A stretch of DNA of 34,472 nucleotides, taken from the IMG/VR virus record IMGVR_UViG_3300030090_001105, positions 1-34,472 of that record. One strand, 5' to 3'. This document shows positions 1 to 34,472 of this stretch, in pieces. The translations under genes and the position numbers were made by a program. This DNA is from a virus. Each line of letters starts with the position of its first letter. The first letter of the stretch is position 1. The notes beneath the pieces are model-generated. The model made no database searches and was not told where the DNA came from. It saw nothing but the letters and a program-made list of their open reading frames with translations.

Positions 1-101
1 AACGGAGCATTAAATCAATTAGGAGCAACAACTATACTCTCACTTACAGAAGATAGTAAAAATGCTAGACTACTCAATGCTAGATATACTCAAGTTAGAG
101 A
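1..101. repeat. Terminal overlap, left copy (circular joint)
   Basis: These 101 bases recur at 34372-34472 with one difference, C at position 3 against T at 34374. The difference falls in the third base of an Asn codon of the tail tubular A gene. Because that gene is open across the joint, the repeat is best read as the overlap of a circular or circularly permuted contig rather than as a physical terminal repeat. A true short terminal repeat cannot be excluded from sequence alone. Confidence 0.9.
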
Positions 102-558
102 TAGTTTATTTAGAAATCATCCTTGGAATTGTTTGCAAAAAAGACTTGCATTAGCAGCAGACACAGACACACCTGCATGGGGATTTTCATCACAATTTAC
201 ACTACCAACAGATTGTTTAAGATTATTAAGAATATTAGATTACGATAGCGATCACAAAGTAGAAGGTCGTAAAATATTAACAGATGCTTCAAGCATGAAA
301 ATTTTATACATATCCAGAGTAGAAGACCCAAATGAATATGATGAATTATTAAGAGAAACTTTATCAGCAGCTTTAGCAGCAGACATAGCTTATGCTATTA
401 CATCATCAAATCCTGTAGCTGTAAATATGTATAATCTCTACAAAGAGAAACTAAAAGAAGCTAGATTTGTTGATGCAACAGAGGGTCAGAATATAGAACA
501 AGAAGAGGGTATGGCAGATGCTATTGATGCTGGTACATTTATTAACTCAAGGTTTTAA
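1..558 (+). CDS. Tail tubular protein A (T7 gp11-like), cut by the window start
   Basis: This is the body of a gp11-like tail tube protein, which forms the ring between portal and tail nozzle in T7-like virions. The frame is open from base 1 (N-G-A-L-N-Q-L-G-A) and ends with TAA at 556-558. The missing start is at the other end of the window: ATG at 34348, giving M-A-S-V-V-D-I-C followed by this sequence. The joined protein is about 193 residues, close to the 196 of T7 gp11. An N-terminal ALNQLGA and a later RNHPWNC stretch are typical of the family as I remember it. Starting at the TTG at 133 would remove conserved sequence and is not supported. The tail tubular B gene follows after 3 bases. 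Confidence 0.9.
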   Translation, partial: NGALNQLGATTILSLTEDSKNARLLNARYTQVRDSLFRNHPWNCLQKRLALAADTDTPAWGFSSQFTLPTDCLRLLRILDYDSDHKVEGRKILTDASSMKILYISRVEDPNEYDELLRETLSAALAADIAYAITSSNPVAVNMYNLYKEKLKEARFVDATEGQNIEQEEGMADAIDAGTFINSRF

Positions 559-561
559 TAT

Positions 562-2889
562 ATGGCAAGAGTATCGGTACAACTTACAAATTTCACTGCG
601 GGTGAATTATCACCTCGTTTAGATGGTCGTAATGATTTATCTAAATATCCTTCTGGATGTAAAACTTTAGAAAATTTTATTGTCTATCCACATGGTAGTG
701 CAGCAAGAAGATCAGGTTCACAATTTATATCTGAAGTAAAAACAAGTTCTAAAAAAACAAGACTAATTCCTTTTGAGTTTTCAACAACACAAACATATAT
801 TTTAGAATTTGGCGATCAGTATATCAGAGTTTATAAAGATAAAGGTCAAGTTCAATCAGGTGGTTCAGCAGTAGAAATATCTACACCTTATCTTGAAGCA
901 GAGTTATTTGATCTAAAGTTTGCACAGAGTGCAGATGTTTTATACATTTGTCATCCTAATCATGAGGTGGAAAAGCTATCAAGAACATCTCATACAAGTT
1001 GGACTTTAGCAGATGTAGATTTTACTAAAGGACCAATGCAAGATGCAAACACAACTACAACAACTTTAAATCCGGGAGCAACTGCTGTTGGCACTGGTGT
1101 TTCATTGGCAGCTTCAGCAACCACAGGAATAAATAGTGGATCAGGATTTCAATCAACAGATGTTGGTAGATTTGTTTTTTTGCATGGTGGATATGCAAAG
1201 ATTACAGGTGTAACAGATACTACAAATGCAACGATTGAAATACTAACAACATTAAGTGCATCTACTGCTACAGCAGATTGGAGACTTGGAGCTTTTTCAG
1301 ATACTACAGGTCATCCTTCTTGCGTAACCTTTTTTGAACAACGATTAGTTTTTGCAGGAACAACTAATCAACCACAAACAGTTTTCTTTTCTAAATCTGG
1401 TGATTATGAAAACATGGATGCTAATATTGGTGGAACGATAGCAGATAGTGATGCAATCATTTATACTATTGCATCGAACCAAGTTAATGCTATTCGTTTT
1501 ATGACCGCTACAAGAACATTAATTATTGGAACAGCAGGTGGTGAATTTTCAGTTTCAGGGGGAGGAGCAGATGTTGCAATTACTCCAACAAATATTTTAA
1601 TTAAAAAACAATCAAATCATGGTGCAGCTAATTTAGATGCTTTGGCTGTAGGTAATGTTACTTTGTTTATGCAAAGAGCTAGAAGAAAAATGAGAGAACT
1701 TGCATATAACTTTGATGTTGATGGTTACATTGCTCCTGACATGACTATACTTGCTGAACATATTACTGAAGGTGGAATAACTCAAATGGCTTATCAACAA
1801 GAACCTAATCAAATTATTTGGTTAGTTCGTGGTGATGGTGAACTTATAGGATTTACTTATCAAAGAGAACAACAAGTAACAGCTTGGCACAGACATATTT
1901 TTGGTGGCAAGTTTGGTGAAGCAACTATTACAGTAACTGATTTTGCAAATATAGCAGATAATACAAAAATAGTTTTGACAAAATCAGATGGTACAAGCAC
2001 AACCTTTAACTCTGCTACATCTGCTACGAGTGGTAAGTTTCATACAACATCTAGCAATAATCAAACAGCAACAAATTTAAAAACATTAATAGATGCAAAT
2101 TCTGATTTCACAGCAACAGTAAGTACAAATACAGTTACGATAAAAGAAACAGCTCCTCAAGCTACAGGTTTTTTAACAATGACTACAGGTGATACAACAA
2201 GACTTGCATCTACAGATGAAGGAAAGGCTATTTGTGAAAGTGTTGCAGTTATTCCAACTGATGATACGGAATATGAAGTTTATATAATTATGAAAAGAAC
2301 AATCAATGGTTCTACAAAAAGATACATAGAAGTTTTAAATACATTTGATTTTACTGAAACAGATAACACTACATTTAATTTTTTAGATAGCCAATTAGAT
2401 TACAATGGCTCTGCTGCAACAACCATATCAGGTTTATCACACCTTGAAGGACAAACAGTTGCAATACTTGCTGATGGTGCAACTCATGCAAACAAAATTG
2501 TTAGTTCAGGAGAAATTTCACTAGATCGTTCAGCAACAAAAGTAAAAGTAGGACTTGCATATACATCTCTACTTCAAACAATGCGAATAGATGCCGGAGC
2601 AAGAGATGGAACTTCTCAATCTAAAACAAAAAGAATATATGAAATAACTATTAGATTGTTTGAAAGTGTTGGTGTAGAAGTAGGACCAGACTTAGATAAT
2701 TTAGAAAGAATACCATTTAGATCATCTGCAAATGCTATGGACCAAGGTATAACTCCATTTACAGGTGATAAAGAGGTCGAGTTTAGAGGCAACTATGAAA
2801 CTGATGGTTTTGTATTTGTAAGACAAACTCAACCTTTACCTTTAACCATTTTATCGTTATACCCAAGGCTAGTAACAAATGACGGATAA
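562..2889 (+). CDS. Tail tubular protein B (T7 gp12-like nozzle protein)
   Basis: A 775-residue protein in the position and size range of T7 gp12 (794 residues), the tail nozzle that continues the tube below gp11. The N-terminus has the pattern seen in this family: FTAGELSPRLDGR, then a YPSGCKTLENFIVYPHG segment, then RRSGSQFI. The middle is rich in beta-forming Thr, Ser and Gly, with a probable inserted Ig-like or beta domain around residues 455-560. The gene follows tail tubular A and overlaps the next gene by 11 bases, so translation is probably coupled. Function rests on family recognition and synteny. Confidence 0.88.
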   Translation: MARVSVQLTNFTAGELSPRLDGRNDLSKYPSGCKTLENFIVYPHGSAARRSGSQFISEVKTSSKKTRLIPFEFSTTQTYILEFGDQYIRVYKDKGQVQSGGSAVEISTPYLEAELFDLKFAQSADVLYICHPNHEVEKLSRTSHTSWTLADVDFTKGPMQDANTTTTTLNPGATAVGTGVSLAASATTGINSGSGFQSTDVGRFVFLHGGYAKITGVTDTTNATIEILTTLSASTATADWRLGAFSDTTGHPSCVTFFEQRLVFAGTTNQPQTVFFSKSGDYENMDANIGGTIADSDAIIYTIASNQVNAIRFMTATRTLIIGTAGGEFSVSGGGADVAITPTNILIKKQSNHGAANLDALAVGNVTLFMQRARRKMRELAYNFDVDGYIAPDMTILAEHITEGGITQMAYQQEPNQIIWLVRGDGELIGFTYQREQQVTAWHRHIFGGKFGEATITVTDFANIADNTKIVLTKSDGTSTTFNSATSATSGKFHTTSSNNQTATNLKTLIDANSDFTATVSTNTVTIKETAPQATGFLTMTTGDTTRLASTDEGKAICESVAVIPTDDTEYEVYIIMKRTINGSTKRYIEVLNTFDFTETDNTTFNFLDSQLDYNGSAATTISGLSHLEGQTVAILADGATHANKIVSSGEISLDRSATKVKVGLAYTSLLQTMRIDAGARDGTSQSKTKRIYEITIRLFESVGVEVGPDLDNLERIPFRSSANAMDQGITPFTGDKEVEFRGNYETDGFVFVRQTQPLPLTILSLYPRLVTNDG

Positions 2890-3334
2890 AACACTACATA
2901 TAGTACCCTACATATCAGATCATGGTAGATTGATTATGCAAAGCCAAATGAACCATGTATTAATGCAAAAAGATGCAAGTTATTTAGAAGAAAGTATGGA
3001 TTTAGAAGAAAAGAATTTAGCATTTTCTGGTTTTATTAATAGCAATCTTGTTGCTAGTGCAGGAATGAAATTGTTATGGGGGGGTGTTGCTGAAGGTTGG
3101 GTGTTAGCAACTCAGGATGTGTGGAGACATCCTATCGTCATTGCTAGAGCAATCAAAAAAAATTTTGAAGTTCTAGCAAAGAACAATAAAATCAAAAGAG
3201 TTCAAACAGCAGTGAGAGCTGACTTTGATATTGGTTTGAAGTTTGCTAAATGGCTTGGTTTAAAAAATGAAGGTATGATGGAATACTATGGTATTGATGG
3301 TAGCCATCATTATAGATATGCGAGGATATTTTAA
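2879..3334 (+). CDS. T7 gp13-like virion assembly protein, GNAT-fold (DUF2833-like)
   Basis: A 151-residue protein between the tail nozzle and internal virion genes, where T7 carries gene 13 (138 residues). The sequence has a GNAT-like course: an initial HIVPYISDHG strand, a central segment LLWGGVAEGWVLATQDVWRH, a helix ARAIKKNFEVL, and an aromatic C-terminus (EYYGIDGSHHYRYAR). Small proteins of this kind are ejected or assembly factors in T7-like phages, not proven acetyltransferases. The start overlaps the nozzle gene by 11 bases, and the stop overlaps the next start as TAATG. Family assignment is from memory. Confidence 0.75.
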   Translation: MTDKTLHIVPYISDHGRLIMQSQMNHVLMQKDASYLEESMDLEEKNLAFSGFINSNLVASAGMKLLWGGVAEGWVLATQDVWRHPIVIARAIKKNFEVLAKNNKIKRVQTAVRADFDIGLKFAKWLGLKNEGMMEYYGIDGSHHYRYARIF

Positions 3335-3768
3335 TGAGTGCAGTATTTAATATAGCAGCAGCACAACAAGCAAAAGCGATTGGTAAATATAATCAACAGA
3401 TTGCTGAAAGAAATGCAAAAGTTAAAGAACAAGAAGCAGAAGCAATACAAAATAAATTAGAATTAGATATTCAAAGATTTGATAAAAAATTTACAGAGCT
3501 TCAAGGAAAAACTAAAACTGCTGTACTTAAATCAGGTGCAACTTTATCTGGATCAGGTTTAAGAATTTTAAGATATAATGCTGAACAGGCGGAAGTAGAA
3601 AAAAATATTATGAGTTACAATGCCAAAATAGGACAACAAAGAAAATTTGAAGAGGCTAACTTTGCTCGTATGCGAGGAAGTCTTGCAAGAATGGAAGCTA
3701 AACAAGCAGAGCTTGGATATTATGCTCAAGCTGGAGAAAGTTTATTAAAAATGTACGGAGATAGTTAA
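3334..3768 (+). CDS. Internal virion protein, T7 gp14-like
   Basis: A 144-residue, almost wholly helical protein rich in Ala, Gln, Lys and Glu. The N-terminus AVFNIAAAQQAKAIG is a mild hydrophobic helix, followed by a long heptad-like region (residues 18-60) and the conserved-looking GATLSGSGLRIL turn near residue 70. Position and character match the gp14-type ejection protein that forms the outer-membrane pore in T7-like phages. It starts and ends in TAATG overlaps within the internal virion operon. The role is inferred from synteny and composition. Confidence 0.72.
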   Translation: MSAVFNIAAAQQAKAIGKYNQQIAERNAKVKEQEAEAIQNKLELDIQRFDKKFTELQGKTKTAVLKSGATLSGSGLRILRYNAEQAEVEKNIMSYNAKIGQQRKFEEANFARMRGSLARMEAKQAELGYYAQAGESLLKMYGDS

Positions 3769-5534
3769 TGCCAAAGATACCAACATTTTCATCGCAAGGA
3801 ACAATTACAACACAGGCTGGTGCTGTAACTACAAATATACAAGCTAATCCAAGAGCAACAACTGCCGGTGCATTAGCAGAGGGAGCTAAAGTTTTAGAAG
3901 ATTATTATATTAAACAAAGAGATAATAATGAAAAACTAGAAGCTAGAAAAAAGTATTATGAATTAAAATCTGAAAAAGATAAAATTTTTGAAAAATATGA
4001 AAACAATCCAGATGAGTTTGCTTCAGTAGAAGGTTTTAACAAAGAGTATGATGCAAAGAAAAATAATGTTTTATCGGGTATAAAAAATAGAAGAGTTAAA
4101 AAAAGACTTACAGATTTATTAGAAATAGATATTGCTGAAGATGTTTATAAAGTTAAAAAAAACTCTTTCAAAGCATTTGAGAGAGAAGACACTGAAAGCT
4201 ATAACAATATTCAAAATACTTTAGCTAACGAATACGATCTTGAAGAAAACGAAAATCTTAAAAATGAAATTCTAATGAAAAGAATTATGGAGGCTAGAGA
4301 TTTTGCTGAAAGACATGATTTAGGTTCAGCTTGGTTAAAAGAAGAGGAAAGAAAAATTAATGGTGATAGCGAATTATTTAATGCAGAGAAAGCTATTGCT
4401 AATAAAGATTTCAAAGGTGCAAAAGAAATATTAAGAAACTCTACATCAATAGATAATGAAAGTTTAGAAAATGAATTATTAAAAATTGAAAAACAAGAAG
4501 TTGAGTATAACGAGACAAGTTTTCATTCAACAAATATAATTAATGGAAACAATACATTAATTGGTGCAGATTTAAAAAATACTACAGAAAAAAAAGTATT
4601 ACAAAATACAGAAAATATTTTAATTGCAGCAGCAGATAAATCAAACTTTAATGCAGCAGCAAAGTTTGCTTATGTTGATGAAGTGTTTGCTAATACAGGA
4701 CTTTTGTCTCCAAGTTATAAAGATTTACTTCAAACTGGTTACGCAACAGGATCAAGTACATCTTTTGATAATGAGGCTGACATTCCTGCTCAACTAAAAA
4801 CTGCTGTGCAAATAGCAGAGATCGCAGATAGAACTGGAAGATTAAATCTTTATACCTCAAGTGAAGAAGAAAGATTTTATAAAAATGTAATTGTTTTAAA
4901 AAAAATTGTTGGCTTAAATGATTTTGAAGCAATTAAAAGAGCAAAAGAATTTGAAATGAATTATGACAAAAAAATGATGTCTGGTATGACTAAACAAAGA
5001 AATAGAGCTTTAGACGAAATAGAAGGAAAATTTGAAGATGTTAAAGCAACAAACATTGGCGAAGTTAGAACATACGCTTCAAGATTATATGATATTTATA
5101 TTTCAATAGGAGTTGATGATAGAAAAGCAAGGGAACAAGTTGTTGAAGATATAGATAAAAATTTAATTGAAATAGATAATCATGCTTATTTTAAAAGAGA
5201 TATTGAACCTTTCAAAACGATTGGTGGACTAGATCAAGTTAAAGGTATGAAAGAATACATTTTAGATAAAAGAATAGAAGGAGCTGATAAAGACGAATAT
5301 TATTTAAGACATAATGGAGGTGGTCAATTTGAAATAAGAAGAAGAGTTGATTTATCACAAGTGTATGGAGATGATAATCAAACTTTAATATTTTATCCAA
5401 AGGATTTATATAAATTATATAAAGAAAGAGAAGCTGAAGGTAAAGAAGTTATCAAACAAGATACTAGAACTCTGCAAGAAAAGAAACAAGAAGCTAAACA
5501 AGAAGCAGAAAGTTTTGAAGGTATAAGTCCGTAA
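3768..5534 (+). CDS. Internal virion protein, T7 gp15-like position
   Basis: A 588-residue protein, mostly alpha-helical and highly charged (Lys, Glu, Asp, Asn). The N-terminal 45 residues are Thr/Ala-rich and low in charge (QGTITTQAGAVTTNIQANPR), followed by coiled-coil-like helices. It lies between the gp14-like gene and the very large gp16-like gene, the place of gp15 in T7-like phages. gp15-type proteins form the ejected periplasmic channel. No enzymatic motif is visible. Stop and next start overlap as TAATG. Confidence 0.7.
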   Translation: MPKIPTFSSQGTITTQAGAVTTNIQANPRATTAGALAEGAKVLEDYYIKQRDNNEKLEARKKYYELKSEKDKIFEKYENNPDEFASVEGFNKEYDAKKNNVLSGIKNRRVKKRLTDLLEIDIAEDVYKVKKNSFKAFEREDTESYNNIQNTLANEYDLEENENLKNEILMKRIMEARDFAERHDLGSAWLKEEERKINGDSELFNAEKAIANKDFKGAKEILRNSTSIDNESLENELLKIEKQEVEYNETSFHSTNIINGNNTLIGADLKNTTEKKVLQNTENILIAAADKSNFNAAAKFAYVDEVFANTGLLSPSYKDLLQTGYATGSSTSFDNEADIPAQLKTAVQIAEIADRTGRLNLYTSSEEERFYKNVIVLKKIVGLNDFEAIKRAKEFEMNYDKKMMSGMTKQRNRALDEIEGKFEDVKATNIGEVRTYASRLYDIYISIGVDDRKAREQVVEDIDKNLIEIDNHAYFKRDIEPFKTIGGLDQVKGMKEYILDKRIEGADKDEYYLRHNGGGQFEIRRRVDLSQVYGDDNQTLIFYPKDLYKLYKEREAEGKEVIKQDTRTLQEKKQEAKQEAESFEGISP

Positions 5535-8500
5535 TGTCTCAAGGAACTAATTTAGATTTAATTTTAAATACAGATTATTTAAGTATTGATGATGAAAAAA
5601 TACTTAAAGAACAACAGGAAAAAGAAAAAATTACTTTAGGTGAAGGTGTTTCTTTAGCTATCAAACAAGAACAAATACTACCTTCAATATTAAGATCATT
5701 TTCTGGAAGTGAATATACGCCTGATTATGATTTTAGAATTGATAATGATTTATTTGATGAGCTTTCAGATGGTATTGATCCTAAATACTGGGATGAGTTT
5801 TCAAATGCTAGTTCAAAAGCTCAAGCCTATCACATTAGACAAAGAATATTAGATGCTCAAGAAGCAAATAAGAAATTAAGCACATTGGGTTTTAAAGGTA
5901 CAGCATTAAGAGTAGGTGCAGCAATATTAGACCCAACAGCTTTAGTTGCAGATGCTGTTACCTTTGGACTTGCTAGACCTTTTATCTACGCAAATCGAGC
6001 ATCAAGATTATCTAAATATATTCGAGCTGGTTACATTGGTGCGGGTCAAGCATCTTTAGTTACAGCTCCTGTAGTTCTTAACGATCCAACAAGAGACATA
6101 GAAGAAATAGGTTATGCAGCATTGATGGGTGGTGCAATAACTTCAGGATTAACAAGATTTCTTGGACCAAAGCATCCAGATATAAATAAGTTTGATGCTA
6201 AATCAAAAGAACTAGGATTATCTATTGAAAAACAAAATCTGAAAGATGAAGGTTTTAAATTCACAGATAAAGGTAATAAATATTTTGGTCCAGAAAAACC
6301 TGCAAACATAAATGAGAATATTGATGAGGTAGATGATTTATTAAAAGAACAAAAAGTAAAAGCTAGACCAAGTAACAAATATTCTAAAGTTGAAAAACAA
6401 ATGATTAAAGATATTGAAAACGAAGTATCAGGTGATGAGTTACTTGATAATTTTTTTGATCGAATAGGTATAACTCCAGATGTAGGCTTTGCAAAAGGAA
6501 GATTTGATAAATCTTCTTTTTTAAGAAGATCAGATAATCCATATATGAGATCAACATCAGAAAAATTAGCAGAAGATACAGTTGGAAATAAAGATCATTC
6601 AAGATCAATTCTAACTGCCGACATACATAAAAACAATTATGCAGGAACAAGGTTAGTCAGATTTTATAAAGAATACGAACCTGCTTTCAAAGATTATTTA
6701 AAAGAAATAGGTAAGTCAGATAAATTTGCTGCTTACAATCTTATGGATCGTATGGAGTTTGGAAATTTAGTTTCAAGAACAATTCGAGGTGAGGTATCAG
6801 ATTTAATTTCAGTGCAAAAAGGTGCAGATGCAACAAGAAAACAATTTAAAAAAATGTTAGATGACTTAAAAGAAAGTGGAGTTGAAGGAGCTGCTCAAGT
6901 ATTAGATAATCCAAATTATTTTCCAAGACATTACAATATAAATAGAATTGTAGAAGTATCGGAAAAACTAGGAGGTGAAAGTAATTTAGTTAATTTTTTA
7001 AAAAACTCTTTAGTTAAAGGTTCTACAAAATTAAATGAAGTTGATGCAAAAGAGATTGCAGGTCATATTTTACACATGGTTAAAAGAGCCAAGTTTAGTG
7101 ATGGCTTATCTGTTGATAGAATATTAAATACTACAGATGAAATTGAGTTAAGAAACTTAATAAAAGATTATACTGATCTTCCTGATTTAGATACGAATAG
7201 ATTAGTAAAAATATTATTAAAACCTCAACCACCTCAAGTTCCAGCAAGATTAAGACGAAGAGCTACATTTGACGAAACCCATGAAGAAGTAATTAATGGT
7301 ATTAAAGTAAAATTTAGTGATTTATTAGATAATAATGCAGAAGGTGTTATAGGTGCATACATCAATCAAATGTCAGGTCATGTATCTTTAGCAAGGGTTG
7401 GTATTAAATCAAAAGAAGATTATTTAAAAATTTTAAATCAAGTTGAAAGAGGTTATGAATTACCTGAAGTAGCAAAAAAATATTCTTCTATAATAGGAAG
7501 AGATAGAAAAAAAAATGAATTAGCAACGCTTGAAACTATTTATAAAAATATAATTGGTATTCCAACTGAAAGAGACATAACCGGTGCAGCAGCTAGAATA
7601 GCAAGAAATTTTAGAAAATATAATTATGCCAATGTTTTTAATCAAGTTGGTTTTGCTCAAATACCAGAACTAGGAAATATTATAGGAACTGCTGGAGTAA
7701 AAAGTTTTGTCAAATATATACCTGAATTTAAAAATATAGTAACAAGAGCTAGAGATGGAAAATTATCAAATGAATTTTTAGATGAAATAGAAACAGTTAT
7801 ATCTGGTACTGGTGCAAATCGTTTAGTTGATAGTGTTATCAATAGAACAGATGATTTTGCAGGTATGACTACAAAGGTTGGAAAAATAGAAAAAACTCTT
7901 GATGTAGCTACAAGAATAACATCTGATTTTTCAGGATTTCATGCAGTTGATACTTTTTCAAGAAGAATGGCTGCTATATCTTCTTTTGATAAACTAGCAA
8001 GATTTGCAACTGGAGAAATAAAATTAAAACCAAGTGATATTAGAAGATATAGAAATATAGGTTTTAGCGATGATGAGTTACAAGCTGTATTTAAAAACAT
8101 AAGAGAAAACTCTAGTTTTGTTGAAGGTGGATTAACAGGTAGAAAAATAAGAAGATTAAATATTGATAGTTGGAAAGATCAAGATTTAGTCAATCGTATG
8201 ACACTATACATGAACAGACATTTAAGAAGAGTTATTCAAGAAAACAATTATGGTGAAATGATGCGTTTTGGTGCTGCTGACAGCACATTAGGTAAAGTTA
8301 TATTTCAATTTAAAAACTTTGTAACAACCGCATATTCAAAACAATTACTACATGGATTGCACATGAGAGATTTTACATTTTTTTCATCATTTATGACATC
8401 AACTATGTTGGCTTCATTAGCTTATGTTGCTCAACAAAATTTACAACTCATAGGTAAAAGAGGTGAGGCAAGAGAAGAGTTTATTAAAAATAGATTATCT

Positions 8501-8848
8501 TTAGAAGCAATAGGTTCAGCAACATTTCAAAGAAATACATTTTCAACAATAATTCCTGCATTTCTTGATACAGGATTATATTTAGCAGGAGCCGATCCTT
8601 TTTTAAATTATAGAACATCTGGACTTGAAACTAATTTATTAACTGGTAATCCTACAGTTGCTTTATTATACAAAATAGCTGGAGCTACTAGAGCAACCGG
8701 AAAATCAATAATTGATGATGATTATGATTTTAGCAAAAGAGATGCTTATAAATGGTTAAGAATAGCTCCATATCAAAATATGCTAGGAGTAAGGAATATT
8801 TTGCAGTATATGATAGATAAAAATGATTTACCAAGAACATCTAATTAA
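5534..8848 (+). CDS. Large internal virion protein, T7 gp16-like ejection protein
   Basis: At 1104 residues this is the longest protein in the genome. The N-terminal third contains a hydrophobic, Ala/Gly-rich region (about residues 125-225: AALMGGAITSGLTRFLG and neighbours) that could insert in a membrane. The rest is largely helical and Lys-rich. It lacks the transglycosylase domain at the N-terminus of T7 gp16, at least by motif. In this position it is expected to be ejected into the cell and help pull DNA inward. It closes the internal virion operon; the next gene starts after a 35-bp gap. Confidence 0.75.
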   Translation: MSQGTNLDLILNTDYLSIDDEKILKEQQEKEKITLGEGVSLAIKQEQILPSILRSFSGSEYTPDYDFRIDNDLFDELSDGIDPKYWDEFSNASSKAQAYHIRQRILDAQEANKKLSTLGFKGTALRVGAAILDPTALVADAVTFGLARPFIYANRASRLSKYIRAGYIGAGQASLVTAPVVLNDPTRDIEEIGYAALMGGAITSGLTRFLGPKHPDINKFDAKSKELGLSIEKQNLKDEGFKFTDKGNKYFGPEKPANINENIDEVDDLLKEQKVKARPSNKYSKVEKQMIKDIENEVSGDELLDNFFDRIGITPDVGFAKGRFDKSSFLRRSDNPYMRSTSEKLAEDTVGNKDHSRSILTADIHKNNYAGTRLVRFYKEYEPAFKDYLKEIGKSDKFAAYNLMDRMEFGNLVSRTIRGEVSDLISVQKGADATRKQFKKMLDDLKESGVEGAAQVLDNPNYFPRHYNINRIVEVSEKLGGESNLVNFLKNSLVKGSTKLNEVDAKEIAGHILHMVKRAKFSDGLSVDRILNTTDEIELRNLIKDYTDLPDLDTNRLVKILLKPQPPQVPARLRRRATFDETHEEVINGIKVKFSDLLDNNAEGVIGAYINQMSGHVSLARVGIKSKEDYLKILNQVERGYELPEVAKKYSSIIGRDRKKNELATLETIYKNIIGIPTERDITGAAARIARNFRKYNYANVFNQVGFAQIPELGNIIGTAGVKSFVKYIPEFKNIVTRARDGKLSNEFLDEIETVISGTGANRLVDSVINRTDDFAGMTTKVGKIEKTLDVATRITSDFSGFHAVDTFSRRMAAISSFDKLARFATGEIKLKPSDIRRYRNIGFSDDELQAVFKNIRENSSFVEGGLTGRKIRRLNIDSWKDQDLVNRMTLYMNRHLRRVIQENNYGEMMRFGAADSTLGKVIFQFKNFVTTAYSKQLLHGLHMRDFTFFSSFMTSTMLASLAYVAQQNLQLIGKRGEAREEFIKNRLSLEAIGSATFQRNTFSTIIPAFLDTGLYLAGADPFLNYRTSGLETNLLTGNPTVALLYKIAGATRATGKSIIDDDYDFSKRDAYKWLRIAPYQNMLGVRNILQYMIDKNDLPRTSN

Positions 8849-8883
8849 TAGACAATGAGACTAATTTTTAATATATACCAACT

Positions 8884-10089
8884 ATGACAATATCTACAAC
8901 AAGTATAAAAAATTCATATTCAGGTGATGGTTCAACTACTAGCTTTGCCTACACCTTTAAAATATTTGCAAACAGTGATTTGCAAGTCATCATAAGAAGC
9001 TCCACAGGGTTAGAAACTGTTAAAACAATAACTACGCATTACACTGTTGCCGGTGCTGGTGATGCTTCAGGAGGATCAATTACTTTCACATCAGGTAATA
9101 TTCCTGCATCTGGTGAAACAGTTGTAATTCGTAGAGCTTTACCACAAACACAATCAATAGATTATATTGCTAACGATCCTTTTCCTGCTGAAAGTCATGA
9201 AGAAGGATTAGACAGAGCTATGATGGCTATTCAACAAGTTCAAGAAGAATTAGATAGATCAATAAAACTATCAAGAACTAATACAATGACTTCAACAGAA
9301 TTTACAAACTCTGCATCAGACAGAGGCGGAAAAGTTTTAGGTTTTGATAGTGCAGGTGAATTAAATGTAACATCAGAGATTGGTTCTAACAAAGGTAATT
9401 GGTCTGCGGGTACTGCGTATGTAGTTAGAGATATTGTTAAAGATACATCAACAAATAATATCTTTATGATTAACACAGCTCACACATCCTCTGGATCACA
9501 ACCTTTAACAACCAATGCTAACTCTGCTAAATATGATTTATTAGTTGATGCAGCTACTGCAACTACTCAAGCCTCTAATGCTGCAACATCAGCAACCGCA
9601 GCAGCGAGTTCAGCTACAGCCGCAGCTAGTTCCGCTACAACAGCTTCTACTCAAGCATCTAACGCATCAACTTCTGCATCTACCGCATCAACACAGGCGA
9701 CTAATGCAGCTAGTTCAGCAACTGCCGCAGCCGCAAGTGCTACAGCAGCAGCAGCTAGTGCGGATGCTTTTGATGACACTTATTTAGGATCAAAATCTTC
9801 AGACCCATCAGTCGATAACGATGGTGATGCTTTAACCTCTGGAGATTTATATTTTAATACAAGCACTAATAGACTTCGTGTTTTTAACGGAAGTGCTTTT
9901 GTAGAAATAGATAGTGGTATGACTAGCTTTACTGTTGCAGGATCAAGCGGTTCAAGTCAGACTATTTCTAATGGAAATACATTAACAATCGCTGCGGGAT
10001 CAGGTATTAGCACAACTGGGAGTGCTACTGATACAGTTACAATAGCTGTAACAGATGATCCAACAGCTCTTGCAATAGCGTTAGGATAG
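8884..10089 (+). CDS. Tail fibre with T7 gp17-type attachment domain
   Basis: A 401-residue fibre. Residues 1-125 match the virion-attachment domain of T7 gp17-type fibres: YSGDGSTTSFAYTFKIF at the start, then TTHYTVAGAGDASGG, IPASGETVVIRR, and DRAMMAIQQVQEEL leading to SIKLSRT. Residues about 225-295 are nearly pure Ala, Ser and Thr in a short repeat (SNAATSATAA and variants), probably a trimeric shaft. The C-terminus is short, beta-rich and without an obvious receptor-binding head. The adhesin role is probably taken by the modular proteins downstream. Another long frame inside the Ala/Ser/Thr region is a low-complexity shadow. Confidence 0.85.
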   Translation: MTISTTSIKNSYSGDGSTTSFAYTFKIFANSDLQVIIRSSTGLETVKTITTHYTVAGAGDASGGSITFTSGNIPASGETVVIRRALPQTQSIDYIANDPFPAESHEEGLDRAMMAIQQVQEELDRSIKLSRTNTMTSTEFTNSASDRGGKVLGFDSAGELNVTSEIGSNKGNWSAGTAYVVRDIVKDTSTNNIFMINTAHTSSGSQPLTTNANSAKYDLLVDAATATTQASNAATSATAAASSATAAASSATTASTQASNASTSASTASTQATNAASSATAAAASATAAAASADAFDDTYLGSKSSDPSVDNDGDALTSGDLYFNTSTNRLRVFNGSAFVEIDSGMTSFTVAGSSGSSQTISNGNTLTIAAGSGISTTGSATDTVTIAVTDDPTALAIALG

Positions 10090-10115
10090 AGATAAAAGGA
10101 TAAAGGAGGATATAA

Positions 10116-10481
10116 ATGGCAAACACTTTCAAGACTGTTACTTTTGCAGCCGAACCAGCGTCAGCAGGTACACCTTATGTGATGTACACTGTTGGAGGTT
10201 CGACAACTACTGTAGTTCTTGGTTTAGTTCTTGCAAACATACATACAACTTCTGTAACAACTGAAGTGGAACTTGTCAGTACAACTTCAAACAGAGGTGG
10301 TAACAATAATGTTGCAAACGGAACATCATTCTTAATTAAGGATGTAACCATACCTTCAGGCAGTTCCCTAGAGGTTTTATCTGGATCAAAAGTAATATTA
10401 GAGACAGGTGATAAAATTCAGATTGACTGTTCAGTAGCTGATAAATTATCAGGTACGCTTTCAATAATGGAGATCACATAA
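10116..10481 (+). CDS. Small beta-rich structural protein between fibre genes
   Basis: A 121-residue protein with predicted beta strands throughout (VTFAAEPASAGTPYVMYTVG and later VTIPSGSSLEVLSGSKVIL). Similar small proteins sit beside fibre genes in marine phages, where they are thought to be tail or baseplate-like accessory proteins. It has one of the best ribosome binding sites in the region (AAAGGAGG at 10102-10109, 6 bases before ATG), which suggests high expression. The stop overlaps the next start as TAATG. The exact role is unknown. Confidence 0.7.
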   Translation: MANTFKTVTFAAEPASAGTPYVMYTVGGSTTTVVLGLVLANIHTTSVTTEVELVSTTSNRGGNNNVANGTSFLIKDVTIPSGSSLEVLSGSKVILETGDKIQIDCSVADKLSGTLSIMEIT

Positions 10482-11119
10482 TGTATATTGGTAAAAAACC
10501 TACACCAGCACCTTTAACAAGTTCAGATATTCCTGATTTACCTGCAACAAAAATTACATCAGGAACTTTTCCAGCTTTGAATGGAAGTAACTTAACTAAT
10601 ATTGATGCTGGAAAAGTTTTACAGGTTGTTTCTGGAACTGATAATACCCAATATGAATTAACTTCTTCAAGTGCTACAACAGATCAAGCTGGTTCTTCTG
10701 CATTTTCAATAACACCATCAGCAACATCAAGTAAAATTATGGTTAATTTTCAAATTGGTCAAATCATGTCAAAAGATGGTTCAGGTATTAGAATGAGAAT
10801 ATACAGACAAATAGCTGGTGGCGGTTATTCTCATGTAACTGCGTTATCAGGTGCGGCAAGTGGTAGTAATAGTCCAGCCGCATTTGCTGGTAACTTTGGC
10901 TCACACACAGATTCAGAAGATGAAAATAGAACAAGAACTATTGGTGGTTCTTTTGTTGATAGTCCTAACACAACAAGTCAGGTTGACTACAAACTTTATT
11001 TTGGACAAGGTGATACAGGTACAAGATATGTTTATGTCAATAGAACAAGAGGAACAAGTGATAGCGTATATAGAAATCAAACTTTAACCCATGTAACTTT
11101 ATTTGAAATAGGAGCATAA
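10481..11119 (+). CDS. Tail fibre / receptor-binding module
   Basis: A 212-residue protein. Its N-terminus (MYIGKKPTPAPLTSSDIPDLPATKITSG) is the short linker seen at the start of many marine fibre proteins. The C-terminal 150 residues are beta-rich (SATSSKIMVNFQIGQIM, VYVNRTRG, LTHVTLFEIGA) and resemble the distal beta-sandwich domain of phage fibres. It lies in a run of fibre and chaperone genes connected by TAATG overlaps. Host-recognition function is inferred from fold-like features and neighbourhood. Confidence 0.72.
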   Translation: MYIGKKPTPAPLTSSDIPDLPATKITSGTFPALNGSNLTNIDAGKVLQVVSGTDNTQYELTSSSATTDQAGSSAFSITPSATSSKIMVNFQIGQIMSKDGSGIRMRIYRQIAGGGYSHVTALSGAASGSNSPAAFAGNFGSHTDSEDENRTRTIGGSFVDSPNTTSQVDYKLYFGQGDTGTRYVYVNRTRGTSDSVYRNQTLTHVTLFEIGA

Positions 11120-11406
11120 TGATATTAGAAGCTATACATAAAATAAATCCAAAAGCAGAATGTACTGTTAAAAATGGAAATCTTGACACTATTGAATGGC
11201 ACGATGGAACTGACCCTATTTCAAAAGAAGAAATAGAAGTAGCTTTAAAAGAAGTACAAGCTGAATATGATGCAAAAAAATATCAAAGAGATAGAGCAAA
11301 AGAATATCCATTAATAGTAGATCAACTAGACGACATTTATCATAATGGTATAGATGGTTGGAAACAAACAATAAAAGCAGTAAAGGACAAATACCCAAAA
11401 GGATAA
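11119..11406 (+). CDS. Fibre-associated chaperone-like small protein (XkdW-like)
   Basis: A 95-residue acidic and helical protein. The C-terminal half, with KYQRDRAKEYPLIVDQLDDIYHNG and AVKDKYPKG, carries the YP-x-I-x-DQLDDIYHNG pattern common in small proteins next to phage tail fibre genes (XkdW-like family, from memory). Such proteins probably help fold or attach fibres. It lies between two fibre modules, coupled by TAATG upstream and a 3-base gap downstream. No enzymatic motif is seen. Confidence 0.65.
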   Translation: MILEAIHKINPKAECTVKNGNLDTIEWHDGTDPISKEEIEVALKEVQAEYDAKKYQRDRAKEYPLIVDQLDDIYHNGIDGWKQTIKAVKDKYPKG

Positions 11407-11409
11407 TTT

Positions 11410-12474
11410 ATGGCATATATAGGAAAAGAACCAGTAGTAGGAAATTTTCAAGTTTGTGATGCAATAAGTGTAGTCAATGGACAAGCGGCTTACACAATGC
11501 AAGTATCATCAACTAATGTAGTGCCAGAAAGTGCAAATCACATGCTTGTTTCTTTAAATGGTATCTTACAAAAACCCGGATCATCATTTACAGTTTCAGG
11601 TTCAACAATAACTTTTGCATCTAATTTAGCAACAGGCGATGTTATAGATTTTATAATGTTACTTGGTAATGTTCTTGATTTAGGTGTGCCAAGTGATGCT
11701 ACAGTTACAGATGCCAAAGCAAACTTTGTATCAACATCATCTGCGGCTGGGTTACAGATAAAAGGTGATGGAACAACTGATGGTACTTTACAACTTAATT
11801 GTAGTCAAAACAGTCATGGTATAAAATTAAAATCTCCAGCACATTCTGCTGGTCAAAGTTATACTTTAACATTCCCAACTACCGCACCATCATCAGGAAA
11901 AGCATTAATCACAGATGGGTCAGGTAATTTATCTTTTAGTTCTGCTGGTAGCTTTACAAAATTAGCAACAACGACAATTTCATCAGCAGTATCTGCTGTT
12001 AATTTTGATAACACAGTAGTTGGTGGATATAATTACTACCAAGTAAGAATGTCAAATATTGGTGTATCTAATGATGCAGATGATATTGGTATAAAATTAT
12101 CAAGCGATAATGGTAGCAGTTTTGGTTCAATAGAAGCAACAAGAGCTTATCCTCAATCATTAGAAAATTCTGGTAATTATGATGTAAATTCAGCAGGAGA
12201 TTATAGTTATCATTTATTAACACAAGATTCTGAAGCAACAGAAAGTACAGATGGAATTAGTGGTGCGATTGTTGATATTTTTAATGCAAGTAATGCTTCA
12301 AATCATAAACACATGATTTCACATAGTTTTACAAAAAATCAGAATGGTAGTTATTATGCTTATTGGACTACAAGTAGAAACCAATTAACATCAGCAGTAA
12401 ATTATATTAGAATTAATAATGAAAATAATACTTTGGATAGTGGAACATTTACTTTATATGGGATAGAAAGCTAA
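11410..12474 (+). CDS. Tail fibre with C-terminal receptor-binding module
   Basis: A 354-residue modular fibre. Residues 1-95 (MAYIGKEPVVGNF, then LVSLNGILQKPGSSFTVSGS and GDVIDFIMLLG) are the N-terminal adhesin-attachment type seen in marine phage fibres. A short repeat-like shaft follows (TDGTLQLNCSQNSHGIKLKS, GKALITDGSGNLSFS). The last 170 residues end in LDSGTFTLYGIES, which matches the endings of the next three fibre genes and marks a shared distal fold. The gene overlaps the next start as TAATG. Confidence 0.75.
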   Translation: MAYIGKEPVVGNFQVCDAISVVNGQAAYTMQVSSTNVVPESANHMLVSLNGILQKPGSSFTVSGSTITFASNLATGDVIDFIMLLGNVLDLGVPSDATVTDAKANFVSTSSAAGLQIKGDGTTDGTLQLNCSQNSHGIKLKSPAHSAGQSYTLTFPTTAPSSGKALITDGSGNLSFSSAGSFTKLATTTISSAVSAVNFDNTVVGGYNYYQVRMSNIGVSNDADDIGIKLSSDNGSSFGSIEATRAYPQSLENSGNYDVNSAGDYSYHLLTQDSEATESTDGISGAIVDIFNASNASNHKHMISHSFTKNQNGSYYAYWTTSRNQLTSAVNYIRINNENNTLDSGTFTLYGIES

Positions 12475-12680
12475 TGAAACAATATATTAATAACAAATTA
12501 GTTGATTTAACACCTGAAGAAAAAACAATTAGAGAAGAAGAAAGAAAAAAATATCAACAATATAAAAAAATTAGAAAAGATATTGAAACAAATATTGCTA
12601 ATAAAAAAGCATCAGGAAAACAAAAATTAAAAGATTTAGGTTTAGATGATGATGAAATAAAAGCATTGATGGGGGTCTAA
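12474..12680 (+). CDS. Small charged protein within the fibre cluster
   Basis: A 68-residue protein, highly charged and helical. The first part (YINNKLVDLTPEEKTIREEE) resembles the fibre-assembly chaperone start pattern, and the end (KQKLKDLGLDDDEIKALMG) matches a short motif found at the end of small tail-associated proteins in marine phages. It lies between fibre modules. It may be a dedicated chaperone; this is inference. Confidence 0.6.
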   Translation: MKQYINNKLVDLTPEEKTIREEERKKYQQYKKIRKDIETNIANKKASGKQKLKDLGLDDDEIKALMGV

Positions 12681-12681
12681 T

Positions 12682-13296
12682 ATGGCTCTACTCTTTGCTA
12701 AAAACAATTCCCTTTCATCAGTAACAGCACTCCCAACTTCAGTATCAGGTGGTGCTATGACTTTATTAGAAACTCAAACTGCATCAAGTTCATCTACAAT
12801 AAGTTTTACTTCAAACATAGACTCTACTTATAAAGAATATATTTTTAAATTTATTAACTTGCACCCATCAGCAGATGCAGTAGCTTTTTTATTTAATATG
12901 AGTACAGATAGCGGCTCAAATTATAATGTAACGAAAACGACTACAATTTTTGAAGCAAGACATACTGAAGATGGTGGTACAAGTGGTCTTGCTTATTCAG
13001 GAAGAACATTATCAGAAGATTTAGCACAATCTACATCTTTTCAAAGATTGGCTAATAATGTAAGTTCTGACAGCGATCATGGTGTTTGTGGATATATAAA
13101 TTTATTTGACCCATCTAACACTACTTTTGTCAAAAACTATATAGGTCTTATAAGTGTAGTAAATAATGGAAATGGTGCTTATCAATATTATAATGCTGGA
13201 TATGGTAATACTGCAAGTGCAGTAAATGCAATTCAGTTTAAAATGGATAGTGGAAATATAGATAGTGGAACAATTAAATTATATGGAGTATCGTAA
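12682..13296 (+). CDS. Receptor-binding fibre tip, paralogue 1 of a tandem set
   Basis: A 204-residue beta-rich protein. The core layout, shared with the next two genes, is QTASSSSTISF near residue 32, a strand with YIFKFINLHPSAD, an NxSTDSGSNYNVTKT block, a TFVKNYI segment, AVNAIQFKMDSGNIDSG and a final KLYGV. This is a single distal beta-sandwich domain without an attachment shaft, so it may assemble onto another fibre. It ends in a TAATG overlap with paralogue 2. Confidence 0.72.
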   Translation: MALLFAKNNSLSSVTALPTSVSGGAMTLLETQTASSSSTISFTSNIDSTYKEYIFKFINLHPSADAVAFLFNMSTDSGSNYNVTKTTTIFEARHTEDGGTSGLAYSGRTLSEDLAQSTSFQRLANNVSSDSDHGVCGYINLFDPSNTTFVKNYIGLISVVNNGNGAYQYYNAGYGNTASAVNAIQFKMDSGNIDSGTIKLYGVS

Positions 13297-13922
13297 TGAC
13301 TTTTAGTTTAGTAAAACACAATAATAATTCTATATCAGCTATAACTACTGCTGGAACATTATCATCTAATCAAGTTTTAATAAAAGAACAAACTGCCAGT
13401 TCAAGTGCATCAATATCTTTTGTTCATGGAAGTTCAGATGTAGTATTTGATAGCACATATCCAATTTATAGATTTGTGTATATTAATATACACCCATCTG
13501 CTTATTCTTACCTTGCTTTTAATGCTAGTACAGATAGTGGGTCAAATTATAATGTTACTAAAACAAATACAACTACTTCTGCTTATCATGGAGAAAATGG
13601 TTCATCAGCAGATTATTATTATATTGATGCAGATTTAGCACAAGGAACAGGAGTTGCTAATATTACTGGTGGTGTCCATACTGATAGTGATAGTTCTTTA
13701 AGTGGTCAAATGTTTGTGTTTGCACCATCTTCCACTACATTTGTAAAACATTTTTTAACAGATAGTTCAAGAATGGACTATTCAGTTGTACCATATAATA
13801 ATAGATGGATTACTTCTGGATATATGAATACTGCATCAGCAATTAATGGTATTCAATTTTCTATGACAACAGGAAATATAGATGCTGGAACTTTTAAACT
13901 CTATGGAATTAAAGGAAGTTAA
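13296..13922 (+). CDS. Receptor-binding fibre tip, paralogue 2 of a tandem set
   Basis: A 208-residue protein with the same order of blocks as its neighbours: QTASSSASISF, then FVYINIHPSAYSYLAF, ASTDSGSNYNVTKTNTT, TTFVKHFL, AINGIQFSMTTGNIDAG and a final KLYGI. The middle loops (residues 85-120 and 150-170) differ strongly from the neighbours in sequence and length, as expected for receptor-contacting loops. The start overlaps the previous stop as TAATG, and the following gene begins immediately after its stop. Confidence 0.72.
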   Translation: MTFSLVKHNNNSISAITTAGTLSSNQVLIKEQTASSSASISFVHGSSDVVFDSTYPIYRFVYINIHPSAYSYLAFNASTDSGSNYNVTKTNTTTSAYHGENGSSADYYYIDADLAQGTGVANITGGVHTDSDSSLSGQMFVFAPSSTTFVKHFLTDSSRMDYSVVPYNNRWITSGYMNTASAINGIQFSMTTGNIDAGTFKLYGIKGS

Positions 13923-14534
13923 ATGTCAATAGTCAAGTTAAATAACAGATCAGTAAAAGATGTATCAACTTTTGGGTCAATATCTTCTCTTGGAAGTCTT
14001 GTGCATATTGCAACACAAACAGCATCATCATCATCAAGCATAAGTTTTACTTCAGGGATTGATAGCACTTATAAAGAATATATTTTTTATTTTGTAAATA
14101 TTCATGCGGCAACAGATAATAGTGAGTTTTCTTATGCTTTTAGTTCTGATGGTGGTTCTAGTTATACTTCTGTCCAAAAACAAACCACATATTTTAGAAG
14201 CTATCATTATGAAGATGGTGTAAGTGGTGCTTCATTAGATTATAGGAGTAATCAAGATACAGCACTTGGCACAGGAAAACGACCATTATCTGAGGGTCAA
14301 GGAAATGCTAATGATGAAAGTTTATCAGGTTTTTTTCATTTATTTAATACAAGTGATACAACATTTGTAAAACATTTTATTGCTCAAACAAATTTTTCAG
14401 GAAGATTAGATTATACTATGAATTGCTTTTCGGCTGGATATGCAAATTCTACTAGTGCAATAAATGCAGTTCAGTTCTCTATGGACACAGGAAATATAGA
14501 TAGTGGACAGATATTGCTATTTGGAGTAAATTAA
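13923..14534 (+). CDS. Receptor-binding fibre tip, paralogue 3 of a tandem set
   Basis: A 203-residue protein sharing QTASSSSSISFTSGIDSTYK with paralogue 1 (almost identical, including STYKEYIF) and TTFVKHFI with paralogue 2. It ends AINAVQFSMDTGNIDSGQILLFGV. The alternating similarity to its two neighbours suggests duplication with some exchange between copies. It is the last fibre tip; an assembly chaperone with a good ribosome binding site follows. Confidence 0.72.
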   Translation: MSIVKLNNRSVKDVSTFGSISSLGSLVHIATQTASSSSSISFTSGIDSTYKEYIFYFVNIHAATDNSEFSYAFSSDGGSSYTSVQKQTTYFRSYHYEDGVSGASLDYRSNQDTALGTGKRPLSEGQGNANDESLSGFFHLFNTSDTTFVKHFIAQTNFSGRLDYTMNCFSAGYANSTSAINAVQFSMDTGNIDSGQILLFGVN

Positions 14535-14551
14535 CATAAAAGGAGTATATT

Positions 14552-14839
14552 ATGCCAAGATATAAATTAGTAAATGGAGAACGAATACAGTTCACAGCAG
14601 AAGAAGAAGCACAAAGAGACCAAGAAGAAGCTGATTGGGAAGCTGGTGCTTTTGAAAGAGCAATCGCAGATTTAAGACAAAGAAGAAATGCTTTGTTATC
14701 TTCTACTGATTTTTATGCTTTATCAGATGTAACAATGTCAGATGAAATGAAACAATACAGACAAGATCTAAGAGATATAACTGAGGGTCTATCAACAAAA
14801 GAAGAAGTAGAAGCTAAAGAGTTTCCTACTAAACCATAA
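14552..14839 (+). CDS. Tail fibre assembly chaperone-like protein (phage tail APC type)
   Basis: A 95-residue acidic helical protein. The C-terminal half contains RRNALLSSTDFYALSDVTM followed by EMKQYRQDLRDI, the signature of the phage tail assembly chaperone family (R-N-x-LL-x-x-T-D, then W/Y-R-Q-x-LRDI). The N-terminus (YKLVNGERIQFTAEEEAQRD) is the common leader of such proteins. A clear ribosome binding site (AAAAGGAG) precedes the ATG. Its position right after the fibre tips supports a role in folding them. Confidence 0.78.
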   Translation: MPRYKLVNGERIQFTAEEEAQRDQEEADWEAGAFERAIADLRQRRNALLSSTDFYALSDVTMSDEMKQYRQDLRDITEGLSTKEEVEAKEFPTKP

Positions 14840-14841
14840 TT

Positions 14842-15036
14842 ATGATTGAAAACGAGAAACAGTCGATTGCAAAATTAGATAAAGAAATTGCAGTAATTAA
14901 GACTGAAGTCTCGGAGATAAAAAATAATCACCTTGCACATATCAAAAAAGATATAGATCGTATCTTATATATTCTTGGAGCTGTAGGTATTGCAGTTCTA
15001 GGTGAACTCTTCATCCTGCTAAACAAAGTTCTATAG
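14842..15036 (+). CDS. Small coiled-coil membrane protein, possible lysis accessory
   Basis: A 64-residue protein with an N-terminal charged heptad region (residues 1-40, KLDKEIAVIKTEVSEIKNNH) and one C-terminal transmembrane segment (ILYILGAVGIAVLGELFILL). This layout resembles XhlA-like or holin accessory proteins found before lysis genes. No spanin lipobox is seen. It begins the lysis-associated part of the late region. The role is inferred from topology and position. Confidence 0.6.
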   Translation: MIENEKQSIAKLDKEIAVIKTEVSEIKNNHLAHIKKDIDRILYILGAVGIAVLGELFILLNKVL

Positions 15037-15038
15037 TA

Positions 15039-15047
15039 TTATCCACA
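15039..15047 (+). promoter_or_regulatory. Perfect DnaA-box sequence TTATCCACA
   Basis: The 9-mer TTATCCACA, identical to the strong E. coli DnaA-box consensus, lies in a 32-bp gap between two genes. The phage itself encodes a DnaA DNA-binding domain, so the match is worth noting. A single 9-mer can occur by chance in an AT-rich genome of this size, and no cluster of boxes was seen. Confidence 0.3.
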
Positions 15048-15068
15048 TTTATAGTGTAGTAAAAACTA

Positions 15069-15281
15069 ATGAAGTTTTTGCTAGTAATGGTTATATGTTC
15101 CTCGACTTATAGTAGTTGTATGCCTCCGGTAGAACACACTACTTACTATTCAGATAGTTATACTTGCTTGATTGATGGTTATAGAAAATCAGAAAGCCTG
15201 TTGATAACTATTGGATCAGAAGCTGTTAATCGAGATGGACTATATGTGAAGTTTGATTGTAGATTAATAGATAATGTCTAG
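15069..15281 (+). CDS. Small exported cysteine-containing protein
   Basis: A 70-residue protein that begins with a short hydrophobic export signal (MKFLLVMVICSSTYSS) followed by CMPPVEHTTYYSDSYTCLIDGYRKS and a final Cys near residue 65. Cysteines at about 10, 17, 33 and 65 could form disulfides in the periplasm. Similar small proteins lie in the lysis region of other marine phages as far as I recall, without known function. It overlaps the next gene by 8 bases. Confidence 0.6.
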   Translation: MKFLLVMVICSSTYSSCMPPVEHTTYYSDSYTCLIDGYRKSESLLITIGSEAVNRDGLYVKFDCRLIDNV

Positions 15282-15573
15282 GCGAAAGAAAGCAGTAAAA
15301 GGATTAGAAAGCGAGTTAATTGTGCAACTTAAACTCGTAAAAGACCCTAATTTAATAGTATTTACCCCTGTGGGTGGTCTTGGACCAATCGATATTATTA
15401 CTTTAAATTTATCTACAGGTGAATATACTGCTTATGATGTCAAAAGTAAAAATTATAGATATAAGAACTACACTGGCTCTGATGGTTATAGACGGAATAC
15501 GAAAGGCAGTCTTATCTATAGAAAAAAAACAAAAGAACAAAAAAGGCTCAAAGTCAAAATAATATATCCATGA
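15274..15573 (+). CDS. PD-(D/E)XK-like putative nuclease
   Basis: A 99-residue basic protein. Residues 36-58 have the order expected of a PD-(D/E)XK core: GLGPIDII (Asp), a beta strand, then EYTAYDVKSK, where D-V-K would be the (D/E)XK pair, followed by a basic aromatic tail. An N-terminal helix GLESELIVQLKLVKD could supply the conserved Glu. In the late region such a small nuclease could help process DNA during packaging or degrade host DNA. It overlaps its neighbours by 8 and 4 bases. Family placement is by motif only. Confidence 0.55.
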   Translation: MSRRKKAVKGLESELIVQLKLVKDPNLIVFTPVGGLGPIDIITLNLSTGEYTAYDVKSKNYRYKNYTGSDGYRRNTKGSLIYRKKTKEQKRLKVKIIYP

Positions 15574-16046
15574 ACTTATCCAGAAATTTTACATTACAAG
15601 AATTAATTAAGTCAGATACAGCAATAAGAAAAGGTATCGATAACAATCCTAATGCCGATCAAATAGAAAAATTAAAACTACTTTGTGAAAATATTTTACA
15701 ACCCGTAAGAGATCATTTTGGTAGAGTTACAGTTACCAGCTGCTATCGATCTCCAGAGCTTTGTGTTGCCATAGGTTCGAGTTTGACTAGCCAACATTCA
15801 AAAGCAGAGGCTGTAGATTTTGAAGTGATAGGTACAGATAATGCTGAAGTATTTGATTGGATCAAAGATAATCTTGAATACGACCAAATGATTTTAGAAT
15901 TTTATACTCCGGGTGAACCTAATTCTGGGTGGGTACATTGTAGTTATGTATCAGATAGTCCAAGAAAACAATTATTAAGAGCTTACAGAGAAGATGGTAA
16001 AGTAAAATATAAACCTATAATAGGTAACGCAAAGGATGTACTATGA
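15570..16046 (+). CDS. Peptidoglycan endopeptidase, M15-like (endolysin)
   Basis: A 158-residue protein with the peptidase M15 zinc motif: SCYRSPELC, then SQHSKAEAVDFEV (His and Asp ligands with H-x6-D spacing) and SGWVHCSYV with the third ligand His. The N-terminal LSRNFTLQELIKSDTA stretch is the usual M15_3 start. It should cut the peptide cross-links of the host cell wall at lysis. No signal peptide is seen, so it needs a holin; the next gene is a holin candidate. It starts in a 4-base ATGA overlap. Confidence 0.87.
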   Translation: MNLSRNFTLQELIKSDTAIRKGIDNNPNADQIEKLKLLCENILQPVRDHFGRVTVTSCYRSPELCVAIGSSLTSQHSKAEAVDFEVIGTDNAEVFDWIKDNLEYDQMILEFYTPGEPNSGWVHCSYVSDSPRKQLLRAYREDGKVKYKPIIGNAKDVL

Positions 16047-16423
16047 TGTGGAATGTTTTAGGAATGGGGATCAAGACCGCAGCAAAATTATATTCTGATA
16101 AACAAAAAACTAAAGAAGCATTATCAGAAGCTAGACTACTTCATGCAGAGAAGATGAAACGAGGGGAGATAGAATACAAAGGTAAAGTATTTGAACATCA
16201 GAAGGGAGACTGGAAAGATGAATTTGTTTTACTTACAATAAGTTCCCCTCTGTTTCTTCTTGCATATTCTGTTTTTGCAGAGGATGAGGATATACAAGCA
16301 AAGATAGATTTATATTTTGAAAAATTACAACAGATGCCATGGTGGATGATTTCACTTTGGGTTTCTGTTGTCGCTGCTATCTATGGTATCAAAGCAACTG
16401 AACTGACTAAATTTAAAAAATGA
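16043..16423 (+). CDS. Holin-like membrane protein
   Basis: A 126-residue protein. A charged N-terminal helix (HAEKMKRGEIEYKGK) and the segment QKGDWKDEFVLLTISSPLFLLAYSVF precede a second membrane stretch, WWMISLWVSVVAAIYGI, so two transmembrane helices are predicted. This arrangement follows an M15 endolysin in many marine phages and is commonly annotated as a holin. It is coupled to the endolysin by a 4-base overlap and to the following tiny gene by ATGA. Confidence 0.68.
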   Translation: MMWNVLGMGIKTAAKLYSDKQKTKEALSEARLLHAEKMKRGEIEYKGKVFEHQKGDWKDEFVLLTISSPLFLLAYSVFAEDEDIQAKIDLYFEKLQQMPWWMISLWVSVVAAIYGIKATELTKFKK

Positions 16424-16563
16424 GTAATCAAATAGCAAAAATGTTTTCTCAAGTCTTTGGGACTAAAGTTACATTGAAAGCACAACAAGGATATGGCAAG
16501 AAAAAAGTTCAATCTCGAAAAATTACCTCACGAAAGAATACCAAAAAAAACAAGTCAAGGTAA
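16420..16563 (+). CDS. Tiny basic protein, 47 residues
   Basis: The reading frame starts at the ATG overlapping the holin-like stop (ATGA at 16420) and gives MSNQIAKMFSQVFGTKVTLK followed by a Lys/Arg-rich tail ending TSRKNTKKNKSR. It is the first of a series of very short basic proteins in the late operon. It overlaps the next tiny gene by 71 bases in a different frame. A nucleic-acid-binding role is suggested by composition only. Confidence 0.5.
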   Translation: MSNQIAKMFSQVFGTKVTLKAQQGYGKKKVQSRKITSRKNTKKNKSR

Positions 16564-16645
16564 TCGTAAATCAAAGATGAAGTTTTCATCGATGAACAAA
16601 CATAGGAAAAGATCATTCAAATCTTACAACCGCCAAGGCAAATGA
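16493..16645 (+). CDS. Tiny basic protein, 50 residues (MARKKF type)
   Basis: The frame from ATG at 16493 gives MARKKFNLEKLPHERIPKKT, then SQGNRKSKMKFSSMNKHRKR and a SFKSYNRQGK end. The HERIPKKTSQG and KHRKRSFK-YRxQG elements recur in small proteins of marine phages, by my recollection. It is strongly basic. The stop overlaps the next ATG as ATGA. Although it overlaps the previous gene in another frame, its motif content makes it the more convincing of the two. Confidence 0.6.
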   Translation: MARKKFNLEKLPHERIPKKTSQGNRKSKMKFSSMNKHRKRSFKSYNRQGK

Positions 16646-16851
16646 AGTCTGTCATAATATTGTTGGTCGCAGCACACCTTGAATTTACTATAGATACGCC
16701 TTTACAAAGATACAAGATTACCTTCAAGGATAATTTTAATTGTTTTGATAAGATAGATGAGATAAGAGAGAAGATAGCTATTTACCATGAAGACATTAAC
16801 AAATGGTTACTAAAAGACGGAAGGCAAATGGTCGGAGGATATTGCGAATGA
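16642..16851 (+). CDS. Small exported protein with two cysteines
   Basis: A 69-residue protein with a short hydrophobic start (MKSVIILLVAAHLEF), an FNCFDKIDEIREKIA segment and a C-terminal VGGYCE. The pattern of a signal peptide, a Cys in the first third and a Gly-x-Cys end is shared with small secreted proteins of other marine phages. It overlaps both neighbours through ATGA junctions. Function is unknown; a periplasmic role during lysis is possible. Confidence 0.58.
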   Translation: MKSVIILLVAAHLEFTIDTPLQRYKITFKDNFNCFDKIDEIREKIAIYHEDINKWLLKDGRQMVGGYCE

Positions 16852-17210
16852 AAAAAGATGATACAATTAAAGTAAGTTCAGAGAGCAAACTACAGCTCCC
16901 GTTAGCTAACTTGATTGGAATAATTATTATCGTTTCTGGAGCAGTGTTCGGCTATGCTAATCTTACTGGTAGAATTACAGCTCTTGAAACTCAAGATCAG
17001 CTAATGTCTAGTGATTTGTTAAAGAAGGCGGAACAAGAGCCAAAAAATTTAGAAATGTATATGTTGATTGAACACCTTGCAGGACAAATAGAAAATATTG
17101 AAAAAGAAATACAGGAAAGTAGATATAATAAAGTAAATATAGATCACTTAAAAGAGCAAGTGGATGTATTACAAAAACAAATAGATAAATTAAGAAACGG
17201 AGGTCATTAG
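16848..17210 (+). CDS. Membrane-anchored coiled-coil protein (possible spanin or holin partner)
   Basis: The start chosen is ATG at 16848, which overlaps the previous stop (ATGA) and follows GGAGG at 16834-16838. A start at 16803 would lie inside the previous gene without a better site. The 120-residue product has one transmembrane segment (LANLIGIIIIVSGAVFGYAN) and a long coiled coil (about residues 50-118, ending EQVDVLQKQIDKLRNG). This is the layout of an inner-membrane spanin or holin-associated protein. Its place right after the endolysin region supports a lysis role, which is inference. Confidence 0.62.
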   Translation: MKKDDTIKVSSESKLQLPLANLIGIIIIVSGAVFGYANLTGRITALETQDQLMSSDLLKKAEQEPKNLEMYMLIEHLAGQIENIEKEIQESRYNKVNIDHLKEQVDVLQKQIDKLRNGGH

Positions 17211-17407
17211 TGGAATTAGTTTTTGCTTTATTGATGTATCTTGGCGATCCGCCAGTTTTGAAAGAACATTTATTAATGCCAAGTTTATCTGAATGTTTAG
17301 CTAAAAAAAGAATAGCAACAAGAAATTCTAACGCAGAATATGCGTGTATGAAAGTTAATGCTGTGGTAAAAGATGGTAAGATAATAAGTATATCAAAGAG
17401 TGATTGA
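17210..17407 (+). CDS. Small exported protein, GTG start
   Basis: A 65-residue product that starts at GTG 17210, overlapping the previous TAG as TAGTG and preceded by a strong CGGAGGT site. Residues 1-12 (MELVFALLMYLG) are hydrophobic, followed by LSECLAKKRIATRNS, YACMKVNAVVKDGK and ISISKS. A two-Cys pattern with a final strand suggests a small secreted or periplasmic protein. A possible pairing with the preceding coiled-coil membrane protein (outer-membrane spanin-like) is speculative, as no lipobox is evident. Confidence 0.55.
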   Translation: MELVFALLMYLGDPPVLKEHLLMPSLSECLAKKRIATRNSNAEYACMKVNAVVKDGKIISISKSD

Positions 17408-17691
17408 TGAGAAAGAAACATAAAAATCCTAGAGGTGGTTTGACAGCAGCAGGAAGAGCTTACTTCAAAAGAAAAGAAGGTTCTAATTTAAGACCACCTG
17501 TAAAATCAGCAAAACGAGGCACAAAAAATTTTAGAAGAAGAGTTAGTTTTGCAGCTAGATTTTCTGGTATGCGTGGTCGAATGAAAGATGATAAAGGCAG
17601 ACCAACAAGATTAGCTTTAGCTTTGAGAGCTTGGGGTTTTAGAAATAAACAAAGTGCTGCTGCCTTTGCTAGACGAAATAAAAAAAGGTGA
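17404..17691 (+). CDS. Basic 95-residue protein (NPRGGLTAAGRAYFK type)
   Basis: A very basic protein. It opens with KHKNPRGGLTAAGRAYFKRK, continues with GSNLRPPVKSAKRG, and has SFAARFSGMRGRMKDDKGR followed by PTRLALALRAWG. This order (NPxGGL, AYFKRKEG-xNL-RP, SF-xR, G-MKDDKGxPTRLAL) is a recurrent phage and bacterial domain of unknown function (DUF6321-like, from memory). The Arg/Lys content suggests binding to nucleic acid. It starts in a 4-base ATGA overlap and is followed by a GTGA overlap. Confidence 0.68.
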   Translation: MMRKKHKNPRGGLTAAGRAYFKRKEGSNLRPPVKSAKRGTKNFRRRVSFAARFSGMRGRMKDDKGRPTRLALALRAWGFRNKQSAAAFARRNKKR

Positions 17692-17930
17692 GAAAAAAGA
17701 CTTGGAACAAGACTAAAAACAGGGTCTTTGTCTGTGGGTATTGTTTTATTTGTAATAAAGAGTTGTTGAATACTATGGGTGGATGGATTATAAACGGAGA
17801 GAAGAAATACTTTTGTCATGACGGAAGAGATGGAAGTTGTTTCGATAATTATTGTAACAATAAAGGAGAACAAAATGCCGGGACACAAAATGAAAAAGAA
17901 GCCTATGAAGAAAAAAGCAAAGAAGGCTAA
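17688..17930 (+). CDS. Cysteine-rich zinc-finger-like small protein
   Basis: An 80-residue protein from GTG 17688, which overlaps the previous stop. It has C-G-Y-C-F-I-C near residues 16-22 and then YFCHDGRDGSCFDNYC around residues 41-56, so two Cys clusters could hold one zinc ion in a ribbon- or treble-clef-like fold. Its last 18 codons overlap the next tiny gene in another frame. Zinc binding is inferred from spacing alone. Confidence 0.55.
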   Translation: MRKKTWNKTKNRVFVCGYCFICNKELLNTMGGWIINGEKKYFCHDGRDGSCFDNYCNNKGEQNAGTQNEKEAYEEKSKEG

Positions 17931-17964
17931 AAAGGCTAAAAAAGCAAAAATGAGAATGTACTAA
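17875..17964 (+). CDS. Tiny lysine-rich peptide (KKAKKA repeats), 29 residues
   Basis: The frame starts at ATG 17875 with a good ribosome binding site (AAAGGAGAA at 17862-17870). The product is MPGHKMKKKPMKKKAKKAKK followed by AKKAKMRMY: about half lysine, with an Ala-Lys-Lys repeat like the tails of linker histones. The stop overlaps the next start exactly as TAATG. Composition predicts non-specific nucleic acid binding; being so short it could also be noise, but the ribosome site and the overlap support it. Confidence 0.55.
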   Translation: MPGHKMKKKPMKKKAKKAKKAKKAKMRMY

Positions 17965-18104
17965 TGCCGGGTAAAGGTAAAAAAAAGTACACAGCAAAGC
18001 AAATGAAGATTGCTAGAGTAGCGTTCCCAAGGGATAGCATTACAGCAGCAGACTTTAGAGCTTTGAGAAAAGGCAAAAAAAGAAATGCCAAGAAAAAAGC
18101 GTAA
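17964..18104 (+). CDS. Tiny basic protein, 46 residues (MPGKGKKKYTAKQMKIA)
   Basis: This product begins MPGKGKKKYTAKQMKIARVA, contains DSITAADFRALRKGKK and ends NAKKKA. The start is shared with the previous stop (TAATG), and the end overlaps the next gene by 20 bases. The first residues MPG echo those of the previous peptide, hinting at paralogy. The central DxIT-xADF-xAL segment reads like a short ordered helix. Function unknown. Confidence 0.55.
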   Translation: MPGKGKKKYTAKQMKIARVAFPRDSITAADFRALRKGKKRNAKKKA

Positions 18105-18273
18105 ATCAACAGTCAATAAGTCGGGTAACTATACAAAACCCGGCTTACGAAAAAGAATATTCCAAAGAATATTACGAGCTAATGTTCAAGGAACGGCTGC
18201 TGGTAAGTGGAGTGCAAGAAAAGCTCAACTACTAGCAAAGCGATATAAAGCTGCTGGAGGAGGTTATCGATGA
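18085..18273 (+). CDS. Basic small protein with GKWSARKAQLLAKRYK motif
   Basis: A 62-residue protein: MPRKKRKSTVNKSGNYTKPG, then LRKRIFQRILRAN and a conserved-looking GTAAGKWSARKAQLLAKRYK ending AAGGGYR. The block (G-x-W-SARKAQLLAKxYK-xxGGGY) is frequent in small proteins of marine phages and some giant viruses, always without known function. The start lies 20 bases before the previous stop; the stop overlaps the next start as ATGA. Confidence 0.68.
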   Translation: MPRKKRKSTVNKSGNYTKPGLRKRIFQRILRANVQGTAAGKWSARKAQLLAKRYKAAGGGYR

Positions 18274-18335
18274 GAAAGATAAAAAAATTATGGAACAAGT
18301 TTGTCGCTTGGTTGTTTAGTGGCTATGACAAATAA
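18270..18335 (+). CDS. Micro-protein of 21 residues, amphipathic
   Basis: From ATG 18270 (overlapping the previous stop) the frame gives MRKIKKLWNKFVAWLFSGYD plus K. The ribosome binding site is among the strongest in the genome: GGAGGAGG at 18256-18263, 6 bases upstream. The peptide is a basic, Trp-rich amphipathic helix that could bind membrane. It overlaps the next gene by 11 bases. The alternative is that the site only serves the next gene through coupling. Confidence 0.5.
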   Translation: MRKIKKLWNKFVAWLFSGYDK

Positions 18336-18474
18336 AACAATCAAACCGCCTAAAGGTTTTCACTGGATGAAAAAAGGTTCTATTTACAAACTTATGAAAG
18401 GTGCTTATAAACCACACAAAGGAGCTGTGCGTGTAGCTAAATTTGCTGTGCAGAAAAGACATGGCTCTAACTAG
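18325..18474 (+). CDS. Small basic protein, PPKGFHWMKKG type
   Basis: The 49-residue product runs MTNKTIKPPKGFHWMKKGSI, YKLMKGAYKPHKGAVRVAKF and AVQKRHGSN. The PPKGFHWMKKG-x-YKLMK and PHKGA-xx-AKF-VQK-H elements are a recurrent motif of tiny marine phage proteins, as far as I recall. It overlaps the 21-residue gene at its start and the next basic gene at its end (14 bases). Function is unknown; the charge suggests nucleic acid binding. Confidence 0.62.
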   Translation: MTNKTIKPPKGFHWMKKGSIYKLMKGAYKPHKGAVRVAKFAVQKRHGSN

Positions 18475-18709
18475 AAGACAAAGGAGTTTAAAAGCATGGT
18501 CAAGACAGAAATGGCGAACCAAGTCTGGAAAAAAATCAAGTGTTACTGGCGAAAGATATTTGCCAAGTGCAGCGATAAGAGCCTTATCTCCAGCAGAGTA
18601 TGCTGCTACGACAAGAGAGAAGCGTAAAGCTAAAAGACAAGGCAAACAATTTAGTAAGCAACCTAAAAGGATTGCTGCTAAAGTTAGAAAGTACAGAAGA
18701 TTTAGCTAA
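18461..18709 (+). CDS. Basic protein, SLKAWSRQKWRTKSGK type
   Basis: The start chosen is ATG 18461 (MALTRRQRSLKAW), because related proteins begin near the SLKxW block; a start at 18443 would add six residues from the overlap. The 82-residue product has SLKAWSRQKWRTKSGKKSS, ERYLPSAAIRALSPAEYAAT and KRQGKQFSKQPKRIA. This organisation recurs in marine phages and related bacteria with unknown function. It ends the late operon, and its last bases overlap the last gene of the opposing operon. Confidence 0.7.
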   Translation: MALTRRQRSLKAWSRQKWRTKSGKKSSVTGERYLPSAAIRALSPAEYAATTREKRKAKRQGKQFSKQPKRIAAKVRKYRRFS

Positions 18710-18824
18710 TCAATTCTATAAATTCAATAATCACAATTAGAGCTAACAAGATTGCAAGAATGGAATGATAAATATTCCATAGCAACCATTGTTTATTTTT
18801 TGAACTCTTCTTTGATCTCTTCAT
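18702..18824 (-). CDS. Small membrane protein overlapping the DnaA-like gene
   Basis: On the minus strand an ATG at 18824 follows GGGAGGAAT and gives MKRSKKSSKNKQWLLWNIYH, then a hydrophobic helix SILAILLALIVIIEFIELIS (40 residues in all). A basic N-terminus followed by one membrane segment suggests a real inner-membrane peptide. It shares 32 bases with the 3' end of the DnaA-like gene in another frame and 8 bases with the convergent late operon. A longer frame from 18929 would add a segment that only shadows the DnaA-like gene. Confidence 0.45.
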   Translation of the reverse strand: MKRSKKSSKNKQWLLWNIYHSILAILLALIVIIEFIELIS

Positions 18825-19305
18825 ATTCCTCCCATATTCTAAAACCTTCGGTCCAAAGCTGTCTTTTATAAAACTTATTACGAAGATGATGTATGACTGT
18901 TGTATGATCTTTACCACCCATAAGCTCACCTATCCTTGGTAAAGATATATTCATTAGTTCCCTTAACAAAACAAAACATAATGATCGAGCTGAAGACACA
19001 GCTCTAGTTCTACAAGGTGAGAATATTTCTGTTCTAGTTATATCTGTTTTATCTGCAACTAGATTTATTAATTTTGATACATCACTTAATTTAGGATGAT
19101 GATTATTTTTTTTATCTTTTGTCTTGACTAATTTTTCTCTAAAATTATATGCTTGTCTTTTTACTTTTTCTTCATGATGTTGCTTGGCTAATCGATAGCC
19201 TGTCTTAAAACCTATTCGATAAATGAATAATTGATTTGTGTTGTTTTCATAGCCATTTGTTTTTAATTTTTTTTTAATATCTGAAAGTTGTTTAATTAAG
19301 AGCAT
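18793..19305 (-). CDS. Free-standing DnaA domain IV-like protein
   Basis: A 170-residue protein. The C-terminal part carries the DnaA domain IV signature: RTRAVSSARSLCFVLLRELM, NISLPRIGELMGGKDHTTVI and HHLRNKF, with the GG(K/R)DHTTV-hairpin that contacts the DnaA box. No AAA+ ATPase domain (Walker A or B) is present. The N-terminal 90 residues are Lys-rich and unlike DnaA. It could bind DnaA boxes on host or phage DNA, either recruiting or competing with host DnaA. It is near the 3' end of the leftward recombination operon. Confidence 0.87.
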   Translation of the reverse strand: MLLIKQLSDIKKKLKTNGYENNTNQLFIYRIGFKTGYRLAKQHHEEKVKRQAYNFREKLVKTKDKKNNHHPKLSDVSKLINLVADKTDITRTEIFSPCRTRAVSSARSLCFVLLRELMNISLPRIGELMGGKDHTTVIHHLRNKFYKRQLWTEGFRIWEEYEEIKEEFKK

Positions 19306-19346
19306 ACGACCCCTATCCCTTTTGTTGTTTTTTCATGTCTTAATGC

Positions 19347-19505
19347 TTATCGCATTAAAAGTTCTTTAACTCTTTCGACTTTCCACATTAACCTAAAGCT
19401 ATCTTTTTCATATTTATTAGCTTTAAATTTGTGTTCGAGATACTTATCATGTTTCTTTTGTTGTAAGTCTCTCAACCTCTGAAGTCGATGTTTTAGTTTT
19501 TCCAT
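19347..19505 (-). CDS. Small charged helical protein, 52 residues
   Basis: The frame from ATG 19505 reads MEKLKHRLQRLRDLQQKKHD, KYLEHKFKANKYEKDSFRLM and WKVERVKELLMR. A textbook AAAGGAG ribosome binding site lies about 5 bases upstream. The product is an almost continuous amphipathic helix. It overlaps the upstream gene by 59 bases. Function is unknown, but the coupling places it with the recombination and replication genes. Confidence 0.6.
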   Translation of the reverse strand: MEKLKHRLQRLRDLQQKKHDKYLEHKFKANKYEKDSFRLMWKVERVKELLMR

Positions 19506-19662
19506 CGTTCTCCTTTTTTACTTTGGTAAAGTCAAATCTCACATCACTGACTTTACATTCTACAAACTTTCCTTTCTCATTGGGGTTTGCAGCTTTCTCG
19601 ACATCATCAAATAGTTCTATATATGTAAAACTACAAGTTCCTTGTCGTTCCCTTTTATACAC
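19447..19662 (-). CDS. Small hypothetical protein, GTG start
   Basis: A 71-residue product from GTG at 19662, three bases after the upstream stop codon begins (TAAGTG). It contains TCSFTYIELFDDVEKAAN, EKGKFVECKVSDVRFDFTKV and a Thr/Ser/Lys-rich tail. The middle has two predicted beta strands; the tail, which overlaps the next gene, looks disordered. No family is recognised. Its position suggests an early or recombination-associated function. Confidence 0.55.
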   Translation of the reverse strand: MYKRERQGTCSFTYIELFDDVEKAANPNEKGKFVECKVSDVRFDFTKVKKENDGKTKTSTSEVERLTTKET

Positions 19663-19950
19663 TTATCTATCCTCTTTGTCTAGGGTTGATTTGTGTAATT
19701 CTTTTGCGATTTTTGTATAGACTTGTAGATCATCGTAGCTATCAGCTTTGTAAGGTCGAAGTGTTCTAATTAATTTTAGACCCATCATAATTTTAGCTGC
19801 TTCGTGATCTTCTAGGTCATCTTTAAGTTTGTCTTGCAAGATAACGCTAAACATTACTGCTAATAATCTAAAGTTTTCTTTGTAATCCCCGTATTGTTTG
19901 GCTCGGTCTTCGAATATTTTTTTTAATCTTTTCTCGTCAATATCATTCAT
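19663..19950 (-). CDS. DUF6378-like small protein
   Basis: A 95-residue protein. The pattern RAKQYGDYKENFRLLAVMFS, ILQDKLKDDLEDHEAAKIMM and KLIRTLRPYKADSYDDLQVY matches a common phage domain of unknown function (the YGD-x-x-ENF, then M-x-LK-x-x-R, then DS-xxD-xxGY type, DUF6378 from memory). All helices are conserved in order, and the length is usual. It is preceded by a structured 77-nt stretch and lacks an evident ribosome binding site, which may mean its translation is controlled by that structure. Confidence 0.72.
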   Translation of the reverse strand: MNDIDEKRLKKIFEDRAKQYGDYKENFRLLAVMFSVILQDKLKDDLEDHEAAKIMMGLKLIRTLRPYKADSYDDLQVYTKIAKELHKSTLDKEDR

Positions 19951-19962
19951 AAAATGTTAGGC

Positions 19963-20039
19963 GACTAGGCAGAGAAAAACAACTAATGATCCGAAAGAGG
20001 TAATTGAAAGGGAAACCTCCAAGAAAACTCCGCCTAGTC
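19963..20039 (-). ncRNA. Structured RNA element in the recombination operon (12-bp stem)
   Basis: The minus-strand transcript can form a long-range stem: GACTAGGCGGAG (20039-20028) pairs with CTCTGCCTAGTC (19974-19963), 12 pairs including one G-U. On the plus strand the same position would be an A-C mismatch, so the fold favours minus-strand RNA, matching the leftward operon. Inside the 53-nt loop GAGGT (20019-20015) can pair with ACCTC (20001-19997). It fills most of the largest gap of the operon (19951-20049), just before a gene without a ribosome binding site. It could be a regulatory element or a processing site; it matches no family I recognise. Confidence 0.55.
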
Positions 20040-20049
20040 TCGTTCAAAT

Positions 20050-20316
20050 TTAAACTCTTACACCTGTACCATATTGCGGCTTTGGTGCAAAGTTCTTTTT
20101 TTGACCACCTTTAGGGTGTTCTATTTTAAGATTACCCTGCTGTGGATTTCTCGGACTACTTGGAAAAAAGGTAAGATCGTATGTCCCCGCAGGGATTACA
20201 ATATCTTCTTTTAAATTAAAGTTTTTCCATGTATGTGTCGGTCCATTATCAGATACATTTTCTTGTTTATATACATTAAAATATATAGCTGGTTCTGGTT
20301 TTCCACCTTTCATCAT
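20050..20316 (-). CDS. Hypothetical protein after the annealing protein
   Basis: An 88-residue product with a beta-rich core (PAIYFNVYKQENVSDNG, then LKEDIVIPAGTYDLTFFPSS) and a disordered Gly/Lys/Pro-rich tail (KGGQKKNFAPKPQYGTG). The design of a small beta domain with a flexible tail, next to a nuclease and an annealing protein, is compatible with a single-strand DNA-binding helper, but no OB-fold signature is clear. It overlaps the upstream gene by 4 bases. Confidence 0.6.
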   Translation of the reverse strand: MMKGGKPEPAIYFNVYKQENVSDNGPTHTWKNFNLKEDIVIPAGTYDLTFFPSSPRNPQQGNLKIEHPKGGQKKNFAPKPQYGTGVRV

Positions 20317-20900
20317 GATATTACTCCTTCATTTTCTAACATAGATTTCTTTTCAACCACCTTTTGCATAAGATTTGAATATCCATCATAGTTTGTTTGC
20401 TTATATTCTACTAACCAATCTTTGAATTGTCTCGACATCAAATCTTCAAGACGAGTAAGGTGTGGTGCAGATAGAATTTTATTTATAACCGCCTCTTCAT
20501 TCAATGGCTTGATGTTCCCCTCTAATTGGAGAAAGGTATGTTCTTCTTTGCTAGTTATATCTTCCTCAAGCAAACCAAAGAATGAGAGGCAACGAGCTAT
20601 CGCAAATGTTTCAGCAGCTTGAAGACCAGATATAAACACCGGTTCATATTGGTTCTTTTGGCTGCTATGTGCAGTTCGCTTTAACTCGCCTTTGTAGTAA
20701 AGTTCAGCTCTAACTATGTAGATGTCTTTGTGGCTGTCAACGAGGGAGGTTTTGATGGCTACATCTTCATCTCCGGCAACAGCTTTTATTTGACCCCACG
20801 CAGATAATTTTAACCTATTCGTTTTGCTATCTGTGTATAAGCCTTCTTTCCTACAAATCTTTTTATATTCTTCTAATTTATTTTTTAATGTATGTTCCAT
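20313..20900 (-). CDS. Single-strand annealing protein, ERF/Rad52-like
   Basis: A 195-residue protein. The region LKLSAWGQIKAVAGDEDVAI, YIVRAELYYKGELKRTAHSS and AAETFAIARCLSFFGL resembles the ERF/Rad52-type core: a beta-hairpin block followed by the A-E-T-x-A-I-x-R-x-L-x-F-x-G helix. The C-terminal part is charged and less conserved. Such proteins bind ssDNA ends and anneal complementary strands together with an exonuclease, which is encoded directly upstream (16-bp overlap). It probably supports genome replication and recombination. Confidence 0.75.
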   Translation of the reverse strand: MEHTLKNKLEEYKKICRKEGLYTDSKTNRLKLSAWGQIKAVAGDEDVAIKTSLVDSHKDIYIVRAELYYKGELKRTAHSSQKNQYEPVFISGLQAAETFAIARCLSFFGLLEEDITSKEEHTFLQLEGNIKPLNEEAVINKILSAPHLTRLEDLMSRQFKDWLVEYKQTNYDGYSNLMQKVVEKKSMLENEGVIS

Positions 20901-21520
20901 AGTTCCCTTGCTAGTTTTTTTTGTTTAGTTGTTAGATCAGAATAGTACCAGTGATCCAAATCTGGTTGCTCGACATATTGTGCCATAACTCTTCCATCAC
21001 CATTACTTATGTCTAACAAATTCTGTATTACTTTTGCTTTCTCAATCATGTTATTAAAGTTTTTATCTAAATCTTGTCTTGAAGGTTTGAAAACTTTGTA
21101 ACCTTCAGAGTTTGCATATACTAAATAAAAATCTTTTTTAGTTTCTCTTTCATACACAGATGTTTGAGCAAGATTATGGGGTCTTGGTTGTTCAGGTAGT
21201 TTTTGAACAGATACTGAATAACCTTTTTTTGTTTTTCTAAATTCAGGCGGTAAAATTTTAAGTTCCATACCCTTTGTATTACTTTCAAAGTCTATCCTAC
21301 CTATGATTGGTAAAAATAAATCAATGTGTTTTAGATTTACATATCTTTCACATTGCACATCTTCATCACCAAATATTTCTTCTAATGCTTTTAAGACTTG
21401 TTTTGTAGTTGGTAAGATATATTCTTTCATTGCTTCTCTGCAATGTTTATCTTTCTCGTCTTTGATACCTTCTTTATTTAGTTCTTGTAGTTGTTTTTCT
21501 ATTATTGTTTCTATACTCAT
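20885..21520 (-). CDS. PD-(D/E)XK exonuclease, catalytic part
   Basis: A 211-residue protein with the nuclease core IGRIDFES (Asp) then KGMELKILP (E-x-K), and a following SVQKLPEQPRPHNLAQTSVY segment with the Q-x-x-Y that marks RecB-type nucleases. The N-terminal 75 residues are helical. Cas4/RecB-like enzymes usually have an additional N-terminal domain; that domain seems encoded just upstream in a different frame. Together with the annealing protein it would form a recombination pair like lambda Exo and Beta. Its ATG directly follows an in-frame TAA. Confidence 0.78.
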   Translation of the reverse strand: MSIETIIEKQLQELNKEGIKDEKDKHCREAMKEYILPTTKQVLKALEEIFGDEDVQCERYVNLKHIDLFLPIIGRIDFESNTKGMELKILPPEFRKTKKGYSVSVQKLPEQPRPHNLAQTSVYERETKKDFYLVYANSEGYKVFKPSRQDLDKNFNNMIEKAKVIQNLLDISNGDGRVMAQYVEQPDLDHWYYSDLTTKQKKLARELWNIH

Positions 21521-21779
21521 TTATTTGCTTTCCAAATGTTCCGTCTTCTTTTTTTACAAAAAGATATTTACCAAACATTTTTTGAGCTACATTATTTACA
21601 GCAGAACCAAAGTGAAGTTTATAACCCTTTACTTGTTTTCTTCTTTCTTTTTGGTTCACCATTACATAGTCAATTATATATTTTGCTACAGGCGAAGATA
21701 GTTGGGTAAAAGAAAAATGATCGTACCCCTCACCGCCTGATAGCTTTGATTTTATTACATTTACTTTTTTTATATCCAT
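21474..21779 (-). CDS. N-terminal part of the PD-(D/E)XK nuclease, separate frame
   Basis: A 101-residue product. Residues 20-70 read YDHFSFTQLSSPVAKYIIDY and KGYKLHFGSAVNNVAQKMFG, which is the usual beginning of RecB-like nucleases (S-x-L-S segment, then H/F-G-x-A-V-H/N). It lacks the catalytic D and ExK, which are in the next gene. The two frames overlap by 47 bases, offset by one. The last 15 codons (NEYRNNNRKTTTRTK) are low in information and look like overrun. This could be a split gene, a programmed +1 shift or an assembly error. Confidence 0.65.
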   Translation of the reverse strand: MDIKKVNVIKSKLSGGEGYDHFSFTQLSSPVAKYIIDYVMVNQKERRKQVKGYKLHFGSAVNNVAQKMFGKYLFVKKEDGTFGKQINEYRNNNRKTTTRTK

Positions 21780-21796
21780 TGTTTTTTTTACTTGCT

Positions 21797-21823
21797 TTTA
21801 TATCACAAAATGATATATGTCAA
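21797..21823 (-). promoter_or_regulatory. Leftward early promoter
   Basis: On the minus strand a perfect TTGACA (21823-21818) and TATAAA (21802-21797) are separated by 15 bases, slightly shorter than the ideal 17. It faces the leftward recombination operon whose first ATG is at 21779, giving a very short leader. The divergent Cro-like gene starts at 21831. The promoter overlaps a palindromic operator. Confidence 0.6.
21799..21817. promoter_or_regulatory. Palindromic operator candidate in the divergent promoter region
   Basis: TATATCA, five bases (CAAAA), then TGATATA forms a perfect 7-bp inverted repeat. It fills the space between the -35 and -10 of the leftward promoter, and it is upstream of the divergent Cro-like gene, so a bound dimer would block the promoter. 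A single copy is seen in this gap. Confidence 0.55.
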
Positions 21824-21830
21824 ATAAAAA

Positions 21831-22067
21831 ATGACTTTACAAGAATGGATAAAAAAAGAAGGTATATCAAACGCAGAAGCGGCTAGGCGGCTAGATGTCA
21901 GCAGCTTTAATCCTTCGACTAATATAGGTCGTTGGGTTAGTATTGATCCAAAATCATTTCGTATTCCCCACGAAGATAATATGTTAAAGATCATGCGGGG
22001 TACAAACAAAGAAGTACAACCGAATGACTTTTATGAGCATATCTGGAAAATCAATAAAAAAGTTTAA
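21831..22067 (+). CDS. Cro-like DNA-binding regulator
   Basis: A 78-residue protein with a Cro/CI-type helix-turn-helix: MTLQEWIKKEGISNAEAARR, LDVSSFNPSTNIGRWV and a later IPHEDNMLKIMRGTNKEV ending NDFYEHIW. The EWIKKEGISNAEAARRL block is the HTH start, and PxxxNMLKIM with VxPNDFY is common among small phage Cro proteins. It is divergent to the leftward operon with a palindromic operator between, so it probably represses that operon and perhaps itself. It has no protease or dimerisation domain of a CI repressor and no integrase is present, so lysogeny is unlikely. Confidence 0.8.
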   Translation: MTLQEWIKKEGISNAEAARRLDVSSFNPSTNIGRWVSIDPKSFRIPHEDNMLKIMRGTNKEVQPNDFYEHIWKINKKV

Positions 22068-22317
22068 GCGAGTTTTTATACACTGGATTGACATCGAGAG
22101 TTCTAGCGAATGGACTAATACTCTTGAGGGAAAAACCTATGCTCAAAATTGTTATAGTATTGGTTGGTTAGCTGTTAAGAATAAAGATAAGACTATCATA
22201 TTTTCATCATATAGTTTAGATAATGAAGGATTAATAAATGATTATGGCGATGTTACCTGCTATCCTAGTTCGGTCATTAAAAAAATTACCTATCTTAAAA
22301 ATGAAGAAGAAAAATAA
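22024..22317 (+). CDS. Hypothetical early protein (WIDIESSSEW type)
   Basis: A 97-residue protein; ATG at 22033 is an equally possible start. Its core VFIHWIDIESSSEWTN, SIGWLAVKNKDKTIIFSSYS and TCYPSSVIKKITYL is a recurring small phage protein type (V-HW-D-I-x-S-x-x-W ... T/S-x-GWL ... I-x-x-S ... I-P-x-x-V-I-x-I). It is beta-rich. It overlaps the Cro-like gene by 44 bases. Function is unknown. Confidence 0.65.
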   Translation: MTFMSISGKSIKKFKRVFIHWIDIESSSEWTNTLEGKTYAQNCYSIGWLAVKNKDKTIIFSSYSLDNEGLINDYGDVTCYPSSVIKKITYLKNEEEK

Positions 22318-22399
22318 AAAAAAGAAAAAGAAAAAAATATCAGGTTATTATTTTGATGGTAAGAAACTAATTGTTTTATATGAAACTAAAACTTCTTGA
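22301..22399 (+). CDS. Tiny lysine-rich peptide, 32 residues
   Basis: The frame from ATG 22301 gives MKKKNKKKKKKKISGYYFDG then KKLIVLYETKTS. It overlaps the previous gene's end and the methyltransferase start. SGYYFDGKKLIVLYE reads like a short beta hairpin. No clear ribosome binding site is seen, and the poly-Lys part comes from an A-rich tract, so confidence is low. Confidence 0.35.
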   Translation: MKKKNKKKKKKKISGYYFDGKKLIVLYETKTS

Positions 22400-23477
22400 T
22401 TTATTTTCAGGTATCGGTGGATTTAGTCTAGGTTTAGAAAGCACAGGATATTTTGAAACTATAGCATTTGTTGAGAAAGACAAATTTTGCCAACAAGTAT
22501 TAAAAAAAAACTTTAAAGACATACCAATAGAAAGTGAGGTTAGAAATGTCAAAGGAGAAAGATACGCAGCAGACATTATTACAGGAGGATTTCCATGCCA
22601 ACCATTCAGCGTTGCAGGAAAAAGAAGAGGAACAGACGATGACCGCTACCTCTGGGATGAAACTATTAGGATTATTAGGGAGTGCAAACCGAGGTGGTTT
22701 ATTGGAGAAAATGTTGAAGGAATTATTAACATCCAAGACGGCTTGGTACTCCGACAGGTGCAAGATGATTTGGAAAAAGAAGGTTTCCAAGTCCAATGTC
22801 TTGTTATTCCAGCTTCAGGCATCGGTGCGTGGCATCAAAGGAAAAGAGTATGGATCATTGCCTACTCCAACAGCAATGGATTATATAGACAGAAAAACAA
22901 TGAGACCATCAAGAGCAGCAACAAATCGAAAGACGGGGTATCTATCAGAGATGATAAAGATGTACCCAACTCCAACTCAAGACGCAGCATCGGAAAGAAC
23001 GAAGAAATACAAACAAGGGGGGACACCATTAACAATGGCAGTAAAGATGTTTCCGACACCAACAGCGGGGTGCGAGGAAGGTGGAGAACAAAGCAATCGA
23101 GTAGAGCAAACGAAGTCTGGCGGTTTTGTATTAAGAAAGAAAAACAAACCCAACATGACATTCGGAGCAAAACTATCGGATGCGATACTATACATGGAGA
23201 AGATGTACCCAACACCGACAGCGAGGGATTACAAGGACATAGGCTACAACCCAAGTTGGAAACCGAAACAACAGAAATCAATTCCAACAGAAGTTCTAAA
23301 GAACAATACTCATGGTGGCAAACTCAATCCACATTTTGTGGAGTTCCTTATGGCATATCCTATGAATTGGACAAAGGTAGAGCCAACAGAATAAAGTCTT
23401 TAGGTAATAGTATTGTGCCTTTAATTGCAAGAGAATTAGGTATTGCTATTATGAAAGCTGAAGATGAGACACACTAA
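22380..23477 (+). CDS. C5-cytosine DNA methyltransferase
   Basis: A 365-residue enzyme from ATG 22380. The conserved C5-methyltransferase motifs are in order: I (LDLFSGIGGFSLGLE), IV (GGFPCQPFSVAGKRRG with the catalytic Cys), VI (GENVEGI), VIII (HQRKRVWIIA), IX/X near the end (RIKSLGNSIVPLIARELG). The variable region between VIII and IX (residues about 165-320) is Asn/Ser/Asp/Arg-rich with repeats such as VPNSNS and VPNTDS and probably holds target recognition. No cognate restriction enzyme is adjacent, so it is an orphan that may protect phage DNA. A long second frame overlaps it from 22546 to 23394. Confidence 0.92.
   Translation: MKLKLLDLFSGIGGFSLGLESTGYFETIAFVEKDKFCQQVLKKNFKDIPIESEVRNVKGERYAADIITGGFPCQPFSVAGKRRGTDDDRYLWDETIRIIRECKPRWFIGENVEGIINIQDGLVLRQVQDDLEKEGFQVQCLVIPASGIGAWHQRKRVWIIAYSNSNGLYRQKNNETIKSSNKSKDGVSIRDDKDVPNSNSRRSIGKNEEIQTRGDTINNGSKDVSDTNSGVRGRWRTKQSSRANEVWRFCIKKEKQTQHDIRSKTIGCDTIHGEDVPNTDSEGLQGHRLQPKLETETTEINSNRSSKEQYSWWQTQSTFCGVPYGISYELDKGRANRIKSLGNSIVPLIARELGIAIMKAEDETH
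22546..23394 (+). CDS. Overlapping +1 frame within the methyltransferase (PTPTA type)
   Basis: A continuous 282-codon frame, +1 to the methyltransferase, from ATG 22546 (GAGG 6 bases upstream) to TAA 23394. Its product is not random in appearance: ANHSALQEKEEEQTMTATSG, a WYSDRCKMIWKKK segment, LLFQLQASVRGIKGKEYGSL and four PTPT blocks (LPTPTAMDY, YPTPTQDAA, FPTPTAGC, YPTPTARDY). It ends GGKLNPHFVEFLMAYPMNWT. Proteins with this organisation (W-K x-LLFQL, PTPTA repeats, LNPxxVEWLMGYPxGWT) are frequent in phage databases as far as I recall. They may be a genuine overlapping gene or a recurrent shadow of the methyltransferase. Undecided. Confidence 0.4.
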   Translation: MSKEKDTQQTLLQEDFHANHSALQEKEEEQTMTATSGMKLLGLLGSANRGGLLEKMLKELLTSKTAWYSDRCKMIWKKKVSKSNVLLFQLQASVRGIKGKEYGSLPTPTAMDYIDRKTMRPSRAATNRKTGYLSEMIKMYPTPTQDAASERTKKYKQGGTPLTMAVKMFPTPTAGCEEGGEQSNRVEQTKSGGFVLRKKNKPNMTFGAKLSDAILYMEKMYPTPTARDYKDIGYNPSWKPKQQKSIPTEVLKNNTHGGKLNPHFVEFLMAYPMNWTKVEPTE

Positions 23478-23901
23478 ACATTTTGATAAGAACCTTTACA
23501 ATCGTTGGCATAGAAGGTTTGATAATATTGCAATGGTCGATATAGATCAGGTCGAATGTTGTCAGGTTAAAGGTTGTTGGCAGCCGTTAGCTCTAGTTGA
23601 AACTGCCTATGATACTGGTAATTATTATAAAACTACGACTATTACTAGATGGCTAGGTGAAAAGGCGAATATCCCTGTATGGCTCGTATTTTACAAGAAA
23701 GACGAAATTATAGGGGGTGATAGCCTAACCTTCAAAGTTCGTCAAATTTACCCCCTCTACAGCGATTTAAAGGCTATATCTGAAGCGGAATGGGTCAGCT
23801 ATTTAAGGAATTTACAACATAAGCATTACTTGGAAAAACATTGTGATAAAAAAGACGAAATACGAACAACATATCCGGTTAGCAACAAAGATATTAAATG
23901 A
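23464..23901 (+). CDS. Hypothetical PD-(D/E)XK-like early protein
   Basis: A 145-residue protein: LYNRWHRRFDNIAMVDIDQV then VECCQVKGCWQPLALVETAY, DTGNYYKTTTITRWLGEKAN and IPVWLVFYK. The succession of a D-x-D-Q-V-E strand, a turn with two Cys, a P-LALVET strand and a helix followed by IPxWLVFY resembles a restriction-endonuclease-like fold. The usual Lys of E-x-K is absent (ETA), so it may be inactive or a different fold. It overlaps the methyltransferase by 14 bases and the next gene by 59. Confidence 0.6.
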   Translation: MRHTKHFDKNLYNRWHRRFDNIAMVDIDQVECCQVKGCWQPLALVETAYDTGNYYKTTTITRWLGEKANIPVWLVFYKKDEIIGGDSLTFKVRQIYPLYSDLKAISEAEWVSYLRNLQHKHYLEKHCDKKDEIRTTYPVSNKDIK

Positions 23902-24418
23902 CAGGGACTTTTTAAAGATACCAAAAAGAGATAGGCTCGGTTGTCTTGGTGCTTTGATTGTCTTGCTGCGTTTTGCTGATGGTAGAACACGAAAGAGTTA
24001 TCCTCGTCTTCAAACCATTGCTAATCTTCTAGGTTGTGGCAAGAATAAGGCTAGGAAGAGCTTATTGTGGCTAAAAAAGGTCGGCATTATATCAATAAAA
24101 AGGCTACAATCCACTAATTTATATCAAATCCACCCTTTTTTTTATGTAGGTGATAGTGAAGTTTCAAAACAGGTATATCAGAAGTTTCAACGGGGGACTT
24201 CTGAAGTTTCAAATCAGGTAGGTATTAATAAAACTATCTTTAATATATCTAAAACAAATCCAACAATAGATAAGATAATAAAAAAGTATGGTCATGATAA
24301 AGAAACATTAATAGATCAATTAGCGACACTCCCCCTGCCTGACTTACAATCTGAATATAATAACAACTTAAATAAGTATTATATGAAATTAGCTATTGAG
24401 AAAAAGAATGGCGGGTAA
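23843..24418 (+). CDS. Winged-helix DNA-binding protein, replication-initiator candidate
   Basis: A 191-residue product from GTG 23843 (59-bp overlap with the previous gene). Residues 45-95 form an HTH_36-like winged helix: RKSYPRLQTIANLLGCGKNK, ARKSLLWLKKVGIISIKRLQ and NLYQI. The C-terminal part is charged (KTNPTIDKIIKKYGHDKETL) and may contact other replication proteins. The layout resembles phage O-like initiators and DnaD-type loaders. The gene contains three copies of GAAGTTTCAA at about 22-bp spacing, which would fit an origin inside the initiator gene as in lambda. Confidence 0.7.
   Translation: MIKKTKYEQHIRLATKILNDRDFLKIPKRDRLGCLGALIVLLRFADGRTRKSYPRLQTIANLLGCGKNKARKSLLWLKKVGIISIKRLQSTNLYQIHPFFYVGDSEVSKQVYQKFQRGTSEVSNQVGINKTIFNISKTNPTIDKIIKKYGHDKETLIDQLATLPLPDLQSEYNNNLNKYYMKLAIEKKNGG
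24158..24220 (+). repeat. Three iteron-like repeats within the winged-helix gene
   Basis: GAAGTTTCAA occurs at 24158, 24181 and 24203, with spacing of 23 and 22 bp, about two helical turns each. Copies 1 and 3 extend to the 18-mer GAAGTTTCAAANCAGGTA (N = A or T). A 7-bp inverted repeat (CAGAAGT 24179-24185 and ACTTCTG 24197-24203) sits between copies 2 and 3. This fits an iteron origin or an autoregulatory operator, though protein-coding repetition (SEVSKQV, SEVSNQV) is also present. Confidence 0.5.
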
Positions 24419-24818
24419 GCCTCGACAAAAGGTATTTTGTCAAGGGATAACAAGGCTCGGCAATCCTTGTAAAGCTAAAGGCTTTCTTTGTTTAAATGGT
24501 AAATGGCTTTGTCGGTTTCATGGTTATCAGAATAGAGAAGGTTATTTAAAGCCTAGATTTACCAAAGAAAGTAGAATAAAGATGTTGAAGACACTATATC
24601 AATTTAGGAATTATACAGACAATGATTTTGAAAAATACTATCAAGAAAAAATTATCCCAAGACTTAACAATAGAACAAGTGAATACAATCGAAGGCGAAC
24701 TCATATCAGGAAAAACTCTTACCGAAATATTTTCAGAGAAAAATCCATATCAGGTCAGCTTACAGAAATTCTACGCTATGTTAAAAAGAAACAAAGAGTT
24801 AGAGATAAAGATCATTGA
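24408..24818 (+). CDS. Cys/His-finger protein overlapping terS
   Basis: The start chosen is ATG 24408 (MAGKPRQKVF), overlapping the previous stop; a TTG at 24396 is less likely. The 136-residue product has CQGITRLGNPCKAKGFLC then NGKWLCRFHGYQNREGYLKP, close to the C-x-A-x-x-x-x-G-x-PCK-x-KG ... NG-x-C-x-x-HGG-x-S pattern found beside small terminases, with HGY in place of HGG. It may bind one zinc ion. The last 65 codons overlap the small terminase in another frame and look featureless. Confidence 0.65.
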   Translation: MAGKPRQKVFCQGITRLGNPCKAKGFLCLNGKWLCRFHGYQNREGYLKPRFTKESRIKMLKTLYQFRNYTDNDFEKYYQEKIIPRLNNRTSEYNRRRTHIRKNSYRNIFREKSISGQLTEILRYVKKKQRVRDKDH

Positions 24819-25095
24819 AGCTCGTAAAATGGGTATGCAGACATTGATAGATAAGATTATGACATTGCTGCAAACAGAAGAAATAACTGATCCTAATTTA
24901 ATTTTATGGTTAAGAGAACGAATTAACTTTGTTAAATGGACTGCTAGTAAAATTACAGATTTATATTCAGATAATAAACCTCAAAAGGTAAATACAGATC
25001 AGAAAATTAGTATAGCTTTTGAAGATAATTTAGGGGAAATAATTGATGTTTCAGGCGAGATTGAGGAAGTGTCCCCAACCCCGCCTAAAAATTAA
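24622..25095 (+). CDS. terS: Small terminase subunit (TerS)
   Basis: A 157-residue protein. An N-terminal helix-turn-helix is seen in IEGELISGKTLTEIFSEKNP and LQKFYAMLKRNKELEIKIIE. The segment WLRERINFVKWTASKITDLY matches the R-x-R-x-x-x-x-KW-x-ASK-x-x-P/D-x-x-Y pattern typical of small terminases. It should recognise the packaging site and load TerL. Its gene overlaps the preceding Cys/His-finger gene by 197 bp and converges on the leftward small-gene block by 4 bp. Uncommonly, it is 2.9 kb from the large subunit. Confidence 0.78.
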   Translation: MILKNTIKKKLSQDLTIEQVNTIEGELISGKTLTEIFSEKNPYQVSLQKFYAMLKRNKELEIKIIEARKMGMQTLIDKIMTLLQTEEITDPNLILWLRERINFVKWTASKITDLYSDNKPQKVNTDQKISIAFEDNLGEIIDVSGEIEEVSPTPPKN

Positions 25096-25319
25096 TTATC
25101 TTTATATTCGTGTGGTGTAAATGTTACTTCTATTTTACAATCTTTACCTGTACCATGTTGATGCCACGCTTGATCAAGGTCAGATAATAATTGTATAAAA
25201 GTTCTACCCATTATACATTCTTTTGATGTCATTTCTTGTTGAACAGAAGTATTTTTACTTTGTTTTCCATTCTTCCAAGTATAATCCATAGAACGTATTA
25301 TGTATTTATCTATGTGCAT
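25092..25319 (-). CDS. Hypothetical small protein, leftward block
   Basis: A 75-residue product: MHIDKYIIRSMDYTWKNGKQ, then QQEMTSKECIMGRTFIQLLS and DLDQAWHQHGTGKDCKIEVT. The helix CIMGRTFIQLLSDLDQAWHQHG is well formed and the end KIEVTFTPHEYKDN is beta-like. It is the last gene of the leftward block and overlaps the terS end by 4 bp. No family is recognised. Its start overlaps the preceding frame by 14 bases. Confidence 0.6.
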   Translation of the reverse strand: MHIDKYIIRSMDYTWKNGKQSKNTSVQQEMTSKECIMGRTFIQLLSDLDQAWHQHGTGKDCKIEVTFTPHEYKDN

Positions 25320-25542
25320 AGCTTTCCCTTTCTTTTTTTAGTTTAAAGTAAGTGTAAATAAACCCTTTAGCACTTAATATATTTAAAAGAGTTTGTTTCT
25401 TTAACTCTTCTAAATTCTGTTTATTTGTACCAATATTTGTCGATATTCTCGTTGTTATATTCGACTGCTTGATACTTGTTTTTTCTTGGCTTTGATCGTT
25501 TAATATAATCATTAGCTTTTGCTTCTGTTTCAAAGATTTCAT
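25306..25542 (-). CDS. Possible gene, only its 3' half convincing
   Basis: The frame of 78 codons overlaps a better gene (25421-25591) in another frame along its first 120 bases, and that part (MKSLKQKQKLMIILNDQSQE onward) looks like a shadow. The remaining part, LEELKKQTLLNILSAKGFIY then TYFKLKKERESYAHR, looks real: an amphipathic helix and a basic tail. It either starts at a rare codon near 25425 or is the continuation of the upstream gene after a frame change. Confidence 0.35.
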   Translation of the reverse strand: MKSLKQKQKLMIILNDQSQEKTSIKQSNITTRISTNIGTNKQNLEELKKQTLLNILSAKGFIYTYFKLKKERESYAHR

Positions 25543-25591
25543 TAGTGTATGATGTCCATTTGTTGTCTTTGAAAATTATAATAAAATACAT
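25421..25591 (-). CDS. Small hypothetical protein, 56 residues
   Basis: The frame from ATG 25591 gives MYFIIIFKDNKWTSYTNEIF, ETEAKANDYIKRSKPRKNKY and QAVEYNNENIDKYWYK. The sequence reads as two beta strands around an ETEAKANDYIKR helix, similar to small proteins that begin with a Phe-rich strand and have an A-x-x-YIK helix. It stops at 25421 and the next frame continues without a gap. It belongs to the leftward block of tiny genes. Confidence 0.55.
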   Translation of the reverse strand: MYFIIIFKDNKWTSYTNEIFETEAKANDYIKRSKPRKNKYQAVEYNNENIDKYWYK

Positions 25592-25609
25592 TAATCATAT
25601 TATATATTA

Positions 25610-25798
25610 CTATTGTTTTACTTCCCATTCTTTTTTAAGTATTAAAGGTTTTTGTGATAGCTCATACTTTAGAGATATTACTTGAATACAATCAAATAAT
25701 TTGTCTATGTCTTCAGGATCGCTGTTCATCTCACTAAGCAATCTTTTAAGTTTTGAATTAATGTTTTTTAATTTTGTTTTTATTTCTTGCTTTGTCAT
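25610..25798 (-). CDS. Small coiled-coil protein, leftward block
   Basis: A 62-residue product: MTKQEIKTKLKNINSKLKRL, LSEMNSDPEDIDKLFDCIQV, then ISLKYELSQKPLILKKEWEV. The N-terminal 25 residues have coiled-coil heptads. The start overlaps the upstream stop as ATGA and follows an AGAGGG ribosome site. No family is recognised. Confidence 0.58.
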   Translation of the reverse strand: MTKQEIKTKLKNINSKLKRLLSEMNSDPEDIDKLFDCIQVISLKYELSQKPLILKKEWEVKQ

Positions 25799-26004
25799 TT
25801 ATCCCTCTTTTGTTTTATGTGTTTTGTGTCATCATACAAAGAACACCATTCATAAAAATTATTATCATTCATTTTTTTTATTTCTTCCTCATTGTATAGT
25901 TTGTCGTTTTCATCACTATAAGGAACATTCCATTGAATATAAAAGCTACTATCTTCATTCAGTAAATTATCATATTCTTGTCTTGCTTGTTCTTTTGTTT
26001 TCAT
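25795..26004 (-). CDS. Small acidic protein, leftward block
   Basis: A 69-residue product: MKTKEQARQEYDNLLNEDSS, FYIQWNVPYSDENDKLYNEE and NDNNFYEWCSLYDDTKHIK. It is acidic and aromatic-rich, as are several known anti-host or anti-restriction proteins, but no family is recognised and the comparison is by composition only. The ribosome site GGGGGAT precedes the ATG by 4 bases. The stop overlaps the next ATG as ATGA. Confidence 0.6.
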   Translation of the reverse strand: MKTKEQARQEYDNLLNEDSSFYIQWNVPYSDENDKLYNEEEIKKMNDNNFYEWCSLYDDTKHIKQKRDK

Positions 26005-26013
26005 ATATCCCCC

Positions 26014-26151
26014 TTAAAATATTATAGCACCTAAGATAAAGCTCAGAATAGCTATTACTATTTCTGTTCGATATAGTAACGACCACCGGCTTAAATCTTT
26101 TCGCCAATTTTTAGTTATATAAATATCTTTACCAAATAAAGTTATTCTCAT
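26014..26151 (-). CDS. Small membrane protein, 45 residues
   Basis: The frame from ATG 26151 gives MRITLFGKDIYITKNWRKDL then SRWSLLYRTEIVIAILSFIL and GAIIF. It has a basic N-terminal half and a C-terminal transmembrane helix. It has a GGGGGAAGA ribosome site and overlaps the upstream gene by 4 bases (ATGA). Such one-helix phage peptides are often inner-membrane proteins. No family is recognised. Confidence 0.58.
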   Translation of the reverse strand: MRITLFGKDIYITKNWRKDLSRWSLLYRTEIVIAILSFILGAIIF

Positions 26152-26309
26152 TCTTCCCCCTTCTTTTTACTTTCATTATTTAATAATCTTTTTAATTGTA
26201 ATTCAATCGTTGTTAATGTGTTTATAGTTGAAGGGTGATAATTATTTTCCATTGCATAATCACCTAATTTATAAACATCATTTATTAATTTTCTTAACTC
26301 TTCTCTCAT
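26148..26309 (-). CDS. Small helical protein, 53 residues
   Basis: The frame from ATG 26309 gives MREELRKLINDVYKLGDYAM, ENNYHPSTINTLTTIELQLK and RLLNNESKKKGEE. It forms two amphipathic helices. It starts on the upstream stop (TAATG), is preceded by GGGGGAATA, and shares four bases (ATGA) with the following gene. The exact junctions on both sides support it as real despite its length. Confidence 0.58.
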   Translation of the reverse strand: MREELRKLINDVYKLGDYAMENNYHPSTINTLTTIELQLKRLLNNESKKKGEE

Positions 26310-26467
26310 TATTCCCCCTTTTTTATTTTGTTATATGTTCCATAACCGCCAATTAAATTGTTTAGTTTCATTGGTGTTATATGGTTTGGTATTGGCTTTC
26401 TATACTTCAACCAATCAAGCCAAGCTGCTTTATATTTATAATGTTTTATAATATTTATTTTATACAT
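26309..26467 (-). CDS. Small basic protein, 52 residues
   Basis: The frame from ATG 26467 gives MYKINIIKHYKYKAAWLDWL, KYRKPIPNHITPMKLNNLIG and GYGTYNKIKKGE. It is basic and aromatic. Both its start and its stop are in TAATG junctions with its neighbours. No family is recognised. It follows the largest gene of the block and probably is translated by coupling, because no ribosome site of its own stands out. Confidence 0.55.
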   Translation of the reverse strand: MYKINIIKHYKYKAAWLDWLKYRKPIPNHITPMKLNNLIGGYGTYNKIKKGE

Positions 26468-26943
26468 TAGGCGACCTTCTTTTGTTGAGTTTCAACAACA
26501 TAGACCCCGCTATCATAATCAATACATGAATATGAATAACCTATGGCGTTTAATATTCTTTCAACAGAAGACACACCGCAAGACCCGTTTATTTGTGGTA
26601 TTGTGTGTTTATCTGTTGGAAGTTTAGAAGATTGTTTATAGAAATCTTGGTATCTAGCAAGACCTACAAACCCGTCTTTCTCTTCTTGTTTTAATGTCTC
26701 TTCTGTTGGTTTCCAATTTGGATTATGAAAACTTAACCCGTAAAACTCTTCTTTTAATTTAAGAAGATCATTTTTAAAGTTAGTCTCAACCCATTGAGCC
26801 AAAGAAGTTCCGGTCATATCGTAACCACCCCCGTTGCATCTTCCAACCTTTTCACCATCTACAAGAAGAGTACAAACATTATACCCGTAGCTATTTCTAG
26901 CTCTTGAAGTAGTCCACTTATATTTTAAATTATATCTAGTCAT
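26467..26943 (-). CDS. Hypothetical protein, TSRARNSYGYN/GGGYDMTG type
   Basis: At 158 residues this is the largest protein of the leftward block. Its features are TSRARNSYGYNVCTLLVDGE, KVGRCNGGGYDMTGTSLAQW and, later, INGSCGVSSVERILNAIGYS. I recall proteins with the same order (TSR-G-R-xxYGYN, CNGGGYDMxG, GxCGxSSVxxIxxAIG) in marine phages with unknown function. Several have zinc-finger inserts in the middle; none is seen here. It is the first gene downstream of a near-consensus promoter and of the intrinsic terminator of the two preceding genes. Confidence 0.7.
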   Translation of the reverse strand: MTRYNLKYKWTTSRARNSYGYNVCTLLVDGEKVGRCNGGGYDMTGTSLAQWVETNFKNDLLKLKEEFYGLSFHNPNWKPTEETLKQEEKDGFVGLARYQDFYKQSSKLPTDKHTIPQINGSCGVSSVERILNAIGYSYSCIDYDSGVYVVETQQKKVA

Positions 26944-26971
26944 TTTTTCCCTTTTGTTAGTTGTTTATCTC

Positions 26972-27000
26972 TTTATATGTGAGGCTATCATTATTGTCAA
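26972..27000 (-). promoter_or_regulatory. Near-consensus sigma70 promoter
   Basis: On the minus strand TTGACA (27000-26995) and TATAAA (26977-26972) are separated by exactly 17 bases. It faces the 158-residue gene (ATG 26943). This is the best promoter match seen in the window. The leader contains ACTAACAAAAGG (26961-26950), which also precedes the gene starting at 27461. Confidence 0.75.
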
Positions 27001-27024
27001 GCATTAAATAATATTATTTAATAT

Positions 27025-27063
27025 AAAAAAAAAGACCCGGAAATATTGGTATAAATCCGGGTC
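27025..27063 (-). terminator. Intrinsic terminator of the two upstream leftward genes
   Basis: On the minus strand GACCCGGA (27063-27056) pairs perfectly with TCCGGGTC (27041-27034) around a 14-base loop, followed by nine T residues (27033-27025). This is a classical rho-independent terminator. It separates the two genes at 27088-27461 from the promoter and genes downstream. Confidence 0.87.
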
Positions 27064-27087
27064 TAGTTTAGAATAATTATAAACTAA

Positions 27088-27273
27088 CTATTGTTTTATC
27101 ATTCCATTATAAACAATTTTATTTAATAAATTATTCTTTTTGTTTTTATAAGATACCCAAATTAATTGATTTGGATATTTAATTGCTAATTGTTTTAATA
27201 ATTTTTTAAAACTGTTAGCACTTAAAAGCTCACTTGATTTGTCAGCTTTTGTTATTTCATAAGTGTATTTCAT
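27088..27273 (-). CDS. Small hypothetical protein, leftward block
   Basis: A 61-residue product: MKYTYEITKADKSSELLSAN, SFKKLLKQLAIKYPNQLIWV, then SYKNKKNNLLNKIVYNGMIK. The pattern of a strand, a KKLLKQLAIKYPN helix and a strand (WVSYKNK) is compatible with a small alpha/beta fold. It starts on the stop of its upstream neighbour and is followed by the intrinsic terminator. No family is recognised. Confidence 0.6.
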   Translation of the reverse strand: MKYTYEITKADKSSELLSANSFKKLLKQLAIKYPNQLIWVSYKNKKNNLLNKIVYNGMIKQ

Positions 27274-27461
27274 TAAGCAACCTTTTTGATTATATCGTTT
27301 TCAAGTGTAACTTTTGCGAAATACGATCTTGATTGATTACAACCAATTATAGTTCCAGTTGATTTATATTCGTTACCAAAAATAGAAGTTTCAATATAAT
27401 CAAGTTCTTGACCTATTGCCTCTTTTAACTTCTTTTTAGTTTCATAACATAATTGAATCAT
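27273..27461 (-). CDS. Small hypothetical protein, first gene of the leftward block
   Basis: A 62-residue product: MIQLCYETKKKLKEAIGQEL, DYIETSIFGNEYKSTGTIIG and CNQSRSYFAKVTLENDIIKK. It has an N-terminal helix followed by three strands. The leader shows an AAAAGG ribosome site 9 bases upstream and the ACTAACAAAAGG element shared with the 26943 leader. A -35-like TTGACT lies at 27522-27517, but no well-spaced -10 was found. Confidence 0.6.
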   Translation of the reverse strand: MIQLCYETKKKLKEAIGQELDYIETSIFGNEYKSTGTIIGCNQSRSYFAKVTLENDIIKKVA

Positions 27462-27816
27462 TGTTTTTTTCCTTTTGTTAGTTTGTTTTAATATAACCTA
27501 TCATAAAAAGAGATATAGTCAAGATATAAAATATATAAAATAAATTATGAATAAATCTTGCAACTTTTTAATTAAGCGACCCTGCACCGGCTCTCGGGTA
27601 TAATAGCGGTTTAATCTCACACAATATGAGTACCGATATATTATCGTTATCAACCCTTATATATATATTTTTGCAACCGGTCATATATTTTGTATGTACC
27701 CCCCCTATACCCCCAAGATGTAGTCGCATTATTATATATATATATATACATGGGACTGCGGGACACCTTTAGACACATTGATTGATTATCCCAACAGATA
27801 CTATATGTAGTAGGTT
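27462..27816. other. 355-bp intergenic region before terL, AT-rich with a C tract
   Basis: This is the longest non-coding stretch. It separates leftward and rightward operons. It holds TATAAT at 27599-27604 (rightward, without a good -35), the inverted repeat CGATA-TAT-TATCG at 27634-27646, two short C tracts around 27700-27715, and an alternating TA tract at 27733-27749. The rightward terL operon must start here or upstream. The position beside terL and the features suit a packaging or replication site, but no specific family of sites is recognised. Confidence 0.5.
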
Positions 27817-28008
27817 ATGTGGAATTTTATACAAGATAATTTATATTCAGTTGTGTTGGTTGACCACAAAACCAATACCTTAACAATAAAAATATATGGG
27901 TTTGAAGATATGGTCAGTGCCGAGATGGTTGGTCAGATGACTATGAACTTGCTAAACTTTGAATATGACGAAGGTAAGTACCCCATGCAAAGTAAAATGC
28001 TGCACTAA
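27817..28008 (+). CDS. Small hypothetical protein before terL
   Basis: A 63-residue product: MWNFIQDNLYSVVLVDHKTN, TLTIKIYGFEDMVSAEMVGQ and MTMNLLNFEYDEGKYPMQSK. It looks like a beta-beta-alpha unit with a conserved-type MxxQMTMNLL helix. It overlaps the terL start as TAATG, which suggests a partner of packaging. A comparable small gene precedes terL in related phages, as I recall. Confidence 0.62.
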   Translation: MWNFIQDNLYSVVLVDHKTNTLTIKIYGFEDMVSAEMVGQMTMNLLNFEYDEGKYPMQSKMLH

Positions 28009-29279
28009 TGCAAATAAGAATACCTTATACGCCTAGAAAATTTCAAAACTATTTACATCAACGGATCAGAGACTATCGCTGGTCAGTATTAGTTTGTCAT
28101 AGAAGATTTGGCAAAACAGTTTGTATGATAAATCATTTACTCATGGCTGCCTTAACTTCTAAAGTAAGTAACCCCCGGTATGCCTATATTGCACCCACCT
28201 TCAAACAAGCAAAGTCTATAGCTTGGGATTATATAAAACAATTTACTCATAAGATACCCGGAGTAAAATTTAACGAAACTGAACTTCGAGTTGATTTACC
28301 GAACAAAGCTCGTATCACTTTGCTAGGCTCTGAAAACTGCGATGGCTTGAGAGGTATATATTTAGATGGCTGCGTAATTGATGAGTATGCCAATGTTAAT
28401 GATAGATTGTTTCCAGAAATAATTAGACCCGCATTATCAGATAGAAAAGGTTTTTGTATATTTATAGGAACACCGCAAGGTATGAATAATAACTTCTATG
28501 AATTATTCCAACACGCAAAGGGAGCAGATGATTGGTTCTACTTCAAAGCAAAGGCAAGTGAAACTAAGGTTGTAGATCAAGATGAGTTGACCAAAGCAAA
28601 AGAGGTTATGGGTGAAAACAAATTTAAGCAAGAGTTCGAATGTGATTGGATTGCAAACATCGAAGGTTCTATTTATGGCAAGACTTTGGCAAAGATTGAG
28701 AACCAAAGACAGATAACTAGAGTTCCATACGATCCTAGTCTTCCTGTAAATACCGCATGGGATTTAGGAGTATCAGATCATTCAGCTATAATATTTTTTC
28801 AACAACTAGGAAGATCAATCAATATCATAGATTATCATGAAGAACGGGGACAAGGTATGCCTCACTTTATAGAGCTAGTAAAGAACAAGGAGTATATCTA
28901 CAAGGATCATTTTGCTCCACATGATATAGAAGTTACTGATTTTAGTAATGGTAAAACTAGAAGAGAGGTAGCCTATCAGCTTGGAATAAGATTTAAGGTT
29001 GTACCAAAGCTGCCACTAGAAGACGGAATACACGCAACTACAATGACTTTGCCTAGATGTTGGATTGATGTAGATCATTGCAAAAAGCTCATAGATGCGT
29101 TAAGACATTACCACAGGAAGTATTTGGATAAAAATCGAATGTTTAGATCAAAGCCGGTACATGACTGGAGTTCACACGCCTGTGATGCCTTGCGTTACAT
29201 GAGTATTGGACTAACTGAAATTAGTAATAGACAAACTGCTCCGCAAGTTGTAGCAGATAATAGTTATAGGATATTATAA
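28008..29279 (+). CDS. terL: Large terminase subunit (TerL)
   Basis: A 423-residue ATP-driven packaging motor and nuclease. The Walker A variant CHRRFGKTVCMI is at residues 29-40, a Walker B strand LDGCVIDEY near residue 120, and a coupling motif IFIGTPQG near 150. The nuclease domain begins at AWDLGVSDHSAII (metal-binding Asp) and ends with HACDALRYMSIGL (second Asp). The gene order terL, then two proline-rich proteins, then portal is usual for this phage type. It starts on the stop of the preceding small gene. Confidence 0.93.
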   Translation: MQIRIPYTPRKFQNYLHQRIRDYRWSVLVCHRRFGKTVCMINHLLMAALTSKVSNPRYAYIAPTFKQAKSIAWDYIKQFTHKIPGVKFNETELRVDLPNKARITLLGSENCDGLRGIYLDGCVIDEYANVNDRLFPEIIRPALSDRKGFCIFIGTPQGMNNNFYELFQHAKGADDWFYFKAKASETKVVDQDELTKAKEVMGENKFKQEFECDWIANIEGSIYGKTLAKIENQRQITRVPYDPSLPVNTAWDLGVSDHSAIIFFQQLGRSINIIDYHEERGQGMPHFIELVKNKEYIYKDHFAPHDIEVTDFSNGKTRREVAYQLGIRFKVVPKLPLEDGIHATTMTLPRCWIDVDHCKKLIDALRHYHRKYLDKNRMFRSKPVHDWSSHACDALRYMSIGLTEISNRQTAPQVVADNSYRIL

Positions 29280-29282
29280 ATT

Positions 29283-29507
29283 ATGGGATCATTATTTTCA
29301 CCAAAAATGCCACCGCTTCCTCCACCACCACAACCTTTGCCTGAACCACCCAAGGCGGAAGTTTCTGCGGAAGAACGAGAAAGAATAGCTGCTGAACAAG
29401 CTGCTCTTGAAAGAAGAAGACGGGGTAGAAAATCAACTATTCTTACTTCACCTCTTGGAGATCAAACAGAGGCTGAAACAGAAAAGAAAACTTTACTAGG
29501 AGCTTAA
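29283..29507 (+). CDS. Proline-rich small protein, paralogue A
   Basis: A 74-residue product: MGSLFSPKMPPLPPPPQPLP, a charged helix SAEERERIAAEQAALERRRR, then GRKSTILTSPLGDQTEAE. The motif RRGRKSTILTSPLG is shared with the next gene (RRGRSQTILTGPRG). The proline-rich head followed by a basic motif is a common small protein between terL and portal. It may be a head-closure or assembly factor; that is inference. Confidence 0.68.
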   Translation: MGSLFSPKMPPLPPPPQPLPEPPKAEVSAEERERIAAEQAALERRRRGRKSTILTSPLGDQTEAETEKKTLLGA

Positions 29508-29508
29508 C

Positions 29509-29745
29509 ATGGGATCACCAAGAAGAAGACCACCACCTCCACCACCGCCACCACCAGCTCCAAGACCCGCACCAAAACCAGTGCAGGTAATGACACCTAC
29601 AGCTAGTGAGGTAGATCAATCAGGAGATGCTTATTCGGTTAGAACTAAACGAAGAGGAAGATCACAAACTATTTTAACTGGACCAAGAGGTGTTGAAGAT
29701 GAACAAAATTTAACTTTAGGTCGAAGAAGTTTATTAGGAAGATAA
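29509..29745 (+). CDS. Proline-rich small protein, paralogue B
   Basis: A 78-residue product: MGSPRRRPPPPPPPPPAPRP, a middle with TASEVDQSGDAYSVRTKRRG, then RSQTILTGPRGVED and a LTLGRRSLLG end. It shares the RRGR-xx-TILTxPxG and (S/T)LLG blocks with paralogue A, showing a tandem duplication. Its stop overlaps the portal start as TAATG, so it is likely coupled to portal synthesis. Confidence 0.68.
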   Translation: MGSPRRRPPPPPPPPPAPRPAPKPVQVMTPTASEVDQSGDAYSVRTKRRGRSQTILTGPRGVEDEQNLTLGRRSLLGR

Positions 29746-31382
29746 TGGCACAAACAGAATTAACAAAAGATTTATCTAAAAGATATAGCAAACTAAAAGG
29801 TCAGCGTAGTTATTGGGAAACGCATTGGCAAGAAGTTGCGGATTACATGATGCCTAGAAAAGCAGATGTAGTTAAAAGAAGATCAAAAGGAGATAAAAGA
29901 ACAGAATTAATTTTTGATAGTACACCTTTACAAGCTGTAGAACTTTTATCAGCATCACTACATGGAATGTTGACTAATCCTTCTACACCTTGGTTTTCAC
30001 TTAAATACAAAGATGATGGACTAGGTGAAGATGATGATGCAAAACTTTGGTTAGAAGGAGCAACTAATGTTATGTATTCTGTTTTTAATAGCTCTAACTT
30101 TCAACAAGAAATATTTGAATTGTATCATGATTTAATCACATTTGGTACGGCAGCAATGTTTGTTGAAGAAGATGATGATGATGTATTAAAATTTTCAACA
30201 AGACATATCAATGAAATATTTATTGCAGAAAATGAAAAAGGTAAAATAGATACAATTTTTAGAAAATTTAAAATATCTGCAAGAGCTGCAATCAGACAGT
30301 TTGGTGATGTATCAACTGCAATCTCAAAAGTAAATCAAAGATCAGGTTACGATGAAGTTACTATTATTCATGCAGTATATCCAAGAAACGATTTCAATCC
30401 TGAAAAACAAGACAAACAAAATATGCCTTTCGAAAGTGTGTACTTTGAGGAAGGTACATTAGATGAATTATCAGTATCTGGTTTTAAAGAATTTCCATTT
30501 GTTGTACCAAGATATTTAAAAGCATCACATGAAATCTATGGTCGTTCACCTGCAATGACTGCTTTACCTGATGTCAAAATGTTAAACGAGATGGCAAAGA
30601 CTACAATTAAAGCTGCACAGAAACAAGTTGATCCACCTTTGCTTGTCCCTGATGATGGTTTTATTTTGCCGGTAAGAACTGTTCCGGGTGGTTTAAATTT
30701 TTACAGATCAGGAACTAGAGATAGAATAGAACCATTAAATATAGGAGCAAATAATCCTCTTGGTTTAAATATGGAAAATCAAAGAAGAGATGCAATAAGA
30801 AATACTTTTTATGTAAATCAGCTTATGTTGCAACAAGGTCCACAAATGACAGCTACAGAGGTTGTCCAAAGAAACGAAGAAAAGATGAGATTACTTGGAC
30901 CAGTATTAGGAAGATTACAATCTGAATTATTAAAACCTTTAATTGATAGATCATTTGCTATATTATTTAGAAAAAATATGTTTGCTCAAGCACCTGAAAG
31001 TTTATCTGGTAAAGACATAGAAATTGAATATGTATCACCATTAGCTAAAGCTCAAAAATCTACAGAGTTACAATCTATCATGAGAGGTATAGAAATAATG
31101 GGATCACTTGCAAATGTTGCACCTGTATTTGATTATATAGATTTTGATAAATTAGTAAGACATTTAGTCGACATCGTGGGTGTTCCTAAAAAAGTTTTAA
31201 AAACTTCAGATCAAGTAAATGCAGAAAGACAAGCTAAACAAGAACAACAAGAACAAATGCAACAAATGCAAGAACTACAACAATTAGCAAGAGCTGGTAA
31301 AGATGTTGCTCCATTAGCAAGAGCATTACCAGAAGATGCTCAAGCAGTTGCGGAAGGAGTAAGTGAACAATTAGCAGAATAA
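29745..31382 (+). CDS. Portal protein (T7-like head-tail connector)
   Basis: A 545-residue portal; T7 gp8 is 536. The N-terminus has RSYWETHWQEVADYMMPRKA, then a FDSTPLQAVELLSASLHGML stretch and FSLKYKD, all typical of the head-to-tail connecting protein family. The central part has EIYGRSPAMTALPDVKMLNEM, and the C-terminal third is helical with Gln-rich sequence (QEQQEQMQQMQELQQL). It forms the dodecameric DNA gate at one capsid vertex and binds TerL and tail tubular A. Confidence 0.92.
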   Translation: MAQTELTKDLSKRYSKLKGQRSYWETHWQEVADYMMPRKADVVKRRSKGDKRTELIFDSTPLQAVELLSASLHGMLTNPSTPWFSLKYKDDGLGEDDDAKLWLEGATNVMYSVFNSSNFQQEIFELYHDLITFGTAAMFVEEDDDDVLKFSTRHINEIFIAENEKGKIDTIFRKFKISARAAIRQFGDVSTAISKVNQRSGYDEVTIIHAVYPRNDFNPEKQDKQNMPFESVYFEEGTLDELSVSGFKEFPFVVPRYLKASHEIYGRSPAMTALPDVKMLNEMAKTTIKAAQKQVDPPLLVPDDGFILPVRTVPGGLNFYRSGTRDRIEPLNIGANNPLGLNMENQRRDAIRNTFYVNQLMLQQGPQMTATEVVQRNEEKMRLLGPVLGRLQSELLKPLIDRSFAILFRKNMFAQAPESLSGKDIEIEYVSPLAKAQKSTELQSIMRGIEIMGSLANVAPVFDYIDFDKLVRHLVDIVGVPKKVLKTSDQVNAERQAKQEQQEQMQQMQELQQLARAGKDVAPLARALPEDAQAVAEGVSEQLAE

Positions 31383-31383
31383 T

Positions 31384-31620
31384 ATGATTTCTGAAAAACA
31401 ACTAGAAAAAAATATTCAAGAGTTAAAAGAAAAATATAAATTTGTATTTAACACAGATGAAGGCAAAGCTATATTAGATGATCTTGAAAAAAGATGTCAT
31501 TATCATTCTACCACCAATGTAAAAGGTGATAGTCATGAAAGTGCATATTTAGAAGGACAACGAAGCGTTCTTCTATTTATTAAATCAATGCTTCGAAAGG
31601 AGAACATAAATGTCAAGTGA
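31384..31620 (+). CDS. Bbp19-like small structural protein
   Basis: A 78-residue helical product: ELKEKYKFVFNTDEGKAILD, then DLEKRCHYHSTTN and EGQRSVLLFIKSML. The F-x-TxxGKxILxDLEKRC and GQRxVxLxI elements are characteristic of Bbp19-like proteins found between portal and scaffold in podoviruses (family from memory). It overlaps the scaffold start by 11 bases. Confidence 0.68.
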   Translation: MISEKQLEKNIQELKEKYKFVFNTDEGKAILDDLEKRCHYHSTTNVKGDSHESAYLEGQRSVLLFIKSMLRKENINVK

Positions 31621-32512
31621 ACAGATACCGGAGAATAATACTCCGCCTGTAGAGACACCAAAAACAGAAACGCCTACAGAGACAACACAGACCCCTGCTC
31701 CAAAAACAGAGGGTTTAGTTTCATCAACAACAGACAGCACAGTTCAAACAGCAAAGTCATGGAAAGAAACTATTTCACCAGAGTATAGAGACGATCCAAA
31801 CATTGCAAAGTTTACCGAGATAGATGCGTTAGCTAAAAGTTATATCAACGCAACTAGAATGATTGGAACTGATAAGGTTGCTATTCCAAATAAAAATTTT
31901 ACTGAAGATCAGTGGAATGAGTTTTATAATAAAGTTGGAAGACCAGAAACACCAGATAAATATAATTTATCTTTTAAATCTGAAGTAGCACCTGTCGATG
32001 AAGGTCAAATAAAAACATTTGCAGAAAATGCACATAAACTTGGTTTAACAACTGAACAAGCTCAAGGTGTATTAGATTATTATAATAACACTGTAGAGGC
32101 TTCTGCTAAACAACAACAAGTAGATTTAGAAACATCTCAAGCTCAATCTCAACAATTACTTCGTGAAGAATGGGGTAAGAACTATGAGGGTAATCTAAAA
32201 AGAGCAGCAGGTGTAGCTAAAGCAAATCTCTCGGCAGAAGTTTTAGATTTACAAATGCGAGATGGTTCAAGATTGGGTGATAATGTTGATGTTATAAAAG
32301 GCTTTGCAAAGATTGCAAACTTGTTATCTGAAGATAAAATAGTTGCAACTGAAAGCGAAACTCAAATGCCTAACAAAGATATTGAGACAGAAATATCTCA
32401 AATTATTAATAATAGGCAAGGACCATACTGGAATAAAACACATCCAGATCATGATAAAACAGTACAACAAGTATTAACTTTAAGGGAAATGATAGATGGA
32501 TCATCTAAATGA
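31610..32512 (+). CDS. Capsid assembly scaffold protein
   Basis: A 300-residue protein. The first 60 residues are Thr/Pro/Glu-rich and disordered (PPVETPKTETPTETTQTPAP). A conserved block follows (WKETISPEYRDDPNIAKFTE, then WNEFYNKVGRPETPDKYNLS), and a charged, Gln-rich helical part (KQQQVDLETSQAQSQQLLRE) and an MPNKDIETEISQIINNRQGP end. Its place before the capsid and the acidic, helical composition fit scaffold. The ribosome site AAAGGAG precedes the ATG. Confidence 0.82.
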   Translation: MSSEQIPENNTPPVETPKTETPTETTQTPAPKTEGLVSSTTDSTVQTAKSWKETISPEYRDDPNIAKFTEIDALAKSYINATRMIGTDKVAIPNKNFTEDQWNEFYNKVGRPETPDKYNLSFKSEVAPVDEGQIKTFAENAHKLGLTTEQAQGVLDYYNNTVEASAKQQQVDLETSQAQSQQLLREEWGKNYEGNLKRAAGVAKANLSAEVLDLQMRDGSRLGDNVDVIKGFAKIANLLSEDKIVATESETQMPNKDIETEISQIINNRQGPYWNKTHPDHDKTVQQVLTLREMIDGSSK

Positions 32513-32675
32513 TATTGAATTAAGGTTAGAATGTGTACGATTGGTAAAGGAGTTTGGTACAGAAAATCAGAAATCAAACCCCTTGCCAATCGCTGACGAA
32601 TATTATAAATGGATAACTAGAGGTAAGAAAACTCGCAAGAGCCTTACTGACAGCAAGGAAAAGACTGCGGTCTAA
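32496..32675 (+). CDS. Small protein between scaffold and capsid, 59 residues
   Basis: The frame from ATG 32496 gives MDHLNDIELRLECVRLVKEF, GTENQKSNPLPIADEYYKWI and TRGKKTRKSLTDSKEKTAV. It overlaps the scaffold end by 17 bases and has an AGGG ribosome site. The pattern LRLECVRLVKEFG ... IADEYYKWI is similar to small proteins in this position of other marine podoviruses, as I recall. Function is unknown. Confidence 0.62.
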   Translation: MDHLNDIELRLECVRLVKEFGTENQKSNPLPIADEYYKWITRGKKTRKSLTDSKEKTAV

Positions 32676-32755
32676 AAGACTTTAAATCCAAGAGATGCCT
32701 GTCTTCTGACAGAGAACCTTTCTGATATAACTAAACTTAACAATGGGAGACTAAT

Positions 32756-33610
32756 ATGTCATCACAAGTAACAACAGCATTTGTACAGCAGTATTCTGCT
32801 AACATTCAAATGTTGTCGCAACAAATGGGTTCGTTGTTAAGAGACAAAGTACGAGTTGAAAGCGTCAATGGAAAAAATGCGTTCTTCGATCAAGTCGGAA
32901 GTGTAACGGCTGTGAAAAGAACAAGCAGACATTCAGACACTCCACAAATAGACACTCCTCATGCTAGAAGAAGGGTATCTTTAGTGGACTATGAGTTTGC
33001 TGATCTTATTGATGAACAAGACAAAGTGCGTCTTTTAATCGACCCGACATCGTCTTATGCTCAAGCTGCTGCTTTCGCAATGGGTAGAGCTATGGATGAT
33101 GAAATCATCAGTGCTGCATTAGGTACAGCATTTACTGGTGAAACAGGATCAACTAGCACAGCCAATGCAAATCAAATTGTACATGGTTCTGCTGGTTTGA
33201 CTATTGCTAAATTAAGAACTGCAAAGCAGACACTTGATTTAAATAGTGTTGATCCATCAATCCCAAGATTTATCATTGTTGGTCCTAAACAGATCACTGA
33301 TTTACTTGGAACAACTGAGGTAACAAGTTCAGATTTCAACACTGTCAAAGCATTGGCAAATGGTGAAATCAATTCGTTCCTTGGTTTCAACTTCATTGTA
33401 TCAAACAGATTATCTTTAGATGGTACTACTAGATCGTGCATAGCTTATGCTCAAGACGGAATTGCTCTTGGTGTAGGTAAAGATGTCATGGCTAGAATAG
33501 ACGAAAGATCGGACAAAGGGTATGCTACTCAAGTGTACTACTGTGCATCTTTTGGAGCTACTAGAATGGAAGAAGATAAAGTTGTAGAAGTACAATGTAC
33601 AGAAAGTTAA
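32756..33610 (+). CDS. Major capsid protein
   Basis: A 284-residue capsid protein. The N-terminal QQYSANIQMLSQQMGSLLRD helix, VESVNGKNAFFDQVGSV, and TPQIDTPHARRRVSLVDYEF with ADLIDEQDKVRLLIDP are of the type seen in T7/N4-like marine capsids (Phage_capsid_2-like). The AAAFAMGRAMDDEIISAALG helix and the FGATRMEEDKVVEVQC end belong to the HK97-type A domain. An 80-bp gap precedes it with a small hairpin (CTGTC-TTCT-GACAG, 32699-32712), and GGGAGA serves as ribosome site. Confidence 0.9.
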   Translation: MSSQVTTAFVQQYSANIQMLSQQMGSLLRDKVRVESVNGKNAFFDQVGSVTAVKRTSRHSDTPQIDTPHARRRVSLVDYEFADLIDEQDKVRLLIDPTSSYAQAAAFAMGRAMDDEIISAALGTAFTGETGSTSTANANQIVHGSAGLTIAKLRTAKQTLDLNSVDPSIPRFIIVGPKQITDLLGTTEVTSSDFNTVKALANGEINSFLGFNFIVSNRLSLDGTTRSCIAYAQDGIALGVGKDVMARIDERSDKGYATQVYYCASFGATRMEEDKVVEVQCTES

Positions 33611-33628
33611 TAGAGGAGGATAAAAGTT

Positions 33629-34108
33629 ATGGGAACTAAAAATACAGACCTAGTTGCAAACTTTGAGGCTTCTCCTCAAGTTGCAAACAATTCGGCTGAA
33701 TTACATGGTGTTTTAAGAACAGCTCATGGAACAGTCGAACTTGCAGCAGGTGATAGTGATAATGACGATATTGTAATGTTAGCACCGATCCCTTCAAATG
33801 CTGCTGTGCCAAGTTTATTCATTGGTTCAGACACATTCGGTGGATCGTGTACTTTCAATGTCGGTATCTACAAAACTGATGGTACAGTAAAAGACGAAGA
33901 TGTTTTTGCTACAGATGTTGCTGATGCAGCAGCTATGGCAGATGTTCGTTTTGAAGCTGCTAACATCGACACTGCTGGAAAGAAAATGTTTGAGTTAGCT
34001 GGTGATTCTACAGACCCGGGAGGGTATTACTACATTGCAGCAACAATGAGTGCTGCTGGTGGTACTGCCGGTACTATGTCGTGGAATATCACTTATGTAG
34101 TTAATTAA
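33629..34108 (+). CDS. Capsid-associated structural protein (decoration-like)
   Basis: A 159-residue beta-rich, Ala/Thr/Asp-rich protein immediately after the capsid. It has the strong ribosome site GAGGAGGA. The core includes LHGVLRTAHGTVELAAGDSD, SLFIGSDTFGGSCTFNVGIY and TMSWNITYVV. Such proteins follow capsid genes in many marine podoviruses and are thought to be decoration or head fibre proteins. A very stable hairpin follows. Confidence 0.72.
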   Translation: MGTKNTDLVANFEASPQVANNSAELHGVLRTAHGTVELAAGDSDNDDIVMLAPIPSNAAVPSLFIGSDTFGGSCTFNVGIYKTDGTVKDEDVFATDVADAAAMADVRFEAANIDTAGKKMFELAGDSTDPGGYYYIAATMSAAGGTAGTMSWNITYVVN

Positions 34109-34120
34109 ACAATAGATATT

Positions 34121-34140
34121 GAGGGGGAGAAATCCCCCTC
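34121..34140 (+). terminator. GC-rich hairpin after the capsid genes
   Basis: GAGGGGG, a six-base loop AGAAAT, and CCCCCTC form a 7-bp stem of almost pure G-C. Only three T residues follow (TTTC), so it is a weak classical terminator. It may reduce read-through into the tail genes or protect the capsid mRNA from 3' decay. Confidence 0.55.
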
Positions 34141-34148
34141 TTTCAAAA

Positions 34149-34373
34149 ATGACAGTTGCTAGATTTGATCCAAGATTAATTGATTTGTACAAAGAGCCTA
34201 GACTTTTGTTGCATTTTCAATGGGGAAGAGATAATAAAATTTATAGATATGCTTTAGTTGAAAAAATTGATATAGGTAATATCAACGATTTAACTAAACA
34301 AAAGAAAGATGAAGTAAATCTTTCTGAAGAGGATATTTGGAAAAAGTATGGCATCAGTAGTAGATATTTGTAA
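34149..34373 (+). CDS. Small protein before tail tubular A
   Basis: The start chosen is ATG 34149 rather than TTG 34119, because the latter would read through the hairpin stem. The 74-residue product has MTVARFDPRLIDLYKEPRLL, LHFQWGRDNKIYRYALVEKI and SEEDIWKKYGISSRYL. It overlaps the tail tubular A start by 26 bases. No family is recognised; small genes at this place may be head-completion factors. The window end leaves it complete. Confidence 0.62.
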   Translation: MTVARFDPRLIDLYKEPRLLLHFQWGRDNKIYRYALVEKIDIGNINDLTKQKKDEVNLSEEDIWKKYGISSRYL

Positions 34374-34472
34374 TGGAGCATTAAATCAATTAGGAGCAAC
34401 AACTATACTCTCACTTACAGAAGATAGTAAAAATGCTAGACTACTCAATGCTAGATATACTCAAGTTAGAGA
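34348..34472 (+). CDS. Tail tubular protein A, 5' end (continues at base 1)
   Basis: ATG 34348 begins M-A-S-V-V-D-I-C-N-G-A-L-N-Q-L-G, and the frame is open to the last base. The sequence from 34372 equals that from base 1, where the frame goes on to 558. It starts inside the end of the preceding 74-residue gene, so their translation is probably coupled. No strong ribosome site is seen upstream. Confidence 0.88.
   Translation, partial: MASVVDICNGALNQLGATTILSLTEDSKNARLLNARYTQVR
34372..34472. repeat. Terminal overlap, right copy (circular joint)
   Basis: Same 101 bases as 1-101 with T at 34374 where the left copy has C. Both alleles encode Asn (AAT or AAC) in tail tubular A. The right copy also contains the last bases of the preceding gene's TAA stop (34371-34373), which is not affected by the difference. 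Confidence 0.9.

Follow-up and report, generated by a model that had tools for sequence, protein, structure and literature searches.

What is the role of a 77-nt sequence, capable of folding into a long hairpin, in the middle of a phage recombination operon? The question is raised by a 34,472-nt stretch of viral DNA (IMG/VR record IMGVR_UViG_3300030090_001105), hereafter the window, in which an original prediction had placed a minus-strand stem of 12 bp closing a 53-nt loop. The two ends of the window carry a 101-bp direct repeat (1-101 and 34372-34472, 99% identical), which indicates that the genome is complete and was assembled as a circle. Compared over the full length, the large terminase has 82% identity to that of Pelagibacter phage HTVC010P. 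The phage is a relative of the HTVC010P-type Pelagibacter phages and so of phages of SAR11, the commonest bacteria of the ocean. The HTVC010P-type phages rank with the most abundant marine viruses and form the second most abundant known group of pelagiphages (PMC12753301).

The leftward operon of the window contains, in this order, a nuclease-like gene, an annealing-protein-like gene, a small gene termed here gene 3, the hairpin, a DUF6378 gene, small ORFs and a gene for a DnaA C-terminal-domain protein, and this gene order matches the annotation in cultured pelagiphages. As had been claimed, the hairpin occupies the only sizeable gap of the operon, 99 nt in length (20049-19951) and the largest there. 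The nuclease-like gene is apparently split in the window into two overlapping minus-strand ORFs (20885-21520 and 21474-21779), which seems to reflect a frameshift or a sequencing error, since cultured relatives have a single ORF of about 300 aa. Elsewhere in the window, two plus-strand ORFs that overlap in different frames (22371-23477 and 22534-23394) each match a family of phage DNA methyltransferases (phrog_363, E 3.5e-72; phrog_1008, E 1.6e-31), and the stretch common to both seems to encode methyltransferase-like motifs in the two frames.

Structure and conservation of the hairpin

When the minus strand of the 77 nt was folded as RNA, the energy was -26.2 kcal/mol (z -4.57), a value equalled by none of 200 dinucleotide shuffles, and positions 20039-20028 were found to pair with 19974-19963, exactly as predicted. 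The plus strand folds worse (-19.6 kcal/mol, z -3.62) in keeping with the A-C mismatch that replaces there the one G-U pair of the stem, and in agreement with the strand preference originally read from this pair. The inner stem of 5 bp that had been thought possible was found as GGAGGU/ACCUCU, 6 bp including one G-U (Table 1). As about 1 in 100 shuffles of the gap in the window gave an equally good stem, the window sequence alone is only moderately significant and the comparison with relatives is decisive.

Table 1. The hairpin and its neighbourhood in the window, with the relatives that carry an insertion
Feature	Position	Strand	Evidence
Whole hairpin RNA element, 77 nt	19963..20039	-	RNA fold z -4.57; invariant in 5 same-species genomes; homologous hairpins in >300 loci
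Outer stem, 5' arm GACUAGGCGGAG	20028..20039	-	12/12 pairs covary over 44 distinct arm pairs
Outer stem, 3' arm CUCUGCCUAGUC	19963..19974	-	12/12 pairs covary over 44 distinct arm pairs
U-run opening the loop, UUUU (3-8 U in relatives)	20024..20027	-	at least 3 U at the start of 60/60 distinct loops
5' strand of the inner hairpin, GGAGGU; not in all lineages	20015..20020	-	covaries in the 12 lineages having the inner hairpin; absent from minimal elements
Loop motif CCCUUUC, here in the loop of the inner hairpin	20006..20012	-	CCCUUUC in 49/60, CCUUUC in 57/60 distinct loops
3' strand of the inner hairpin, ACCUCU	19996..20001	-	inner-hairpin covariation
GUUGUUUUU preceding the 3' arm (relatives have (G)UUUU or GUUGU)	19975..19983	-	such a run closes 60/60 distinct loops
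12-nt leader GCCTAACATTTT from hairpin to start codon, without Shine-Dalgarno	19951..19962	-	sequence; distance in relatives 6-25 nt, median 12
Putative single-strand annealing protein	20313..20900	-	so annotated in relatives; HTVC204P relative matches ERF, E 1.6e-8
Gene 3, upstream cistron, small SSB-like protein	20050..20316	-	constant neighbour of the hairpin
Downstream cistron, DUF6378	19663..19950	-	Pfam PF19905, E 7.9e-15
Loci with an insertion between hairpin and DUF6378	L149, L150, L144, L138, L304, L062, L139, L159, L110, L323		

The cultured phages compared were HTVC010P, Skadi, HTVC203P, Lederberg, HTVC034P, HTVC204P, HTVC100P, HTVC035P, HTVC024P and Greip. A DNA search of these phages with the window region gave no match, because the sequence of the stem is not conserved, and protein searches were needed; metagenomic relatives of the window were gathered via the DUF6378 protein. 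An equivalent hairpin was present at the same operon position in 10 of 10 cultured relatives inspected and in more than 300 metagenomic loci. Two of the sequences have peculiarities of their own: the DUF6378 gene of HTVC010P (KC465898.1, 5947-6260) is frameshifted in the deposited genome, where it is annotated as separate small ORFs, and relatives differ in this respect; and a contig from a MAG labelled Woesearchaeota (PBPJ01000001.1), the sole match given by the scan of genomes, encodes a pelagiphage-type DUF6378 protein with 79% identity to that of HTVC034P and probably comes from a phage and was wrongly binned.

Within the species of the window, the 77 nt are unchanged in five genomes and gene 3 is variable. 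Between lineages, the stem arms are unrelated in sequence (GACUAGGCGGAG/CUCUGCCUAGUC in the window, GGUGUGGUGGAAG/CUUCUGCCAUACC in HTVC010P, GCUUUGGGGGAG/CUUCCCCAAGGC in Skadi, UAGCAGGGUGGGG/CCCCACCUUGCUA in HTVC204P and CUAUCCCUAGGG/CCCUAGGGGUAG in an apparent freshwater group, a label read from the divergence of the contigs and not from the sampling site). As MAFFT was unable to align the whole hairpin family, arms and loops were analyzed apart. Over the 44 distinct arm pairs, 99.4% of the cells of the outer stem are standard pairs; double changes occur at each of the 12 pairs, several of which show all six pair types, the sequences compared being related, so that these counts are not independent events. 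Covariation of the outer stem was 1.101, compared to 0.282 +/- 0.023 for shuffled arms and at most 0.334 for slid partners, calculated on arms that had been selected in a stem-finding step and connected via an invariant linker, a procedure that favours pairing. The slid controls, together with per-locus shuffles that reached the observed stem in 0-1 of 100 cases in 11 lineages, show that this bias does not explain the covariation. The inner hairpin, scored in the 12 lineages where it is present, gave 1.369 compared to 0.257, and its absence from some lineages makes it an optional part of the element. Compensatory changes in homologues, which the original prediction had proposed as its own check, are thus present in both the outer stem and the inner hairpin.

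In contrast to the arms, which are kept for pairing only, the loop is nearly invariant in part of its sequence: each of the 60 distinct loops starts with at least three U, contains CCUUU or CCCUU (CCUUUC in 57, CCCUUUC in 49) and closes with a (G)UUUU, UUU or GUUGU-like run. CCUUUC is displayed in the loop of the inner hairpin in the HTVC010P-like, window and L007 groups, and the smallest form of the element is a 13-bp stem with UUUUUUUCCCUUUCCGUUUU.

A descriptor scan found exactly one copy in the genomes of the window, HTVC010P, Lederberg, HTVC203P and HTVC034P, and one copy in 318 of 343 sequences, never two, on the sense strand. With a covariance model built from the arms and a synthetic linker (R2), the cultured elements were recovered with values between 1e-2 and 1e-8, that of the window with 0.011; the model misses two loci (L044 and L065), gives just 0.51 for a third (L059), and has an extra match in HTVC203P (1828-1868, minus strand), where a T/C-rich sequence resembles the loop but lacks a strong stem. 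A search of plasmids for the element gave no match. In one apparent freshwater relative (L038, ~3960-4001), the whole hairpin and the Shine-Dalgarno (SD) sequence are deleted and the flanking genes kept; the element may be dispensable, or the loss an assembly artefact. Combined, these comparisons make it near certain that the hairpin is a real conserved structure.

RNA, DNA and family assignment

To which nucleic acid the structure belongs can be read from its pairs and from its folding statistics. The non-Watson-Crick cells of the arms, written on the coding strand, comprise 91 G-U and 6 A-C, a ratio somewhat biased by a stem finder that permitted G-U. With RNA parameters, six representatives gave z values of -3.0 to -6.3 and stems of -18 to -27 kcal/mol; with DNA parameters, two of the six were no better than shuffles (HTVC034P, z -0.8, and Skadi, z -1.0, compared to -3.7 and -3.0 with RNA parameters). 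Pairing pattern and fold statistics both favour RNA of the sense strand, and on the sequence comparisons we consider it very probable that the element is a conserved sense-strand RNA.

These data bear directly on a role in single-stranded DNA, where a hairpin of one strand would serve replication as a priming site or a single-strand origin. The single copy per genome, near recombination and DnaA-like genes, would suit such a role, and the T-rich loop on a structure-only stem resembles the layout of priming hairpins like mitochondrial OriL. The authors of the Skadi genome suggested a rolling-circle-like replication (PMC10504331), which we also counted in favour of this explanation. However, G-T pairs are common (3 of 13 in HTVC010P), the HTVC034P and Skadi folds are significant with RNA parameters only, and the element invariably lies in sense orientation a short way from a start codon; a DNA function appears quite unlikely.

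No match to Rfam 15 was obtained at the gathering threshold for the window and 13 relatives, in line with the earlier remark that the element belongs to no recognised family, and permissive thresholds revealed nothing real. The DUF2815 RNA (RF03084), also a phage RNA family, overlapped weakly with a single relative (18.5 bits for a cut-off of 41.2) and was rejected, as the match covers just the stem end and the SD region. A scan for intrinsic terminators found none at the hairpin, whose loop is 53 nt long and whose 3' arm is followed by GCCUAACAUUUU; with no short loop and no U-tract behind the 3' arm, a terminator was rejected. The Skadi genome, which carries the hairpin element, was reported to contain no terminators, tRNA, tmRNA or 'ribonucleotide switches' (PMC10504331), and the hairpin is unreported in the literature searched, a survey that did not cover the main genomic paper on the group. 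The hairpin is most suitably classed as a new family within a kind already known, the cis-acting phage mRNA structures, outside any named family.

The gene 3 junction and the adjoining start codon

The neighbourhood of the element was also analyzed by a search of the virus collection with the loop sequence only, no protein being used. At least 44 contigs with the stem were recovered, all at the gene 3 junction among the matches listed, and gene 3 was directly upstream in 42 of 42 readable loci among these matches. The gene downstream varies and can be DUF6378, DUF3310 (HTVC204P and others), a methyltransferase-like gene or small ORFs. The position directly 3' of the hairpin is an insertion site, at which methyltransferase-like genes or small ORFs precede DUF6378 in otherwise syntenic phages (Table 1), and the insertions fall behind the hairpin in every case. 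The distance from the 3' arm to the next ATG is 6-25 nt with a median of 12 (168 distinct contexts); 10-45 nt separate the gene 3 stop codon from the 5' arm. From this arrangement, action in cis at the gene 3 junction appears probable.

The same arrangement weighs against a discrete trans-acting small RNA or a metabolite riboswitch, either of which would share the compact conserved structure and the conserved loop. Neither a promoter nor a terminator was found at the hairpin, no U-tract trails the 3' arm, and the element shows strict synteny without a second copy. An interchangeable downstream gene does not fit a ligand switch for one pathway, and a metabolite riboswitch was rejected since the downstream genes are unrelated between lineages and the core is a plain hairpin loop. 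Among the roles originally put forward (regulatory RNA, riboswitch-like element, processing site or small RNA), a structured RNA is upheld by covariation, whereas a small RNA is unsupported and a riboswitch for the next gene unlikely; we give this pair of functions very little credence.

A constant upstream neighbour is also what would be expected of an intercistronic stability or processing element, which after cleavage would cap the gene 3 transcript at its 3' end, or the downstream one at its 5' end, so that an abundant SSB-like protein would be made in excess over the following genes. Differential stability is an established principle in operons with intercistronic hairpins, and the stem has the appropriate qualities, being stable (-18 to -27 kcal/mol), free in sequence and fixed in pairing. 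However, a passive cap needs no conserved loop, while the U-run and CCUUUC are nearly invariant here, and the short distance to the AUG is kept even after new genes have been inserted. Of the alternatives to a protein-binding operator, a hairpin serving the stability or processing of the gene 3 transcript comes closest, and we regard it as conceivable, though doubtful.

Proximity to the start codon could alternatively reflect a direct contribution to initiation. The lack of a ribosome binding site, originally claimed for the next gene, holds for the window, where the start codon at 19950 has no SD, but is not general: the window, HTVC010P (+1.8 kcal/mol) and HTVC203P (-0.5) lack an SD behind the hairpin, and strong ones stand there in Lederberg (-10.3 kcal/mol) and in apparent freshwater relatives. 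About half to three quarters of the genes in these genomes have an SD. A pyrimidine-rich hairpin that draws in the ribosome or sets its position, for instance via S1, at a start often devoid of an SD would account for the first set of phages and for the short and steady distance from stem to AUG. It would not explain why Lederberg and the apparent freshwater relatives keep the hairpin despite their strong SDs, nor why other genes of the operon without an SD have no such hairpin, and such an aid to translation seems unlikely.

In the lineages with an SD, the loop could itself be a switch, in which CCUUUC would mask the SD of the following gene by pairing with it. The complementarity is strong in Lederberg (CCUUUCUUU/AAAGAAAGG) and in the apparent freshwater, L044-like relatives (CCUUUCGUUGU/ACAACAAAAGG), and a locus's own leader performs better than permuted leaders, 33 of 5000 being as good. 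However, any CCUUU complements any SD and the permutation excess comes from these two lineages, while phages without an SD (window, HTVC010P, HTVC034P, Skadi) conserve the motif just as well. Moreover, with 0-5 nt left to span the 12-bp stem, the pseudoknot presumably cannot coexist with the stem. An H-type pseudoknot with the SD was rejected as a general mechanism, since the complementarity exists in some lineages only and the linker is too short; we consider switching by this route very improbable.

A candidate operator and its known parallels

A stem kept for structure only, with a pyrimidine loop conserved in sequence and a start codon close by, is the anatomy of a protein-binding mRNA operator. 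The reading that we prefer, with a probability of about 0.4, is that the element is a cis-acting operator or processing hairpin on the recombination mRNA, the loop of which would be bound by a protein that controls expression from the junction onward. The hairpin would sit in a polycistronic mRNA between gene 3 and the next cistron, where the long stem would display a single-stranded loop made of the U-run, CCCUUUC and UUUU, alone or on the inner hairpin. With its base 6-25 nt from the next start codon, the stem would lie within the usual footprint of an initiating ribosome, and a protein on the pyrimidine loop might thereby control translation or processing of the mRNA.

As regards the protein partner and the direction of the effect, we infer that the gene 3 product itself is the foremost candidate and that its accumulation as an SSB to a sufficient level would turn down the replication and nucleotide genes that follow. 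Gene 3 follows the nuclease and annealing-protein genes, a place where phages commonly put an SSB gene. In a relative, its product is composed of a small beta domain and a disordered tail, and in some lineages it ends with an acidic-aromatic EYTF/DDYTF, presumably reminiscent of SSB tips. Searches of gene 3 against family profile libraries gave no match to an SSB family, and those against the PDB, by sequence and by fold, gave nothing conclusive, the fold search returning no match; a fold match to a phage SSB was weak (E 0.18, prob 0.91). From position and architecture we infer that gene 3 encodes an SSB, and as binder of the loop its product is a tentative candidate. The features of an SSB operator that are present are a site beside the initiation region (168 contexts) and an unpaired pyrimidine-rich target (60/60 distinct loops).

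Several observations stand against a protein-binding operator, the failure of gene 3 to match an SSB family among them. Gene 3 of the window is very divergent (18-22% identity) while the form of the hairpin is kept, close start codons may merely reflect a compact genome, and the apparent freshwater relative L038 is without the element. If the element is such an operator, any gene placed next to it by evolution would come under the same control, and it might represent a new class of phage RNA operator, by which an SSB-like protein feeds back on its own recombination operon via a U(n)CCCUUUC hairpin; we put this forward as a speculative extension that is rather unlikely as a whole. As far as the literature was searched, the hairpin would be the first structured RNA described in the HTVC010P-type group. 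Single in copy, strictly placed and present in cultured phages with a cultivable host, it offers a handle on post-transcriptional control in phages among which Skadi, for instance, encodes no RNA or DNA polymerase of its own (PMC10504331).

Known systems share parts of this design. The stability hairpins of the REP and puf type are likewise stable, intercistronic and kept by pairing, but the present element differs from them in its conserved loop sequence and in being confined to a single operon junction. The gp32 protein of T4 and RB69, an SSB, binds a structured leader adjoining the start (PMC535899); both cases place a structured element by the initiation region of a recombination or replication mRNA, with structure kept and sequence diverged, and the SSB-like gene 3 product would be the counterpart of gp32. 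The gene 32 operator, however, lies in the SSB gene's own leader and consists of a pseudoknot and UUAAA repeats, whereas the pelagiphage element is a plain hairpin, with an optional inner hairpin, downstream of the SSB-like gene. In M13, the gene V protein represses via the mRNA operator GTTTTTGGGGCTTTTC (PMC5405960), and in M13/f1 the regulator is again the phage's own ssDNA-binding protein, a part for which the SSB-like gene 3 product is the candidate here, acting on an oligo-U/pyrimidine target in the leader of a replication-related cistron, the gene II mRNA. The M13 target is built around a G4 core and does not require a covarying stem of 12 bp; in contrast, the pelagiphage element carries its U(n)CCCUUUC loop on a long stem directly downstream of an SSB-like gene.
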